Origin: Candidatus Poribacteria bacterium
GTDB taxonomy: Bacteria > Poribacteria > WGA-4E > WGA-3G
DNA length: 64,000 bases
Direction: 5' to 3'
Assembly (NCBI GenBank): GCA_958295945.1
Contig: OY282386.1
Location: 1,054,001-1,118,000 of the forward strand
The position numbers were made by a program, and so were the translations under genes. Within the stretch, counting starts at the first letter, position 1; each line of letters begins with the position of its first letter. The notes beneath the pieces were generated by a model. It was not told the DNA's origin and did not search any database. It saw only the letters and a program-made list of their open reading frames with translations. Below, piece by piece: positions 1 to 64,000 of this stretch.

Positions 1-39
1 TATTAAATTAATCTTCACTATATCGTCCCATAATAAAGT

Positions 40-888
40 CTAATCACGTGCAATAGGTGCACCAACAAGATTACCCCATTCTGTCCAACTACCATCATAG
101 TTGCGAACCTTCTCATAACCGAGTAGGTATTTCAACAGAAACCATGTATGGGATGAACGTTCACCGATACGGCAATATGCGATGGTCTCTTTGCTATCAT
201 CAACCCCTTGACCACCGTAAATAGATTGGAGTTCGTCGTGAGACTTGAACGTCCCATCTTCTGCAACCGCAGTTGCCCACGGGATATTTGCTGCTCCCGG
301 AATATGTCCGCCACGTTGTGCTGTTTCACTCATACCTGGCGGTGCAATTACTTCACCCGTAAATTCTGCTGGAGAACGGACATCAACGAGATTAATAACA
401 CCTTGTTCAAGTGTGGGTAGAATGTTGTCCTTTGTTGCACGGACGTTGTCATCGGGGAATTTCGCTTGATAGCCAGTACTCGGATAGGAAGGCACATCTG
501 TAACGAGATCTCTGCCTTCATTAATCCATTTCTGCCGACCACCGTTCATCACCTTCAAAAGACTTTCATCATGTCCATAGTAGCGAAATTGCCAAAGTGC
601 GTAAGTTGCGAACCAGTTATTGTTATCCCCATAGAATATCACTGTCGTATCGGTAGCAATACCGCAATCATTGCAGAGTGCTTCAAACTGTTCCTTTGTA
701 AGAATATCGCGTCGGATTTGATCGCATAGTTGCGTCTGCCAATTCAAACCGACTGCCCCTGTGATGTGTCCTTCGCCATAGGCGGATGTATCTACATCCA
801 CTTCAAGCAGGCGTATACCAGCATCACCACCATGTTCTGCAACCCACTCCGTACTTACCAATACATCAGGATTAGCGTAATCAGCCAT
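40..888 (-). CDS. Thiosulfate/3-mercaptopyruvate sulfurtransferase (tandem rhodanese)
   Basis: This 282-residue protein has two rhodanese domains, the usual length of SseA-type enzymes that move a sulfane sulfur from thiosulfate or 3-mercaptopyruvate to cyanide or thiols. The N-terminal half (about residues 8-125) is the non-catalytic domain. The C-terminal half carries the active-site loop CRIGERS with cysteine near residue 239, followed by the family-typical stretch ending in GSWTEW. The charged loop (R-I-G-E-R) favours thiosulfate over mercaptopyruvate, but this is inference. The start is supported by GGAGGGA about 8 nt upstream. It stands alone; the next gene on the strand begins 0.9 kb away, behind IS-like hairpins. 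Confidence 0.93.
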   Translation of the reverse strand: MADYANPDVLVSTEWVAEHGGDAGIRLLEVDVDTSAYGEGHITGAVGLNWQTQLCDQIRRDILTKEQFEALCNDCGIATDTTVIFYGDNNNWFATYALWQFRYYGHDESLLKVMNGGRQKWINEGRDLVTDVPSYPSTGYQAKFPDDNVRATKDNILPTLEQGVINLVDVRSPAEFTGEVIAPPGMSETAQRGGHIPGAANIPWATAVAEDGTFKSHDELQSIYGGQGVDDSKETIAYCRIGERSSHTWFLLKYLLGYEKVRNYDGSWTEWGNLVGAPIARD

Positions 889-983
889 ATCTAACTTCCC
901 TCCTGTTTCCGGTCTTTTACCGGAAGAATATAATAACCTTTACAGGTAAATATCAAATTTCGTATTCATGCTTGAATATATTT

Positions 984-1160
984 ATATTCTGACATACTCC
1001 CCCAGCTAAAGCAGGGGGGTTCTTAGTGCTTATTTTGGAAACAACAAGTGTTACTAAATGTAAGTACACCACATTTTAGACGAAAAGTCAAGTTTATTTC
1101 TTGACACAACAAAGGCGGTGTCTACATCCCCGAGCTAAAGCAACGGGGTTTTGACACCGA
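984..1160. repeat. Two IS200/IS605-type end hairpins (element relic)
   Basis: Two palindromes sit about 110 bp apart: one of the form CCCCCAGCTAAAGCAGGGGG near 1000-1020 and one CCCCGAGCTAAAGCAACGGGG near 1128-1148, followed by TTTT. The stem with a GCTAAAGC core is typical of subterminal hairpins of IS200/IS605 and TnpB elements. No tnpA or tnpB reading frame lies between them, so this is best read as a relic or a palindrome-associated non-autonomous element. The second hairpin with its T-run could also act as a transcription terminator. Confidence 0.5.
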
Positions 1161-1249
1161 AGTCGTTGATAAGGTTTTGTGATATATTTGTCAAATATAG
1201 ATGTTGTTTCTTAGTTACACAAGATTACTCAAGAAAGAACGATTTCATT

Positions 1250-1281
1250 TAAATAAAAATGGCGAGGTGCGGATACCTCGC
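1250..1281 (-). terminator. Probable intrinsic terminator of the YwqK-like gene
   Basis: An inverted repeat GCGAGGT (1262-1268) / ACCTCGC (1275-1281) with a 6-nt loop is followed on the minus strand by CCATTTTTATTT. It lies about 50 nt after the stop of the YwqK-like gene. The stem also belongs to the GCGAGG palindrome family seen elsewhere in the window (22.77 and 43.91 kb), so it may be a repeat serving as terminator. Confidence 0.5.
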
Positions 1282-1330
1282 GCATTTAGAATTCATTTGA
1301 AATTAGTTGATAATTTACAATATGGTCATC

Positions 1331-1795
1331 TTATTCAAGCTTTTCACCACATCGTGGACAGTCATCTTTCCAATTAGATCGTCTGCCTTCTCCACACCCA
1401 GAACATTCACCGAATGGGTGTTCATCAGGTTTGGCGCGGGCACCGCCCTTCTTGTAAGTGATGATACGCCAGACCGTCTCGCCATCCTCTTCCCAACAGT
1501 GCCATACTCCTTCTTTCCTGCCATCAGATGAAGTGCCATCATGTATCTTATATGGACCACCCCATTTGCGATTACCATTTTCATGATAACAGATATAATC
1601 ACCTTCATACTTGTTGTCGCGATAGTATGCCACGCTGGAGACGTTTCCATTCTTGTGATATAGAATCCATTTTCCGTCCTTCTTACCGTGAATGAAGTTT
1701 CCTTCACTGCGTTTTAATCCGTTTGCAAAATAGGTAATCCAATATCCATGCTTTTTGCCATCAACCATTTCACCTGTATCTCTGGCACTTGTCAT
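1331..1795 (-). CDS. YwqK-like (MORN-variant repeat) protein with C-terminal zinc ribbon
   Basis: A 154-residue protein. Residues 8-105 are repeats of about 22-24 residues with the pattern G-x-Y-x-x-Y-x-x-N-G-x-x-x-x-x-G-x-x-x-x-G-K, as in the YwqK/MORN_2 family (often annotated as 'toxin-antitoxin system YwqK family antitoxin', without firm function). The C-terminus is a zinc ribbon: C-S-G-C about 20 residues before C-P-R-C. A ribosome site (GAGGTGAAAT-ATG) supports the start. It follows the ankyrin-HhH gene by 28 nt and is probably cotranscribed. A decayed second copy of the zinc-ribbon end lies at 2948-3088, so the gene belonged to a duplicated cassette. Molecular function is unknown. Confidence 0.75.
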   Translation of the reverse strand: MTSARDTGEMVDGKKHGYWITYFANGLKRSEGNFIHGKKDGKWILYHKNGNVSSVAYYRDNKYEGDYICYHENGNRKWGGPYKIHDGTSSDGRKEGVWHCWEEDGETVWRIITYKKGGARAKPDEHPFGECSGCGEGRRSNWKDDCPRCGEKLE

Positions 1796-1823
1796 ATTTC
1801 ACCTCTTTATTGAGAAATACTCT

Positions 1824-2927
1824 TTACAGATTTTCATTAAGGTATTCCTCAAAATTTTCTATAGTTTTCTTACCGATCCCTTTGACACCCTTTAGTCTAT
1901 CCTCATCAATTGCTGATCGGAGAGATAGGAGACTGTCAATACCTGCCGCCTGATATAGGAGTTTAATTGTTTTAGGACCGAGACCGGGGATAGGAATGAG
2001 TTCCGTAATTGTTTCAGGTATCTCACTTGCGTATTCCTGTAATTTAGAACATGTTCCAGTTTCAACATATTCTGTGATGATAGTAGCAACTATGTCACCA
2101 ACGCCGGATATTTCCTCTTGTAATCGTCCTTGTTCAACCAGTTCTGCAACGGATTCCTCCATACGAGAAATTGTATACGCCAGACGCGGATATCGTGTAG
2201 CATGATCTTCCGGGTAGTCAGCAACAATTAGTATTGTATAGAGTTCCATGAGTTTTTGTGCGATATCTTCGTTTGTCGGTTTCCCGATGTTTTCTTGTTC
2301 AGGTATAACTTCCTCAAAATCCAGAAGATTACGAATTTCTTCAGATCGTTTATGTTTGATAGCAAAATCGTGAGCACTCATCCCAGAAAAGTTGCGAATT
2401 GTTTTGTCCGCACCATGATCAAACAGATACTGAATGAGATCAACTGATCCAAATACTGCGGCGATATGAAGTGGCGTTTCTCCGTCCATTGGACCAAACT
2501 CTAACTCGGAAGCCCCGCGCTTTGCTCGCCGATTTACATCTGCCCCTCGCGCAATTAAGAGTTCAATGCCACCGAGTTGATTCGCCTCAGCAGCGTTGTG
2601 CAAAGGTGTTTCTCCACCTTTTGGCATGCTATGATTGACTTCAGCACCGGCATGATCAATCAGGTATTCACAAAATGCAAATTCTCCATCTCTGGCAGCA
2701 AAACTCAACAGAATGCCTTCTGAAAAAACATCATGATTGACATTACCACCTTGTTCTATCAGATATTTTGAAATGTCATGATGCCCCTCAAAATATGCCC
2801 ACATGAATGGAGGAATCCAACTGTAGTTGGGATCAGCACCGTTTTCCACAAGTTCACGAACTTGTGTCATATCACCAGATTTTGCTGCTTCAATTAAACT
2901 TTCACCGAGTGCTTTTTTACTTTTCAT
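1824..2927 (-). CDS. Ankyrin repeats fused to PolX-type helix-hairpin-helix domains
   Basis: A 367-residue protein in two halves. Residues about 5-195 form five to six ankyrin repeats (motifs such as GETPLHIAAVFGSVDLIQYL). Residues about 217-367 match the N-terminal part of family X DNA polymerases: an 8-kDa-like helical domain followed by two helix-hairpin-helix motifs, P-G-L-G-P-K-T and K-G-I-G-K-K-T. The polymerase palm with its catalytic aspartates and the PHP domain are absent. The C-terminal half is closely similar to the separate protein at 3523-4032. HhH motifs in this family bind the DNA backbone at gaps; here a DNA-binding or sensing role without synthesis is inferred. No strong ribosome site is seen. 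Confidence 0.8.
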   Translation of the reverse strand: MKSKKALGESLIEAAKSGDMTQVRELVENGADPNYSWIPPFMWAYFEGHHDISKYLIEQGGNVNHDVFSEGILLSFAARDGEFAFCEYLIDHAGAEVNHSMPKGGETPLHNAAEANQLGGIELLIARGADVNRRAKRGASELEFGPMDGETPLHIAAVFGSVDLIQYLFDHGADKTIRNFSGMSAHDFAIKHKRSEEIRNLLDFEEVIPEQENIGKPTNEDIAQKLMELYTILIVADYPEDHATRYPRLAYTISRMEESVAELVEQGRLQEEISGVGDIVATIITEYVETGTCSKLQEYASEIPETITELIPIPGLGPKTIKLLYQAAGIDSLLSLRSAIDEDRLKGVKGIGKKTIENFEEYLNENL

Positions 2928-2947
2928 ATTTTGTCTTAGAATCCTAT

Positions 2948-3088
2948 TTACTCTAATTCAGTTCCACATTTTGGACAGCAATTACCCCAATTTATACGTT
3001 TCGCTTCACCACAGACATCACAGACACCAATTGGATACTCATCTGGTTTTGCACGAGAACCACCTTTCTTGTAAGTAACAATTATCCA
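2948..3088 (-). pseudogene. 3' remnant of a second YwqK-like/zinc-ribbon gene
   Basis: Read on the minus strand this stretch encodes about 46 codons ending at a TAA (2948-2950): T-Y-K-K-G-G-S-R-A-K-P-D-E, then a zinc ribbon with C-x2-C and C-x2-C. This matches the end of the YwqK-like protein at 1331-1795 (T-Y-K-K-G-G-A-R-A-K-P-D-E and the same cysteine pattern). The repeat region of this copy is gone; instead a DUF5916 fragment in another frame joins near 3090. There is no start codon of its own. Confidence 0.75.
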
Positions 3089-3509
3089 TTGTTTTGTCCA
3101 AATGTTTAATCTGTGCATATTCTGGTGCAGTGATCGCCTCTATGAATCCAAAGGTAGTGCCGCCTTGGGTGCTTCCAATAATTTTGCTTGCTCCGAGGAT
3201 AGTAGTGGATTCATGTCGACTTAGTTCTTCAGCACCATCTGGGATGTCAAAATGGCTGGGTCTTCGTCCAATACGACGAGTGTAAAAAAAAGCGTTACCA
3301 TTCGATTGAAAGATGGATGAGTCTTTAACAAAAAATGGCCGTCGTTCCTCAAAAGCAGATAGATTTAATCTTGCAGGATCTGCTTCAACTTGTCCAAAAT
3401 CTGGATTGATTGTTGCGCTGAGCGAGGTGCCAGTAGTAATACCGTATTGTACATCGGTGCCGACATTCCCCCACAGGTCAATTCCACTATTAAGTGTGCT
3501 ACGACTCAT
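3039..3509 (-). pseudogene. Internal fragment of a DUF5916-type outer-membrane protein
   Basis: An open stretch of 156 codons. Its first 130 or so residues carry signatures of the DUF5916 family: a Y-G-I-T strand, then N-P-D-F-G-Q-V-E-A-D-P and R-R-P-F-F-V followed by a tyrosine-containing R-R-I-G-R-R-P. Full family members are usually several hundred residues longer, with a carbohydrate-binding family 9-like N-terminus and a C-terminal beta-barrel. Here only a middle piece remains, starting 13 nt after the HhH gene and running at about 3100 into the zinc-ribbon remnant in another frame. It is a gene fragment that arrived by rearrangement; translation, if any, would be fortuitous. Confidence 0.7.
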
Positions 3510-3522
3510 TTGTCAGATATCG

Positions 3523-4032
3523 TTATAGATTTTCATCAAGATATTCTTCAATTTTCTCTAATGTCTTCTTTCCAATACCTTTGAATCCTTTAAGTTTACC
3601 TTCATCAATTGCAGTGCGTAGTGATGCAAGACTATCAATCTCAACATCCTCGTATAACCGTTTAATCGTCTTTGCCCCTAACCCAGGAATAGGCACAAGT
3701 TCTGTGATTGACTGAGGAATGTCCCCCGCATATTCGTCTATTTTTTTACACGTTCCAGTATCAAGATATTGAGTGATGATAGTAGCGACTATATCCCCAA
3801 CCCCACCGATTTCCTCAATTAACCTGTCTTGCTCAACAAGGTCTGCGATAGATTCAGGAAAACGTGAGATAGAATGTGCTAAACGAGGATATCGCGATGC
3901 ATGGTCTTCAGGATAATCTGCCATAATCAAGAAGGTATGAAGTTCCATCAACCTTAACGCTATTTCATCATTGACGTGCCATCGGGTACGTCCTTTTTCG
4001 TCTGTATAAGAACTTTTATTTTCCATTGACAT
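3523..4032 (-). CDS. Stand-alone PolX-type helix-hairpin-helix protein
   Basis: A protein of about 169 residues equal to the C-terminal half of the ankyrin-HhH protein at 1824-2927. It has an 8-kDa-like helical domain (with the same M-A-D-Y-P-E-D-H-A-S-R-Y-P-R-L-A segment) and two HhH motifs, P-G-L-G-A-K-T and K-G-I-G-K-K-T. Polymerase and nuclease domains are missing. I chose ATG at 4032, behind GGAG with 4-nt spacing; ATG at 4026 is the alternative. Either start overlaps the end of the upstream propeller gene (stop 4016-4018), so translation is probably coupled. A DNA-binding role is inferred from HhH motifs only. Confidence 0.75.
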   Translation of the reverse strand: MSMENKSSYTDEKGRTRWHVNDEIALRLMELHTFLIMADYPEDHASRYPRLAHSISRFPESIADLVEQDRLIEEIGGVGDIVATIITQYLDTGTCKKIDEYAGDIPQSITELVPIPGLGAKTIKRLYEDVEIDSLASLRTAIDEGKLKGFKGIGKKTLEKIEEYLDENL

Positions 4033-5170
4033 TCCACTCCAATATTTGAATTGTAGTATCCCACAACGCGACTGCCAAATACTTACCATCAGGTGAGAAG
4101 GCTAATGCTTGAATTCCGGCTGGATAGGTTTCCCAAAATACTGATTTACTGTCAAGGACCTTTGAAGTATGGTAGGGAATCCCCCACACTCGAAGATTCC
4201 CGTTCTCATCGCCAGAAGCAAGGTAGTACATATAAAAATAACCTTTCGTTTTCAGGTTTGCGTGCATTTCGTTGGCAGATAAATTTTGTTTGTTTGGTGC
4301 AAAAGCGAGAGCACGTGTCCAGTATGACTCAAAACCGGATTTGTTAAGAAGTTGTCTACCCGTGTGTCCTTCCCATACACGAATACCGGATTTTGCATTC
4401 AGTTGTGTATCAACAGCGATTAAACTTCCATAATCCGAAAATATCAGGTTCCACACCCCAAGAATTTCACCAGTATTGAAAACATGCAAAGGTTGCTTAT
4501 TATTGTTTGTATCCCAAATTTCAATAATTGTACGATGGCCTTCACTATCATGATAAGTCCCTTCTGCTGTAGCGAGATATCCATTCTCTGTTGAAATAGT
4601 GATCCCGTTTCGTACAGGTAATTGTGTTTTAGAATCGTGAATTTTAATAGTCGTTATTCCTTGCTTTAGCGTCAATTGTTTTGTGCCTTTAGCAATCCCT
4701 ACGGATGAAAACCGCCATAGTTCAATTTCATTTCCTCCTTTTGTCAACGCAACAAGTTGGCTATCTGGTGAATAATAGCCACTCTCATACGGACCTTTCA
4801 TTTCATATTTATACTTTACTAACTGAATCTCCTTACTGTCTGCAACGTTAACAACTGCAATTCCATCAGCTTTTGGGACTAAAAGATAATTTGATCCGGG
4901 AGTATAAGCAGACCATAAGTCTTCTTCAATAGTGTAAATCACGCGTTTTTGACGGTTTTGAAGGTTCCATTCTACTATGCTACCACCTTTTTCATGTGCA
5001 ATAAACTTTGTGCTGTCTTTATTGAAAGTTATACGACTTACTACATTAGGCAGTAACTTGTCAAGTCGTGGGTTCTGTTTTTCACCGAGTTGAAATGCAG
5101 ACTCCAATGAAACAGCGTGAGCAGACAAGCAAAATAGTGTAAGGAGAATGTTCAGTAAGAACTTTTTCAT
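4016..5170 (-). CDS. Secreted WD40-like beta-propeller protein
   Basis: A 384-residue protein with a clear signal peptide (MKKFLLNILLTLFCLSAHA, cleavage near residue 19). The rest is a set of WD40/YVTN-like blades. Typical strands include I-T-F-N-K-D-S-T-K-F-I-A near residue 50, several 'W-R/W-N-L' ends and a final [17 protein letters not shown]. It probably acts as a periplasmic or surface interaction scaffold; no catalytic residues are evident. Its stop codon overlaps the start of the HhH gene, placing it at the head of the cassette. Repeats are degenerate compared with the 14-repeat protein at 35.9 kb. Confidence 0.75.
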   Translation of the reverse strand: MKKFLLNILLTLFCLSAHAVSLESAFQLGEKQNPRLDKLLPNVVSRITFNKDSTKFIAHEKGGSIVEWNLQNRQKRVIYTIEEDLWSAYTPGSNYLLVPKADGIAVVNVADSKEIQLVKYKYEMKGPYESGYYSPDSQLVALTKGGNEIELWRFSSVGIAKGTKQLTLKQGITTIKIHDSKTQLPVRNGITISTENGYLATAEGTYHDSEGHRTIIEIWDTNNNKQPLHVFNTGEILGVWNLIFSDYGSLIAVDTQLNAKSGIRVWEGHTGRQLLNKSGFESYWTRALAFAPNKQNLSANEMHANLKTKGYFYMYYLASGDENGNLRVWGIPYHTSKVLDSKSVFWETYPAGIQALAFSPDGKYLAVALWDTTIQILEWNVNGK

Positions 5171-5219
5171 TAGATAAATGGTAGATTTCAGAATAAATTG
5201 TGAACTTTCCAGTAGGAGT

Positions 5220-5263
5220 GAACTCCGAATTTCCGATTATATACAGATCGGGAATCGGAGTTC
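5220..5263. repeat. Palindrome after the Rieske operon
   Basis: GAACTCCGA (5220-5228) pairs with TCGGAGTTC (5255-5263), extended by a partly paired AATTTCCGAT/ATCGGGAA. It lies just beyond the last gene of the Rieske-ankyrin-Rieske operon. No T-run follows on the minus strand, so it is a palindromic repeat or a factor-dependent 3' stabiliser rather than a canonical terminator. Confidence 0.45.
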
Positions 5264-5314
5264 CCTCGGACAGAAAAGAGTCGTCCAATTATATTGGAAT
5301 CCTCATTTTAACTG

Positions 5315-7063
5315 CTACTCGTAAAGCTCCGTAGCAGTTTCACCTTTAGCGAAACGGTGTGCAGTTTGCACAGCGGATTCGTTCCCTGCGTTTCTGCGGA
5401 CATCCGTTGCCCATCGTGCTAACCCAACTATCAGTTGATTTCTTGCTGGATGGTTCTCACAGTAATGCCACTCTCTATCCACGATGTGAATTGTGCTGAG
5501 GAGATGGCCACCGTTATCATCCTTGAGGATACATTGTCCCATTTCTCTCATTAATCGTTCAGCAGAACAACCTGAGTTTAGATATTCACGTGTTCGTCGT
5601 CCGATTTCTTGGATACGGACAGATTCTATCCCATCAATAATTGCGTCAAGTGCCATATCTTCATCAAGGACTTTAGTGGTTGAAGTCGTTCTTGCTTCTG
5701 AAATCGGTTGATGACGTATGTTGAGCCATCGGTTTGAGTAGAACATCCATCCACAATGGAAGAGTGCCCTCGCGGCAATTTTGGTGCCACCAAAACGGAG
5801 TACCTTCCTGATATTGGCTGCACATTCCATTTCTTCTTGTAATTCCCACCAACCTGGACTCATGTTAACCGGTGTTCTTGCCATCCTATCAGCAGAGGTC
5901 ATGACCATAGTTGTAGCAATCTTGTCTATAGAAGCACCTGCTGTGAGCACTTTCGTAATTGCATCAAAAATAGTGTCTATATCTCCACTAACCAGATCGG
6001 CAGATAATGCATCTTCATCAAAGTCAACATCAGCATCCGGTGATTTTTCCTGCGGGAGTTCATCAAAGATGTGCTCAATTTCTTCCAGTTTTTGGAGTGC
6101 TTCGCGGAGACGTTCACCGGGTCTTCCTCTACCTTGTCCAAGTATCTTTGCACTAAGGTTGCAGACTAATTCACCAGTCATCTCCCAACCCCATTTTTCA
6201 AGCAATTCAGCCAAATGACATAGGTCAATAAGATTCCTGGAACTAGTAAGGAAGAACCATTCGGATGCACAATCCAAGAAAAGCGGTATGAATTTATCCT
6301 CATGCCCTCCTAATTCTCTTGCTGTGATCAGACATTTTTCAATACCTTCCCACTCTTTATCGTAGGTGAAGACTCTAATCCAGTTTTCGAGTTTTTCCCA
6401 GTCTACAGGGGGTGGAAGAGGTCTACGTTCAGGACGATCATTATGTCCACCTGCAGCATGTGCCGCAGCCATCATCAGTGGAATAAGTCGGTCGTCTGTT
6501 TCATACATGTGTGCGACCTTTATGCCGTGCATGAATGTTGCAACACGACCACCGCCATGTCGAAATCCTTCAGCTGTTGTGATATGACGCACCATATGCT
6601 TTACCATAATCTCTAAAGTCTCTTCTTCTGAGACACCTTTAGCTAACATTATGGCGATAGCTTTGGAAAGCGTCCAACTATCGTGGGAGAATAGCCCTTC
6701 TTTCAACAAAAGAAAATGTGCGTCATCCCGTTTTTTTCCGCCTTTTTCAACATCTACATAGATATCACCATTTCGGACTTCAACGGGGAACGTAGCAAGA
6801 TCATCACAACCACCAGTGAAGCATCCTCCACCTTCCATGTCGTAACTCCAACCGTGCCAGTCACACGACAAAACGCCTCTTTTGACATGCCCTCTTATTA
6901 GTGGATATCCCATGTGCGGACACTGATTGTCTGTAGCGAACACATTTCCTTCATGCTCAAAGAGGGCAATACTATGACCTTCAACTCTGACTGCCCTCGG
7001 CTTGCCCTCTGCTATATCACTTCGGGCAGCAACTTTTACGTAATTTCCATTTTCTGATAACAC
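5315..7063 (-). CDS. Rieske [2Fe-2S] protein with long helical C-terminal domain (paralogue 1)
   Basis: A 582-residue protein. Residues about 8-105 form a Rieske ferredoxin domain with both ligand pairs: C48-P-H50 and C67-D-W-H70, followed by G-W-S-Y-D. The remaining 470 residues are mostly helical with no family I recognise; they contain conserved histidines (for example the M-V-K-H-M-V-R-H-I segment near residue 150 and a later H-A-A-G-G-H) that could bind metal, which is speculation. It lacks the mononuclear iron motif of ring-hydroxylating oxygenases. A paralogue at 8396-10132 shares the architecture, with an ankyrin gene between; all three form one operon. A soluble electron-transfer or oxidoreductase role is inferred. 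Confidence 0.75.
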   Translation of the reverse strand: MLSENGNYVKVAARSDIAEGKPRAVRVEGHSIALFEHEGNVFATDNQCPHMGYPLIRGHVKRGVLSCDWHGWSYDMEGGGCFTGGCDDLATFPVEVRNGDIYVDVEKGGKKRDDAHFLLLKEGLFSHDSWTLSKAIAIMLAKGVSEEETLEIMVKHMVRHITTAEGFRHGGGRVATFMHGIKVAHMYETDDRLIPLMMAAAHAAGGHNDRPERRPLPPPVDWEKLENWIRVFTYDKEWEGIEKCLITARELGGHEDKFIPLFLDCASEWFFLTSSRNLIDLCHLAELLEKWGWEMTGELVCNLSAKILGQGRGRPGERLREALQKLEEIEHIFDELPQEKSPDADVDFDEDALSADLVSGDIDTIFDAITKVLTAGASIDKIATTMVMTSADRMARTPVNMSPGWWELQEEMECAANIRKVLRFGGTKIAARALFHCGWMFYSNRWLNIRHQPISEARTTSTTKVLDEDMALDAIIDGIESVRIQEIGRRTREYLNSGCSAERLMREMGQCILKDDNGGHLLSTIHIVDREWHYCENHPARNQLIVGLARWATDVRRNAGNESAVQTAHRFAKGETATELYE

Positions 7064-7111
7064 TTTGTTTTTCTCCTATTATATTATCTATAGTTATGAT
7101 ACCTTCAGAAC

Positions 7112-8389
7112 TTATTCCTGTGATAATTCAGTTAAAAACGTCGCGACAGATTTCCGCTTCGCTTTCTTTGCATAATCAAGTGGTGTAAGTCCTGCATCAT
7201 CACGTGCATTGACATTCGCGCCGTGCTCAATCAACAACGCAGCTTGGTTTTTGCCAACGCCTTTCTGCGCAATGAAGTGCAACGGTGTCTGTCCTTTATC
7301 ATCAGTTACATTCGGATTAGCACCGTTTTCTAATAAACATGCAACTCCAACGGTCAAACCGCGTTGTGCGACCCAATGTAGCGGAGTCCACATGCCACGT
7401 CTATGCTTTTGTTGTGCGTTGATATCCCGACCTTTTGCTATGAAACCTTTCAGCAATAGATCAAAACGCTTGGGACCCTGTCCAACCAGCATATACCAAT
7501 CTCGCAAGTTAATCTCATAACCTAAGTCAATGAGCAGATCAACGATTGCTGGTTGTTTATACTTAAGTGCCAGCTCAAGTAACGGCATGGTCGGTCCGAC
7601 CTGATACGCATAGACGTGTCCACCCGGAACTTCATTCACTTGTTCAGTATTTACCTTAGAGAAGTTCTCTGATGGTATAATGTAACCTTCCGGATCTTTT
7701 ACATTAATCCGTAGTCTGAGAAGATCGGGATTTCTTTGAAATTCCTCTCTTGCTCGTTCTACATCACCCATTGCACAATAGAGGACAACATCGGCTTCTG
7801 CCCCTTTTTCAAGCAGATATTTGCATACTTCAGGTCGTCTACTCATTGTCCATTGTGCCGCAGTTCCATTATGGTCCCGATCACGTAAATTTATGTCGGC
7901 ACCGTGTTTGAGGAGCATGTCAGCAATTCGGGGTGTGGCAGAGAAATGTAACGGAGACATGCCATCACTTCCCAAAGTGTGAACTACTTCTGGATTACCA
8001 TCAATCAACGTTTCAAGTGTATCCAGCATGTCCAACCCCGCAGCAGCATGTGCATCAATCGTTGCACCCCGTTCAATCAGATATTCTGCTATTTCCTTAT
8101 CATAGCGGAGCATTGAACCTGTAACGCACATCAATGCTGAAGTGCCACCTGCCCACCAAGAACTTTTAACATCAATGTTTGCACCTGCCTCCAGCAGCAC
8201 ATCAATAAGTGGAAGATCTCCTCTGCCTGCTGCATGCACAATTGCAGGAGCATCAAAGGAAAACCAAGGGGCATCAATTTGGTCTTTGAGGTCACTGTTA
8301 TTTGCCAACAATGACCTAACTTGTTCTGCTACCCCATTATTCACTGCATCAATAAATGCTGTTCGCTGCAAGTGCCAACCTTGACTCAT
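7112..8389 (-). CDS. Ankyrin repeat protein
   Basis: A 425-residue soluble protein built almost wholly of ankyrin repeats: about four in residues 10-110, further ones to 205, then a non-repeat insert (about 206-260), and repeats to the C-terminus ending with N-V-N-A-R-D-D-A-G-L-T-P-L-D-Y-A. There is no signal peptide. It lies between the two Rieske paralogues: 6 nt after the upstream one (stop 8396) and 48 nt before the next. The tight spacing implies one mRNA and perhaps a protein complex in which the repeats bind the Rieske partners; this is inference. Confidence 0.85.
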   Translation of the reverse strand: MSQGWHLQRTAFIDAVNNGVAEQVRSLLANNSDLKDQIDAPWFSFDAPAIVHAAGRGDLPLIDVLLEAGANIDVKSSWWAGGTSALMCVTGSMLRYDKEIAEYLIERGATIDAHAAAGLDMLDTLETLIDGNPEVVHTLGSDGMSPLHFSATPRIADMLLKHGADINLRDRDHNGTAAQWTMSRRPEVCKYLLEKGAEADVVLYCAMGDVERAREEFQRNPDLLRLRINVKDPEGYIIPSENFSKVNTEQVNEVPGGHVYAYQVGPTMPLLELALKYKQPAIVDLLIDLGYEINLRDWYMLVGQGPKRFDLLLKGFIAKGRDINAQQKHRRGMWTPLHWVAQRGLTVGVACLLENGANPNVTDDKGQTPLHFIAQKGVGKNQAALLIEHGANVNARDDAGLTPLDYAKKAKRKSVATFLTELSQE

Positions 8390-8395
8390 CAGAAA

Positions 8396-10132
8396 TTACT
8401 CCTCAAACACCTCAATTGTTGTTCTACCTTCTGCAAAGTTCATTGCTGTGGTAGCCGCGGACTTATTATCCGTATTGGAACGAATATCTGTAACATATCG
8501 TGCCAATCCGACTAATAACTGAGGTTGTGCAGGATGTCCATCGGCATGCTTCCACTCTTCAAATACGGTACGTAATGTCGGCAACACAACACTACCTGTA
8601 TCATCCCATAGGACAGAATGTCCGATCTCTTTTATCAGACGTTCACCTGAATAGCCAGCATTGAGATATCCGAGTACTTGTGGTCCCACATCTTGCACGT
8701 TGAGCGACTCAATCGTATCAATAATTTGTTTGACACCTTTTGCTTCGTTTGCGACATCAAGTTTTTCTTCACTCAATGGTTCACTGAGAGGACGCGAAGT
8801 GATATTGATCCAGCGATCTGCAAAGATTTGCCACGCAACATGGAATAAACCTTTCGCTGCGACAAGACTACCACCCATCTTTTGTGCACTTCTCAGAGAA
8901 GAGGCAAGGTTAAGTTCCATGGTTAAGTTCCACCAACCCGCATCTACATTAACAGGCGTGTTCGCCATTCTATCTGCAGCAAGCAGTACGAGTGAAGTAA
9001 TAACTCTATCTAACTTGACACCGTCAACTAAAACTGCCTGAACTTCTTCAAAAGAACGTTGGAGATCGACACTGGTAAGTGCTTCTACAAACGCATCTTC
9101 ATTGAATTTGTTGGTGCGTTCTAAGGCGACATTTTCGATCGTAGGTAGCATCTCTTTCATAAGATTGATAGCATCTCTACGATACCGTTCTGGGTCTGCG
9201 GGATGATGCCCAACAAATTTTGCACCGAGATAGAAGAACAGATCCACAGTGCGGTCCCATCCAAATTCATCAACCACTTCAGAAAGATAACTGACATATA
9301 GCGGGATTTGTGGATTATCTATAAAATTGGGTTCCACAGCACATTCAAACAGTAAGGGACGTAATTTGTCTGCATCGCCTTTTTGATATGCAGTGTACAA
9401 ACACCTTTCAATGCGTCCGGCTTGTCCTTCATAGGAGAAGATACGAACCCATCGTTCTATCTTTTCCCAACTGACAGGTTCCGGCAGTGGCACAACTTCA
9501 AGCCGTTGACGTGCTTCACCTGCAGCTGAACATGCAGCGGTAGTGACAGCGATCAGTCTGTCCTCACCTTCATATCGACTTCCAACTCTAAGTCCATTTA
9601 TGAGTCTTGAGACATCTTCCCCACCTTCTGAGCCGTGTTCACTTGGAATGTGTCGTGCGACGTGTTCAAGAATCGCTCCCATCACCTCTTCTTCTGCTAC
9701 GCCGCCTTTGAGTAACAGTGCAATCGCTTTGGACATAGTCCATCTGTCTTCACTTAATAGACCTTCTCTAAGCAATTGCTTATGTTCTTCTGCACGGCGA
9801 TATACCATATCTCCAGGTTCAATCCAAATTTCTTCGCCTCGGATATCCACTGGAAAAACCTTCAGATCATCACACTCAACGTGGAAACAGCCACCACCTT
9901 CTAAATCGAAACTGCGGCGGTGCCAATCACACGTCAAAATACCATTTCGTATTGTGCCACGGGTCAATGGGTAACCCATGTGCGGACACTGGTTATCCGT
10001 AGCATATATCTTCCCATCAACGTTAAAGAGTGCTATACTACGTCCTTCCCCCATCTTGATTGCCTTCGGTTTCCCTTCAGGCACTTCGCTCAATGTTGCC
10101 ACCTTCACCCAATCGGGTGTTTGATTTTGCAT
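8396..10132 (-). CDS. Rieske [2Fe-2S] protein with long helical C-terminal domain (paralogue 2)
   Basis: A 578-residue protein, paralogous over its full length to that at 5315-7063. The N-terminal Rieske domain has C49-P-H51 and C68-D-W-H71 with the conserved M-G-Y-P-L-T-R-G between them. The aromatic after the second histidine is changed (R-R-S-F instead of G-W-S-Y), so cluster environment may differ. The large C-terminal helical domain aligns in blocks such as D-R-M-A-x-T-P-V-N and L-x-G-L-A-R-x-x-T-D-x-R but is of unknown function. It is the first gene of the Rieske-ankyrin-Rieske operon, about 110 bp downstream of the SHMT-like gene. Confidence 0.75.
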   Translation of the reverse strand: MQNQTPDWVKVATLSEVPEGKPKAIKMGEGRSIALFNVDGKIYATDNQCPHMGYPLTRGTIRNGILTCDWHRRSFDLEGGGCFHVECDDLKVFPVDIRGEEIWIEPGDMVYRRAEEHKQLLREGLLSEDRWTMSKAIALLLKGGVAEEEVMGAILEHVARHIPSEHGSEGGEDVSRLINGLRVGSRYEGEDRLIAVTTAACSAAGEARQRLEVVPLPEPVSWEKIERWVRIFSYEGQAGRIERCLYTAYQKGDADKLRPLLFECAVEPNFIDNPQIPLYVSYLSEVVDEFGWDRTVDLFFYLGAKFVGHHPADPERYRRDAINLMKEMLPTIENVALERTNKFNEDAFVEALTSVDLQRSFEEVQAVLVDGVKLDRVITSLVLLAADRMANTPVNVDAGWWNLTMELNLASSLRSAQKMGGSLVAAKGLFHVAWQIFADRWINITSRPLSEPLSEEKLDVANEAKGVKQIIDTIESLNVQDVGPQVLGYLNAGYSGERLIKEIGHSVLWDDTGSVVLPTLRTVFEEWKHADGHPAQPQLLVGLARYVTDIRSNTDNKSAATTAMNFAEGRTTIEVFEE

Positions 10133-10241
10133 ATTTTGATTCCTTTTGGTTTAGGTTTATCAGTTTAGAATTCAACTACCCATACAATTGGTAGAGGTGT
10201 AAAACGGATTTACAATATAAGATAATCAAAAAGACATGAAA

Positions 10242-11480
10242 TTAATTTATCGTGAACTGGTGTGTATCAAAACGTCTTGCCAACTCTGCGACTTTAGGTT
10301 TGACCTTTTCAGGATCTTCACCGGAAAGAGCATCAACAATAATATCTGCTATGTCTGGTGCATCCTCAGGTGTCATCCCCATTCGCGTAACCTCTTGAAC
10401 ACCGAGTCGTAAACCAGATTTCCCTACATCTGGTGATAAACTTGCAGCACCTGCAATGATATTGCAACTTTCCACATGATCCGCAAGTTCTCCACCTTCT
10501 CCATAAGCATCAACAATCGGAATCAAAGTGTGTGATTCTGTGAATCCGAGTTCTGCTCCGAGAATAGGCACATCACGATCCAACAACGCTTGTCCCAATG
10601 CTTTTGCATTTTCAACGATTGCATCCGCATACGCTGAACCGCAGGTCATCCACTCCACAAATGTCCCTGCTAACGCTGGCAATCGACTCAGGTGATGATT
10701 GCTCATGAGTAATGGATAGAGTGTTGATGCAATTCGTTCCGCAATAGATTTGTCGTTTGTTAGAATCATACCACCTTGCGGTCCAGCCAAGGTTTTATGT
10801 GTGCTGGAAATGATCACATCAGCACCCTCTTCAAGAGGTGACTGAAAACGTCCACCAGCAATAAGTCCAATTACATGTGCTGCATCGTAAATTAGATATG
10901 ACTCCGGATTTGCCTGACGCATTGCGTTTTTCAATTCTGCGATAGGTTGCGGAAAAAGAAATACAGCAGAACCGATATTTACGATTCTCGGTTTATGTCG
11001 CTCAATCAATGAAATTGTTGCTGCAAGGTCTATGTTGGATCGGACACCGTCCCAAGGTATCGGAATTGACTGCAAGTCTACCTTTAAGGGTGACGTTGCA
11101 AGTTTATTTGCATAGCCGTGACCGTTATCTACCTCTAATGAGATAGTGCTCGGTTCAGCTAATGCAAAAGTCGTTGCAATCCCCGCGATATTACCTGACA
11201 ACGGACGTAAATCAACGAATGCTGCATTGAACAACTCTCTTGCTAATTCCTGTGTATATACCTCTATTTCAACGATATAACGATTACCTTTGTAATGCCG
11301 TTGATATAGGTCAGTCCCGTTATAATTCCCGTATCGCTGTGCCAACCTTTCATCAAATAGTTCTTCTACCAATGGGGAAGGCACATTCTCTGAAGCAATG
11401 AGGTTTAAGCAAGTTTGGCGATATTCATGATGTTTAGTGAGAAGACTTGTCAGTTTATCTATTTTTTGGTTAGGGTTCAT
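10242..11480 (-). CDS. Serine hydroxymethyltransferase-like PLP enzyme
   Basis: A 412-residue fold-type I PLP enzyme of the SHMT family. Visible landmarks are L-N-L-I-A-S-E-N near residue 25-32, R-P-L-S-G-N at 92-97, the cofactor aspartate/histidine in Y-D-A-A-H-V (D199, H202) and the Schiff-base lysine in S-S-T-H-K-T-L-A-G-P (K229). The usual Y-Y-G-G and Q-P-H-S-G segments of bacterial GlyA are replaced, giving an archaeal-like, divergent sequence. It probably performs a retro-aldol reaction on serine or a related amino acid; glycine/serine interconversion with tetrahydrofolate is likely but not certain. It is transcribed away from lpxK, separated by 400 bp. Confidence 0.8.
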   Translation of the reverse strand: MNPNQKIDKLTSLLTKHHEYRQTCLNLIASENVPSPLVEELFDERLAQRYGNYNGTDLYQRHYKGNRYIVEIEVYTQELARELFNAAFVDLRPLSGNIAGIATTFALAEPSTISLEVDNGHGYANKLATSPLKVDLQSIPIPWDGVRSNIDLAATISLIERHKPRIVNIGSAVFLFPQPIAELKNAMRQANPESYLIYDAAHVIGLIAGGRFQSPLEEGADVIISSTHKTLAGPQGGMILTNDKSIAERIASTLYPLLMSNHHLSRLPALAGTFVEWMTCGSAYADAIVENAKALGQALLDRDVPILGAELGFTESHTLIPIVDAYGEGGELADHVESCNIIAGAASLSPDVGKSGLRLGVQEVTRMGMTPEDAPDIADIIVDALSGEDPEKVKPKVAELARRFDTHQFTIN

Positions 11481-11887
11481 TCAGAAGCATTCCCGAAAAA
11501 GAGTGTAGTTTTCCAATAATTATTAATATAATAGATAGGTGTTATGTAGGATCACACTGAAATATGTTAAATGACGCTTCTTGCCCTGCATCTCTACACA
11601 ATTATTAACGCTTTCATTTGATTAAAGTTTCTAATAATATTTGATAATTTGTGATATGAAGGAAGGAAATGGAGTCAATTTTAGGGTAAGTGTGAGAGAG
11701 GGGAATAATACATTGTACTGCTATCGGAAATTTAGGACACTACCTAAAACAAGATCGTGACATATATTGTACAAGTTCTAATGGATAAAGTATCATTATG
11801 CATTTGTTGGTTTATCTTCAATTGCTGAATGTAGGAGTCGTAATGAATTGCGCGACTACTAACGTTATATTTCTTATAGTGAAGTTG
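11481..11887. other. Gene-free interval with a copy of the GAATTGCGCGAC repeat
   Basis: About 400 bp of AT-rich DNA between the lpxK stop and the SHMT-like start. No credible reading frame was found. It contains TAATGAATTGCGCGACTA at about 11840-11857, a motif also present inside the MITE at 15183-15308 and, altered, at about 24130. The promoter of the SHMT-like gene should lie at its right-hand end's complement near 11480-11560 but no clear consensus boxes were seen. Confidence 0.4.
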
Positions 11888-13006
11888 TTATTGAGAAATG
11901 GTTTTGGCTTTTTGACAGATTTGCAATTTATCTAAGAGGTCCTTCTCGCCTTCTGTGATGACTAATTCAATTGCTAAAACTAATATCGGTAGGTTTGTGT
12001 TGAGAGATGCTAACTTTTGTTCATCTTTTTGCGTTGTGACGATCCATTCAGCTTCAGACTGTATCATCTGATGTTGGATCTGTTGTATATCAGATTCGGA
12101 ATAGACATGGTGATCTGGATAGGCTATCAACTCTACTTTGACTGGATTATGCTTTTCAAGTGTTTTAACGAATGCTTTTGGGTTTCCGATTGCACATACA
12201 GCAAGAAGTCGTTTTTCTGATAGGTAGTTGAGAGGCATCGTGGAGTTAACGTTTGCTCGATTTAGTTGATATAACGATGTTGGTTTGTGGATACTTTCTA
12301 AGATAGGTGTGTTGGGTGCTAATTGGTTGAGTTCTGTCTTCAATCGTTCAATGTTTATGTCCTTTGCATCTGTCCGTGTCAGAAGAATGAAGTCTGCACG
12401 TTTTATGGAAGATTTGGGTTCTCTCAATGTTCCTATAGGTAGGAGTGAACCAGTACCGTAGGGCTGCGTTGCATCAATTGTGAGAATGTCAAGGTCTCGT
12501 GCTAATTTCCTGTGTTGAAATCCATCGTCAAGGATGAGTACTTCACTATTAAATTTGCTAATGGCTACTTCACCTGCAAGATATCGTCGTTTTCCAACGA
12601 TGATTGGAATATTAGAGAGTTGATGTGCCAGCATGTTTGCTTCATCACCGCTTTCTTCTCTTGAACATAACAAGTTCTTACCATCCGATACTATTGTTAT
12701 TTCGTTGTCCCTCTTGCGTTTGTAACCCCGGAGTAGTATTGCGACATTTGTTTTGTTATTTTGCAACACCTTTGCGATTGTGGCGACAGTTGGTGTTTTT
12801 CCTGTTCCTCCCACAACTATATTACCGATACTAATGACAACGCACGGCAGTTTCTGCTGCTCAAAGATACCTACATTATAGCAATAATTTCGTATAAAGA
12901 CGATGAGTCTGTAGAGGCCATAGAACGGCATTAGCAATACGCGGAACATTCTTGAAAAGAAACCGCGCTGTTCTGTCGTGATGAAAGTATAGAGTGTGCG
13001 TTTCAT
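11888..13006 (-). CDS. lpxK: Tetraacyldisaccharide 4'-kinase
   Basis: A 372-residue enzyme that phosphorylates the 4' position of the lipid A disaccharide precursor at the inner membrane. It shows an N-terminal hydrophobic helix (about residues 22-42), the Walker A loop G-G-T-G-K-T-P-T near residues 66-73 and the LpxK signature D-D-G-F-Q-H-R after I-L. Length is slightly above the E. coli enzyme. The start overlaps the last 4 nt of lpxB (stop ends at 13003), so the two steps of lipid A assembly are translationally coupled. The presence of this gene supports a lipopolysaccharide-bearing outer membrane. Confidence 0.93.
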   Translation of the reverse strand: MKRTLYTFITTEQRGFFSRMFRVLLMPFYGLYRLIVFIRNYCYNVGIFEQQKLPCVVISIGNIVVGGTGKTPTVATIAKVLQNNKTNVAILLRGYKRKRDNEITIVSDGKNLLCSREESGDEANMLAHQLSNIPIIVGKRRYLAGEVAISKFNSEVLILDDGFQHRKLARDLDILTIDATQPYGTGSLLPIGTLREPKSSIKRADFILLTRTDAKDINIERLKTELNQLAPNTPILESIHKPTSLYQLNRANVNSTMPLNYLSEKRLLAVCAIGNPKAFVKTLEKHNPVKVELIAYPDHHVYSESDIQQIQHQMIQSEAEWIVTTQKDEQKLASLNTNLPILVLAIELVITEGEKDLLDKLQICQKAKTISQ

Positions 13007-14157
13007 TGTGTGGGGTGTCGTGATGATTCAATTTCGTCTAGTACTAATTGTGCTGTTCTTTCTGCAGCCCCTGGTTCACCGAGTTGTTTATGTACTGCTT
13101 CAAGTGCTTCCTGTTGTGCATCCCATATTTTTGGGTTTTTAATCAGTTCTACTGTATGTTCTGTTAGTGATTCGGATGAAAGCTCTGATTGAAGAAGTTC
13201 TGGAACGATCCGTTTTCCTGCAATGAGATTTGGCCACCCGCTATGTTCTAAAGGTGTTAGTGCTTTAATTATCCTCCAATTTAGCCACGATGTGCGATAT
13301 AGAATGATCATCGCAGTACCAATGCATGTCGTTTCAAGTGTAGCTGTACCAGAAGTGACAAGCATCAAATGCGCAGCGCGCATGGCTGTATAAGTTTCAT
13401 CATGAATTATTTTGATTGTTGGAATTCCTTCTATTCCTTTCTTGCAGTCTGATATTAACTCTTCAGAAATACTAGGTGCGATGGGTAGCACCCATTCTGT
13501 TTTGGGGATAAGCTGCGATATGTTTGCAGCTGCTTTTAGCATGATTGGGAGAATACGTTGGACTTCAGAGCGTCTGCTACCGGGCATTAAGCCGATGACA
13601 AAGGTATCCTTTTTAAGGTCAAGTTTTTGCCGTGCATTCCTCATAGATATGTGTGTCTTTGCAAAGTCAACCAACGGATGCCCGACAAATACTGCATTTG
13701 CCCCTGCTTTTTGATAGAATTCCGTTTCAAATGGGAAGATAGAAGCGATGACATTTGTACGTTTTGCGAGTTTTTTTGCTCTACCTGGTCGCCATGCCCA
13801 TGCTTTCGGTGGGATGTAATAGATGACTGGGATGCCTTGCGATTTAGCGTATTTTGCCAGAGGCGTGTTGAACTCCGCGAAATCGACGAGAAGTAATGCG
13901 TCTGGTCGTTTTTCTCTGAGATGTTTTTTTAAGAGTGCTTGTTTTTTTATGAACTTTGGTAGGACTGCGAATGCCTCCGCGATCCCCATGACTGCCGAAT
14001 CTTGGATATGGATAACAAGTGACACACCCGCCTCTTTCATCATATCACCACCCATGCCATATATGTTAATATCTGGGCAGCGTGTTGTAAGTGCATGTGC
14101 GACATGCGAGGCTTGCAGGTCACCAGAAGGTTCTCCTGCAACAATCATTAGTTTCAT
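13003..14157 (-). CDS. lpxB: Lipid-A-disaccharide synthase
   Basis: A protein of about 384 residues that joins UDP-diacylglucosamine and lipid X to form the lipid A disaccharide. The N-terminus I-V-A-G-E-P-S-G-D, the loop G-M-G-G-D-M-M and the later G-T-A-T-L-E-T segment in the UDP-binding half are diagnostic. I chose ATG at 14157, giving the usual M-K-x-x-I-V-A-G-E start; an in-frame GTG four codons upstream (14169) is possible. No ribosome site is obvious at either. It precedes lpxK with a 4-nt overlap and forms a two-gene operon. Confidence 0.93.
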   Translation of the reverse strand: MKLMIVAGEPSGDLQASHVAHALTTRCPDINIYGMGGDMMKEAGVSLVIHIQDSAVMGIAEAFAVLPKFIKKQALLKKHLREKRPDALLLVDFAEFNTPLAKYAKSQGIPVIYYIPPKAWAWRPGRAKKLAKRTNVIASIFPFETEFYQKAGANAVFVGHPLVDFAKTHISMRNARQKLDLKKDTFVIGLMPGSRRSEVQRILPIMLKAAANISQLIPKTEWVLPIAPSISEELISDCKKGIEGIPTIKIIHDETYTAMRAAHLMLVTSGTATLETTCIGTAMIILYRTSWLNWRIIKALTPLEHSGWPNLIAGKRIVPELLQSELSSESLTEHTVELIKNPKIWDAQQEALEAVHKQLGEPGAAERTAQLVLDEIESSRHPTQ

Positions 14158-14298
14158 AGACAGCGGCACTAAAGTTTGTAAAAAAGTGGTAATCAGGTTA
14201 GAAACCTTCCAACAAGAGAATATGTCCTAAAATTGCCAACTATGGCTGGTTTCCTAACTTCACCGAATACAAGAATTTGATTTGTCAAACTCACGTTA

Positions 14299-15081
14299 CT
14301 ATATTTTGGTTTTGAGTTTTCCCCACGTAGTTGTTAATTTATCATTTGGTGACACAGAAAGTACACCTTCAATGCCAGCGTTCATCAGATGCTGTATTTC
14401 TTTCAGTGGACGTACTACATTGGAGATTCGCACTTCATCTATATACCCATCTAAAAACGGGTTGGAACCGCGTCCAAGCCAAACCACACGATCATTCGGG
14501 ACGATATCACCACCAATATTGTTTTCACTGTCCAATTCTCCATTAAAGTACAACTTACCATCACCAGAGTTTGCATCGTAAGTGCCTGCAATATGAAACC
14601 ATTTGTCAAGCGGTAACGGTTTTTCCCCAATTACAATAGCACTCACCCAGTCATTTTCAGTAGTTGTCATCCGAAGTATAGATCTTTTGTTGCTTCTCGG
14701 TCCTATTTTATATGAACTCTCTTTTGTAACCCCGGTACCTCCAGCTGTTGAATGTGCATTCAGATTAACCCACATTTCAATTGTGAGTTCGGTCACAAGA
14801 TCGAGACTGTCGCTATCAGGAATATCAACGAAATCTCTTGGTTCGTTTCCACCAAAAACAAGCGCGTTTCCAATTTTTCCATCATCCCACTCCGTATTTC
14901 CCATTAATGTGCCATCATTCCCGTTTTCAGATAAGTCTTTGACAGCATTACCGTCACCGGAGTCAAATGTATACAATAGAACAGTGTTTTTATCTTGAGC
15001 ATAAATGGATTGAGGCAAAATAGACACCATAAATACAACAAATATCATCAAGTATCGCAAAAGTATTAGGTTTAACATCAT
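14299..15081 (-). CDS. Secreted LamG/concanavalin-like domain protein
   Basis: A 260-residue protein with a signal peptide (hydrophobic to about residue 28, ending I-Y-A-Q). Residues about 33-235 form one LamG jelly-roll domain: Y-T-F-D-S-G-D-G-N-A-V-K-D, G-K-I-G-N-A-L-V-F-G-G, and the C-terminal L-D-G-Y-I-D-E-V-R-I-S-N typical of the fold. Such domains bind carbohydrates or proteins. The last 15 residues, D-K-L-T-T-T-W-G-K-L-K, resemble the end of the unrelated secreted protein at 41910-42683. It is monocistronic between lpxB and argC. Confidence 0.83.
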   Translation of the reverse strand: MMLNLILLRYLMIFVVFMVSILPQSIYAQDKNTVLLYTFDSGDGNAVKDLSENGNDGTLMGNTEWDDGKIGNALVFGGNEPRDFVDIPDSDSLDLVTELTIEMWVNLNAHSTAGGTGVTKESSYKIGPRSNKRSILRMTTTENDWVSAIVIGEKPLPLDKWFHIAGTYDANSGDGKLYFNGELDSENNIGGDIVPNDRVVWLGRGSNPFLDGYIDEVRISNVVRPLKEIQHLMNAGIEGVLSVSPNDKLTTTWGKLKTKI

Positions 15082-15182
15082 TAAATTTTTCCTATTCCAG
15101 TTTCAATTTGAAATTATAGGACATGAGAACACAAATAGTAGGCGTGCATTGTAAGTACTGACTTTACAGAAATTTGAAAATA

Positions 15183-15308
15183 ATACCAATTCTAATAAAT
15201 AAAGTCGCATTCTTGTGGTTCATGAAAGATAAATGTAAGAGGTGCAATGAATTGCGCGACTATGAACAGTCTGTTACTTTATGCGAAGCCATTTCTTAGA
15301 ATTGGTAT
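15183..15308. mobile_element. MITE-like element, 126 bp, 13-bp perfect terminal inverted repeats
   Basis: ATACCAATTCTAA at 15183-15195 is mirrored by TTAGAATTGGTAT at 15296-15308. The interior has no gene and includes GTGCAATGAATTGCGCGACTATGAAC, split here as a motif shared with 11.84 and 24.13 kb. The AT-flanked ends suggest TA-targeting (IS630/Tc1-like) mobilisation. No matching transposase is in the window. Confidence 0.7.
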
Positions 15309-15337
15309 AACAACAGAGCGTGGGCATTTTACCGTAT

Positions 15338-16381
15338 TTATGGCATTAGTCCTGGTGATTTAAGTCCGTCTGTTTCGTCGTAGCCGAACATGAGATTAAG
15401 GTTTTGTAAAGCGGCACCCGCTGCACCTTTTCCAAGATTATCAAGTGCTGCCATAGCGACGATACGTTGTGTTCTCTCGTCTACATCTATACCGATATGA
15501 CAATAGTTGCTACCGAGAACAGCCTTTGTTTCAGGATAAACATCTTTGTCAAGAACTCTGATGAATGGTTCGTTACTGTAAAATGATGAGTAGGTTTCAA
15601 GTATTGTCTCTGTATCAAGTGGCTTTTTCAGGCGTGCATAGACAGTGCTGAGGATGCCGCGTGTCATTGGAACTAAATGTGGTGTGAAGGTCAAAGTAAT
15701 CTTTTCATCTGCTACTGCACTTAACTCTTGCTCAATCTCTGGTGTGTGTCGGTGTTTTCCGATATTGTAGGCGACAAGATTTGACTCACGATTTGGATAG
15801 TGTGTCGTGTTTTTCGGTTTAGGTCCTGCGCCAGAAATACCAGATTTTGAATCTATGATGATGGAATCCAATTCAATGAGTCTATTGTTTAGCAGTGGTA
15901 TTGTGGCAAGGATTGAACTTGTTGGATAACAACCAGGATTTGCGATGAGTTTTGCATCTCTGATTTTCTCACGGTAGCGTTCCGGTAAGCCGTAGACAGC
16001 CTGCTGGATGAGTTCAGAACTGGTATGTTCTACGTGGTACCAGTTGCTGTATGTGTCTGCGTCATTCAAGCGGTAATCTGCACTGAAATCGACCATGCGT
16101 AATCCTTGTTCAAGAATCTGTGGTGCATAGGTCATTGCGACTTTGTGCGGTACAGCGAGGACGACAACATCCACTCGATCTTTTAGTGCTTTTATATCCA
16201 ATGGTTCGAACTCAATATCTACGAATCCTCGTAGATGTGGTAGGACATGATCCACGCGTTGACCTGCGTAAGTTTCGGAGGTTGCGAGTTCAATTTTTAG
16301 CCCACCTTGATGATTGACAAGGAATCTGAGTAATTCACTGCCACTATAACCAGATGCGCCGACAATTCCGATTTTTGTCAT
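15338..16381 (-). CDS. argC: N-acetyl-gamma-glutamyl-phosphate reductase
   Basis: A 347-residue NADPH-dependent enzyme of arginine synthesis that reduces N-acetylglutamyl phosphate to the semialdehyde. The N-terminal nucleotide-binding loop is G-I-V-G-A-S-G-Y-S-G-S-E and the catalytic cysteine is C151 in A-N-P-G-C-Y-P-T. Length and the C-terminal G-K-G-A-A-G-A-A-L-Q-N segment are as expected. No other arginine gene is adjacent. A near-identical copy of its first 57 codons lies at 19611-19829. Confidence 0.96.
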   Translation of the reverse strand: MTKIGIVGASGYSGSELLRFLVNHQGGLKIELATSETYAGQRVDHVLPHLRGFVDIEFEPLDIKALKDRVDVVVLAVPHKVAMTYAPQILEQGLRMVDFSADYRLNDADTYSNWYHVEHTSSELIQQAVYGLPERYREKIRDAKLIANPGCYPTSSILATIPLLNNRLIELDSIIIDSKSGISGAGPKPKNTTHYPNRESNLVAYNIGKHRHTPEIEQELSAVADEKITLTFTPHLVPMTRGILSTVYARLKKPLDTETILETYSSFYSNEPFIRVLDKDVYPETKAVLGSNYCHIGIDVDERTQRIVAMAALDNLGKGAAGAALQNLNLMFGYDETDGLKSPGLMP

Positions 16382-16491
16382 CTTTTTATCCTTAAAACAC
16401 TTTTAACTTCCAAATATTACGACTTGTGTTAGTTAACTGTTATACAACGCTAATCAAGTGTTTTTCTGATTACAGCAAGAAAAATGTCAAA

Positions 16492-16974
16492 TCACTCGAA
16501 ATCACTTATTGAGTAATTGATTCCTTCACAGGCAACCGTAATTTCGGAATAGTCTATCTCAAGTGTTAGGCTTTTGCGTCCTACGTTCCAAGCAAGTGTG
16601 ACATCAAAAGGATATGTTGTCCTCTTAATTCGGTTGATCTCGCCTTCACTTTCTTCATCTCCACCTTCTTCATGAAGATGAAGAACGCAGAAAGAATCAT
16701 CGTATCTGTAGTATAGCGTTACAATGTTGCCTTGTTGTTCCCAGTCAATAAAATAGCCAAAAAGAGAGCGTTTAGGCTCTACTGCTAAATCCATAGGGGA
16801 CGATGAAAAAACAATATCAAAATCAGCGTAGATTTTGTCTGTCTTTGTGTGTATTTTCGGTTTTTTTATCTCAATGATGCGGGCGGGTCCTGTTGTCTGT
16901 TCTATTTCACTATCTGCACCGCAGCCGATACATATCAAAGCGATAAGGATAAAGTAAACATATCCATGTTTCAA
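16492..16974 (-). CDS. Small lipoprotein of unknown function
   Basis: A 160-residue protein with a lipoprotein signal: hydrophobic Y-F-I-L-I-A-L-I-C-I-G and a cysteine at about residue 18 followed by G-A-D (lipobox I-C-I-G-C). The mature part (about 140 residues) is strand-rich and acidic, with several Y/W residues, and has no domain that I recognise. The Asp-Ser-Glu region after the cysteine is compatible with outer-membrane sorting. It stands alone 110 bp upstream of argC's start on the same strand. Confidence 0.65.
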   Translation of the reverse strand: MKHGYVYFILIALICIGCGADSEIEQTTGPARIIEIKKPKIHTKTDKIYADFDIVFSSSPMDLAVEPKRSLFGYFIDWEQQGNIVTLYYRYDDSFCVLHLHEEGGDEESEGEINRIKRTTYPFDVTLAWNVGRKSLTLEIDYSEITVACEGINYSISDFE

Positions 16975-17023
16975 AATTGGTTCCTCTTGTCTTTAGAGCA
17001 GTCCAAAAATAAACTTGAAAATG

Positions 17024-17190
17024 TTATATAACCTAAGTTGTCACCTTTGTCCCATAATCTGTTAGATTGTGCCTATAAGTGTGTAAACTGACAGTGGACG
17101 CTACAAAACTTTCGCAAATAATGCACTATTCTTGATTAAAACGGTGTGGACATGTCTAAAATCTTATAGGTAGCAACTTAGGTTATATAA
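17024..17190. mobile_element. MITE-like element, 167 bp, 17-bp perfect inverted repeats
   Basis: TTATATAACCTAAGTTG (17024-17040) is matched by its exact reverse complement at 17174-17190. The interior has no gene. Its right-hand 50 bp, including the ACGGTGTGGACATG and GTAGCAACTT motifs, recur in altered form at 37826-37876. No corresponding transposase was found here. Confidence 0.65.
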
Positions 17191-17314
17191 TAAACCAAAA
17201 AACACCCTAAAACGATAACAATTAAGAAGAAAATAAAACGCTGCCAATATCAATGGACACACACAACACCGAAATATTAGCATGAAATACCAAGATTGTC
17301 AAGATTACATCGAA

Positions 17315-17617
17315 TTATTCGTTAGGCATGAGAAGTTCAACATACGCTTTCTGCACTTTTCGACCTGCCGATTTAGGAATAACCCTAAATGTTCTTCTCG
17401 CGAATACAGTTTCACTATCTTTTGGGACATCTTGCCATTTGCTAGTCGGATCGAGTTTATTCCAATGTGACATTACTTTATGATTTTGACAATAGAGTGT
17501 GACCTGCTCTTTTGCCTCGTTTATACTTTCTGCTTCAAATTCAAATACGGGGTCTGGGTTAGCAGGTTACGGAGATTTTCCCTCATAAACAATGTAGCAA
17601 TAGGCTGTATATTTCAT
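17315..17617 (-). pseudogene. Small gene interrupted by one in-frame stop
   Basis: On the minus strand an ATG at 17617 opens a 100-codon frame (M-K-Y-T-A-Y-C-Y-I-V-Y-E-G-K-S-P) that hits a single TAA at 17567-17569 (codon 17) and continues for 83 sense codons to the TAA at 17315-17317. The downstream part looks protein-like (D-P-V-F-E-F-E-A-E-S-I-N-E-A-K, then W-N-K-L-D-P-T-S-K-W) with normal amino acid usage. A nonsense mutation or a base-call error would explain it. The family was not recognised. Confidence 0.6.
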
Positions 17618-17635
17618 GTTTATTCCTTTTTAATT

Positions 17636-17735
17636 AGGACTTACGTAATTTCCTCTTAAAGTCCCTTGGTAAGGGGTTAAATAACTAAAATGACGACTTT
17701 TTAACCCCGTATCAAGGGGGAATGCGTAAACCCTG
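17636..17735. mobile_element. Degenerate MITE with ends of the resident IS
   Basis: A 100-bp element begins AGGACTTACGTAA and ends TGCGTAAACCCTG. These are decayed versions of the ends of the IS at 38954-40043 (CAGGACTTACGCA). The interior has paired tracts (AAGTCCCTTGGTAAGGGG and CCCCGTATCAAGGGGG) shared with the MITE at 24263-24395. It sits between the interrupted small gene and the FRG-TPR gene. Confidence 0.6.
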
Positions 17736-17768
17736 TTAATAATTCATATCGCTATGTTTTCTATTTTG

Positions 17769-19283
17769 CTAGCTGAGGTTACGTAGGTTTATCTCAATAA
17801 GACGTTTGAGATCTTCATCCTCTGCTTGTGTTGCAAGTTCCAATGCTATTCGGAGATCGTCCTTTTCCTCTTCAACGCGCCCCAATAAGCCCTTGGCAGA
17901 TGAACGATTATTGTAGTAATTGGCTAAGGCTGCGTTATTCCTTTCCAGACGGATAGCTGTGTTGAAATCGGCAATTGCATCTTCATATTGTGACAAATTA
18001 CCTTTTGCCTTTCCGCGATTGAAATAAGCTTCTGCATGCTCGGGATTTAGGGAAATAGCATCAGAAAAATCGTCAAGAGCGTTTTCATATTGTCCGCGCT
18101 CGTTATTCGCGAGTCCTCGCCAATAGTAACTTTTAGCACTATTAGGGTTCAGATAGATAGCCGTGTCAAAGTCGGCAATAGCATCTTCATATCCATCCTG
18201 ATATTGTCCAAAAATGTATCTTGAAACTCCTCGCCAGTGATAACTCTCGGCATTATTAGGATTTATGTTGATAGCCTTATCAAAATCAGTGATGGCATCT
18301 TCATGTTGTCTTAGCTGGAATTTAGCGATTCCTCGCCAGTGATAACTTTCAGCACTATCGGGATTTATTTTGATAGCCTTATCAAAATCAGCGATGGCAT
18401 CTTCATGTTGTTCGTTTTCTCCTTTAGCAAGTCCACGCAAGAAATAAGTTTGTGCAACATTGGAGTCTATATCAATCGCTTCGTCATAATAGGCAATGGC
18501 TTGCTCATATTCGCCTCTTTGGTATAATTCTGAACCACGCTCCCTATAGTCAGAAGTATCAGGTTGAATGTATGATATACCCTCACTTCGTAGGCGTGCA
18601 AAGCCATCAAAGTCTGGAAACAGCATTGCTTCAGTGATACCTGCCACTTCTCGCAATTCGGTTAGAATATCTTGCTTGCTGCCTTCTTGAATGATACACT
18701 CTTCATCTGCTTCAAATTGGAAATGCCCAAACAAGAAGATAGATTGCTGTGCAATAATACGATTGTTTAAATACCGAGGTTGCCATTGATACAACCGAGC
18801 CATCTCACCGTCTTGAAGAAAGTAATCAATTTCCTTTTTTAACAATTCTGGCGTGATCTTTTTAAACTTAGCTCGATCTTTACGAACCGCAAGAACTTTA
18901 CCATTTGGAGGGTTGCAATGTTGTGTTTTTTTGGAATCCTTCCCGCAAGCAAACCAAAGAGCAACTTGAGCACTAAATGAGAAATCTATCAAACAAGTTG
19001 CTGCTCCATGATGCTGAAGTTCAGCAAGTACTTCTAAATCCTCTAATTCACGTCCATTTTTCTCGTCGAGACCTTGCAGGCGTGCATCTTCAATCAAACT
19101 CTTATTTATTTCAACGAATTTTTTAAAATTTCTATTACTTTTTAGGCGGCGAAAAGCGGAAGCTTGTATTCCATAGGTTTCATCTGGCACTCCGCGAAAT
19201 AGGTATTCTCCGGGAACTAATTGTTTAACCCATTCTACAAACTGAATTAGTGTTGTAAAATGAGTTGTTTCATTTTCTGGCAT
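17769..19283 (-). CDS. FRG-domain protein with C-terminal TPR array
   Basis: A 504-residue soluble protein. Residues about 8-145 form an FRG domain: E-Y-L-F-R-G-V-P near residue 26-33, L-Q-H-H-G-A-A-T-C-L-I-D-F near 90-102 and A-L-W-F-A-C near 108. After a linker (about 150-245), six tetratricopeptide repeats of 34 residues follow, one expanded to about 38 (with Y-I-F-G-Q-Y-Q-D-G-Y-E-D-A). The FRG domain is named for a Phe-Arg-Gly motif and is common in mobile and defence-linked genes, but its activity is not settled. The gene is preceded on the same strand by the small gene at 19327-19587. The region is rich in repeats and broken genes. Confidence 0.8.
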   Translation of the reverse strand: MPENETTHFTTLIQFVEWVKQLVPGEYLFRGVPDETYGIQASAFRRLKSNRNFKKFVEINKSLIEDARLQGLDEKNGRELEDLEVLAELQHHGAATCLIDFSFSAQVALWFACGKDSKKTQHCNPPNGKVLAVRKDRAKFKKITPELLKKEIDYFLQDGEMARLYQWQPRYLNNRIIAQQSIFLFGHFQFEADEECIIQEGSKQDILTELREVAGITEAMLFPDFDGFARLRSEGISYIQPDTSDYRERGSELYQRGEYEQAIAYYDEAIDIDSNVAQTYFLRGLAKGENEQHEDAIADFDKAIKINPDSAESYHWRGIAKFQLRQHEDAITDFDKAININPNNAESYHWRGVSRYIFGQYQDGYEDAIADFDTAIYLNPNSAKSYYWRGLANNERGQYENALDDFSDAISLNPEHAEAYFNRGKAKGNLSQYEDAIADFNTAIRLERNNAALANYYNNRSSAKGLLGRVEEEKDDLRIALELATQAEDEDLKRLIEINLRNLS

Positions 19284-19326
19284 GATATGTGCTCTATATA
19301 ATAAAAATAAGTCTATCCTCAGTATG

Positions 19327-19587
19327 CTATGAGAGATGTTCTTTAAATTTCAATTGTTTTCGCTCATTGTCAATATCTATCCACATATCAAAAACTTTAG
19401 GAAGGAACTGCGTACCATCTAATTTTCGCCAGAAGTGCGTTTTTTCTAATCGTCCCTGGATGAGTTTGGCATCAAACAAATACATTTCAATTTCCTCAAC
19501 CGAGTCGCCTTTAATCATTTCAGGATTCACTCGTATAGGTTTGGGATCTCCCGCTTGTATTCTTGCTTCACCATAATGGTAATTCAT
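19327..19587 (-). CDS. Conserved-looking small protein upstream of the FRG-TPR gene
   Basis: An 86-residue charged protein (M-N-Y-H-Y-G-E-A-R-I-Q-A-G-D-P-K-P) with no signal peptide or membrane segment. GGAGGG lies 5 nt before the ATG, a good ribosome site. The family was not recognised. It is 43 bp upstream of the FRG-TPR start on the same strand and may be cotranscribed, which makes it a candidate partner or antidote, by position only. Confidence 0.55.
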   Translation of the reverse strand: MNYHYGEARIQAGDPKPIRVNPEMIKGDSVEEIEMYLFDAKLIQGRLEKTHFWRKLDGTQFLPKVFDMWIDIDNERKQLKFKEHLS

Positions 19588-19610
19588 TGTTGCCCTCCAT
19601 TTTATCTTTA

Positions 19611-19829
19611 TTAGAAACTGTGACGTAAAATGTTGTTTTTTAGATTGCTAAATCCATCCTCAATATCTACGAATCCTCGTAGATGTGGTAGGACATGATC
19701 CACGCGTTGACCTGCGTAAGTTTCGGAGGTTGTGAGTTCAATTTTTAGTCCACCTTGATGGTTGACGAGGAATCTGAGTAATTCACTGCCACTATAGCCA
19801 GATGCGCCGACAATACCTATCTTTGTCAT
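19611..19829 (-). pseudogene. 5' fragment of argC
   Basis: The first 57 codons match argC at 15338-16381 with eight nucleotide differences that I can count, seven of them synonymous and one changing Ala33 to Thr. After ...L-R-G-F-V-D-I-E the sequence switches to 15 unrelated codons and a stop. The active-site cysteine and most of the protein are missing, so the product cannot work as the reductase. It lies about 3.2 kb from the intact gene and in the same orientation. Confidence 0.88.
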
Positions 19830-20446
19830 TGTTCTTAGCTATTGGTGTAATTTGTTTGTATAGTAGCATGAAGATGTTTTAAAGTCAAGTTTTAATTGTA
19901 TGTATGGGTGTGTAAAACTTTTGTCACTTCATCTCATTTATCATTGTAGGTTGGGTCTCTGCGCTCCGATGTCCTTCTATGCATCAATAATTCCGGGGCA
20001 CGGTGACCCCCGTCCTACAATAAGACAATTAAGAGAGTCGTGTCTGTACAAAATCTTTGCCAACTTATCTGATGGCGTATTCCTTGTGTTTTTCTTGCAA
20101 ATTCATTGATTTTTTATACACCCATAGGTGTCAATTGGTTTTTCTTGTCTGAACCAGGATGGACAGGATTTATAGATTTACATGATTATGAGTCTGATGT
20201 TTCTAAGTGCCATTGTTAAGTTCAGCTGCACCGATGTTGTATGGAATTGCAATGCAGATAATTTGAGTCAAGACCTGTAATATAGGAGTTGGAAACCCAC
20301 TCCTATAATGTAAGAGGTAGGTAAACGTGGTTATAAACTACTCCAACAGGTGGATTGGCAGCAAGAGATGTACAAAACGTGGCATACAAAACCCAAATTC
20401 GGCTTTACAAGTTCCAGTTTTACACATTGAGAATTTATGTTCAATC
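19830..20446. repeat. Repeat-rich intergenic region
   Basis: No gene was found in these 600 bp. It holds GGGTGTGTAAAACTTTTGTC near 19908-19928 (inverse of copies at 23.35 and 24.61 kb), a stretch starting TTGTAGGTTGGGTCTCTGCG (19945 onwards) that ends in GACCCCCGTCCTACAAT, a dispersed-looking GGATGGACAGGATTTATAG tract near 20156, and a hairpin TATAGGAGT (20281-20289)/ACTCCTATA (20299-20307). The last could serve as a transcript end for the gene at 20447. Confidence 0.45.
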
Positions 20447-22612
20447 CTATCTAACCCATGGTCTCGCTTGTTTAATTGAGAGTTTACCGTCTCTGGTAAT
20501 TTTGAATTCAATCTCCATTGCGAAATCACTTGTTTGTGATTGAGATGTATAAAGAAGACTAAATTTATTGTGTATTTTGCCGAGATAGCTACGTATTTCA
20601 CGCAAATATTTGTCTGTCAAAATCCTCTCATTATCTGGTTTACGATTAGATGTTGACACAACTCTATAAAGACTGCTATCACTCCAGTCTAACAATATCT
20701 CCTCTGGAATTGATTGTTCTTCAGGATTTGTAACAAGGTCCTCACCAACTTGTGTATTGATGTAATAATTCCCTACTGTCTGATATACGACATCATCTGT
20801 AACTGCGACACCGTTAGCCAATTCTTCCCTGAAATTGGGGTGGATCAGTACACCCATTGCAGTTGAGAAATGATCAATCCGATAGAAATCCCTTGCCTCA
20901 AACGCCCTAAAGTTCCATAGACTTGCATAAACTTGCTTGATAGTCTTTGACAAATGTCCCTCATCTGGATTGTGCGTGAAGGAATCGTATAATCCTGCAC
21001 CACTAAACCCGGGTAAATCTTCGTTGTTAGTGCTGGACCGACATCTCAGTGGTGTGTCAGGAAAAGATTCTTGTATATCGTCCAGTGCTTTCATCATCCA
21101 GACAGGGGTTTCACCCTTTTTTATTTGTGCTCTGAACTTCTTGAGTTTATCAACTTTCGTATCTTGTGATTTCTGAAAATCCACATCTTTAAGCATCGCT
21201 TCGGCTTTAGCATAGAAATCGTTATGCTTCATAAATTCGTCATAGAAGTGAAAGGGAACACCAAAACCATTGGGTACAGTGCCATCAGGGAAATCAATTG
21301 TCCGTAATGTCGCCACATTCGCTGTTTTCACACCAAAACTTGATGAATCTCTAAACCCAAGATCTTCAAGCGGCAAAATCTGTTTAATAGACAAGTTGCG
21401 TTTAGGTTTCTGCATATTCGCTGGACGAATATCAGCAAAGTGATTTTCTACTTCCGTTTGCGTTGCTTCCCTAATTTCAAATCCGTCGTGGTTTACCTTG
21501 TAGTAGACATATTTACCAATCAGTGATTTAATTCGATCCTTTTCCCAGGCGTTGTCAATAAATGCGTTAGGTACTCTGTCTTGTATTGCTCGAAGATTGA
21601 CGTGTGAAAGCGGTGTTTGTCGAACCCCTGTAATAATACCAGCAACCCGTGGCATTTCATTCGGTAACGCTTTGCAGATAACAATATCACGAGGCGTTGG
21701 ACGTTCATCCAGATCCAACATTCGTAGTATACCGTAAGATTCCGCTATATTTAAAGGCAGGAATCCGATGTTAGCATAAAGGTCGTCTTCAAAATATACA
21801 GGAAAATCTGCTGCATCATACAATGTCATCTCGCGTTTATAAATTCCGATTGCACCCCACAACGGACAATATCCTAATCTATTTTTCAAAATAGGCATTT
21901 TCGATACAAGCAGATCGTGAACCATCTTTATTTGTGTAAAAGGAAAAGCATCATTTGGGTTGAATTCATAGGTATAGACACCGGGTTCACCATTTGGTGA
22001 TGTAGAAAGCGGACGAAAACTGAGCACACCGCGCATCTGTCCTTGACCTCTACTTAATCCAGCTGCTTGCATAAAACTGCCGTGAGAACGATGTGTCTTT
22101 GTATTCATGAAATAAAGTTGTGGGTTTTGTGTGTTAGTATTTTCGACCTGAAATTTGACATACTCAATCCCAATTAGTTGTGTGTCAATCTTTACATCTG
22201 TACCTTGATATGAAAGTTTTTTGAAAGTCTCACGGTCAGGAATAGTGGCAGAACCATCTTTGAATTGAACCTGTTCTGGGTTTAGCCGTGGACCTGTAGG
22301 AGTTCTGGCACCTCGTGATCTGCTGGATCTACCTCCACCTCGAGATTGGTTAAATCCGTTACGTTGTCCATCGCGTATTTCACGTATCTCGCGTTGATTG
22401 TATTGTACGCCGCTCTCCCTTTCTACTCTCAAGATTCTTGACATGAGATTGCTTTCTGTGGTGCTCAGTTGACCATTCCCATCAAGGTCAAACCGCATTT
22501 CATCTTTTGAGAGTGTATTCTGTGCAAAAGTGCTAATAGCAAATACTATGTAAAATAAAAGGGTTGTAGTAAATATTGAAGTGATATGTTTATGTGGCAT
22601 TGCTTTCTTCAT
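20447..22612 (-). CDS. Secreted EF-hand protein with phosphohistidine and ATP-grasp (water-dikinase-like) domains
   Basis: A 721-residue protein with a signal peptide (hydrophobic 12-30, F-A-Q). Residues 42-53, D-L-D-G-N-G-Q-L-S-T-T-E, form a canonical EF-hand calcium loop. An Arg/Gly-rich linker follows (88-105). Near 332-341, T-P-L-S-H337-V-N-L-R-A resembles the phosphohistidine site of PEP-utilising enzymes and most of all that of glucan water dikinases (L-S-H-V-S-V-R-A). Near 523-544 comes the nucleotide-binding motif R-C-R-S-S-T-N-N-E-D-L-P-G-F-S-G-A-G-L-Y. The order, histidine domain before ATP-grasp, is that of glucan/phosphoglucan water dikinases, not of pyruvate phosphate dikinase. 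Predicted export is hard to reconcile with ATP use. Substrate unknown. Confidence 0.72.
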   Translation of the reverse strand: MKKAMPHKHITSIFTTTLLFYIVFAISTFAQNTLSKDEMRFDLDGNGQLSTTESNLMSRILRVERESGVQYNQREIREIRDGQRNGFNQSRGGGRSSRSRGARTPTGPRLNPEQVQFKDGSATIPDRETFKKLSYQGTDVKIDTQLIGIEYVKFQVENTNTQNPQLYFMNTKTHRSHGSFMQAAGLSRGQGQMRGVLSFRPLSTSPNGEPGVYTYEFNPNDAFPFTQIKMVHDLLVSKMPILKNRLGYCPLWGAIGIYKREMTLYDAADFPVYFEDDLYANIGFLPLNIAESYGILRMLDLDERPTPRDIVICKALPNEMPRVAGIITGVRQTPLSHVNLRAIQDRVPNAFIDNAWEKDRIKSLIGKYVYYKVNHDGFEIREATQTEVENHFADIRPANMQKPKRNLSIKQILPLEDLGFRDSSSFGVKTANVATLRTIDFPDGTVPNGFGVPFHFYDEFMKHNDFYAKAEAMLKDVDFQKSQDTKVDKLKKFRAQIKKGETPVWMMKALDDIQESFPDTPLRCRSSTNNEDLPGFSGAGLYDSFTHNPDEGHLSKTIKQVYASLWNFRAFEARDFYRIDHFSTAMGVLIHPNFREELANGVAVTDDVVYQTVGNYYINTQVGEDLVTNPEEQSIPEEILLDWSDSSLYRVVSTSNRKPDNERILTDKYLREIRSYLGKIHNKFSLLYTSQSQTSDFAMEIEFKITRDGKLSIKQARPWVR

Positions 22613-23418
22613 TACCTCTGGATTTCTAAATACATATTTATATGGTTAGTCAAATCATCGGTGGATTTGTTCAGAAAAACATCTCTGATTGTTCCTACAT
22701 AAAGCACCTATTTTAGTCTTCTGTTGTTGTCTGTATTTATGGTAAATTATTGAATTAATTCTACACATTGATCAGGCGAGGTTAGGATACCTCACCTTCC
22801 GTTGATAGAAAGTATAAATATAATTCTATGCTCCACCATAAAGTGCTCCAACCATCGTTGAAAATCGCGGTTTTAAAGTGCTCCAACAATATGAAGTGTT
22901 TTTGATTTTCACACAGTACGGTGTTGTTTTTCACACAGTGACCCTTTTTTGTGTGTTGTCTGTGCGGTCTGTACCTGTCTGGGTTTGTGAAGGTTTGTGT
23001 GTTGTTTTGCGTTTTTTTTTGTGTGTAATTGTGTGTTGTTTTTTTTGGGTCAATATTTTTGTCTGTTTTGTCTCTGTATTCTACATTAATGTTCTTTGAT
23101 TTTGTTGGGTTTATTTTGGGTGTTCTGTGTTTCATTGTGCTTTGTTCCTTTTTGTTTTTTGATGTTGTATCGTTTCTGTTAATTTTTGTCTATTTGCTGG
23201 TTGTTTGATATGAAACGATGGATGGCACAAACTGAAAGTTTGTGCTACAAATATGAGATAGTATTGTGAATTATAAATATAAGTTGACACTTTCGACCTA
23301 CGGTAGGCGAAGCACGGAGACCCGCACTACAATGGATGGTAAGAAGTTAGTGATAAAATCTTTACACACCCGTAAGCAAAAAATAAGTTGCAGTATTGCC
23401 CTAATTTTTTGAAGTAAA
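22613..23418. repeat. 800-bp non-coding region with palindromes and a T/G-biased tract
   Basis: It contains an imperfect hairpin GGCGAGGTT-AGGA-TACCTCACC at 22775-22796; a direct repeat AAAGTGCTCCAAC (about 22839 and 22875); a strongly T/G-rich plus strand from about 22905 to 23175; an inverted repeat GCACAAACTGAAAGTTTGTGC at about 23226-23246; GTGAATTATAAATATAAGTTGACACTTTCG from 23267 (its inverse is at 43.94-43.97 kb, split here as a motif of two halves); and AAAATCTTTACACACCC near 23357. No convincing gene. Confidence 0.5.
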
Positions 23419-23883
23419 TTAGTCTACTTTGTATCTTGCAATGTTTTTGAGTAGGCTTTGCGCGAGTTTGACATTAGCCACCGTATCTTTTGAGTCACTG
23501 TATTGAAACACACGTTGTTTGATGAATCCGTAGAATGTTTGAAGTTCTTTAGAGATGTTGTCCTCGTTTAGTAGTTCTTCAAGCAGGTAGCAGTTGAGGA
23601 ATTCTTGGCGTGTTTGGTTGAAGAGCTGCAGCCATTTTTGTGGGAAATCTTTGTGTGTGATGTTATACTTCCTGAGTTGCTGATAGAGTTTCCCTTTGAT
23701 AGCGCGTTTGTGTTTTTCAATTTCCTGATGATATTGCTCTAAGTTCTGATTCTGTTGCACGGGAGCGGGTTTGGGTATATCATCATGGAATTCTTCTTTG
23801 AATGCGTCGACGATGGCTGAAATGGTCATGAATCTTGCGAAACATTTAACAGCGAATTCTTTATGTCTTTCTTCAAATATCAT
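23419..23883 (-). CDS. DUF2280-like protein (phage terminase small-subunit-like helix-turn-helix)
   Basis: I start this gene at ATG 23883, where GGAGG lies 9 nt upstream, giving 154 residues. The open frame continues 126 codons upstream, but that part crosses operator-like repeats and a dispersed repeat and is probably not coding. The N-terminus H-K-E-F-A-V-K-C-F-A-R-F, the segment V-D-A-F-K-E-E-F and the later K-W-L-Q-L-F-N-Q-T-R-Q-E-F-L resemble DUF2280 proteins, which occur near phage terminase genes. A poly-Q/K linker separates the halves. DNA binding is inferred from family resemblance. No phage structural genes are nearby. Confidence 0.45.
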   Translation of the reverse strand: MIFEERHKEFAVKCFARFMTISAIVDAFKEEFHDDIPKPAPVQQNQNLEQYHQEIEKHKRAIKGKLYQQLRKYNITHKDFPQKWLQLFNQTRQEFLNCYLLEELLNEDNISKELQTFYGFIKQRVFQYSDSKDTVANVKLAQSLLKNIARYKVD

Positions 23884-23902
23884 TGTAATTTTCCTCCACA
23901 AC

Positions 23903-23945
23903 GACGTACAATTGACGTACAATAGTATGTACAACTGTACGTTGT
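23903..23945. promoter_or_regulatory. Operator-like repeat cluster upstream of the DUF2280-like gene
   Basis: GACGTACAAT occurs at 23903-23912 and again at 23914-23923, one turn of helix apart, followed by GTACAAC (23929-23935) and an inverted GTACGTTGT (23937-23945). A further TTGTACGTC lies near 24017. Spaced direct and inverted copies 20 bp before a start codon suggest a binding site for a repressor, possibly the gene's own product. Confidence 0.4.
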
Positions 23946-24262
23946 TTAAGTTGTTGATAACATTGTCTACATAAGGGTTAAGAAAGGTTTTTTCAAAAAT
24001 AAAATTTTTTTTTAATTGTACGTCATCCATATTCAGTTTCGGTGTGTAAGAAATCGGAGATGGAAACCTTCCCCGCATAATCTGGTATGATAATTCAATA
24101 GTTAAGAGTATCATTTCCAAAATGTCATGAGGTGCACTTAATTGCGCGTCTATGACCGATTTTGTTTCTGATCTGTCAGAATTTTGAAATGTCACTCTAT
24201 GGATTGACGTGAACATTTGCTGGACATTTTCTGTGACATGTTTAACCTGATCTGTATACATA

Positions 24263-24395
24263 CAGGACTTACGCAGTTTCTCTTAAAGTCCCCTTGATAA
24301 GGGGGATTTAGGGGGTTAAAAAGACCAAAAACACTGAAATATTGCACTATTTAACCCCCCTACCCCCCTTATCAAGGGGGAATGCGTAAGTCCTG
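24263..24395. mobile_element. MITE, 133 bp, with ends of the resident IS
   Basis: CAGGACTTACGCA (24263-24275) and TGCGTAAGTCCTG (24383-24395) are perfect 13-bp inverted repeats and equal the outer 13 bp of the right end of the IS at 38954-40043. ACATA flanks both sides, a likely target duplication. The interior folds into a long hairpin through CCCCTTGATAAGGGG- and CCCCCTTATCAAGGGGG-type tracts. There is no coding capacity. The transposase at 38960-40000 probably moves it. Confidence 0.75.
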
Positions 24396-24716
24396 ACATA
24401 TTTGGTAACCTACATTTCAAAACTGTTTATGTGACACATATTATAACGTAGGTAACTAACATAAGTCAAGTAAAAAAGCAATATATTTGGCACATTTTCA
24501 CTCTTTTGTGTATTTTCTTAGAACAATTGTATATATTTCTCTGGATGTTGCATTTTTGAGCATTTGGTTATCCTGAATTGATGTGTTTTCGTTGGTTGGT
24601 GAGAAGTTAGTGGCAAAATCTTTACACACCCCTATAAATATATTTGCATTTAAACATAAAACATGATAATATATTGTTCACAAGATATAAGAAAGACATT
24701 TCCGATTAAGAAGATT
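24396..24716. other. Intergenic DNA and possible promoter upstream of the trp leader
   Basis: AT-rich DNA without a gene. A dispersed repeat GAAGTTAGTGGCAAAATC...ACACACCC lies at about 24602-24631. TTGCAT (24644-24649) and GATAAT (24665-24670), 15 bp apart, are the best candidate -35/-10 boxes for the leader and operon that follow; the spacing is short, so this is tentative. Confidence 0.35.
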
Positions 24717-24812
24717 ATGATACATACACGTTCACACACTAGTTTGCGTAGAATCTCCAACGATTGGCATTGGTGGCGTTCCAAGACCAGTGAAGGGGTG
24801 TGCGCGCGCTAA
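24717..24812 (+). CDS. trpL: Tryptophan-operon leader peptide (attenuator)
   Basis: A 31-codon frame from ATG 24717 to TAA 24810-24812. Residues 16-21 read D-W-H-W-W-R: three tryptophan codons in four (24765-24776), with histidine between, in a short peptide where none is expected by chance. It lies 98 nt after this stop upstream of hisI-trpE-trpG, and an intrinsic terminator follows at 24848-24884. This is the arrangement of classical ribosome-mediated attenuation. The upstream AAGAAG is a weak ribosome site. RNA segments: CATTGGT (24768-24774, over the Trp codons) can pair with ACCAGTG (24786-24792); GTGTGC (24798-24803) can pair with GCACAC (24854-24859) in the terminator's 5' arm. Confidence 0.7.
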   Translation: MIHTRSHTSLRRISNDWHWWRSKTSEGVCAR

Positions 24813-24847
24813 CGGAATTGTTTTATTGTTTTGATGTTATCTGTAGA

Positions 24848-24884
24848 CCTTATGCACACAAACCTAAGTGGCATAGGGTTTTTT
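24848..24884 (+). terminator. Attenuator terminator before hisI-trpE-trpG
   Basis: CCTTATGCAC (24848-24857) pairs with GTGGCATAGGG (24868-24878), ten pairs with one bulge, followed directly by TTTTTT (24879-24884). This is a canonical intrinsic terminator, placed 25 nt before the hisI start and with no gene upstream on this strand except the Trp-rich leader. It should stop transcription when the leader is fully translated. Confidence 0.75.
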
Positions 24885-24909
24885 GTTTTATAATGAGAGA
24901 GGAGTAAGT

Positions 24910-25290
24910 ATGAAAATTTTATCAGAATTGAAATATGACAGGGATGGGTTAGTCACCGCAGTAATTCAAGATCGCAAAAATAATGAAGTGCTGATGGTTG
25001 GTTATATGAACGTAGAAGCGATTGAACAGACCTTATCATCGGGTCGTGTATGCTTCTGGAGTCGCTCCCGACAAAAGTTGTGGATTAAGGGGGAGACTTC
25101 AGGGCACACGCAGACTGTCGAGTCAATCGCAGTCGATTGTGATGGTGATGCCTTGTTGATAAAGGTTGAGCAGAAGGTGGCTGCATGTCATACAGGCTAC
25201 CGTTCCTGCTTCTTTCGGGAAGTCTCCCCCGATGGTGAGTCAACAGAGGTCGTAGGTAAAAAGATATTTGATGCGGATGCGGTTTATTAG
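24910..25290 (+). CDS. hisI: Phosphoribosyl-AMP cyclohydrolase
   Basis: A 126-residue enzyme of histidine synthesis that opens the adenine ring of phosphoribosyl-AMP. Family motifs are all present: [17 protein letters not shown]-x-K-G-E-T-S-G-H, the metal-binding D-C-D-G-D, and the cysteines in [11 protein letters not shown] chose ATG 24910 because AGGAG lies just upstream; an in-frame start nine codons earlier has no such site. The phosphoribosyl-ATP pyrophosphohydrolase domain (HisE) is absent. It heads an operon with trpE and trpG behind a Trp attenuator, so a histidine gene appears to be under tryptophan control. Confidence 0.95.
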
Positions 25291-25412
25291 GAAACAATAT
25301 TCCTTGTTTTCGTTTCTTAGTATCAGATGTCTGGTCATTTATACCAAATATAGCTAAATGAATGTATTATTACAAACAATTACATGCTAAGGGGACGAAA
25401 AGGAGTTGGACA

Positions 25413-26915
25413 ATGTATTATCCTACATTGAAGGAATTTAGAGAGAAAGCGAAAGAGGGGAACACGATACCGGTATATCGTCCGATTTTGGCAGATATGG
25501 AGACACCGGTATCAGCATTCTACAAATTGATGCCTGACAAATACGCTTTCTTATTAGAAAGTGTTGAAGGTGGCGAACAAGTTGCCCGCTACTCATTTCT
25601 GGGTGGTCAACCATCAATACTGTTCCATACGAAAGGACATGAGGTGACCATTGAGTATTTGACGAAAGATGAGAAGGTATTTAAGGAATACGATGACCCG
25701 TTGAAAGCACTTGAAGAGGTGATGCATAGTTATCAACCTGTCAAAGTTGATGGACTCCCTGAATTCCACGGCGGTGCGGTCGGTTATATGACATACGATA
25801 TGGTGCGGTTCGTGGAAGAATTGCCCGATGATAATGAAGATGAACTGCAACTCCCCGACTCTTTTTTCATGATTGCAGAAACATTACTGATATTTGATCA
25901 CGTCAATCATCAGATTAAAGTTGTTGCAAACGCGCATATTGATGGAAATGTTGACGCAGCTTATGCCGATGCAATTGGAAAAATAGAGGCATTGGTTGAA
26001 AAACTGACAACTGTTTCTGACATATCTACATTTGGAAACATGGAACAGAATACAGAACACCATCCAGACCCGATACCAGATCCATATTCAAATTTCACGA
26101 AGTCTGACTATGAAGATGTGGTGAGGCGCGCTAAAGAATACATCGCGGCGGGTGACATTATTCAGGTCGTACCTTCACAACGGTTCAGTCGTCCTGTATC
26201 CGTTGACTCGTTCAATATTTATCGTGCATTACGAGTGGTGAATCCTTCACCTTATATGTATTATCTTAAGTGTAATGGCTTTGACATTGTAGGGGCTTCT
26301 CCTGAGATGATGGTACGGGTAGAGGATAGCATTGTCCAAACCATACCAATTGCTGGAACACGTCCGCGTGGGAAGACTACTGAAGAGGATCAGGCATTAG
26401 CGGAAGAACTTCTGACTGATCCTAAGGAACGTGCAGAACATGTCATGCTTGTGGATTTAGGGAGAAACGACCTCGGACGTGTATGTGAATACCATTCTGT
26501 CAAGGTTACTGATTTGATGATAATAGAACGGTTTTCACACGTGATGCACATCGTCTCACATGTTGTTGGAAGGTTACGTGAAAATTTATCTGCTTATGAT
26601 GTTATTCGCGCCTGTCTCCCTGCGGGTACACTCTCTGGTGCTCCAAAAATACGTGCAATGGAGATCATTGACGAACTGGAATCTACGCGTCGCGGACCCT
26701 ATGGAGGTGCGGTAGGCTATTTCAGTTTCTCTGGTAGTGCAGACACAGCAATTACTATCCGAACTGCAGTCATCAAAGATGGGACTGCTTATGTGCAAGC
26801 TGGTGGCGGAGTCGTTGCTGATTCAATACCTGAAAATGAATACTATGAAACCGTCAGCAAAGCATGGGCAATGCTCACTGCTATAGAAATGGCACAACAA
26901 GGTCTAATATTATAG
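25413..26915 (+). CDS. trpE: Anthranilate synthase component I
   Basis: A 500-residue chorismate-utilising enzyme: it forms anthranilate from chorismate with ammonia supplied by TrpG. The N-terminal L-L-E-S motif (in F-L-L-E-S-V-E-G-G) marks the tryptophan feedback site, so the enzyme should be allosterically inhibited. The C-terminal catalytic core shows I-A-G-T-R-P-R-G, the long D-L-G-R-N-D-L-G-R and [12 protein letters not shown] chose ATG 25413, 7 nt after AAGGAG; the frame is open 17 codons further. It is 122 bp after hisI and 10 bp before trpG. Confidence 0.96.
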
Positions 26916-26925
26916 GAGAGAAAAG

Positions 26926-27489
26926 ATGGTATTGATGATTGACAATTACGACTCATTTACCTACAATCTTGTACAATACCTCGGTGAACTGGGTGCGGAT
27001 TTAGAGGTACATCGCAGTCGGAAAATAGGATTAACTGAATTAGACGTTCTGGAACCTGAACGGATTGTGATTTCACCGGGACCTTGCACACCACGGGAAG
27101 CGGGGATTTCCAACGATGTGATAAGACACTATGCTGGGAAGGTGCCGATTTTAGGTGTGTGTCTTGGACATCAGTGTATCGGTGATGTGTTTGGTGGTGA
27201 AGTGGTGCGTGCTGATAGGCTGATGCATGGTAAGACATCAATGATAATGCATAATGAAAAAGAACTATTTGAGGGATTGGACAATCCGTTTGAAGCGACA
27301 CGTTACCACTCGTTGATTGTTAAGAAAGACACGTTGCCGGATTGTTTGGAAATCACGGCATGGACGGATGCGGATGAAATCATGGGGATTCGCCATAGAA
27401 CTTTGCCGATCTGGGGTGTTCAGTTTCATCCAGAATCTATTTTGACAACAGCCGGAAAGAGTCTATTAGGAAACTTTTTGACACTATAA
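26926..27489 (+). CDS. trpG: Anthranilate synthase glutamine amidotransferase component
   Basis: A 187-residue class I glutamine amidotransferase that supplies ammonia to TrpE (and possibly to aminodeoxychorismate synthase as PabA). The catalytic triad is visible: C79 in G-V-C-L-G-H-Q, and H168/E170 in F-H-P-E-S. The N-terminus [13 protein letters not shown] is typical. GGAGAG lies shortly before the ATG. It follows trpE by 10 bp. No trpD, C, F, B or A gene follows, so the pathway is split elsewhere in the genome. Confidence 0.95.
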
Positions 27490-27515
27490 ACACAAATTGG
27501 AAATAAATATCAGAT

Positions 27516-28286
27516 ATGACATATTCAGAACAAAACAAAATACCCATGTCTGTTCTCGTTTCTTGGTCTTCAGGAAAAGATTCGGCTTGGGCATTACATA
27601 CATTACGTCAACAACCAGAAAAATACGAAGTGCGTGGTATTTTTACCACCGTCACAAAGACTTTTGATCGAGTTTCTATCCACTCAACACCTGCGTGGGT
27701 CTTGAAACAGCAGGCTGATAAACTCGGTGTGCCGTTGTATGAGATACCGATTCCATATCCGTGTTCAAATGAGATATACGAAGCAGCGATGCGTGAGTTC
27801 CTTGCTGAAGTGGAAGCATTACCTGAGAATTTGACTGCATCTCATTTTGCATTCGGCGATCTATTTCTTGAAGATATCCGCGCGTATCGTGAGGAGAAAC
27901 TGAGTGAAACAGGCTTCACACCGATATTTCCGGTTTGGGGTGAAGATACGACAATTCTTGCCAATAAGATGATTGCATCTGGTTTGCGTGCGATTGTCAC
28001 TGCTCTCAATCCTATCAAAGTCCCTGCTGATTTAGCTGGACGATGGTTTGATGCGGAACTCCTTATGGATTTACCTGATGGAGTGGATCCTCTCGGTGAA
28101 AATGGTGAGTTCCATACATGTGTTGTTGATGGTCCTATGTTCAGTTCTCCAGTTGCTGCGAAACCCGGTAAAATCGTGCAGAGAGATATTGTTTCTGCAT
28201 CCAAAGACGACGATGACAAAATCCACAGCAGCAACACCTCTCCTCCTACTTATGTGTATGCTGACGTTGTACCTCTGGACCTTTAG
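27516..28286 (+). CDS. Dph6-like ATP pyrophosphatase (adenine nucleotide alpha-hydrolase)
   Basis: A 256-residue PP-loop ATPase of the DUF71/Dph6 type. The PP-loop S-W-S-S-G-K-D-S-A-W is near residues 15-24, and E-x-H-T-C-V-V-D-G-P near residue 205-215 matches the end of these enzymes. Archaeal and eukaryotic relatives amidate diphthine; bacterial ones act on unknown substrates. Translation may begin at the second methionine (27546). It follows trpG by 26 bp and probably shares its transcript. The link with tryptophan synthesis is positional only. Confidence 0.8.
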   Translation: MTYSEQNKIPMSVLVSWSSGKDSAWALHTLRQQPEKYEVRGIFTTVTKTFDRVSIHSTPAWVLKQQADKLGVPLYEIPIPYPCSNEIYEAAMREFLAEVEALPENLTASHFAFGDLFLEDIRAYREEKLSETGFTPIFPVWGEDTTILANKMIASGLRAIVTALNPIKVPADLAGRWFDAELLMDLPDGVDPLGENGEFHTCVVDGPMFSSPVAAKPGKIVQRDIVSASKDDDDKIHSSNTSPPTYVYADVVPLDL

Positions 28287-28434
28287 TCTGGTTAGAACGT
28301 AAGCAAGAATTACGAAAATCACGTTAAACAAGAATATCATAACTCTTTTATCATATCACACTCCTATTTGTGCAAAATTATGCACCCGATTTGCACACTC
28401 AAGGTGTCACTATATGTGAAATCGGAGGTGATCC

Positions 28435-31362
28435 ATGAAAAACAACGACACACAATTAATCCACCGTACTATTGATGGCGATGATTCTGCCTTTACGGAA
28501 CTTGTAGAGAAATATCAAAAACAGGTTCACGCACTTGTCTGGCGGAAGATTGGAGATTTTCATGCAGCTGAAGAGATTACACAGGATACATTTCTGAAGG
28601 CATATCAGAAACTCGGAACACTTAAGAAACCGCAACGTTTTGCAAGTTGGCTCTATGTGATTGCAGCGAACCGCTGCAACTCATGGTTGCATAAAAAGTA
28701 TACACGTAAGCGACTGTTGGAAGATACGGACATCACGCACCCTGAAGAAGTGACTTATTCTGAGTATGTGGTTGAGGAGAACGAACGGGTCACCGTAGAG
28801 ACACAACGCGATGTCGTCCAAAAGCTGCTTGCAAAGCTTGGGGAAAGTGAACGCACTGTTATGACATTGCATTACTTTGGAGAGATGTCGTGTGCGGAGA
28901 TCGGAGCATTCATGGGTGTATCGGCAAATACGGTGAAGAGTCGACTTCGGCGCGCACAGCAGCGTTTAAAGAAAGAAGAACCGATCATAAGAGAGGCTTT
29001 AGACAATTTCAAAATCACACCGAATCTGACAGAAAACATCATGCGTAAGATTTCACGTATTAAACCTGCTGTACCGTCCGGTAGCAAACCATTAGTCCCA
29101 TGGGCGGTTGCTGCTTCCACATTAGTAGTGGTGTTGTTGATGCTCGGTTTTGGAAATAGCAAATATCTAACGCGTTTTCAGAAACCTTATAGTTTAGATG
29201 CTACTGCAGAGATGACGGTAGAGATTGTTGATGCACCAGTCTCGAACTTAGAATCTAAGCCAGATGTGCGGACGCAAATAAGAAATACGAACGTATTAGC
29301 ACAGCTAATTGATCCTGAAGAGAAGCAAAATGATAATAGTACCACTGTATCTGAAGATATACAAACGGAGGAAACCGTGAAAGATTGGACACAATGGGAA
29401 TTACCGAAAAAAGCGAAAGTGCGTTTAGGTAAAGGTAAAGTTAATGGAATAAAATTCACTCCAGACGGCACACATTTAGCCGTTGAAACAGCCATCGGTG
29501 TTTGGCTTTACGATGCAAATACTGGTGAAGAAACTGCTTTATTTACAGAAATTGAAGGTGATAACCTAAGTTTTGACAGATCATACATCAATATGCTGGT
29601 TTCTCATATAGATGGCAACACCATTGAATGTCCAGGTGTAACTGGGAACAAGGACTTATGGAAATTAGAAGAAGACAGTTTGAAATCTATTCTACCGGAT
29701 CTGCGTAGGAGTAATAACGTGCTACAAATTAAAGCACAAAACATAATACTTGTTCATTCTGGGTGGAGTATGAATCTTCCGTGGCATGCGACAGCTGGTC
29801 TGTGGAATCTTGTTGATGAAGAAAACAAGTCAAATAATGTAAGAATGACTAAGAGGGAAATGGATATGCAGGTAGCAGTTTCACCAGATGAAAGATTCCT
29901 TGCGGCGGCACTTAGGAGTAAGTTTTCTGGTATAGAATATAAGATGCCTGCAATCCAGGTATGGGACAGAACCACTGGAAAGTGTGTATTCACAGTAGAA
30001 GAAACGAAGCGTGATATTGAAACATTAGTCTTTTCTCCCGATAGTCAAACACTTGCCTATGCTGACAGTTCCAATTTAGTTAAAATATGTGATGTTGAAA
30101 GTGGTTCGCTTCAGTATACATTTAGAGCTGCGGTTCCTTTCCAAACACTAGCATTTTCACCAGATTGTAGTCATCTTGTCAGTGGGAGTGTTGATGGAAT
30201 AGTGCGATTCTGGATAGTTAAGAAACGCGGAAAACACTCCATTTCTGACCGAGTCTTCAAAATCGCAGGCAAGTCTCAACCTTACAAAATGTTAAAAGGG
30301 CATGCAGAAAACTCAAAATTCGCTACAATAAACTTCTCCACAGATGGGAAAATGGTTGCAAGTGCAAATTCTGATGGGACTATCCGTTTGTGGGATACCG
30401 ATTCAGGCAATCAACAATTTACACTGACACAACACTCAGGATCGCAAACTGCATTGGCATTCAACACTAACAACATATCCGAACTGAAAGATGTTACTAA
30501 GAACACACTAACCAGTATTGGTTTGAGTAATTCTCATTTTTTCGTTTCTGTTTGGGACGCTGATAATGGCAATAGGCTTTCTTTTGATATGGTTAATAAA
30601 GCTAATCATATAGGTCCTGAAGTTGCCATATCACCAGATGGGAGTCTGTTTGTAATCCAGGACAATGTTGTCCGCTTATGGGATACCCAGTCAAAGAGTG
30701 TTTTATCGACAATAGGTGATGAAGAAAATTTTCGTTTTTTATCTAAAGTCATTTTTTCTCCTGATGGTAAACTGCTTGCAGCAAGTGCTCGTAAAGACAA
30801 TACTATACTAATATGGGATGTGCCTAACCGTAAAACTCGTTGTAGACTTGAGGGACATACGACCTATGTTTACAGCTTAGCATTTTCTCCTGATAACAAA
30901 ACTGTTATCACTTCAGGCTGGACAAATAAGGACGTAACAATTAGGTTGTGGGATACCGAGACCGGTGCAGTATTAGCATCTTTTTCAGATCAAGGTGCAG
31001 TCGCATTTGCACCAGATGGAAACACCTTTGTTGGAGGCACTCACCTTTATAGGTGGAATCCCACCACACTCACCTATGACCGTATAGTGCGATTGGAAGA
31101 TGTATCCATATCTAGACCTCCAACTGCAATGACATTTTCTCCAGATGGCTCAATTCTTCTAAGTGATAACAGGAATGGAATAATTCAATTACGAAATTCA
31201 ACTACTGGTAAAATCATTTCTAATCTGACAGGACATTCAAGTTGGATATCACAGTTTGTATTTTCTGAAGATGAAACAACTCTTGCTACAAGCGGCGGAG
31301 ATGGCACGATTCTTATGTGGGATTGGGATGAAGTCCTTGCAGATTTAAAGCTAGGTGAATAA
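28435..31362 (+). CDS. ECF sigma factor fused through a membrane helix to WD40 repeats
   Basis: A 975-residue protein. Residues 1-90 are sigma-70 region 2 (D-D-S-A-F-T-E-L-V, A-E-E-I-T-Q-D-T-F-L-K-A-Y, R-F-A-S-W-L-Y). Residues about 132-185 are region 4 with a helix-turn-helix (M-S-C-A-E-I-G-A-F-M-G-V-S). A single membrane helix lies near 222-242. Residues about 325-975 form a dozen WD40-like repeats. The sigma part should be cytoplasmic and the propeller outside, so it may sense an external signal without a separate anti-sigma factor. GGAGGTGATC, fully complementary to the usual 16S rRNA 3' end, precedes the ATG, predicting strong translation. The blade opening the propeller resembles the start of the protein at 35894-37807. 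Confidence 0.85.
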   Translation: MKNNDTQLIHRTIDGDDSAFTELVEKYQKQVHALVWRKIGDFHAAEEITQDTFLKAYQKLGTLKKPQRFASWLYVIAANRCNSWLHKKYTRKRLLEDTDITHPEEVTYSEYVVEENERVTVETQRDVVQKLLAKLGESERTVMTLHYFGEMSCAEIGAFMGVSANTVKSRLRRAQQRLKKEEPIIREALDNFKITPNLTENIMRKISRIKPAVPSGSKPLVPWAVAASTLVVVLLMLGFGNSKYLTRFQKPYSLDATAEMTVEIVDAPVSNLESKPDVRTQIRNTNVLAQLIDPEEKQNDNSTTVSEDIQTEETVKDWTQWELPKKAKVRLGKGKVNGIKFTPDGTHLAVETAIGVWLYDANTGEETALFTEIEGDNLSFDRSYINMLVSHIDGNTIECPGVTGNKDLWKLEEDSLKSILPDLRRSNNVLQIKAQNIILVHSGWSMNLPWHATAGLWNLVDEENKSNNVRMTKREMDMQVAVSPDERFLAAALRSKFSGIEYKMPAIQVWDRTTGKCVFTVEETKRDIETLVFSPDSQTLAYADSSNLVKICDVESGSLQYTFRAAVPFQTLAFSPDCSHLVSGSVDGIVRFWIVKKRGKHSISDRVFKIAGKSQPYKMLKGHAENSKFATINFSTDGKMVASANSDGTIRLWDTDSGNQQFTLTQHSGSQTALAFNTNNISELKDVTKNTLTSIGLSNSHFFVSVWDADNGNRLSFDMVNKANHIGPEVAISPDGSLFVIQDNVVRLWDTQSKSVLSTIGDEENFRFLSKVIFSPDGKLLAASARKDNTILIWDVPNRKTRCRLEGHTTYVYSLAFSPDNKTVITSGWTNKDVTIRLWDTETGAVLASFSDQGAVAFAPDGNTFVGGTHLYRWNPTTLTYDRIVRLEDVSISRPPTAMTFSPDGSILLSDNRNGIIQLRNSTTGKIISNLTGHSSWISQFVFSEDETTLATSGGDGTILMWDWDEVLADLKLGE

Positions 31363-31373
31363 GTATAGGTGTA

Positions 31374-32204
31374 TCACCGTATAGATTCCAACCACTTTTG
31401 AACCCGCGCTAACTTGTCAGCGGCGATATGTGCAGCGTTAGCATCTGTTGGGAAATCACCTTTTTCTACTTCCTGCTTATATTGACATATCGCCTCAAAG
31501 GTGAGTTGGTTGTAATCTTGATAACGTTTGGCGTGTTTGAATGGGGTGCCTAACCCCAAAATATCGTTGATAACGAGCACCTGTCCATCACAGAATCTAC
31601 CCGATCCTATGCCAATGGTGGGGATGTCAATCGTCTCTGTGATTATCTGGCTAATCTCTTCAGTGATTTTCTCAAGCACGATAAGTTTTGTCCCCGCTTC
31701 TGCAAGTGCTGATGCAGTTTGAATGAGTTCCTTCGCTTTACTCACCGTTTTACCATGTGTTGACGCTTTAGTGCCGTGAATTTGTGGGTTGTGTCCAATA
31801 TGTGCACACACATCTATTTCGTGTTCTGAGAGTGCGGTAACAATGGGGACCTTCTCCGTTCCACCTTCCAACTTAACACCATCAGCACCGTTATCTAAAA
31901 AGATATTGGCATTTGCAACAGCTTGTTTTTCATTTCGGTCAGACCCATAAGGCATGTCAATGAGCAAATAAGCATCTGTTACACCTCGACGGACTGCCTT
32001 GAGATGATGTAGCATGTCTGCCATGGTTACTTCCATCTCGCTTTTATAGCCGAGGATATTTGTGCCGACACTATCCCCAACAAACACAATGTCTATACCT
32101 GCTTCATCCTGCATGCATGCAGTGGGGTAGTCATAACAGGTTAAGACGGTGATGGGTTGTTGCTGCTGTTTCTTGTTCTGGATATAGATGATGTCTTTTT
32201 TCAT
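31374..32204 (-). CDS. panB: 3-methyl-2-oxobutanoate hydroxymethyltransferase
   Basis: A 276-residue enzyme that makes ketopantoate from alpha-ketoisovalerate and methylenetetrahydrofolate, the first committed step to pantothenate and CoA. Motifs: V-L-T-C-Y-D-Y at the start, F-V-G-D-S-V-G-T-N-x-L-G with the magnesium-binding aspartate, M-P-Y-G-S, and G-I-G-S-G-R-F-C-D-G-Q near residue 195-205. It is the last gene of a group with the glycosidase-like gene and sucD (24 nt after sucD), and its stop lies close to the stop of the convergent sigma-WD40 gene (11 bp apart). Confidence 0.95.
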   Translation of the reverse strand: MKKDIIYIQNKKQQQQPITVLTCYDYPTACMQDEAGIDIVFVGDSVGTNILGYKSEMEVTMADMLHHLKAVRRGVTDAYLLIDMPYGSDRNEKQAVANANIFLDNGADGVKLEGGTEKVPIVTALSEHEIDVCAHIGHNPQIHGTKASTHGKTVSKAKELIQTASALAEAGTKLIVLEKITEEISQIITETIDIPTIGIGSGRFCDGQVLVINDILGLGTPFKHAKRYQDYNQLTFEAICQYKQEVEKGDFPTDANAAHIAADKLARVQKWLESIR

Positions 32205-32228
32205 TCTTTTATTCTCGTAGTTGAACTT

Positions 32229-33191
32229 TCAAGCTAATACCCCTGCAACGGTTTCTCCTATGGTCGTGAGATCATCTGCGACAGCAATTCCTGCGTCTTT
32301 GAGCGACGTAATTTTCTCTGCTGCAGTCCCTTGTCCACCAGAAATGATTGCTCCTGCATGTCCCATCCGTTTACCGGGTGGTGCGGTTTGTCCAGCGATA
32401 AAACCGATCACCGGTTTTGTCATTTTGTGCTTGACGAACTGGGCAGCCTTTTCCTCTGCTGTTCCACCAATTTCACCGATTAAGACAACTGCATGTGTGT
32501 CATCATCTTCTTCGAATAGTTTGAGGACATCCACGAAGTTAGTTCCTATCACAGGGTCTCCACCGATACCAACACAAGTTGATTGTCCTATACCGAGTTG
32601 TTTGAGTTGATAGGCGGCTTCATAAGTTAATGTGCCACTTCGTGATACAATTCCTACATGACCGGGAGAATAGGCAAACGCAGGCATCACACCGATTTTG
32701 CATTCACCAGGTGTGATGATTCCCGGACAGTTCGGTCCGATTAGCCGAGTTGTATCACGTCCGATTAACTGAGTCTGTTGATTATCATAGGCTGGATCAT
32801 CCTCTCTCCGCATTCTTGCCAGTACTCTATTCACGATGATCTTATTGCTACGAGTAAATGCTTTTGCCTTTACCATATCAAGAACAGGAATATGTTCAGA
32901 GATACAGATAATTAATTCAATACCAGCATCTGCCGCTTCCATAATTGAGTCGGCTGCGTTGAAACGGGCAGGTACGAAAATCAGAGAAGTGTCTGCTCCT
33001 GTTTCTGCCACACTTTCAACTACAGTGTCAAATACAGGGATACCGTTGACATCTGTTCCACCTCTGCCGGGGACAGCACCCGCGACAATTTGCGTGCCGT
33101 AATCCACACACTGTTCCGTGTGAAAACGTCCAGAACGTCCTGTAATTCCTTGGACGATGACTTTTGTGTTTTTGTTAACAAGTATGCTCAT
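32229..33191 (-). CDS. sucD: Succinate-CoA ligase alpha subunit
   Basis: A 320-residue subunit that carries the phosphohistidine of succinyl-CoA synthetase (TCA cycle). CoA-binding [13 protein letters not shown] is at residues 16-28 and the active-site histidine is H278 in M-G-H-A-G-A-I. It is about 30 residues longer than typical SucD. The extra residues lie between M-V-K-A-K (about 106-110) and R-L-I-G-P-N (149-154), a segment rich in Arg and Asp. The beta-subunit gene sucC is not adjacent but 17.5 kb away. It starts 5 bp after the glycosidase-like gene. Confidence 0.94.
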
Positions 33192-33196
33192 ATTTT

Positions 33197-35239
33197 TTAT
33201 TCAATGACGAGATAGCTAACGCTTTTTGCCTCCATTTTAATTGGGATATCAACGTTGTAGTTTCTGTCTATTTTGTATTGTTTAGGTTTTCCTTCTTTTT
33301 CGCGTATGTTTGCAGTCTCAGATAATCCTGTATAGTATAGTGGTAAATTTAGAGTAATATTTTGTTCTTTCTGCGTAGGATTATATAGCATTGCAAGACC
33401 ACAAGGGTTAAGTTGTGTGTTTGCGTGGAGTATACAATCCACGGAACGTCCATCTGGTCGTCTCACATGAATAACGTCAGACTCTAAAATTGTACGATAC
33501 TTTTTGAAAAAGTCGACCCATCTCTTGACAACGGCTTTCGTCTGTTCAGTATCAAAAAGTCTAGGCCCACGATAGCATGCGATCACGCCACTGCCGAAGT
33601 TCTGTGCGAGATGCGATTCGTAGTCATCAAGGTGATCGCAAAGCGGCTCAAAGGTGGCAGCTTGTCCACCACCGTGATATTCCACTAACGGCACGAACAT
33701 CCACCCCATACTCGGAGTCTTTTCGTAAGTTGCATCGTATATATTTTGTCGAGCAATTAGAATTTGCCGTTCACGAGGCAAACTAAAATTCGTTTCGCGA
33801 TACCCCATCCCGCATTTGTTTGACCCGTTGAGGTAATAATTATCTGGCGAATTGATGTAGATACCACGTTTTCTGCATTCATGATAAAAGTGGACGCATG
33901 CTTCCCACTGGCGCAACTGCGAATCTTCCAAACCACTATGGTGTTCATGCATGGTTGATGCACAGACATCGCCGTGATAGGGACCATCTGTCTCTATAAT
34001 GTCCATCCCCGTTGCATCCATAAAATTCAGAACTCGCTGGACATATCCATCTCCCCACTTACTCGCAATACAGGCACTCTGTCCAAACTTACTTCCGGGT
34101 TGTCCGGTGTCTGGGTCAATGCAGTTGAATTCTTCACCGACACCCCGCGATGCACACATTAACGTATAACCACCAAGCTGGATACCCTTGCCATGAGCGT
34201 AATCTGCCAATCCCTTCATTTTAGCGATATATTCCGGGTCTTCGCTTTCTATATTGTATCCACTACCAAAGGTCATAATCACCATTTCAAACCCGACTTC
34301 GGCACACTGATCAATTGCTAACCGTACTGCTTCTGGCTCAGCACTCCGCACGTGCATGAGAATTGGATTCTCCGTTACCTGTGGTGCGACCGTGCGGAAC
34401 ATCTTGCGGCGAGCGAGTCCTTTTCGTTCACGATCATCACTGTCATGCAAAATCTCAAACGTGCGAAAACTTGTGAAGGTTTCTCCCGGTTGAATAGAGG
34501 CTCCCGGACCGAGTGGATAGTGGCTTGTCATTAAGAGTGGCATCTGATAACGGTAATCAACTTGCGTCAGGTATTCTTCATCTGGTCCCCATTGTGTCGT
34601 TTGCATTCCACTGAAGGCGTAATCGCTTTCAACATGTAGTCGATGTTTTTCCTGCTCGTTGACTGCAAGGATTTCGCAGCTTAGGCTATCCAACTGAATC
34701 GGTTTTTGACCATCATTGCGAATAGTAATCCATTTGGACAGGACCGGAATGCCTTGATACAGTTCATAATGCACACATACCTGAAGGCTATCAACTGATT
34801 CGGGTGGTGAGAACGTAACCGTCAACGTCACACCTTCTGGTGGATGTGGTAAGGATGTTGTGGTACGCCTATGTTCCCACGGATAACGGACTTCAGGTTT
34901 ACCGATAGTATATTCGCGAAATTGGAATGCATTCTCGTCACTGGTCAGATCTGCAATCCATTCGTCATCAAGATATGCGTAGTCGGGTTGTCCTTTCAGT
35001 CCACCTATTTCATATTGTTGACCATCAATCGTCAGTATTGCTTCTGGTTTGATTCCGCGCAGAAAACTGGTTTCGGTAATTTGATTGGAATAATCCACCG
35101 TAGCGAAATTTGGTACGGTGACGAACCTTCGCTGAATGAGTCCGTTACTGAGTATGAGTTGATTGTCAGTTTCTTCTACAGAAACGGGTTCAGTGTAGGG
35201 TTGGACTAACCAATCATTTTGTTGTGATGTGTATTGCAT
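33197..35239 (-). CDS. Glycoside hydrolase of the GH36/GH-D-like superfamily
   Basis: A 680-residue cytoplasmic-looking protein without signal peptide. An N-terminal beta-sandwich (about 1-270) is followed by a TIM-barrel (about 275-580) and a small C-terminal beta domain. The barrel has [15 protein letters not shown], a candidate nucleophile aspartate in [12 protein letters not shown] near 425, and S-P-D-N-Y-Y-L-N-G with a second candidate acid near 470. This layout matches alpha-galactosidase-like clan D enzymes, but the substrate and exact family cannot be set from motifs. Linkage to sucD (5 bp) and panB is unusual. Confidence 0.65.
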
Positions 35240-35375
35240 GTTAAGTTTTCTCGTTTCTTATGTTTATAGATATTTTGATTCTACCCCTTAAAATGACACA
35301 TAAAGTTAGAGCGTAGCCCAACAAAACCTGACATGTTTTCAAGGTTGTCGTCAAAGTGGAGTTTGTTCAGGGTAT

Positions 35376-35711
35376 TTAATGTATGATTCTTTCTACTATA
35401 ATCTTTACCCAACTATCCCAACCCTCTGGTGTTATGACCTCTAACACCATATTTTGGGCGATGCCAATTATATCATCAATAGGGTCAAGAGGCATTTCAG
35501 CGTTATAACTAATGCGTATGGAAATAGTATCGTCTTTTGAAATTGCATGAAATAGCACGTCAACTCCCTCAATTTTGTCCATACTTGCAAACCAATTGTT
35601 TAGTATAATCGCAACGTATTCTAAACAAGACATAGTGTAAGGTTGTTCCCCTTTACTTAATTGTCTGGATGGATTGGTCGGTTCAAGAGGACTGAATCCT
35701 TTCTTATTCAT
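35376..35711 (-). CDS. Small WDSW-motif protein (paralogue A)
   Basis: A protein of 111 residues from ATG 35711, which follows a strong AAAAGGAGG site. It has no signal peptide. It shares a layout with the 95-residue protein at 40187-40474: an N-terminal S-P/S-R segment, a hydrophobic Y-V-A-I-I-L-N-N-W-F (there W-F-A-V-F-L-N-S-F), a central D-T-I-S-I-R-I-S-Y strand and a C-terminal G-W-D-S-W-V-K-I. The family is unknown to me. A third, decayed copy of the C-terminus is at 42949-43000. Confidence 0.6.
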   Translation of the reverse strand: MNKKGFSPLEPTNPSRQLSKGEQPYTMSCLEYVAIILNNWFASMDKIEGVDVLFHAISKDDTISIRISYNAEMPLDPIDDIIGIAQNMVLEVITPEGWDSWVKIIVERIIH

Positions 35712-35893
35712 AAATACCTCCTTTTGATGGTGAGTTGGGTTCCGCAAGGTTCTAACCGCCTACAATTACTTTGCTGTGATATGTACTGCATGTCAAATCT
35801 TTCTCATATTTTATTTTATAGATATGTTAGTTTCTACAAGCTTACCTCGAGTGTTTTAAAATTGGTAGGACTATGCAACTTGCTCGTTGTGTG

Positions 35894-37807
35894 TCATTTG
35901 TCAGAAAGTGTAAATTCCCACAACATAATCGTGTGGTCCCACCCTGCACTTGCGATATATTTTCCATCCGGACTGAATGCCACGCTATAGATACTATGCG
36001 TATGTCCCGCGAAAGAGCGTATGTGTTCACCCGTACTTGCATTCCAAAGTTGTATTGTGTGGTTCTTCCCCTCACTTGCGATATATTTTCCATCAGGGCT
36101 GAATGCCACTGGACGGAATAATATAATGCCTGCCTGTCCGGTGAGAATACGGAGTTGTATGCCCGTGGCAATATCCCAAAGTCGTATTGTGTTATCTAGA
36201 ACCCCACTTCCGCTTGCGATATATTTTCCATCAGGGCTGAATGCCACGTTACTGACGGCCCCTGTATGTCCTATGAGAGTTTGGATATGTGTGCCCGTGC
36301 TAACATTCCATAACCGCACCGTTTTATCTGCACTTCCGCTTGCGATATATTTTCCATCAGGGCTGAATACCACGCGGCCGACGCTCCCTGTATGTCCTGT
36401 AAGCGAACGTGTGTGTTCGCCTGTGTTAACGTCCCATAATTGTATAGTATGGTCATCCGAGCTAACGATATATTTTCCATCAGGACTGAATACCACGCTG
36501 CTAACCTTATCAGTATGTTTCATGAGAGTTCGGATATGTGTACCCGTGCTAACATCCCATAATTGTATTGTGCCATCCGCACTTGCACTTGCGAGCATCT
36601 TTCCATCAGGACTGAATGATGGAGAGATTACGCCCGCGAGGGTTCGGATATACGTGCTCATGCTAACATTCCACAATTGTATTGTGCCATCCGCACTTCC
36701 GCTTGCAAGCGTCTTTCCATCAGGACTAAAGGTAACGTGACTGACAATATGGGTATGTCCTACTCTTATGAAAGCGTGTATGTTTTTGCCTGTGTTAGCG
36801 TCCCATAATCGTATTGTGCCATCCATGCTTGCACTTGCGATTGTCTGTCCATCCGGGCTGAATACCACACTATTAACGGATCTTTTATGTCCTATAAGTG
36901 TAAGTGTGTGTGTCCCTGTGTTAGTGTCCCATAATCGTATTGTAGTGTCTCTACCGCTACTTGCGATAGTTTTTCCATTTGGACTAAACACGACGCTATA
37001 GACGCGCCCGGTATGCACTTCGAGTTTTTGCGGATCCTTTTTCGTGTTTGCGTTCCACAAGTCAATGATGCCATTATCCCTCCCACTTACGATATATTTT
37101 CCATCGGGACTGAATGTCACACTATTGACTGAACTTGCATGTCCTGTGAGAAAATCTATGTGTTCACCTGTGTTTGCGTCCCACAAGTCAATGATGCCCT
37201 CATCCCTCCCACTTACAATATATTTTCCATTGGGACTGAATGCCACGCTATTGACGGACCCTGTATCTATATGCGTTGCGAGTTTTTTCGTTTTTTTGCC
37301 CGTATTTGCATTCCACAATCGTATGGTGTCATCCCAACTTCCGCTTACGATATATTTTCCATTAGGACTAAAGGTAACACTTGTGACCGCACTCGTATGT
37401 CCTGTGAGCGTGTGTATGTGTTCGCCCGTATTTGCATTCCACAATCGTATGGTGTTGTCATTACTTCCACTTACGATTGTGTTTCCATCCGGACTGAATG
37501 CCACACTATTGACAACCTCCGTATGTCCAGTGAGAAGTAAGATTTCTTGCAGATTTTTTGCATCGTAAAGCCAAATCCCAATGCTACTTGCCGCTGCTAG
37601 TCGTGTTCCGTTCGGTGAATACTGAAGTTCATTTATGTAGCCCTTACCCAGGCGTGCCTTCGCGCCTTCTGGTAATCCCCATGTCGTATAATCTGGTGTG
37701 GAACTTTCCTGTATAGCCGCGTTTTTTACTTCGGCAAAACTGGTCGGTAGAAACACTATAGAAATGAAAAGAAGTATCAAAAAAAATCCTAAATGTTGTT
37801 TTTTCAT
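35894..37807 (-). CDS. Secreted WD40 protein with 14 repeats
   Basis: A 637-residue protein with a signal peptide (hydrophobic 8-25, S-F-A-E). I count fourteen F-S-P-D/N-G-type repeats, enough for two seven-bladed propellers. Repeats are very alike even at DNA level: the block around the words for Y-I-A-S recurs about every 120 bp with small changes, so unequal recombination between blades is likely. The first blade ([17 protein letters not shown]) resembles the propeller start of the sigma-WD40 fusion at 28435. It should be a periplasmic or surface interaction scaffold. No catalytic domain is present. Confidence 0.9.
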
Positions 37808-37825
37808 GATAAAATTACCCTTTAA

Positions 37826-37876
37826 TTAATAACGGTGTCTGCATGCCTAAAAACTTGTCCGTAGCAACTTGGATAA
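37826..37876. repeat. Partial copy of the 17.1-kb MITE interior
   Basis: AACGGTGTCTGCATGCCTAA followed by GTAGCAACTTGGATAAAC corresponds with changes to the right part of the element at 17024-17190 (ACGGTGTGGACATGTCTAA...GTAGCAACTTAGGTTATA). Only one end is visible, so it is probably a decayed copy. It lies just upstream of the 14-repeat WD40 gene. Confidence 0.4.
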
Positions 37877-37976
37877 ACTTTATTAGAGATTTAAGGGAAC
37901 TTAAGGTTTTCAGAAATCTCAATGTCCTACTAAAGTCATCCTCGTTCCTCACTACCTAAAATGGAATTAGGCATTG

Positions 37977-38273
37977 TTAATAAATAATACCATTTGGATA
38001 GAGCGGGGAACTTGCCCCGACTATCCGATCAAATTCAAGCTGGCAGTTGTCTCCGCTTTTGAGATTTTGAAAAACATCAATTGCTAAGGACCCAAAAACT
38101 TCGACCTTTATTTTTTCTTCCGGGTTAACATCCCGGCAAAAACTGAAGGTGACTTTTGCGATTGTTAGAGAGTTGTGGTCATGAGGAATGTACTTAGCTT
38201 TTGCTTCATGGGTTGGAACTTCTTCAAAATAGGGGTCGGTTATTAGTTTGCCACGCAGATTAAAGTCTTGCAT
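37977..38273 (-). CDS. Small protein with possible OB-fold (SSB-like)
   Basis: A 98-residue protein from ATG 38273 (AAGGA 8 nt upstream; ATGs 2 and 12 codons earlier are less well placed). The layout G-K-L-I-T-D-P-Y-F near the start, T-I-A-K-V-T-F-S-F in the middle and V-E-V-F-G-S-L-A-I-D-V-F-Q-N-L-K-S-G-D recalls the core of single-strand DNA-binding proteins, where the last part reads V-x-x-F-G-x-x-A-x-x-x-x-x-x-L-x-K-G. The acidic tail of true SSB is missing. It is too short and divergent to be confident. Confidence 0.45.
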   Translation of the reverse strand: MQDFNLRGKLITDPYFEEVPTHEAKAKYIPHDHNSLTIAKVTFSFCRDVNPEEKIKVEVFGSLAIDVFQNLKSGDNCQLEFDRIVGASSPLYPNGIIY

Positions 38274-38405
38274 CTTCATTTTCCTTTCTGGCCTCAATAT
38301 AATTTCCATGAAAATAGTTGTATAACCTATGCCAAATTTGTTCTTACGGATGTTTAATAATATCTAAACGTTATAAATGTTATGAGAGTATAGGACGTGT
38401 TTACG

Positions 38406-38864
38406 TTATTCAGATCCGACATTGCGTTCCTGTTTAAGTTTTTCTATCTCTTGTTGCAACGCCTCAATTCGTTGGTCTTGTGTGCGTTGTTTTTTGAGCA
38501 TTTCAATTTCTTGTGTAAGCACTTCTATCTTTCTTTCAAGAGATCGGTCTTTTTGGCTTCGCCATGCGGGGAACCCTATTGCAACGGCAACAAGTGCCAT
38601 GAGTCCATAAGTGAAATTTGCTTGGTGTGTCATTCGTTTATCAACGCTATCAAATCGTTTATCAACACTATTAAATCGTTCGTTAACGGTTTTTTCAAAA
38701 CTATCAAATTTTAAATTAACGTATTCTTTTGTTCTATTTTCAGATTCAGTAACAGCTTCTTTGACGATTTCTCGAATCTTATCAAGGTCTGTTTGTGTAA
38801 GTTCGCTATGTGCGGTTAATGCAATGATTGAAAGTAGTATTGCTATGCCTGTGATGTATTTCAT
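38406..38864 (-). CDS. Signal-peptide, coiled-coil and single-TM protein
   Basis: A 152-residue protein with an N-terminal signal peptide (M-K-Y-I-T-G-I-A-I-L-L-S, cleavage near A-H-S), a first coiled coil with repeated R-F-N-S-V-D-K-R-F-D-S-V-D-K-R, a membrane helix at about 85-104 (G-L-M-A-L-V-A-V-A-I-G-F-P) and a second coiled coil to the end. Such proteins occur widely in sponge-symbiont-like and cyanobacterial genomes without known role. It may form a membrane-anchored oligomer. It ends 90 bp from the IS insertion. Confidence 0.65.
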   Translation of the reverse strand: MKYITGIAILLSIIALTAHSELTQTDLDKIREIVKEAVTESENRTKEYVNLKFDSFEKTVNERFNSVDKRFDSVDKRMTHQANFTYGLMALVAVAIGFPAWRSQKDRSLERKIEVLTQEIEMLKKQRTQDQRIEALQQEIEKLKQERNVGSE

Positions 38865-38953
38865 ATTTATCTCATTTGTGTGAATTTAACGTCAGTATTG
38901 ATATGTGTCAACAATCTATTCGCTAAAAACCCTTAAAAAGTCTTAACTCATGT

Positions 38954-40043
38954 CAGAACTTACGCATTTTTAAAAATTATTGAAGGATTAGAGAGTTGAA
39001 ATCGCATATAATCATCCAATAAACTTTGTTTTAGTTCATAAATTGTTTTACCATGTTTGCGCGCAACACGTTTCAAACAGACCCATACTTGAAAACAACA
39101 AGCAATATGATTTCTTTGGGCACGCAACTTGCGGCATTGACATTTACCAATACCGGTGACTTGTTTGATCTCACGATGAAGTTGTTCAATCTTCCAACGC
39201 ACGCGACATTCTTGGCGTGTCGCATCCGCATCCGATTGAGATAAATCGTTTGTCGCAATATATTCCGTGCGTCCGTTAGAGGAGACTAACCGGAACAACT
39301 TCACTTGATGCCCTTTTGGAAACTTCTTGATGTGCACGTGCTTTCCGTGTTGCGTTTCTGTCTGTGTCCAAGATAACTTTTGGACTTGTTGGTGTGGTTC
39401 AACGCCGTCCGTATCGTTTACAAGACGATTGCGTTTCAGTGGCACATAATAAATCTTAGAAAGTTTTTCAATCGCTTTCATGACTTGCATGGATGCATAC
39501 CAACTATCCATTAGCACCGTCCGAAACGGGAGTTGTTTTTTGAAGACCGCGTTTTGCAGCATGTCTAATAAATGGTCTATTTTGGTTTTTCCATCATGGT
39601 CTTTGTCGTAAATGCGATAATCAATGATCCAATACTCTTGCGTCTTTGGGTTGACATAGAGACACGTTACAATACCGATGCCATCAACGACTTTTTTGTC
39701 GCTACCACTCCACTGAGGACGGAGAGCTTCAATCTTTTTCGCATGCGGTTTAGGTAGCACAACATCATCAAAAGCAATGTGCCCTTGATCATCAAACTCA
39801 ATGTCATCCTGGACAGACTGCCAGAGTTCGCTTGATGGAATGTTCTCATTTCTCAAAAAACGATTGAGTTGATCATGGCTCCATTTCTCAGACTGATCAC
39901 CAAAGTACGTTTGCGTCCAGTTCGTAAAACTTGATAACAAAAATTGACAATAATCGGAAAATAGGTTTTCCTTCTTTTTAGATTGTGTCCATGTAGTCAT
40001 AATAGAATAGTATACACCATTTTATAAAAATGCGTAAGTCCTG
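38954..40043. mobile_element. Insertion sequence, 1,090 bp, DDE transposase, 6-bp target duplication
   Basis: The element runs from CAGAACTTACGCATTTTTA (38954) to its inverse TATAAAAATGCGTAAGTCCTG (40043, split here as the right end). TCATGT flanks it directly on both sides (38948-38953 and 40044-40049), a perfect 6-bp target duplication. It encodes one intact transposase and so may be active. Two MITEs (17636-17735 and 24263-24395) carry the same ends. It sits between two small coiled-coil/WDSW genes in the accessory zone. Confidence 0.9.
38960..40000 (-). CDS. DDE transposase (IS4/IS701-like)
   Basis: A 346-residue transposase. The N-terminal half has a helical DNA-binding region; the catalytic core has D-G-I-G-I-V-T-C-L, the second acidic strand V-L-M-D-S-W-Y-A-S followed by Y-Y-V-P-L-K-R-N-R-L-V, and the C-terminal R-W-K-I-E-Q-L-H-R-E-I-K-Q with the catalytic glutamate, then K-C-Q-C-R-K. 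This pattern is common in cyanobacterial IS4-superfamily elements (IS701 branch); the branch name is tentative. The frame is intact and fills the element. Its ends and 6-bp duplication define the IS at 38954-40043. Confidence 0.88.
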   Translation of the reverse strand: MTTWTQSKKKENLFSDYCQFLLSSFTNWTQTYFGDQSEKWSHDQLNRFLRNENIPSSELWQSVQDDIEFDDQGHIAFDDVVLPKPHAKKIEALRPQWSGSDKKVVDGIGIVTCLYVNPKTQEYWIIDYRIYDKDHDGKTKIDHLLDMLQNAVFKKQLPFRTVLMDSWYASMQVMKAIEKLSKIYYVPLKRNRLVNDTDGVEPHQQVQKLSWTQTETQHGKHVHIKKFPKGHQVKLFRLVSSNGRTEYIATNDLSQSDADATRQECRVRWKIEQLHREIKQVTGIGKCQCRKLRAQRNHIACCFQVWVCLKRVARKHGKTIYELKQSLLDDYMRFQLSNPSIIFKNA

Positions 40044-40074
40044 TCATGTATTTTAACATTGAGGCGAATTATGT

Positions 40075-40175
40075 TAGTACGCCCGCGCAAAAATCGTAAT
40101 CTCATGCGTTCACACACCACAGACAATACATACACGACTCCAATCAGAATCTGGTTGCTCCATCGGGAACATTCT
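40075..40175 (-). pseudogene. Decayed copy of the 3' end of proS (copy 1)
   Basis: On the minus strand this reads P-M-E-Q-P-D-S-D, then after a 2-3 nt insertion C-I-V-C-G-V, a stop, and T-I-F-A-R-A-Y followed by TAA, matching the zinc-binding C-terminus of prolyl-tRNA synthetase (44153-45589). It has no start codon and contains a frame change and an internal stop. It directly follows the WDSW gene at 40187 in transcription order, the same pairing as copy 2 at 42838. Confidence 0.8.
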
Positions 40176-40186
40176 TGTTCATTTAA

Positions 40187-40474
40187 TTAATAATGTTCCT
40201 GATTCACATTTATCTCAATCCATGAATCCCAACCGTATCGTTTTGCCATGTCTTGTGCATAAGTTTGCGCTCTCTCGGTATGTTTTTTCAAAACGTGTGC
40301 ATTTATATCTTTCCCATACCGCATGTGTAACAGGATAGTCTTACCATCATTTTCAGGAATAAATACTGTATCAATTTGCTTGTTTGTAAAATGTATAAAG
40401 GAATTGAGAAAAACTGCAAACCATTCTAAACGAGATGGAGAATATTCTTCCAATCCTGGTGATCTTTCTGACAT
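40187..40474 (-). CDS. Small WDSW-motif protein (paralogue B)
   Basis: A 95-residue protein with a ribosome site (AGGAG, 7 nt before ATG). It ends R-Y-G-W-D-S-W-I-E-I-N-V-N-Q-E. It is paralogous in layout to the protein at 35376-35711, and its last 17 codons recur as a fragment at 42949-43000. No signal peptide, membrane helix or known domain. A decayed copy of the 3' end of proS lies 11 bp downstream, suggesting that the gene and the proS tail moved together when the region was duplicated. Confidence 0.6.
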   Translation of the reverse strand: MSERSPGLEEYSPSRLEWFAVFLNSFIHFTNKQIDTVFIPENDGKTILLHMRYGKDINAHVLKKHTERAQTYAQDMAKRYGWDSWIEINVNQEHY

Positions 40475-40493
40475 CGTTAATCTCCTGTTTCTA

Positions 40494-40868
40494 TTATTTC
40501 AAAATTATGTTCAGAATTAAAGTAACAATTACAGCAAGAATTCCAATACCACAAGTTATAATGAGATTAGTCATTGTCCGCAAGGTGTTTCTTATCTCTT
40601 TAATGTCATCTTTTAGGTCAGTTTTAACTTCTCTGATGTCTTTCTCAAGGTCAGTTTTGACTTGTTGGTTGTCTTTTTCAAGGTCGGTTTTGACTTGCAA
40701 AATGTCTGTTCTAACTTGCATAATGTCGCTTTTGAGATCAGTTTTTACTTCTATAATTCGATCTTCAAGGCGCGACTCAATTTTAACTAACGCTTTGTCA
40801 GTATCTTCTTTATAATCGGTAGATTTTTTTAGAATGCTAAGAATTTCATCCTTGTTAGCGTCTGCCAT
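40494..40868 (-). CDS. Coiled-coil protein with C-terminal membrane anchor
   Basis: A 124-residue protein. Residues about 25-90 are a heptad-repeat coiled coil with six 11-residue repeats of the form V-K-T-D-L-x-x-D-I-x-x. Residues about 98-122 are one membrane helix at the extreme C-terminus (I-I-T-C-G-I-G-I-L-A-V-I-V-T-L-I-L). This resembles DUF1640-like and tail-anchored coiled-coil proteins. GAGGAAAATATC-ATG supports the start. It is 19 bp upstream of the WDSW gene and probably cotranscribed with it. Confidence 0.65.
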   Translation of the reverse strand: MADANKDEILSILKKSTDYKEDTDKALVKIESRLEDRIIEVKTDLKSDIMQVRTDILQVKTDLEKDNQQVKTDLEKDIREVKTDLKDDIKEIRNTLRTMTNLIITCGIGILAVIVTLILNIILK

Positions 40869-41084
40869 GATATTTTCCTCGTCTGGAGGTTTTGACTTGG
40901 ACTAAACGGAGTTTACCATAACAAGACAAAGAATGCAAGTATGGCTCATCTCCCTCAGATCCATTCAAATGTCGCGAAACACTCTTGTAGGAGTAAATTA
41001 ACACCAAATGCGCGTGTGGTGTTCTGCCAAATCAACTCTACCCATCAACGAAGGTAAAGAGAAGCAATTTGGGTAAGTAGTGAT

Positions 41085-41738
41085 TCATAGCCGATAGAGA
41101 TCCACGGTTTGCTTATATAAGTCCACATCCCATTCCGCATTCTGACGTTTGACCCAAACTTTAGGTTCACTCGGCGTGTCGTAGATATCAAGAAAATCCA
41201 GGACTTTCTTGAGGGTATCTTTTTGCTGTGTTTCTGTTTCTAAGTCTTTATACCAAATTGTTAGGGGAATGATCTTGTTTTCTTCAAAATAACATCCCCA
41301 CGACATATCCTGTGCAGTCAATTCAAGTGTGCTGTATGCGATTTCATCACGCGTAATATTGATTTGATTGAGATCGTCATTTTGCCGAGTTTTATCTGTC
41401 TCGTAAAAGCAATTGCGTTTGTGCGCTTTTAAAAGGGAGATGGCTTGTTTTATTTTGTCTTCTCTGCGGATCCAGATGCATTGGACATTTTTAAAATCAA
41501 TAAACTTTTCAACGACATGTCTTTCTTTTGCCATGACCTGTATACCGCAAACTCCATTCGGTGAAGTGGAAACGGATACGTATTTTTGATATGTTGCTGG
41601 ATCGGTTATATCCAAGCCTTTTAGCGATTCGTGTCCTGCGTGGTATTCTCTCGGATACCCTGCTACATCGGATGAAACCAACAAGTCACATAAAACGGTG
41701 CTGCGTGTGCGGGGTGTTGCACAGATGACGTAGTTCAT
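41085..41738 (-). CDS. Stf0-type sulfotransferase
   Basis: A 217-residue enzyme of the Stf0 family (trehalose 2-sulfotransferase-like), which transfers sulfate from PAPS to sugars or lipids. The 5'-phosphosulfate loop is at the N-terminus: Y-V-I-C-A-T-P-R-T-R-S-T-V-L-C. Other family features are Y-P-R-E-Y-H near residue 33 and I-W-I-R-R-E-D-K-I-K-Q-A-I-S with a PAPS-binding arginine. It is somewhat shorter than mycobacterial Stf0. The acceptor is unknown; surface glycolipid or polysaccharide is plausible. It stands alone. Confidence 0.83.
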   Translation of the reverse strand: MNYVICATPRTRSTVLCDLLVSSDVAGYPREYHAGHESLKGLDITDPATYQKYVSVSTSPNGVCGIQVMAKERHVVEKFIDFKNVQCIWIRREDKIKQAISLLKAHKRNCFYETDKTRQNDDLNQINITRDEIAYSTLELTAQDMSWGCYFEENKIIPLTIWYKDLETETQQKDTLKKVLDFLDIYDTPSEPKVWVKRQNAEWDVDLYKQTVDLYRL

Positions 41739-41909
41739 TTATTTTTTCCAAATCTTGTAGAGAAAGAATGAACAAGCTGCTATTAGCACTGTGTTTATCC
41801 ATAGCAGGATCAAAATACTGAACAGTAAAGGAGTATTATGCGATTTCCTCAAAATCTGCTAATTCACGCGCATAATCAATGCAAGCAAAATCTGTTTTTC
41901 TGAACAGTA

Positions 41910-42683
41910 TCACAATTTCAAATTTGCCCATTTCGTTGTGAGCTTGCCATCTGCTTCAACTGCGGCAAATTCTTCAACATAGTTCAGCAAATTCTCCATG
42001 AAAAGCTTTGCCATGTCTTTCGTGTTGTCATCGTTACCAGCGATATGATATTTATCGGGTGCAATTGCCATCATCAGAAATTTACCTTTTCCATAAATTG
42101 CTTCCATGATGACTGGATTTCCCAAACTATCCATCAACACGTCAAATCCACTTTGAGAATTGATAACTTCCCAAACAGTAGGCCAGTTTTGAAGTCCCCA
42201 GTCTTTAAATGATTCCTCATTCATACGGTTTGGTTTGTTAAAGAGCGGATGGTCCGCTGCCAGTATATTAAAATCTGGACTATCAAGGTCACTCCGAACA
42301 CAACTCAATTCAGGTGGCAACCAATCTACATTCGCTTCGTTCTGATCAGCTTGGGTCGGTTCCCAGACAATACCACCATTTTTGACGAAATCTTGAATCG
42401 CTTCTGCATTCTTATCAAGGTTTTGGTGAAGTACTGCGTTGTTAGTCGTCATGCTGCCGATAAGGAAGATTCTATGTTCAGCTTTAAAAGGTAGCTGCCC
42501 ATCTTCAAGCGCATTTGTCAGGTCATCGTACTCGACCTTGAATTCATCCAGTGTCTGACGTAACGCATCAACCTTTGTCCATTGGTCAGCAAAATCAACA
42601 ACGGCAATTTCAGCGGCTTGGACAACCATTGCACTTAAAACGAGAGATATAATACAGCACCCTGCAAACATACGGTAAAACAT
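41910..42683 (-). CDS. Secreted protein with a ThuA/DUF4159-like fold and Poribacteria-like C-terminal tag
   Basis: A 257-residue protein with a signal peptide (cleavage near V-Q-A-A, residue 23). The body looks like a flavodoxin-like/class I amidotransferase-like alpha-beta domain: strands A-V-V-D-F and I-F-L-I-G-S, then A-I-Q-D-F-V-K-N-G-G-I-V-W-E and K-G-K-F-L-M-M-A-I-A-P-D-K. The nucleophile of true amidotransferases is absent. The last residues, D-G-K-L-T-T-K-W-A-N-L-K-L, closely match the end of the LamG protein at 14299-15081. Function unknown; the tag may be a sorting signal. Confidence 0.6.
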   Translation of the reverse strand: MFYRMFAGCCIISLVLSAMVVQAAEIAVVDFADQWTKVDALRQTLDEFKVEYDDLTNALEDGQLPFKAEHRIFLIGSMTTNNAVLHQNLDKNAEAIQDFVKNGGIVWEPTQADQNEANVDWLPPELSCVRSDLDSPDFNILAADHPLFNKPNRMNEESFKDWGLQNWPTVWEVINSQSGFDVLMDSLGNPVIMEAIYGKGKFLMMAIAPDKYHIAGNDDNTKDMAKLFMENLLNYVEEFAAVEADGKLTTKWANLKL

Positions 42684-42837
42684 AAACTCGCCTCCTTACT
42701 TTATATTTGGAATTGAGTACTTTTCATAAACCTCTGTGAGTGAATCAACGTAGAATTCACATGTTGTTTTCTGCGTTTAGAATTCTACCAAATCAACTCC
42801 ACCTTTTAACGGATAGGTAGATGTTAGCAACTTCGAT

Positions 42838-42935
42838 TAGTACGCCCGCGCAAAAATCGTCCTCTCTTCCGCTTGCGTGCCACACACAATACACGACCCA
42901 TTCAAATCCGGCTGCTCCATAGAGATACATTCTAT
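42838..42935 (-). pseudogene. Copy of the 3' end of proS (copy 2)
   Basis: An open minus-strand stretch reads I-S-M-E-Q-P-D-L-N-G-S-C-I-V-C-G-T-Q-A-E-E-R-T-I-F-A and ends R-A-Y-stop, parallel to the last 32 codons of proS with about eight replacements and both cysteines of the C-x2-C pair kept. There is no start or upstream proS sequence. Homology continues a few bases past the stop (the plus-strand GCAACTT words). Confidence 0.85.
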
Positions 42936-42948
42936 CATATTTTACTAA

Positions 42949-43000
42949 TAATATTCTTGACTCACCTTTATCTCAATCCATGAATCCCAACCATAAAGAG
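42949..43000 (-). pseudogene. 3' remnant of a WDSW-motif gene
   Basis: The plus-strand words TAATAATATTCTTGACTCAC and TCAATCCATGAATCCCAACC parallel 40188-40235, the 3' end of the intact WDSW gene. Translated on the minus strand it gives G-W-D-S-W-I-E-I-K-V and a stop. The rest of the gene is missing. It keeps the same order relative to a proS tail as the complete pair at 40 kb. Confidence 0.75.
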
Positions 43001-43168
43001 TTTATCATATCAAAGTTAAGAATGCAAGTCCGGCTTATATTCTATATTTCCTTTGAAAAAGGTTTGACTCTAACAAAGAAATAAGGCATAATATTGAAAA
43101 GCATAACACCACTGTTCAAAATCCATCAAACAACAATCACAAAAACTCATTTTAGGAGACTTCGCAAA

Positions 43169-43435
43169 ATGACTCCTGAGCGTCTGACAACACAGGAAAT
43201 GGTAGAAAAATATCCTAACCAATGGTTGTTCATCATTGAACCCGATATCTGTGAGGAAACGAATGAACTGATATCTGGTATCATTCAAGTCCATAGCACC
43301 TCACGTGATGATATTCACAAAGCATCAAAAGCGTTCATTGGTGGTGCAGCTATAAGATTTACAGGTGAATGGACAACCCCAAAATATCAACATAAACATA
43401 GAATAACTTCGTATAGACCTACAAACCTAAGATAA
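43169..43435 (+). CDS. Small protein upstream of a retropepsin-like protease
   Basis: An 88-residue protein from ATG 43169 (AGGAG about 10 nt upstream); the frame is open 25 codons further but without a ribosome site. The sequence has L-T-T-Q-E-M-V-E-K-Y-P-N-Q-W-L-F-I, then a strand-rich part with I-I-Q-V-H-S-T-S and a basic end. I do not recognise the family. It precedes the aspartic protease gene by 70 bp on the same strand, an arrangement suggesting a two-gene unit in which it might be substrate, inhibitor or scaffold; this is inference. Confidence 0.55.
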   Translation: MTPERLTTQEMVEKYPNQWLFIIEPDICEETNELISGIIQVHSTSRDDIHKASKAFIGGAAIRFTGEWTTPKYQHKHRITSYRPTNLR

Positions 43436-43505
43436 CTCAACTACAACCCTTGTTCCAACATAGACAGTGCAGTAAGGGATAGCATTAACTACTAAGGACA
43501 TCAAT

Positions 43506-43898
43506 TTGGTGCCAGACTACAAAACACGTATAGAATTTATCAATGGACAGATCACAATGGCATGTAGAATTTATGGAATTGATGATTCTAACTATAGAGA
43601 CATTAAACTCGTTTTAGATACCGGGGCAACAATCAGTGGCATTAGTAAGAATATAGCAGTAGAATTGGGATATGACTTACAACAACATGGTATCGCCCAA
43701 GATTTTGATACTGCTGGAGGAACCCAACCATTATCTATCATTCCAGTCACACAGATTAATTTTGCGGGATCAAAATATAAAAATCATAAAGTTGTATGTA
43801 ATGAATATTTTGATGAAATGTATATAAACGGTATTATAGGACTTGATATACTCACGAACTACAATATCAGTATTATAGTAGATTTTGAAATTACTTGA
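43506..43898 (+). CDS. Retropepsin-like aspartic protease (clan AA)
   Basis: A protein of about 130 residues with a single pepsin lobe: the catalytic motif L-V-L-D-T-G-A-T-I-S-G near residues 35-45 and the second hydrophobic G-I-I-G-L-D-I-L near 110-117, as in retropepsin and bacterial clan AA proteases that dimerise to form the active site. It has no signal peptide or membrane anchor. The start is TTG (43506) or the next codon GTG, after AAGGA. It lies 70 bp after the small gene at 43169. Confidence 0.8.
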   Translation: MVPDYKTRIEFINGQITMACRIYGIDDSNYRDIKLVLDTGATISGISKNIAVELGYDLQQHGIAQDFDTAGGTQPLSIIPVTQINFAGSKYKNHKVVCNEYFDEMYINGIIGLDILTNYNISIIVDFEIT

Positions 43899-43910
43899 AC
43901 ACTCTGCATC

Positions 43911-43975
43911 GGCGAGGTTAGGAAACCTCGCCTACCGTGGGGCGAAAGTGTCAACTTATACTTATAATTCACTAT
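43911..43975. repeat. GCGAGG palindrome with adjoining dispersed repeat
   Basis: GGCGAGGTT (43911-43919), loop AGGA, AACCTCGCC (43924-43932) is a perfect 9-bp hairpin. It is joined to CTACCG and AGTGTCAACTTATA...ATAATTCAC, which in inverse orientation also occurs at 23267-23310. Together they form a dispersed repeat unit of about 60 bp. It follows the protease gene and may end its transcript. Confidence 0.6.
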
Positions 43976-44152
43976 AACTTTGATATAAACTCAATAGAAT
44001 TCTATAAAAGACATAAAGAAATAGATATAGTTATTACACCATAAGATATAGAATAAAGATATTCCATCAGAATTAAGACTATATAGAAATGTTCATTGAT
44101 TCTATCAAGAAAATTCATTCATAATATTACATATTTCGCAACTTTGACTACG
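43976..44152. other. AT-rich intergenic stretch
   Basis: About 180 bp of very AT-rich DNA between the dispersed repeat and the proS stop codon, with many ATAGA words. No gene or clear terminator was seen. Its last 20 bp (GCAACTTTGACTACG) correspond to the sequence after the proS-tail copies. Confidence 0.35.
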
Positions 44153-45589
44153 TTAATATGCCCTTGCAAAAATCGTCCTCTCTTCCGCCTCCGCACCACA
44201 CACAATACACGTCCCATCAGAATCTGGTTGCTCCATCGGGATACATCGGATAGTTGCCTGTGTTTCTTCTTTGACCTTATCTTCACATTCCTCTTTTCCA
44301 CACCACCATGTCCGTGCAAACCCGTTTTCAACAATCTCTTTAAATCCCTCGTAGTCATTTGGCTCAAAGGTATTTGCATCTCGGAAATCTGTGGCACGTT
44401 TGAGCATATCTGACTGAATTGAATCAAGCATCTGCATGGCAGTTTCTGCGACATCCGCAATAGGGACAAAAGATTTGCCTTCCTTACCGGGAATATCTCT
44501 TCTGGCAAAAACAACCTGATCGTTTTCTATGTCACGGGGACCAATTTCTATCCGTAAAGGCACACCCTTGAGTTCCCATTCATTGAATCGCCAACCGGGA
44601 GAATACTCATATCGGTCATCAACATGGTAACGGACACTTCCTAACGTCTCACAGATTGCATCAACGGTTTGCGTAACAACCTGTTTCGCTTCATCGTTAT
44701 TTTTCGGAATAATCGGCACAATAACAAGTTGTGTGGGGGCAAGGCGCGGGGGTAGAACTAATCCTTGGTCATCCCCGTGTGTCATGATAATCGCACCAAT
44801 CATGCGTGTGCTAACTCCCCAACTGGTTGTCCAGCAGTGTTGCTGTTTCTGGTTTGAATCCAGATATTGTATATCAAAGACTTTAGCAAAGTTCTGTCCA
44901 AGATCATGTGATGTGCCTGCTTGGAGGGCGCGTTTATCACCCATCATCGCCTCAATCGTATAGGAGGTTAAGGCACCAGGAAACTTCTCACTATCACTTT
45001 TTCTACCGGGAATGACAGGTATTGCTGCTTCGTTCACTGCAAAATCGGTATAGATGTCAAGGATACGGAGTGTCTCCTCTTCTGCTTCTTCATGTGTTGC
45101 ATGGGCAGTATGTCCTTCCTGCCAGAAAAACTCCATTGTTCTGAGGAAAAGACGTGGACGCAACTCCCAACGTACTACGTTTGCCCACTGATTGATAAGC
45201 ACGGGTAGGTCTCGGTAGGATTGTATCCATTGACTATACATATATCCGATGATGGTTTCAGAAGTTGGACGCACGACAAGCGGCTCTTCCAATTTTTTAC
45301 CACCACCGTGCGTAACAACAGCGAGTTCAGGTTTGAAACCTTCAACATGTTCTGCTTCTTTTTCAATGAAACTCATAGGAATAAAAAGCGGAAAGGCAGC
45401 GTTTTGGTGTCCAGTTGCTTTGAAACGAATATCAAGTTGTTCCTTGACGTTCTCCCATAACGCATAGCCATAAGGACGTACGACCATACATCCGCGCACG
45501 GGTGCATAATCTGCCATCTCTGCTTGTCGGATGACCTGTGTATACCATTTTGAGTAGTCTTCACTCCGAGGTGTAATTTTATCAAACAT
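44153..45589 (-). CDS. proS: Prolyl-tRNA synthetase (archaeal/eukaryotic-type)
   Basis: A 478-residue class II synthetase that charges tRNA-Pro. Motif 2/3 landmarks are R-P-T-S-E-T-I-I-G near 130, R-L-F-L-R-T-M-E-F-F-W-Q-E-G-H-T near 165 and G-M/V-S-T-R near 255. Lack of the INS editing domain and presence of a C-terminal zinc domain (C-G-K-E-E-C and C-I-V-C-G) with terminal tyrosine mark the type 3 ProRS. It is 36 bp downstream of pgk on the same strand. Two copies of its last 100 bp lie further downstream (42838 and 40075). Confidence 0.95.
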   Translation of the reverse strand: MFDKITPRSEDYSKWYTQVIRQAEMADYAPVRGCMVVRPYGYALWENVKEQLDIRFKATGHQNAAFPLFIPMSFIEKEAEHVEGFKPELAVVTHGGGKKLEEPLVVRPTSETIIGYMYSQWIQSYRDLPVLINQWANVVRWELRPRLFLRTMEFFWQEGHTAHATHEEAEEETLRILDIYTDFAVNEAAIPVIPGRKSDSEKFPGALTSYTIEAMMGDKRALQAGTSHDLGQNFAKVFDIQYLDSNQKQQHCWTTSWGVSTRMIGAIIMTHGDDQGLVLPPRLAPTQLVIVPIIPKNNDEAKQVVTQTVDAICETLGSVRYHVDDRYEYSPGWRFNEWELKGVPLRIEIGPRDIENDQVVFARRDIPGKEGKSFVPIADVAETAMQMLDSIQSDMLKRATDFRDANTFEPNDYEGFKEIVENGFARTWWCGKEECEDKVKEETQATIRCIPMEQPDSDGTCIVCGAEAEERTIFARAY

Positions 45590-45625
45590 ATAATCAGTTC
45601 TCAGTCCTCAATTGTTAGTATTCAG

Positions 45626-46816
<1,191 letters not shown>

Positions 46817-46834
46817 TTTCTCGTTACTGTTTAA

Positions 46835-48290
46835 CAATACCTTCGCCAATTATCCTGGGCTTAGATCGGTTTGCGTCCAATGAATAGCACCGATTGAACC
46901 CAGATGTTCAGTGATTTTCTCAATAACAATTGGTTCAGGTTTTTGCGGAAGCATTTTTAATATTTCGTCTTTATATTTCAACCCCCTATAGTGTGATTTC
47001 AGATCTATAACACTATAGAGTGTCCTCTCACCACGGAATGTTTTGATGAGTTTCGCACTGACATTTACCATAAACATTGATAGATTTGCTGCAGTGTTCA
47101 CGGGTATTTCGTTGACATTCATAGCATCTTGCAATCCCCAATATTGTTTTGCATCCCGGAAGTTGAACTCGATTTGGAAACGAAGGGAATAATAGTCAAT
47201 CATCTTTTCTGCGTCTAATGCTAAATCAGAGCTAAACAATAGGATGTGTGATTGCCGTTTTGTTTTCAAGTTTGTCTTGAGGAGGCAAACGATGTTTAGA
47301 AGTTCTGGGAACTTTCGGTTTCGCATGTGTCCTTGATAGATTTCGGTTCTGATATTTCCATCGGTTTGGATAGAGATGCGGTATTTCGGATCAATCTGTT
47401 GTGGGTTGAACCTTTCCCCGTAGAGCTGTGGGCGTCCGGGGCCTTCTTTTTCGTCTGTCGGTTGCCAAAACAGTGCGGCATCCGAGCGAAGTTTTGAGAT
47501 GAGATGGAGATCACATTGTCTTGTCATTTGTAGTGCGTTATTATGTCCAAAATATCCATCAAGCACTAAATACCGGAGTTGGATCGAACCTCCGACTTTT
47601 GCCAGTAGTCCTTTGATCATCGTTTGAAGTTGTTTCAAAACACCGATAATCACGACATCGGTTTTATCTCGGTTTTTGCTCCCTTTTGGGCGTCCGCGCG
47701 GGCGTTTCAAGGGTTCCTTTGGGGTAGCATCTTGTTTGGAAGCTGAAGCCGATGATGTGTCATCTCGGACGATTTGTTCTATAGCCATTGGATAAGAACG
47801 CCGTTCATTGACACTCACTAAGGACACGGCTAAGAATGACAAACTTGGGATCGCTTTGCCGTGTGTTGAAGAAAAGAAACGGTCTAAACCAAAAGTCTTC
47901 AAACCAGTTTTTGGCTTGATTGTTTCGTCTCCTGCGATGATAAACTCGCTTTCACGATCAAGGAGGTGTGTGCGAAAAAACACCCAGAAGAGGGTCGGCC
48001 AAGGCAGCACCGTGTTGAAAAAGCGTTGAAGTGTGCGGTAGCTACCGCCTTTTGATGTCCAACGAGAGATATTTAACATGGTGACCCGTCCTGTCATCGC
48101 AAGCACTGCGAATACAATACGCGATAATTGGCGTCCTGTCGTTGTAGATAAATGTGGTATAAAAACTGCAAAAAGTGCTATAATTTCTTGCATGGGCGAT
48201 TGTCCTTTCAAAGTTATTTCTTAATATAATATTTGTATAACTTTAGGACATTTGCCCAATTTATTCAACTATTTTTTGGCGAAGGTATTG
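46835..48290. mobile_element. IS4-like insertion sequence, 1,456 bp, in the pgk leader
   Basis: CAATACCTTCGCCAA (46835-46849) and its exact reverse complement (48276-48290) are 15-bp terminal inverted repeats. GTTTAA flanks both ends directly (46829-46834 and 48291-48296), a 6-bp target duplication. One intact transposase gene fills it. Removing element and one repeat rejoins the pgk leader with the DNA after the Rpn gene. Confidence 0.9.
46850..48193 (-). CDS. IS4-like DDE transposase
   Basis: A 447-residue transposase from ATG 48193 (AAAGGA 9 nt upstream; a TTG six codons earlier is possible). The catalytic segments are I-I-A-G-D-E-T-I-K-P-K-T-G-L-K-T-F-G-L-D, then Y-L-V-L-D-G-Y-F-G-H-N, and Y-S-L-R-F-Q-I-E-F-N-F-R-D-A-K-Q with the last acidic residue. 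This matches a widespread IS4-superfamily group in cyanobacteria and sponge symbionts. A Lys/Arg-rich insert with R-P-R-G-R-P-K-G-S-K-N (AT-hook-like) lies near residue 170. Intact, and co-directional with pgk downstream. Confidence 0.88.
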   Translation of the reverse strand: MQEIIALFAVFIPHLSTTTGRQLSRIVFAVLAMTGRVTMLNISRWTSKGGSYRTLQRFFNTVLPWPTLFWVFFRTHLLDRESEFIIAGDETIKPKTGLKTFGLDRFFSSTHGKAIPSLSFLAVSLVSVNERRSYPMAIEQIVRDDTSSASASKQDATPKEPLKRPRGRPKGSKNRDKTDVVIIGVLKQLQTMIKGLLAKVGGSIQLRYLVLDGYFGHNNALQMTRQCDLHLISKLRSDAALFWQPTDEKEGPGRPQLYGERFNPQQIDPKYRISIQTDGNIRTEIYQGHMRNRKFPELLNIVCLLKTNLKTKRQSHILLFSSDLALDAEKMIDYYSLRFQIEFNFRDAKQYWGLQDAMNVNEIPVNTAANLSMFMVNVSAKLIKTFRGERTLYSVIDLKSHYRGLKYKDEILKMLPQKPEPIVIEKITEHLGSIGAIHWTQTDLSPG

Positions 48291-48361
48291 GTTTAAGTGA
48301 CCATTTAGGTTTGGAATACTTTGTTATTTTGAACTATAGAATGGAAAACTGCAAATAGCAA

Positions 48362-49372
48362 TTACGCTCCATTCTGTGTATTTTGTATCGGACGTATAAA
48401 ATCTTCTAAATGCTCCACATTTAATGCATCACGAAGCAGCTGTCTGAGCTGTTGTATATCGTCAATTGGTTCAAGTAAATGTGTCAAAAAAGGTGCGGTA
48501 CTCACCTCAAATCGTTGATCTAGTACGTCCATAATGCTTTGAATAGCACTTTCTTTTGCTCCTGCTTGTTTTCCTTGTTCAAATCCGCGTTCCATTCCGC
48601 GTTCCATTCCGCGTTCAATAATCATTTCGTATACTGATGAATTGTTCACAATATCCTCCGATAGGGTTTCTATTAAGTCTTGACGTTCATGTCGTAAACC
48701 ACTCATTACCCATAACTCAACCAATAAATTATTCTTTGTTGTTATATCAATGGAAAGTTCCTTCGTTAACTCAACGCAGTGGGTTGTCCACTCAAGACTT
48801 GACATGCCAGCTTTAGGTTTCATTAACGGAGTAAACGGCATCAAACCAGGTTGTTTTCCCTGTAAAATTGCTTCACCATCTATCTCATTCAGACGAATCA
48901 CTTGGTATTCAACAATGAATCGGTGTCCGGGTATATCTTGGATATAGCCACCAGGATCTCTTCTACCAGCAGTTGAACGGAGATAAATCACAGAAGAGTA
49001 GACAGGTAACCCATATTTTTCAAAACATCTACCGATATATCCAACATTACGCTGCACCATGTTTGGATTCACGCTATCATCTGTCTGAATTTCACAATGA
49101 ATTAATGCTGGATGTCCATCAAGCAGTATCTTAGTCAATATGTCCATGTTTCGCACATCAACATTGGTTAAATTGGTGTCAACATGTTCAATGAACTCAA
49201 AATTGTTCCCATTCAATAGAAACTGGAGCATATCCTCTGGAAAGTTATAAAATGGGTCTTTCGCTACGATGTCAAACTTCTGATGTGGTAAATTAATCTC
49301 GCCAGACCGGGTTCTTGTGTTATCTTGTTTGGTGATACTCACTACGCCTAAAGGCGTGTGCTTCTTTAGCAC
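48362..49372 (-). CDS. Rpn family PD-(D/E)XK nuclease/transposase-like protein, 5' end altered
   Basis: A protein of up to 336 residues of the Rpn/YhgA-like group (recombination-promoting nuclease, DUF4351-type tail). It has K-F-D-I-V-A-K-D-P-F at about 32-41, L-L-D-G-H-P-A-L-I-H-C-E-I-Q-T with the E-x-Q of the nuclease core near 95-100, and a tail with G-M-E-R-G repeats and a helical end. The frame's first possible start, GTG 49372, and an inner GTG lie inside the right end of the TnpB element, and the frame closes two codons upstream. The native start was therefore probably lost or replaced by the insertion. The remaining protein keeps the core motifs and could be active. Confidence 0.8.
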   Translation of the reverse strand: MLKKHTPLGVVSITKQDNTRTRSGEINLPHQKFDIVAKDPFYNFPEDMLQFLLNGNNFEFIEHVDTNLTNVDVRNMDILTKILLDGHPALIHCEIQTDDSVNPNMVQRNVGYIGRCFEKYGLPVYSSVIYLRSTAGRRDPGGYIQDIPGHRFIVEYQVIRLNEIDGEAILQGKQPGLMPFTPLMKPKAGMSSLEWTTHCVELTKELSIDITTKNNLLVELWVMSGLRHERQDLIETLSEDIVNNSSVYEMIIERGMERGMERGFEQGKQAGAKESAIQSIMDVLDQRFEVSTAPFLTHLLEPIDDIQQLRQLLRDALNVEHLEDFIRPIQNTQNGA

Positions 49373-49480
49373 ACAACCCCCTCAACTATGTGATTCCTGC
49401 TTCCGTCTCTCGTGCCTCTATCCTGAACTGTGTGAGGTCTTATTCGGACTCCACAGGCGTTTATTCTCTCTGTCTATCCG
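49332..49480 (-). ncRNA. Candidate omega (reRNA) RNA of the TnpB element
   Basis: In IS605-type elements the right end downstream of tnpB is transcribed as the guide RNA scaffold, with the guide read from flanking DNA. Here the 140 bp after the tnpB stop contain the two end hairpins, and the first flanking bases are CAAACAAGATAACACAAG, inside the Rpn gene. The RNA's existence is inferred from family knowledge. Confidence 0.5.
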
Positions 49481-50550
49481 ACAGCGAGGTTTTTTAGGTT
49501 TATTGCAGCGTTTACATCTCTATCTTCTTGATATTGGCATACGTCGCAGTGATATGTTCTCTCTGAAAGTGTTAGGTCTTTTTTCTTATGTCCGCAACTG
49601 GAACAAGTTTTACTGGATGCATAGAATTGCGGTGCTTCTGTGATAGGTATTCCTAATGCGTCTGCTTTCGTCTTGAGTTTCTGTAGAAACCCTCCTAATG
49701 CACTATCTGCTAATGCTTTTGCTAAACTTCTATTTTTTAGCATGTTCGTTATATTTAGTGTTTCCACAGTGATACGACTTGCTCGTTTAGCAATAGTAGT
49801 TGTTACTTTGTGATGTGCATCGCTTCGGATACAACCGATTCTGTAATGAACTCGTTCCACTTTATGTTTTTGCTTATACCAGTTTTTAGACGTGAACACT
49901 TTGCGGCTTAACTTGCGTTGTTCTCGTTTTAGTTTACGTTCATAGCGTTTTAGCGGTCTCGGATTATGGTATTTCGTGCCATCACTCAAGGTTGCTAATG
50001 TGTTGATACCGACATCTATACCGATTACAGGGTGAGTTGAGGTGTCAACTGCTGTAGTGTCCTCTGTTTGGACGGTGATAGATACAAACCAACGGTGTGC
50101 TGTCCTTGAAATCGTCACGCTGATAATCTTGCCCACAAAACGCAACGCTTGACGCATCTTACACCAACCGATTTTTGGCAACTTGATACGTTTACCTTCT
50201 ACTCGCACGGATTGTTCGTCCGTTGTCCAAGCGTCCCTAATTCCACGCTTTTTGAACTTTGGAAACTTCGCACGTTTGGATATCCAATTCGCAATCGCTT
50301 GCCCAAGATTTTTGATGGCATACAGCGCGGCTCTTTGGTCTTGTGAACGTGTCCACTCATAACGCTTTTTCGATTTGTTGAAGTTGTTATTAAGGGTTCG
50401 CCATGATTGGAAGTTATCATTATCTAATCCTACCTTAAAATCTGACAACGCTTGATTATACGCAAATCTTGCATAACCACATTGTTGGGAAAACCAACGC
50501 CTTTGCTTAAATGTTGTATCTAATGTGATTTTATGGGTTTTGTATGGCAT
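49474..50550 (-). CDS. tnpB: TnpB RNA-guided endonuclease
   Basis: A 358-residue TnpB, the Cas12-like nuclease of IS200/IS605 elements. The RuvC acidic residues are all present: D179 in G-I-D-V-G-I-N, E264 in T-V-E-T-L-N, and D345 in E-D-R-D-V-N-A-A. The zinc finger C-S-S-C (316-319) and C-D-V-C (335-338) is intact. Length is normal and the frame unbroken, so it should be catalytically competent. It has no adjacent TnpA, so movement would depend on a TnpA elsewhere. See the element at 49332-50698. Confidence 0.93.
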   Translation of the reverse strand: MPYKTHKITLDTTFKQRRWFSQQCGYARFAYNQALSDFKVGLDNDNFQSWRTLNNNFNKSKKRYEWTRSQDQRAALYAIKNLGQAIANWISKRAKFPKFKKRGIRDAWTTDEQSVRVEGKRIKLPKIGWCKMRQALRFVGKIISVTISRTAHRWFVSITVQTEDTTAVDTSTHPVIGIDVGINTLATLSDGTKYHNPRPLKRYERKLKREQRKLSRKVFTSKNWYKQKHKVERVHYRIGCIRSDAHHKVTTTIAKRASRITVETLNITNMLKNRSLAKALADSALGGFLQKLKTKADALGIPITEAPQFYASSKTCSSCGHKKKDLTLSERTYHCDVCQYQEDRDVNAAINLKNLAVG

Positions 50551-50721
50551 ATCTGACTCATGATAAGATGCTGACCCCTCGTCAAAGGTGTGGTAGGTGT
50601 TGACGCACCTACCACTGAGTCAGTCATATTATTATATCACAAAATATATGTAAATATCAAGCGTTTTTTGACCCAAGCATAAATGCTTGGGATTGTTAAT
50701 CAATTCCCTTCAAAAGTGCCT

Positions 50722-51906
50722 CTATGCAATGTTCACCGCATTCACAGCAAGTTCTGCTGCTTCAGATAGTCCTTCAGCTAATTGTAAGTTCAGGTCTGAT
50801 TCAGAAATAATCTGTTTTCCCAACTCAACATTAGTACCTTCTAACCGAACCACAAGAGGAACATTGAGTTCAACCTGTTTTGCCGCTTCAACAATACCCG
50901 TCGCGATAGTATCGCATTTCATAATGCCACCAAAGATATTCACAAGCACAGCCTTTACATTTTCGTCAGCAAGGATGAGACGGAAAGCGTGTGCGACTGC
51001 TTCTACGGATGCACCACCCCCAACATCAAGAAAGTTAGCAGGCTCACCACCTTTTTGCTTGATTATATCCATTGTTGCCATCGCCAAGCCTGCACCGTTC
51101 ACCATACAACCGATATTGCCATCAAGACGAATATAACTTAAGCCAGATTCACTTGCCTCTAATTCGCTCGGATCTTCTTCGTGTGGATCCCGCATTTCAG
51201 CGATGTCAGAATGTCTCCAGAGTGAGTTTTCATCAAGGTTTACCTTTGAATCAAGGGCAACGATTTCTAATTCGTCTCCTTCACCAACAATTGCTAATGG
51301 ATTTATTTCAATCAGTGAACAGTCATATTGAATAAATGCATTGTATAGACAAGTGATAAGTTCGGTAGCATCTGGTATAAGTTGACGATAGTTTGGGTCG
51401 GTGATCAATTTGTAGGCAAAATCACGAGCTTGGAAATCGGTTAAACCAAAGGCTGGATCAATCTGTGTCCGAATAATCTTATCAGGTGACTTTTCTGCGA
51501 CTTCCTCAATATCCATGCCGCCTTCTTCACTTCCAATTAGTGTAAGTTGTGATGTCTCTCTGTCAAGTAGAATAGCGAGATAGAATTCTTTCTGTATTTC
51601 TGCGGCTTGGACTATCAGAACGCTTCTAACGAGTTTTCCATCGGGACCTGTCTGTGGTGTTACAAGCTGCATTCCGAGCATATCTTCAGCAAGTTGTTTA
51701 ACTTCAGCGAGAGAATTCGCCAGTTTTACGCCACCACCTTTGCCACGACCACCCGCATGAATTTGTGCCTTGACCACATATTTTGAACTATCAATAGATT
51801 TTGCTACAGCCGCTGCTTCTTCAGGTGTTTCTGCAACTTTACCCGGCAGTGTACTGACACCATAGGATTCTAATAGAGTCTTGGCTTGGTATTCGTGTAT
51901 ATTCAT
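50722..51906 (-). CDS. sucC: Succinate-CoA ligase beta subunit
   Basis: A 394-residue ATP-grasp subunit that binds nucleotide and succinate in succinyl-CoA synthetase. N-terminal [27 protein letters not shown] near 47-57, I-E-I-N-P-L near 195 and [11 protein letters not shown] near 320 are diagnostic. The partner sucD is separate at 32229-33191. The TnpB element is inserted about 20 bp after the stop codon, leaving the gene whole. Confidence 0.95.
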
Positions 51907-52139
51907 ATTGTCTATAGATAATTCCTTTACTTGGTGTTGATATCCGAATGTGATAAATAGTTGGTTTTTTCACATTGAAAAATATATAAAAATTATACAT
52001 TAGTTACCCAATAATTGCAAGTTTTTCAATTTGTGTTCATATCACAAAATATTTGAATTTCACTACATCATGTAGTATACTTTATAATCGATACATGCAA
52101 TTTTTAAGAGAACTATCAAGTAATAGCACAAGGAGTCCC

Positions 52140-53204
52140 ATGTCAACACCTGGGAGCGAACCAGCACCAACCAATGAACTCGTCACTGCATATCTAAAGG
52201 AAGTCAAAAGCAGAGTAGATGCATGTATCTTTGATTTTCTTCCTACATCCCATGAACACCAAGACGTGCATGAACTTTATCAAATGATGTTAGATTACCC
52301 CCAACGTGCGGGAAAAGGGTTGAGGCCTGCACTCTGTCTGCTCATTTGTGAAGCATTCGGCGGGGATGCTGAACGCGCAGTCAATACTGCTGCTGCCCTT
52401 GAACTGCTACAGAATTGGCTTCTCATCCATGATGATATTGAGGACGGTTCAGAACTCCGTCGCGGCGATCCTTGCCTCCATCAAAAACACGGTATCCCAA
52501 TGGCAATTAATGTCGGAGATGCATTGCACTGCAAAATGTGGGAGATGTTACACAAAAATAATAATATACTTGGACATCAACTCGCTTTCAAGATACTTTC
52601 TGAATTTATACAATTAAGTAACCAAGTCGTTGAAGGACAACACATTGAACTGAGTTGGGTACGCAATAATCGGTGGAATATAAACGAAGAGGATTATTGG
52701 ACGATGTGTATCCAGAAAACTGCATGGTATACATGCATTACGCCGTGTCGTGTCGGAGCTATCATAGGTGGGGCAAATGCTGAAGAAACGGATGTTTTTA
52801 TTGAACTTGGTAAGACTTTGGGTGTCGCATTTCAAATTCAGGATGATGTTTTAAACTTAATCGGTGATGTTGGAAGATACGGAAAAGAAATCGCAGGAGA
52901 CATTAGTGAGGGTAAACGAACACTTGTTCTTATCCACTTGTTCAATTCTTGTACACCGAAAGAAGCACAAACCGTTATTGACATCATGGCGCGACCACGA
53001 ACAGAAAAAACTGAAGCAGAGGTCCAAAGTGTCTTGCAATTGATGCATAAATATAACTCTATTCAGTATGCACAGAAGTGTTCTATTAAACTACTGCACG
53101 AAGCAGCAGAACTATTTACTCAGAATTTTGCCCACCTACCCAATAATAAGGCAAAAAAACTTTTTTTATCTTTAATTCATTTCTTTGTTGAACGCGAATA
53201 TTAA
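52140..53204 (+). CDS. Polyprenyl (geranylgeranyl/farnesyl) diphosphate synthase
   Basis: A 354-residue trans-isoprenyl diphosphate synthase. First aspartate-rich motif D-D-I-E-D near residues 98-102 followed by L-R-R-G-D-P; second motif F-Q-I-Q-D-D-V-L-N near 228. The segment G-K-G-L-R-P-A-L binds isopentenyl diphosphate. I start at ATG 52140 behind AAGGAG (4-nt spacing); the frame is open 29 codons upstream without such a site. Chain length of the product cannot be told. It heads a short plus-strand group with the aldolase gene 18 bp downstream. Confidence 0.9.
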   Translation: MSTPGSEPAPTNELVTAYLKEVKSRVDACIFDFLPTSHEHQDVHELYQMMLDYPQRAGKGLRPALCLLICEAFGGDAERAVNTAAALELLQNWLLIHDDIEDGSELRRGDPCLHQKHGIPMAINVGDALHCKMWEMLHKNNNILGHQLAFKILSEFIQLSNQVVEGQHIELSWVRNNRWNINEEDYWTMCIQKTAWYTCITPCRVGAIIGGANAEETDVFIELGKTLGVAFQIQDDVLNLIGDVGRYGKEIAGDISEGKRTLVLIHLFNSCTPKEAQTVIDIMARPRTEKTEAEVQSVLQLMHKYNSIQYAQKCSIKLLHEAAELFTQNFAHLPNNKAKKLFLSLIHFFVEREY

Positions 53205-53222
53205 GAAGGAGAATACAATCAA

Positions 53223-54293
53223 ATGGCTACTACGGCTATTTCATCTGGGAAATTGAGAGGACTTATGAAACTTGCAGATACAAGTGGCAGATTCAAAATG
53301 ATGGCGATTGACCAGCGCGGTTCTATGGTGACCGCACTCGCAGATGTTCTCGGCATCGAAAAAACAAATGTGAAATACGATGATGTCGCCTCCCTAAAGA
53401 CCCTGATTACAAGAATTCTTGCACCAAATGCCACTGCCATTTTGACAGACCCTATTTATGGACACCCATATTCAATTACCGAAATACCGCGCGATGTCGC
53501 GCTCCTTTTGGCTTATGAAGAATCGGGATATGTAAGTGATGGTGTCAGTGAAAATGAACGTCTTTCAAACCCTATTGAAAACTGGACGATTGCAAAGGCA
53601 CAACGTGCCGGCGCGGATGCAATCAAACTACTCGCTTATTACCATCCCGATGCATCTGAAGTAACTTTGAAACATCAACAAGCTTTTGTTCGTCATGTAG
53701 GTGAAGAATGTGAAAAACAAGACTTACCATTTCTGCTTGAACTTGTGAGTTACGCGTTTGAAGGAACGACGAAAACCGTTGAGTTTGCAAAACAGAAACC
53801 GGATCTGGTCATCCGTAGCGTAGAAGAATTCACTGATCCGTCCTACAAAGTTGATATTTTAAAATTAGAATTCCCCGCAGATTTAAAATATACCGAGGAA
53901 TACAAGGACAGCACTTTTTATGCAGGGGCATCTGCCTATGACTTAAGCGAAGTTAATGACATCTGCCAGAAATTGGATGAAACTTCAACCTTACCATGGG
54001 TTATTTTGAGTGCGGGAGTAGATATTGAGGAGTTTATTGAAAACGTCAAACTTGCAACGGCAGCTGGCGCGAGCGGATTCCTATGTGGACGCGCAATATG
54101 GAAGAGAGTTTTTGAATACTATCCTGATATCAGTGCTGTTACACAGTTCCTTGAGAATGAGGCAACAACGAATTTCCATAATTCAAACGCAGCTGCAGAA
54201 AACGCACTGCCGTGGTTTGAGCATCGTCAATTTGGAGGTGCAGAAAACATTCAACTTGAAAAGCAATCTGAGAACTGGGTCCAGCAGTATTAA
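53223..54293 (+). CDS. lacD: Tagatose-1,6-bisphosphate aldolase (class I, LacD-like)
   Basis: A 356-residue class I aldolase. M-A-I-D-Q-R-G-S near residues 27-34, D-A-I-K-L-L-A-Y-Y near 132-140 and the Schiff-base lysine K214 in D-I-L-K-L-E-F-P match LacD, which splits tagatose-1,6-bisphosphate to dihydroxyacetone phosphate and glyceraldehyde phosphate. AAGGAG lies upstream. No other tagatose or lactose gene is near, so the natural substrate may be another ketose bisphosphate. It follows the prenyl synthase by 18 bp. Confidence 0.87.
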   Translation: MATTAISSGKLRGLMKLADTSGRFKMMAIDQRGSMVTALADVLGIEKTNVKYDDVASLKTLITRILAPNATAILTDPIYGHPYSITEIPRDVALLLAYEESGYVSDGVSENERLSNPIENWTIAKAQRAGADAIKLLAYYHPDASEVTLKHQQAFVRHVGEECEKQDLPFLLELVSYAFEGTTKTVEFAKQKPDLVIRSVEEFTDPSYKVDILKLEFPADLKYTEEYKDSTFYAGASAYDLSEVNDICQKLDETSTLPWVILSAGVDIEEFIENVKLATAAGASGFLCGRAIWKRVFEYYPDISAVTQFLENEATTNFHNSNAAAENALPWFEHRQFGGAENIQLEKQSENWVQQY

Positions 54294-54330
54294 GGTATAG
54301 GACTTATATACAGACTGTCTGGAAACTAGA

Positions 54331-54801
54331 CTAAGCAAGCAAACTATCAAGTTTTCTTTGGATTTTACGGGCGATTTCAAGTGTAGTCTCTACAGGTATT
54401 TGTCCGCCGATTTCAGCAACTAAAACGACAACAGTGTCGCGAACGAAAAGCCAATTCGCTCCAGCTTGCCACACTGAATCTCCTATTTCAACCTCATCAT
54501 TGTCAATCGGTTGATAGATAGATTCGCGTCCACCAAATTTTGACAATGATTGGGCAGACAAACGAACTCGACCCGTATCTGCAGCACTATTTGCTTCATC
54601 TGCAGTTTCATAAAACCAATAATTAAGGGCTATTTGCTCAGATGGGGTGTCGTTCAACCACCACCTATCACGCCATCCAAATTGGGCAATTGGCTTTGCA
54701 GGTGCAGTAAGGGAATATAACTCTTGTTGAGAACTTAGACGTGCCGAATACTCTGACAAATCCGATTCTGTTAACTGAATTGATTCCAGTGTAATGTTCA
54801 T
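54331..54801 (-). CDS. Protein of unknown function
   Basis: A 156-residue protein from ATG 54801 (two further in-frame ATGs lie up to 30 nt upstream; none has a clear ribosome site). It has no signal peptide. W-R-D-R-W-W-L and N-Y-W-F-Y-E-T-A-D-E-A near residue 40-65, G-A-N-W-L-F-V-R-D-T-V-V-V-L-V in the last third, and a helical end suggest a compact alpha-beta domain. Family not recognised. It is convergent with lacD. Confidence 0.6.
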   Translation of the reverse strand: MNITLESIQLTESDLSEYSARLSSQQELYSLTAPAKPIAQFGWRDRWWLNDTPSEQIALNYWFYETADEANSAADTGRVRLSAQSLSKFGGRESIYQPIDNDEVEIGDSVWQAGANWLFVRDTVVVLVAEIGGQIPVETTLEIARKIQRKLDSLLA

Positions 54802-54831
54802 AATAAACATGATAACATGTTCACAACACAA

Positions 54832-55054
54832 ATTCTAATTAAAAACGAATATTTAATAAACATTTTCTGTACAAGATACAACTAATAGATTCAACACGTT
54901 CTATCTGTTGAGATTTTTCGCATCCTCATATAGGAGTTATCTAACAGTATTCATAGCATATAATTTGTAAAATACATTTACCATAGTTTATGATTCATAT
55001 AAAGGTATATGTAAATGCATTGATACTGTGGAAATGTTTTAGTTTCAAGAAGTT
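54832..55054. other. Intergenic region between divergent genes
   Basis: About 220 bp of AT-rich DNA between divergently transcribed genes, the natural place for the promoters of the 54331 gene and of lptF. I saw no strong consensus boxes, hairpins or repeats in it. Confidence 0.3.
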
Positions 55055-56263
55055 ATGAAAATACTTTCTCGTTATTGTCTTAAAGAGTTCATACCACCTT
55101 TTCTTATAGCACTCTTGTGTTTTACTTGTATCATTCTCTTTGATGAACTTTTTCGCCTTATCAAACTCTTTGTTAAGAAGGGTGTAAGTCCTTTTTATTT
55201 GATGGAATCACTGTTGTATGTCATGCCAGCAACAGTTGTCTTATCTATTCCGATGGCTGCATTAGTCGCAATCCTGTTGGCGTTAGGAAGACTCTCCACA
55301 GATTCGGAAATTATGGCAATGCGTGCGCACGGGATTGCATTCCATCAACTCCTGGTGCCACTTTTGAGTGCTACTGTCCTATTAAGTACAATAGACTTAG
55401 CGATGATGGAATATGTTCTACCGAAGGCTACCCTCGCTTCGGTCTCACTCAAACGCGACATTCAAAGACACAATCCCGCCCTCATTCTGGAGGAGGGAAC
55501 TGTCATGAAGGAACTTCAGAGTGAAGGTAAACTCTGGATGTACGAATCTATTGATCCAAAAACAGAAAGACTTAAAAATGTAAGAATCTGGGATGAAATT
55601 TATCCGGGACAGCCACGTCTAACTCTTGCCAAATCTGCTACACTCGGATATGAAAATGGTAACGCGAAATTGACACTCTACGAAGGTGAAACTTTTGAAC
55701 CACAAACTGATGGATCAGAAGGTTTTAGAGTAACCCAATTTCAACAACAAAGCATTGCACTTGATTTTACGCAGAACTTGCAACGCGGTGACTATAAGTC
55801 GCAACATCCACAAACGATGCGTGTAGGAGAACTAAAGACACATATAGAAAAACTGGAAAATTCAGTAAACCTAAAACCAGATAAAGTCTCTGAGTATACC
55901 ATCAATAAAATCCGATACGCTAAAGTAGAATTTCACAAAAAGTTTGCTCTGCCATTTGCATGTTTCGCGTTTGGTATTGTGGGTATCCCTCTCGGCTTTA
56001 TGGTGAAAAAGAACGGTAGAATGATCGGATTTGGAATTGGTTTGGCAGTGATATTATTATATTACCTTCTGCTTCAGATAGGTCAGAATTCCGGAATCAA
56101 CGGAAATCTCCATCCAGCCTTAGCTATGTGGTTTCCAAATCTCGTCATTAGTGTAATCGGTATAGTACTCCTTACGAGGATGTTCGGTGAAGGCAAGTTA
56201 AAAGCAATACAGAAAAGAGAACGTAATATCCCGCTTGTTGTGAATAGGAACGCTGAATCTTAA
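55055..56263 (+). CDS. lptF: LPS export permease LptF/LptG family (first copy)
   Basis: A 402-residue inner-membrane permease of the lipopolysaccharide transporter LptB2FG. Topology: three membrane helices at about 12-40, 60-85 and 100-120, a periplasmic beta-jellyroll (about 130-270), and three helices after 300. Y-C-L-K-E-F-I-P-P-F near the start and the G-R-L-S-T-D-S-E coupling-loop segment are typical. The adjacent gene at 56288 is the second permease subunit. lptA, B and C are not in the window. Which of the two is F and which G is inferred from order. Confidence 0.85.
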   Translation: MKILSRYCLKEFIPPFLIALLCFTCIILFDELFRLIKLFVKKGVSPFYLMESLLYVMPATVVLSIPMAALVAILLALGRLSTDSEIMAMRAHGIAFHQLLVPLLSATVLLSTIDLAMMEYVLPKATLASVSLKRDIQRHNPALILEEGTVMKELQSEGKLWMYESIDPKTERLKNVRIWDEIYPGQPRLTLAKSATLGYENGNAKLTLYEGETFEPQTDGSEGFRVTQFQQQSIALDFTQNLQRGDYKSQHPQTMRVGELKTHIEKLENSVNLKPDKVSEYTINKIRYAKVEFHKKFALPFACFAFGIVGIPLGFMVKKNGRMIGFGIGLAVILLYYLLLQIGQNSGINGNLHPALAMWFPNLVISVIGIVLLTRMFGEGKLKAIQKRERNIPLVVNRNAES

Positions 56264-56287
56264 TAGACTTATATCAGGAAATAAAAC

Positions 56288-57349
56288 TTGAACATTTTAG
56301 ACAGGTATCTGCTTAAAGATTACCTCAAAGCTTTTTTTGTCGGATTCCTATTTTTTAGCGCACTCGTTGTAGTCGTTCGATTATTGGATAAGGATATAAA
56401 ACACTTTGATGAAGGTATCTCTTATCTCACAGCAGTGAAAATCGTTCTATACCAAGCACCACGCCGTATTATGGAGATTGTGCCGGTATCAGGTTTTGTC
56501 GCCATTTTCTTCGTTTTGGGTCGCATGGTTCGTAATAACGAATTCGTTGCAATGAAAGCCGGTGGAATCAGTGTTTATAGAATCCTAACACCCGTAATTG
56601 TTGTTACACTGATTCTATGTATAATCTTCGCTGTATTTTATGACCGTGTCGCATCTCCAATATACCATGAAGCAAATCTCTTGCAGAAAAAAAAACGACC
56701 GAAACACGGAAGGTATCTTGTTTTCAAAGGTAAAGACAATCGTTTCTTTTATTCACATCAAATCAGTTTGGATGGTAAGGCAATAAATAAATTGACAATT
56801 TGGGAATCAGATAAATCTGGAGAACTTCAACGTATTATCTATGCGAAAAAGGCAACTTGGACTGAGACACATTGGTTGTTGAAAAATGGACACATTCGAC
56901 TGTTTGAAAATGGTACTGAAGTCGGGTATGAGAATTTTGATGAGAAGTCTATTGAAAGATACGAGGATCCCGCTCGTTTCATTGGTAGCGATAAAGACCC
57001 ACGCGCAATGACCATAAAAGAACTAAAGGAACAGATCGTATATAAAAAGGAAGCAGGTCAAATCTCGCGGATTGAACATGTTAAGTTACATCACAAAATT
57101 GCATATCCATTTGCTGCTGTTGTAGTAGTAATGTTAGGCGCACCAATTGCAATCCGATTCGGAAAGGCAGGATTTTTCGCGGGATTGGTTATTGCATTTT
57201 TTCTCGTATTTATCTATTGGGCAATCTCCTTCGCAACTTTGGAAGGTTTGAGTGAGAACGGGAAACTACACCCGTTTTTTGCATGTTGGGGGGCAAACAT
57301 AATCTACGGGATTGTCGGGACTCTCCTAATCTGGCGTACACCAAGATAG
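56288..57349 (+). CDS. lptG: LPS export permease LptF/LptG family (second copy)
   Basis: A 353-residue permease with the same topology as the upstream gene: D-R-Y-L-L-K-D-Y-L-K-A at the start, G-R-M-V-R-N-N-E-F-V-A-M-K-A-G-G in the coupling region, a central periplasmic domain (about 130-250) and three C-terminal helices. With LptF it forms the channel that extracts LPS for the Lpt bridge. The start codon is TTG, 24 bp after lptF, with AGGAAA upstream. Confidence 0.87.
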   Translation: MNILDRYLLKDYLKAFFVGFLFFSALVVVVRLLDKDIKHFDEGISYLTAVKIVLYQAPRRIMEIVPVSGFVAIFFVLGRMVRNNEFVAMKAGGISVYRILTPVIVVTLILCIIFAVFYDRVASPIYHEANLLQKKKRPKHGRYLVFKGKDNRFFYSHQISLDGKAINKLTIWESDKSGELQRIIYAKKATWTETHWLLKNGHIRLFENGTEVGYENFDEKSIERYEDPARFIGSDKDPRAMTIKELKEQIVYKKEAGQISRIEHVKLHHKIAYPFAAVVVVMLGAPIAIRFGKAGFFAGLVIAFFLVFIYWAISFATLEGLSENGKLHPFFACWGANIIYGIVGTLLIWRTPR

Positions 57350-57437
57350 ATGTTGATGTGAATTCGCTACGAATTATACTTCTCATACAACTTTCCTGCC
57401 AAATCAATTCTTGTATCAACTCAAATTGTACCCACAG

Positions 57438-58010
57438 ATGAAAACTTCAATACTCGGTGATTTCTTCTTTAAAATCCGCAGTTTCACTCCGATCCCGTTT
57501 ATCATCGCACTTCTATATTTCGCAAGTCCCACTTGGATCAGCGTATCCATAGGTATTCTATTCATAGTAATAGGGGAATTAATACGAGTCTGGGCAGTCG
57601 GATATGCAGGCGGAACGACACGTGCAACGGCACTCGGTGCTGCTCGCGATCTTGTCACAACAGGACCCTATAGTTATGTACGTAACCCGCTCTATCTTGG
57701 AAATCTATTACTCAGTCTCGGTATCACAATTTTTTCGAATGTCCTTTGGTTAATTCCTGTCTTAATTATAGGATATTTCATTCAATATCTTCCCATCATC
57801 TCAGTTGAAGAGAAATATCTACTTGATTCTTGTGGTAACGTCTATCAAAAATATAAATCTCATATTCCTCGATTCCTTCCTCACTTCCGGTCCTATCACA
57901 ATCAATCCCATCACGACTTTTCATGGTCACGTGCCTTCAAGAGCGAAAGACGCACATTGACCGCTATTATCTCTGTCATTGGCATGATTCTGGTCAGTAA
58001 TTTGGTCTGA
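57438..58010 (+). CDS. Membrane methyltransferase (isoprenylcysteine carboxyl methyltransferase-like)
   Basis: A 190-residue integral membrane protein with four or five helices. The SAM-binding signature near the middle, T-T-G-P-Y-S-Y-V-R-N-P-L-Y-L-G-N, and the later V-E-E-K-Y-L-L-D segment are those of the ICMT/PEMT-like family. Start is ATG 57438 (a TTG nine codons earlier is less likely). Substrates in bacteria are mostly unknown and include lipids and isoprenoids. It lies 88 bp after lptG on the same strand. Confidence 0.78.
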   Translation: MKTSILGDFFFKIRSFTPIPFIIALLYFASPTWISVSIGILFIVIGELIRVWAVGYAGGTTRATALGAARDLVTTGPYSYVRNPLYLGNLLLSLGITIFSNVLWLIPVLIIGYFIQYLPIISVEEKYLLDSCGNVYQKYKSHIPRFLPHFRSYHNQSHHDFSWSRAFKSERRTLTAIISVIGMILVSNLV

Positions 58011-58248
58011 GTTTGTTTCACTGTCCATCTGCAATGAAAATTATTCAAGACATAAAACCCTTTGGTGATTCGGAAGTTGACACACTTTCATAACAGTGCT
58101 ATAATTTTGCACATTACAAGGTAGGTTATTGAAATCACTCGAAACATCTATGATATAATTCAAAGCTGTACATAACTCTCGTGTCAGGTAGTGAAATTGG
58201 ACACGACGCGTTTAATTTTATATGGTTTCTGTATTTGGAGAAATATAC

Positions 58249-58473
58249 ATGCCAGTTCAGTGGAGAGAACACATTATTAGCACTCCTGACATATTACGAG
58301 GTAAACCGCGTATAAAGGGTACAAGGATACCAGTTAGTCTTTTACTCGGATACTTGGCAGCGGGATATACAACAGGTCAAATAATAGAAGAATTCCCGGA
58401 TCTCAAAGAAATGCAAATTCATGCCTGTCTTGATTATGCTCGTGAGTTAGCAGAATTCAAGGAAGTCGCTTAA
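58249..58473 (+). CDS. DUF433 antitoxin-like protein
   Basis: A 74-residue protein from ATG 58249 (GGAG 8 nt upstream). The sequence I-L-R-G-K-P-R-I-K-G-T-R-I-P-V, then L-A-A-G-Y-T and I-x-E-x-F-P-D-L, is the DUF433 signature, a small helix-turn-helix antitoxin-like family. DUF433 genes are normally followed by a DUF5615 PIN-like toxin gene overlapping or adjoining the stop. Here only the last third of such a toxin remains (58475-58633), so this is an orphan antitoxin. Confidence 0.88.
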   Translation: MPVQWREHIISTPDILRGKPRIKGTRIPVSLLLGYLAAGYTTGQIIEEFPDLKEMQIHACLDYARELAEFKEVA

Positions 58474-58474
58474 T

Positions 58475-58633
58475 GGCATTGCGGTTATAGCACTTCAAGT
58501 GCGAAACCATCCCGAAGTTCTATCACAAATTTTGACACGACTAAAAGATTATCTATTATCCAATCCTGATATGGAACACTATAAAGGCAAGCTCTTTTTG
58601 GTAGAAGTACATCGAATTAGAATTCGTCAATGA
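58475..58633 (+). pseudogene. 3' remnant of a DUF5615 PIN-like toxin gene
   Basis: The frame starting right after the DUF433 stop reads G-I-A-V-I-A-L-Q-V-R-N-H-P-E-V-L and ends with K-G-K-L-F-L-V-E-V-H-R-I-R-I-R-Q, 52 codons to TGA 58631-58633. This is the C-terminal part of DUF5615 toxins. The N-terminal part with the first catalytic aspartates (usually L-L-D-E near the start) is missing, and no start codon is available; an internal deletion removed it exactly at the junction. Confidence 0.8.
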
Positions 58634-58647
58634 AATAGGAAGGAATT

Positions 58648-59715
58648 ATGATAAAACTCAACAGAAATTATTTACTATATAGCGGCTCATTGGTACTTCA
58701 TTTGGTTTGTGCGCTGACTATAGCAACCGCCCAAACTCCTCAACAAATTGCCCAGAAAGCGTTCCGCTCTACAGTTCTTCTCGTTATGGAAGATAAAAAC
58801 GGTCAACCGCTTTCATTAGGTAGCGGATTCTTTGTTAAACAAGAACAGATTGCAACAAACCTCCACGTTGTTGAGGGGGCTACAAGAGGATACGCAAAGT
58901 TAGTCGGCAAAGAGGCAAAGTTCAATATTGAAGGCTACACGGCAATTGACGAGAAACGTGATCTTATAATCCTAAAGGTTACGGCTATTGGAACGCAGAC
59001 TATTCCGCTCGGTAATAGCGATTTAGCACAAGTAGGAGAGACGGTTTACGCTGTGGGCAATCCGCGTGGATTAGAAGGGACGTTCTCAGATGGCATTATC
59101 AGCAGTATTCGCCCGGTTGGTAGTGACAAACTGGTTCAAATTACCGCGCCACTTTCTCCGGGCAGCAGTGGAGGTCCAGTGCTAAACCGAATGGGTGAAG
59201 TGATAGGTGTTTCTGTTTTAACTATCAGCAATGGGCAGAACCTCAACTTCGCGATACCTTCAAATTATCTAAAAACTCTCATTGCCAAAGTTGGATACGC
59301 GAAACCCTTGTCTCAGGCGAAACCTACTAAAGAACAACGATCAATACTGACTGACTTCAATAGTCCAGGTGTTGAAGGAGTAACTGCTAGTAAGTTCAAA
59401 TGGGATGTTAATTCAGTTGGTCCGGTAGGAAGAGAATATACGTTTTCCTTGCGAAACCGGATACGCGAAAATGTGAGAAATATTAATTGTCTTGTAATCT
59501 TCTATGATGTTGAGGGTGATCCGATTGATTCAGAATTTATGAAAATTCGAGAAACAATTTACGCTGGAACAGCCAAACGGATTAAAGAATTTGTCAGTGA
59601 TGACAGTGTTAAAGAACTGTCAACGCGGACTGGTCAGTCCAACCGTTATGGACATAAGGAAATTCTTGAAACTTATGTAAAATTTAGAATCCTTGACTAT
59701 GAAATTGTAAAATGA
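58648..59715 (+). CDS. Secreted trypsin-like serine protease (S1C/DegP-like), copy 1
   Basis: A 355-residue protease with a signal peptide (cleavage near T-A-Q, residue 29). The catalytic triad is H73 (A-T-N-L-H-V-V), D105 (K-R-D-L-I-I-L) and S174 (S-P-G-S-S-G-G-P). No PDZ domain follows; the C-terminal 120 residues are an uncharacterised beta-rich domain ending D-Y-E-I-V-K. It should act in the periplasm. GGAAGGAATT lies before the ATG. The paralogue at 59750 is in tandem, 34 bp downstream. Confidence 0.88.
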   Translation: MIKLNRNYLLYSGSLVLHLVCALTIATAQTPQQIAQKAFRSTVLLVMEDKNGQPLSLGSGFFVKQEQIATNLHVVEGATRGYAKLVGKEAKFNIEGYTAIDEKRDLIILKVTAIGTQTIPLGNSDLAQVGETVYAVGNPRGLEGTFSDGIISSIRPVGSDKLVQITAPLSPGSSGGPVLNRMGEVIGVSVLTISNGQNLNFAIPSNYLKTLIAKVGYAKPLSQAKPTKEQRSILTDFNSPGVEGVTASKFKWDVNSVGPVGREYTFSLRNRIRENVRNINCLVIFYDVEGDPIDSEFMKIRETIYAGTAKRIKEFVSDDSVKELSTRTGQSNRYGHKEILETYVKFRILDYEIVK

Positions 59716-59749
59716 TGTCCTTAAAAAGCTATAATAGAAAGAGTATACT

Positions 59750-60757
59750 ATGCAAATTCCGCCAACACCTCAACAGATAGCCAAAAACGCCTTTAACTCT
59801 ACAGTAGCCTTAGAAACGGAACTTGCAAATGGAGGAAGACATACACTAGGTAGTGGATTCTTCATAAGCGATGGACTGATTGCGACTAACTTGCATGTTA
59901 TTCACAGAGTTCATAAATGCTACGCAAGATTGGTTAACCAAACAAGTGAGTCCCTCATAGAAGGATATACACATATTGATGTGGAACACGATCTGATTAT
60001 TCTAAAGGTTCCGGGACTCAATGCTCCGGTACTACAGTGTAGCAACAGCGATGCTTCTCAGGTTGGTGACACGGTTTACGTCGTTGGTAATCCACGAGGT
60101 TTAAATGGTACATTCTCTAATGGTATCATAAGCGGAATCCGTCCAGATCCTCATGGAAAAGTTATACAAATGACCGCACCAATATCTCCTGGAAGTAGTG
60201 GGGGACCCGTACTAAATGGCAGAGCGGAAGTCATAGGCGTTTCATACGCTAGTCACAGAGATGGGCAGAATCTCAACTTTGTAATTCCCTCCAACTATCT
60301 AACAATACTTCTGTCAAAACCTATGAACTTCATTCCTTTGTTTCAAACTAAATATGAAGGCGTAACATGGATTACAAAACCTTTGACTTGGAATGGTACC
60401 GCAACCTATACATTTTCTTTACAAAACAAGCACCGCTGGCGAGTCAAAGACGTTCATTGCCTAGTACTGTTTAATGATGAATTAAAAAGACAGATCGGTT
60501 GGGATATAGTAAAGAGAACAGAGGTAATACCAGCTGGAAGAACTGTTGATATAACTCGCCCCAGTATTTTTGATATCTCACATCTTCAAAACATGAATTT
60601 TAGTGAGTACAGTGTGGCTGATAAAATAGCGTTTTTCATTTCTAATATTATTAACAGTGGTAAAAATATCAGTGATTATAATATTGTTGATCCTATAGCA
60701 CAGAGGCCAGGTGGTAGTTACGAGGTAAGAGTTATTGATTATCAGGTAATTTTGTAA
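59750..60757 (+). CDS. Trypsin-like serine protease, copy 2, lacking a signal peptide
   Basis: A 335-residue paralogue of the protease at 58648. Its triad is H49 (A-T-N-L-H-V-I), D81 (E-H-D-L-I-I-L) and S150 (S-P-G-S-S-G-G-P), all intact. It starts at the point that corresponds to the mature N-terminus of copy 1 (P-Q-Q-I-A) and so has no signal peptide; the product should stay in the cytoplasm unless the true start is lost. The C-terminal domain is partly conserved (T-F-S-L-Q-N-K, V-I-D-Y-Q-V-I-L). The pair arose by tandem duplication. Confidence 0.85.
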   Translation: MQIPPTPQQIAKNAFNSTVALETELANGGRHTLGSGFFISDGLIATNLHVIHRVHKCYARLVNQTSESLIEGYTHIDVEHDLIILKVPGLNAPVLQCSNSDASQVGDTVYVVGNPRGLNGTFSNGIISGIRPDPHGKVIQMTAPISPGSSGGPVLNGRAEVIGVSYASHRDGQNLNFVIPSNYLTILLSKPMNFIPLFQTKYEGVTWITKPLTWNGTATYTFSLQNKHRWRVKDVHCLVLFNDELKRQIGWDIVKRTEVIPAGRTVDITRPSIFDISHLQNMNFSEYSVADKIAFFISNIINSGKNISDYNIVDPIAQRPGGSYEVRVIDYQVIL

Positions 60758-60894
60758 AATCAATAGTAATTTGGGTACTCACTTATAATTTTCTGTAACA
60801 ACTAATTTTGTATACTTCATAATAGGCCTTGACATCCCATCTACAACCACATACAATAAACCTCAAAATAAAATGATCTTTGCGGAGATTTTTC

Positions 60895-61527
60895 ATGGCA
60901 ACAATCGAAAGAGTATTTGACTCACCCGGTCCTCAACCAAACGGTATGCAAGCGACTGAAGAAGGACTCTGGATAATTGACCAACGCAGCAATGAAGTTC
61001 ATCTCGTATCTTATGATGGTGAGGTGAAAAGGACACTTGAAACTGGTTCGGATAGAGGCAGCGGCATTACAGATACAGGCACTACACTTTGGCTTGCTTC
61101 AACCTATAGTTGTGAAATATTGTCTATCGATCCAGAAAACGGTAAAACAATTGCCTCTTACGAAACACCAGGGGCAGGACAAACAGGAGCACACGGTTTG
61201 GAATGGAGAGACAATAAACTATGGACTGCTGTGCCACCCTCGGCTACAATATATCAGGTTGATGTAGAAGACGATTTCAAGGTAATCCACACGATCCCTG
61301 CGCCTGACGATAGACCCCACGGAATTGCTTGGGTAGGAGACGATCTGTGGTGTGTTGAGACGAACCATCGCGCAATATATCAACTCAACCCAGAAAATGG
61401 AGACCATATTAACAAAATTGATATACCAGAACCACACCCAGAACCCCATGGTATGACCTATTGGGAAGGACATTTCTGGTATTGTGATGCACATACAACG
61501 GCTGTCTGTCGTGTGGAACTATCCTAA
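60895..61527 (+). CDS. Beta-propeller (SMP-30/Vgb-like) protein
   Basis: A 210-residue protein from ATG 60895 (GGAG 7 nt upstream). It consists of about five blades of a six-bladed propeller of the Vgb/SMP-30/YncE type, with repeats such as G-M-Q-A-T-E-E-G-L-W-I, G-L-E-W-R-D-N-K-L-W, G-I-A-W-V-G-D-D-L-W and G-M-T-Y-W-E-G-H-F-W. It lacks a signal peptide. Possible roles are lactonase-like or a scaffold. Its stop overlaps the start of the lipoate ligase by one base (TAATG), so the two are coupled. Confidence 0.75.
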   Translation: MATIERVFDSPGPQPNGMQATEEGLWIIDQRSNEVHLVSYDGEVKRTLETGSDRGSGITDTGTTLWLASTYSCEILSIDPENGKTIASYETPGAGQTGAHGLEWRDNKLWTAVPPSATIYQVDVEDDFKVIHTIPAPDDRPHGIAWVGDDLWCVETNHRAIYQLNPENGDHINKIDIPEPHPEPHGMTYWEGHFWYCDAHTTAVCRVELS

Positions 61528-62309
61528 TGTTGACCAATGGTAGACTCTTGAAGATGGGGAAAAACTGTGCTGTAATGAATATGGCAATTGATGAAGCAAT
61601 TCTAATTGCACAGAAGGAAAATCCTATCCCTACTTTAAGGTTCTATGATTGGACGAATCCTGCGTTCAGTTTCGGTTATTTTCAAAATATAACGTCAGAT
61701 GTAAACGTGTATGCATGTCGTGAAGAAAACATAGAACTGGTTAAACGGATGACAGGAGGAGGTACAGTCATACACGGTTGGGATTTGACCTATTCACTGA
61801 TTAAACCGCGTTATTCTGGAGAAGAGACAGTCTCAGAGATGTATCAACAAATTGGGAAAAACCTTGTCAATTCACTTGTAAGACTCGGTATTCCAGCAAC
61901 ACGTTATATTCCTTCTACAAATCAGGATACTTTGTCTCAAAATATCTGTTTGACAAATCTCGCTGAACACGATGTGTTATGCAACGATAAAAAGATTGCA
62001 GGCGTGTCAGTCAGACGCAACAGAAACGGTATTTTGTTTCAAGGATATATCTCGTTGGATTCACCGCCAAATCCTATACTTAAAAGAGTGTCAAAACATA
62101 GAGAGGGACAAAAGGTAGTAAAGGAGAATTCATCTGCAATAAATACTGATGGACGTTGCATCAATAGAAATATACTTATCCAAACTATTTGTGAAACATT
62201 TGACATAGGAATATCGTTTAATGTTGGTAAAATGTCGGAGAAAGAATTGGCACTTGCAGAGGAGTTAGCAATGAACAAATATGAAACAGATGTATGGAAT
62301 TTCAATTGA
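61527..62309 (+). CDS. Lipoate-protein ligase A family protein
   Basis: A 260-residue biotin/lipoate ligase-fold protein that attaches lipoate (or octanoate) to lysines of 2-oxoacid dehydrogenase and glycine-cleavage subunits. The signature R-M-T-G-G-G-T-V-I-H near residues 72-81, the catalytic lysine in D-K-K-I-A-G-V-S near 150 and F-Q-G-Y-I-S-L-D are present. It lacks the full C-terminal accessory domain of LplA, so a LipM/LplJ-like or octanoyltransferase function is possible. Translation is coupled to the upstream propeller gene. Confidence 0.83.
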   Translation: MLTNGRLLKMGKNCAVMNMAIDEAILIAQKENPIPTLRFYDWTNPAFSFGYFQNITSDVNVYACREENIELVKRMTGGGTVIHGWDLTYSLIKPRYSGEETVSEMYQQIGKNLVNSLVRLGIPATRYIPSTNQDTLSQNICLTNLAEHDVLCNDKKIAGVSVRRNRNGILFQGYISLDSPPNPILKRVSKHREGQKVVKENSSAINTDGRCINRNILIQTICETFDIGISFNVGKMSEKELALAEELAMNKYETDVWNFN

Positions 62310-62401
62310 TCTAATTTTACATTGACAGGTTTTCCTAAAAATAGTACACTCTGTGCACATTTATTGTTTATTGCACATTTTGGCTAAGATAGAGGCTAAC
62401 A

Positions 62402-63250
62402 ATGGATCCACTATGTTTAGAACACTGCATAACTGAATCGGAAAAACAACAATTTGAAGAAAACGGTTACTTTTCTGTAGAGGATGCTATTCCTCAAGAA
62501 ATGGTTGAGAAATTAATAGTTGCATTTGACCGTATTGGTGCCGCGCATTTAGGTAAAGACGAACTACCACACGGTGCAAGGTTCAACATACTTGACTTTG
62601 TAGGCAGAGATGACATCTTTATTGAACTTCTTGATTGGCACACAACATTTCCAAAGGTTTGGGGGATTTTAGGGTGGAATATCAAACTCTATCATTCCCA
62701 CATGATTGCCCTACCTCCGCTTCCAGAGGAAGAACATGATAAACAAAAACGGCTTGGTTGGCATCAGGATAGTGGAAGATTGAACATAGAACTGGAAGGA
62801 GACCCGCGTCCTCGTGTTTCATTGAAAGTTGCATATTTTTTGACTGATACATCTGTGCCGGGTCGTGGCAATTTCAGTGTGCTACCCGGTAGCCAAAAGT
62901 TCAATAAAATTGAAATGCCAGAAGATGGCAATGCTAACCCAGAAAACGCAACGCCTGTTTTTGCTAAACCCGGCACTGCCGTCCTTTTTGACAGACGTTT
63001 ATGGCATTCAGTCGGACAGAATACATCCGACATTACACGTAAAGTGATATTCTATGGATATAGTTATCGGTGGTTGCAGCCGCGCGACGATATGACAGTT
63101 GAACATTATATGGAAAACTCTGACCCAATTCGGCAACAAATCTTAGGTAAGAGTACAGGAGGGATGGGGTATACTTCCCCTGGAGATAAAGATGTCCCGC
63201 TGCGTATATGGATTCAAGAAAAACTCGGTTCCGAAGCAGTTGCAAGATAA
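62402..63250 (+). CDS. Phytanoyl-CoA dioxygenase family protein
   Basis: A 282-residue Fe(II)/2-oxoglutarate-dependent oxygenase. The iron triad is H121-x-D123 (G-W-H-Q-D-S-G-R) and H202 (L-W-H-S-V-G), with R213 a candidate 2-oxoglutarate ligand. The double-stranded beta-helix is complete. Substrate cannot be predicted; members of this family are abundant in Poribacteria-like genomes. It stands 92 bp after the ligase gene with no strong ribosome site. Confidence 0.9.
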   Translation: MDPLCLEHCITESEKQQFEENGYFSVEDAIPQEMVEKLIVAFDRIGAAHLGKDELPHGARFNILDFVGRDDIFIELLDWHTTFPKVWGILGWNIKLYHSHMIALPPLPEEEHDKQKRLGWHQDSGRLNIELEGDPRPRVSLKVAYFLTDTSVPGRGNFSVLPGSQKFNKIEMPEDGNANPENATPVFAKPGTAVLFDRRLWHSVGQNTSDITRKVIFYGYSYRWLQPRDDMTVEHYMENSDPIRQQILGKSTGGMGYTSPGDKDVPLRIWIQEKLGSEAVAR

Positions 63251-63608
63251 TCTATAGTTGTACATTGCTAATAGAAAACGCCGCATTTTTGTAGCACAAA
63301 CTGCCAGTTGTGATGTCGTTCAAGACTTTCTTAACAAATGTTAATGGGATAGACATTTATAGAATGGTATTACCTTTAACAGAAACGATTTACCTGAATT
63401 CTATATTAAACGCGTTGTAGCCTCGCAATTTATTGTGCCTATTACAATCTCTTTATAGTAAAACCATAGTTATTTTCACACTACGGTAGGTTCGGTTTCC
63501 TAACCGAACCGGTGTTTTTTCAGTGTCATAGATGCGGTTAGCAAACAGCATCTGCCGTGGAGTGTGCACATATTCTTGCATTTCACTATTAATTGATACG
63601 GTAAATTA
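63251..63608. repeat. Intergenic region with a TTCGG palindrome
   Basis: These 350 bp hold no gene. A perfect hairpin GGTTCGGTT (63489-63497), loop TCCT, AACCGAACC (63502-63510), preceded by CTACGGTA, matches the design of the GCGAGG palindrome at 43911 with a different stem. TAGCACAAACTGCCAGT at about 63291 is half of the palindrome seen at 23226. Confidence 0.5.
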
Positions 63609-64000
63609 TTACCAATCCCCTCTCCGATCCTCCCAGAGATGTGCTTTCAAAACATCCTCATTCAATTCCGTTCCCCAACCAGGACCCGTTGGTATTTTCA
63701 TATTTCCATCAACAATCTCTGGCGGACGTGTTGTCAAATCATCTTTCCACGGCACATCATCAATATCAACTTCCATAATACGTACATTTGGTAAAACAGC
63801 ACAGAGACTCGCACTGATAAATGTCGCAAGATGGCTATAGTAGTTGTGTGGAGCAACATTGAACTGATACACATCCGCTAAATCACCAATTTTCTTTGAC
63901 TGAGCAAAACCGTTCCAAGGAACATCAATCATAAACACATTCGCAGATCGGGCATTAAAGTATGGGATATATTCACGCATATAGTATAGATTTTCACCCG
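63609..64000 (-). CDS. Enolase-superfamily (mandelate racemase/muconate lactonising-like) protein, 3' part
   Basis: The last 130 codons of a gene that continues beyond the window (the frame is open to base 64000). N-V-A-P-H-N-Y-Y-S-H-L-A-T-F carries the late histidine of the mandelate racemase subgroup barrel, and the end I-P-T-G-P-G-W-G-T-E-L-N is the usual C-terminal capping segment. These enzymes abstract a proton alpha to a carboxylate, often in sugar-acid dehydration. The metal ligands lie outside the window, so the exact reaction is open. Confidence 0.85.
   Translation of the reverse strand, partial: GENLYYMREYIPYFNARSANVFMIDVPWNGFAQSKKIGDLADVYQFNVAPHNYYSHLATFISASLCAVLPNVRIMEVDIDDVPWKDDLTTRPPEIVDGNMKIPTGPGWGTELNEDVLKAHLWEDRRGDW

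Follow-up and report, generated by a model that had tools for sequence, protein, structure and literature searches.

How might an operon be controlled in which a histidine gene, hisI, stands ahead of the tryptophan genes trpE and trpG? The question is raised by a locus in the 5.34-Mb single-contig genome of a sponge-type bacterium of Candidatus Poribacteria, of which a stretch of 64,000 nucleotides (the window, hereafter) was analysed. An earlier note on this DNA had proposed that a short frame rich in Trp codons, followed by an intrinsic terminator, drives hisI-trpE-trpG by ribosome-mediated attenuation. The comparison presented here supports that proposal: a ribosome-mediated transcription attenuator very probably lies upstream of hisI-trpE-trpG. 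Among its components, a translated frame, a terminator, a pairing between the RNA segments named 2 and 3, a promoter and a phylum-wide distribution are established by comparison of sequences; that the ribosome stalls, which way the switch works and what the His codons do is what I infer from them.

The leader locus and its operon

The features on which the argument depends are the following.

24644..24672, + strand: predicted promoter, -35 TTGCAT, 17-nt spacer, -10 TAATAT (from the pattern and from relatives)
24717..24812, + strand: leader peptide frame, 31 codons and TAA (open frame kept in relatives)
24765..24776, + strand: putative regulatory codons TGG CAT TGG TGG (W17 H18 W19 W20), also segment 1
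24798..24803, + strand: segment 2, GTGTGC, the final codons of the leader frame (RNA word conserved, pairs with segment 3)
24846..24884, + strand: intrinsic terminator, made up of segments 3:4 with a run of six T (from fold and covariation)
24854..24859, + strand: segment 3, GCACAC, within the terminator 5' arm (covaries with segment 2, partly pairs with the 3' arm)
24910..25290, + strand: hisI, encoding phosphoribosyl-AMP cyclohydrolase, at the head of the operon (NCBIfam NF000768)
25413..26915, + strand: trpE (NCBIfam TIGR00564), start assignment probable
26926..27489, + strand: trpG (NCBIfam TIGR00566)

The leader frame runs from the ATG at 24717 to the TAA at 24810-24812 and translates as MIHTRSHTSLRRISNDWHWWRSKTSEGVCAR; its W17-H18-W19-W20 cluster is present as the earlier note had read it, with Trp codons starting at 24765, 24771 and 24774 and a His codon at 24768. 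The residue before W17 is D, not H, leaving H18 as the only His of the cluster. The two strands of the window together have 937 short ATG frames, and in no other do three Trp fall within four residues. Folded in isolation, the terminator hairpin (24846-24880, GACCTTATGCACACAAACCTAAGTGGCATAGGGTTTTTTG) reaches -16.8 kcal/mol and has 13 pairs interrupted by one bulge; the stem is thus somewhat longer than the 10 bp first quoted, while the six T (24879-24884), ending 25 nt before the hisI ATG at 24910, are as described. A simple terminator scan of the window did not have the hairpin at 24846-24884 among its calls. The single-sequence fold of the leader is unexceptional (z = -1.37), so that the case rests on comparison. 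The promoter pattern TTGCAT-17-TAATAT has one match in the window, against 0.05 expected by chance, and a similar -35/-10 pair occurs at the same place in most of 18 upstream regions from the same genus, which speaks against a transcription start downstream of the terminator.

NCBIfam agrees with the names given earlier to the three operon genes, and the hisI at 24910 is the sole copy in this genome. The trpE start is probably codon 18 of the frame that begins at 25362 (MYYPTLKEF), for the trpE of many relatives aligns only from residue 17-18 of that frame; the 17 codons upstream (25362-25412) are also open. Directly after trpG, positions 27516-28286 encode a diphthamide synthase-like ATP pyrophosphatase (PF01902), and further on a single frame (28435-31362) encodes WD40 repeats joined to a sigma-70 region 2 domain; sigma-like starts resembling this frame adjoin leader copies in relatives (L234, L237, L249).

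Conservation of the frame and of its RNA pairings

Upstream regions of hisI or trpE were collected from 60 relatives and from further genomes of the phylum. The earlier note had suggested aligning such leaders for conserved Trp codons and compensatory stem changes, and both are found: a short frame with a Trp cluster is present in almost every region collected, usually in the form H/N-W-H-W-W, and compensatory changes affect the terminator as well as the pairing of segments 2 and 3. A covariance model of the leader (A1, R1), built from 31 leaders, has a match in 77 of the 85 Poribacteria genomes, nearly every time ahead of hisI-trpE or trpE, and in 54 of the 56 genomes with completeness of at least 90% and contamination of at most 5%; in the genome of the window it matches at hisI-trpE-trpG only. 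A few lineages (g3, g9 and, as regards hisI-trpE, G051) lack the leader at this place, and hisI-trpE at 12 loci outside the known Poribacteria set shows no clustered-Trp leader. Over 23 codons around the Trp cluster, frame 0 is open in 71/71 leaders and the other two frames in 45 and 7, a conservation which suggests that the frame is translated. In two leaders (L152 and L158, of G075 and G081) a 39-nt in-frame insertion splits the Trp cluster, the frame and the flanking Trp codons being kept; the insertion holds a short inverted repeat.

Some further variation was observed around the element. Extra bases, some of them repeated or palindromic, lie between terminator and hisI in many relatives (L005, L006, L008, L009, L024, L026, L033, L038, L057), in L057 as tandem GTGTGTACGGCACGCGGAGCG units. 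One g2 genome carries a second hisI-trpE, of the f4 type, on a separate contig (G033:C149, L028), which is probably assembly contamination.

The terminator stem carries two-sided compensatory changes at 8 of 11 pairs, with 97.7% of the cells of the alignment paired; its covariation score is 0.450 against 0.202 in shuffled alignments (0/500 shuffles as high), and sliding the alignment out of register leaves at most 54% paired. The antiterminator would join GUGUGC(C), where the frame ends, to (G)GCAYAC of the terminator's 5' arm. The complementarity of GTGTGC (24798-24803) and GCACAC (24854-24859), noticed earlier in the window, recurs in relatives and covaries there: 437 of 444 cells (98.4%) are paired in register, and the two words change jointly (GTGTGC/GCACAC, GTATGC/GCATAC, GCGTGC/GCATGC, ATGTGC/GCACAT, GTGTGT/ACACAT). 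Across 20 lineages the 2:3 duplex averages -22.0 kcal/mol when each segment 2 meets the segment 3 of its own lineage, against -17.7 (sd 0.67) when partners are exchanged; none of 20,000 permutations matches the own-lineage pairing, and a shuffled segment 2 gives -13.6. The word GTGTGC is kept while its reading frame differs between genera (GVCAR, GSVRSNG and SVPLLR), and being constant as RNA but read in different frames it appears to act as RNA and not as peptide.

Run without hints, RNAalifold predicts two helices, the terminator and one in which GUGC of segment 2 pairs with GCAU from the Trp and His codons. This suggests a putative 1:2 stem, which belongs to the consensus fold and is nearly invariant, with almost no covariation. 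The stem first proposed for this role, CATTGGT:ACCAGTG, can pair in the window but is missing from most relatives and was rejected in favour of the consensus GCAU:GUGC.

The spacing of these segments bears on what a ribosome would cover. Counted from the first Trp codon, segment 2 begins 24-37 nt downstream (the two insertion leaders excluded), and it lies between 23 nt before and 7 nt after the stop codon; judged by an ordinary ribosome footprint, a ribosome at the stop would cover segment 2 and one stalled at Trp would not. Simulations of a stalled ribosome in which the RNA does not yet extend to segment 4 pair the terminator arm with segment 2 in 70/70 cases, and with the ribosome at the stop the terminator folds in 71/72. 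The full-length thermodynamic fold of the window's stalled state still favours the terminator; since the terminator is favoured at equilibrium once segment 4 is made, the switch would have to be kinetic, depending on the order of synthesis.

The mechanism proposed is as follows. The RNA would begin near 24680 and a ribosome would start on the 31-codon leader. With ample charged tRNA-Trp, and presumably tRNA-His too, it would reach the stop codon and cover segment 2, leaving segments 3 and 4 to form the terminator, and transcription would end before hisI. When either tRNA is scarce, the ribosome would stall some 20-30 nt further upstream, at the W-H-W-W codons, and the free segment 2 would pair with segment 3 once this is made, allowing transcription into hisI-trpE-trpG.

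Two accounts would dispense with codon-dependent attenuation. It might be supposed that the nascent HWHWW peptide, whose motif is strongly conserved, binds free tryptophan and thereby arrests its own ribosome, in the manner of TnaC. This is very improbable: the residues that follow the motif depend on the frame (VCAR, SVRSNG, SVPLLR), the RNA word staying constant; single replacements within it (HRHWW, HWRWW) are tolerated, as is the 13-codon insertion inside the cluster, and free Trp should switch biosynthetic genes off, not on. Alternatively, the hairpin could be a constitutive terminator of an upstream transcript accompanied by a chance frame, as might be hinted by the R1-like terminator pieces that related genomes carry at a few further sites. 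Such a coincidence is scarcely credible for an intergenic element with its own conserved promoter, in which frame, terminator and 2:3 pairing are conserved jointly across the phylum, with covariation.

Copies of parts of the element were also observed elsewhere. Seven derived leader and terminator copies (FKRWHNKRPNCLWGVCA; L229, L230, L232, L234, L235, L236, L242) have lost most Trp codons, and in related genomes a conserved gene for an MsbA-like ABC exporter often follows them at 200-340 nt; L239, L243, L247 and L249 are terminator-only pieces.

His codons and operon content

The earlier note had placed a histidine gene under Trp control. The Trp attenuation holds; as a description of the leader it is probably incomplete, as His codons accompany the leaders that precede hisI. 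A WHW motif occurs in 62 of 70 leaders before hisI (11 of 14 genera) and in 0 of 7 leaders without hisI, the latter preceding trpE, trpD, trpS or an aro-trpC pair. At the level of genera, the difference in His within the Trp core gives p = 0.0004 (Mann-Whitney), a value that stands for about three independent contrasts (g6, the other classes and the trpD leader of G051) and is confounded with phylogeny.

In G060 and G061, which represent other classes of the phylum, related leaders precede several trp genes: NWCWWW stands before trpE-trpG-trpS-trpD, FWRWWW before trpE-trpG-trpD, YWRWYW before an aro aldolase-trpC pair and IWRWW before trpS. In G051, HWFWWW precedes trpD. NCBIfam confirmed the aldolase, both trpS and the trpD of G051, the remaining gene names being read from sequence. 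In 17 Poribacteria genomes hisD or trpC has no convincing Trp- or His-rich leader, a weak result given that several trpC starts are misplaced.

His codons among Trp codons before hisI, largely absent elsewhere, point to joint sensing of Trp and His. The reading on balance preferred is therefore that of a bivalent attenuator, in which Trp and His codons are interleaved and shortage of either amino acid would open hisI together with trpE-trpG, the His codons tracking hisI and the leader codons being tuned to operon content. A simpler account disputes the His part alone: the attenuator would respond to Trp only, its His codons being incidental or retained for the required pairing of TGGCATTGG with segment 2; hisI would be carried along. 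RNAalifold does pair the GCAU of TGGCAT with GUGC, so that the middle His may be partly held by 1:2 pairing; g17 carries hisI and yet its leader, HICWWPWW, has no His adjoining the Trp codons; and the leader of the window itself has D before W17. Pairing does not account, on the other hand, for the His before W17, which is unused by the 1:2 stem and kept in 57 of 69 leaders, nor for the other residues (C, R, F) which leaders without hisI carry between their Trp codons. The genus g6 tells against the simpler account as well: placed by the TrpE tree within a set of lineages that carry hisI, it has lost both hisI from the leader locus (elsewhere it has a distant copy of about 46% identity) and the HWH motif, its leaders being RWWYTSWG and RWRHI. 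Control by Trp only is accordingly a serious but doubtful alternative, and the bivalent attenuator is retained as the modestly favoured reading.

Relation to known attenuators

The leader resembles trpL of E. coli and other Proteobacteria in its short frame with clustered Trp codons, in a terminator before trpE, in the alternative 2:3 and 3:4 helices and in a stop codon beside segment 2. Unlike in trpL, the frame of the Poribacteria leader contains segment 2, its Trp codons have His codons between them and the first gene is hisI; there is also no Rfam-detectable similarity, the Rfam search (Trp_leader, His_leader and T-box included) giving no match at gathering threshold or up to E = 10. By its features the leader is of the ribosome-mediated attenuator kind; it is a member of no Rfam leader family. 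TrpR, which goes with the proteobacterial comparison, was searched for and not found; the TRAP protein (PF02081) was found in 0 of 5 genomes, a B. subtilis control being positive. Since the searches gave neither TRAP nor TrpR nor a T-box, control by Trp may rest mainly on attenuation here.

Leaders that read more than one amino acid are known from the thr operon (Thr/Ile) and the ilv operons (Ile/Val/Leu). The Poribacteria leader would share with them regulatory codons for more than one amino acid, but those of the thr and ilv leaders belong to one pathway. The trpE upstream regions L065, L102, L085 and L107 (from Deltaproteobacteria/Syntrophobacterales and one other proteobacterium) match R1 weakly (E 3e-5 to 0.1). 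The deltaproteobacterial ones (L065, L102, L085) have, as in Poribacteria, a Trp-rich leader before trpE (NWWWW/NWWWQ), yet their Trp runs are pure and no hisI precedes trpE.

The trp attenuators of Corynebacterium and Streptomyces have leader peptides with two or three UGG codons and also occur before trpS (PMC1262725). With Poribacteria they have in common this use before trpS and a complementary triple used by antiterminator and terminator, whereas the conserved words differ, gGCC-rGCy-GGCC there and GUGUGC(C)-(G)GCAYAC here; the accessible part of that source reports no His codons in their leaders, unlike those of Poribacteria. According to a survey of 2010, which itself added Firmicutes, demonstrations of leader-peptide attenuation had until then been confined to Proteobacteria and Actinobacteria (PMC2965389). 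A search of the literature, mostly outside subscription papers, found no report of leader-peptide attenuation in Poribacteria, nor of a Trp and His leader or of attenuation of hisI/trpE.

To sum up, a trp attenuator would here span a whole uncultured phylum, the Poribacteria, in which several trp genes are placed under its control. Should the His codons prove regulatory, a single leader would couple two pathways that have their use of PRPP in common, and the leaders with and without hisI would constitute a natural test of how such codons track the genes of an operon.
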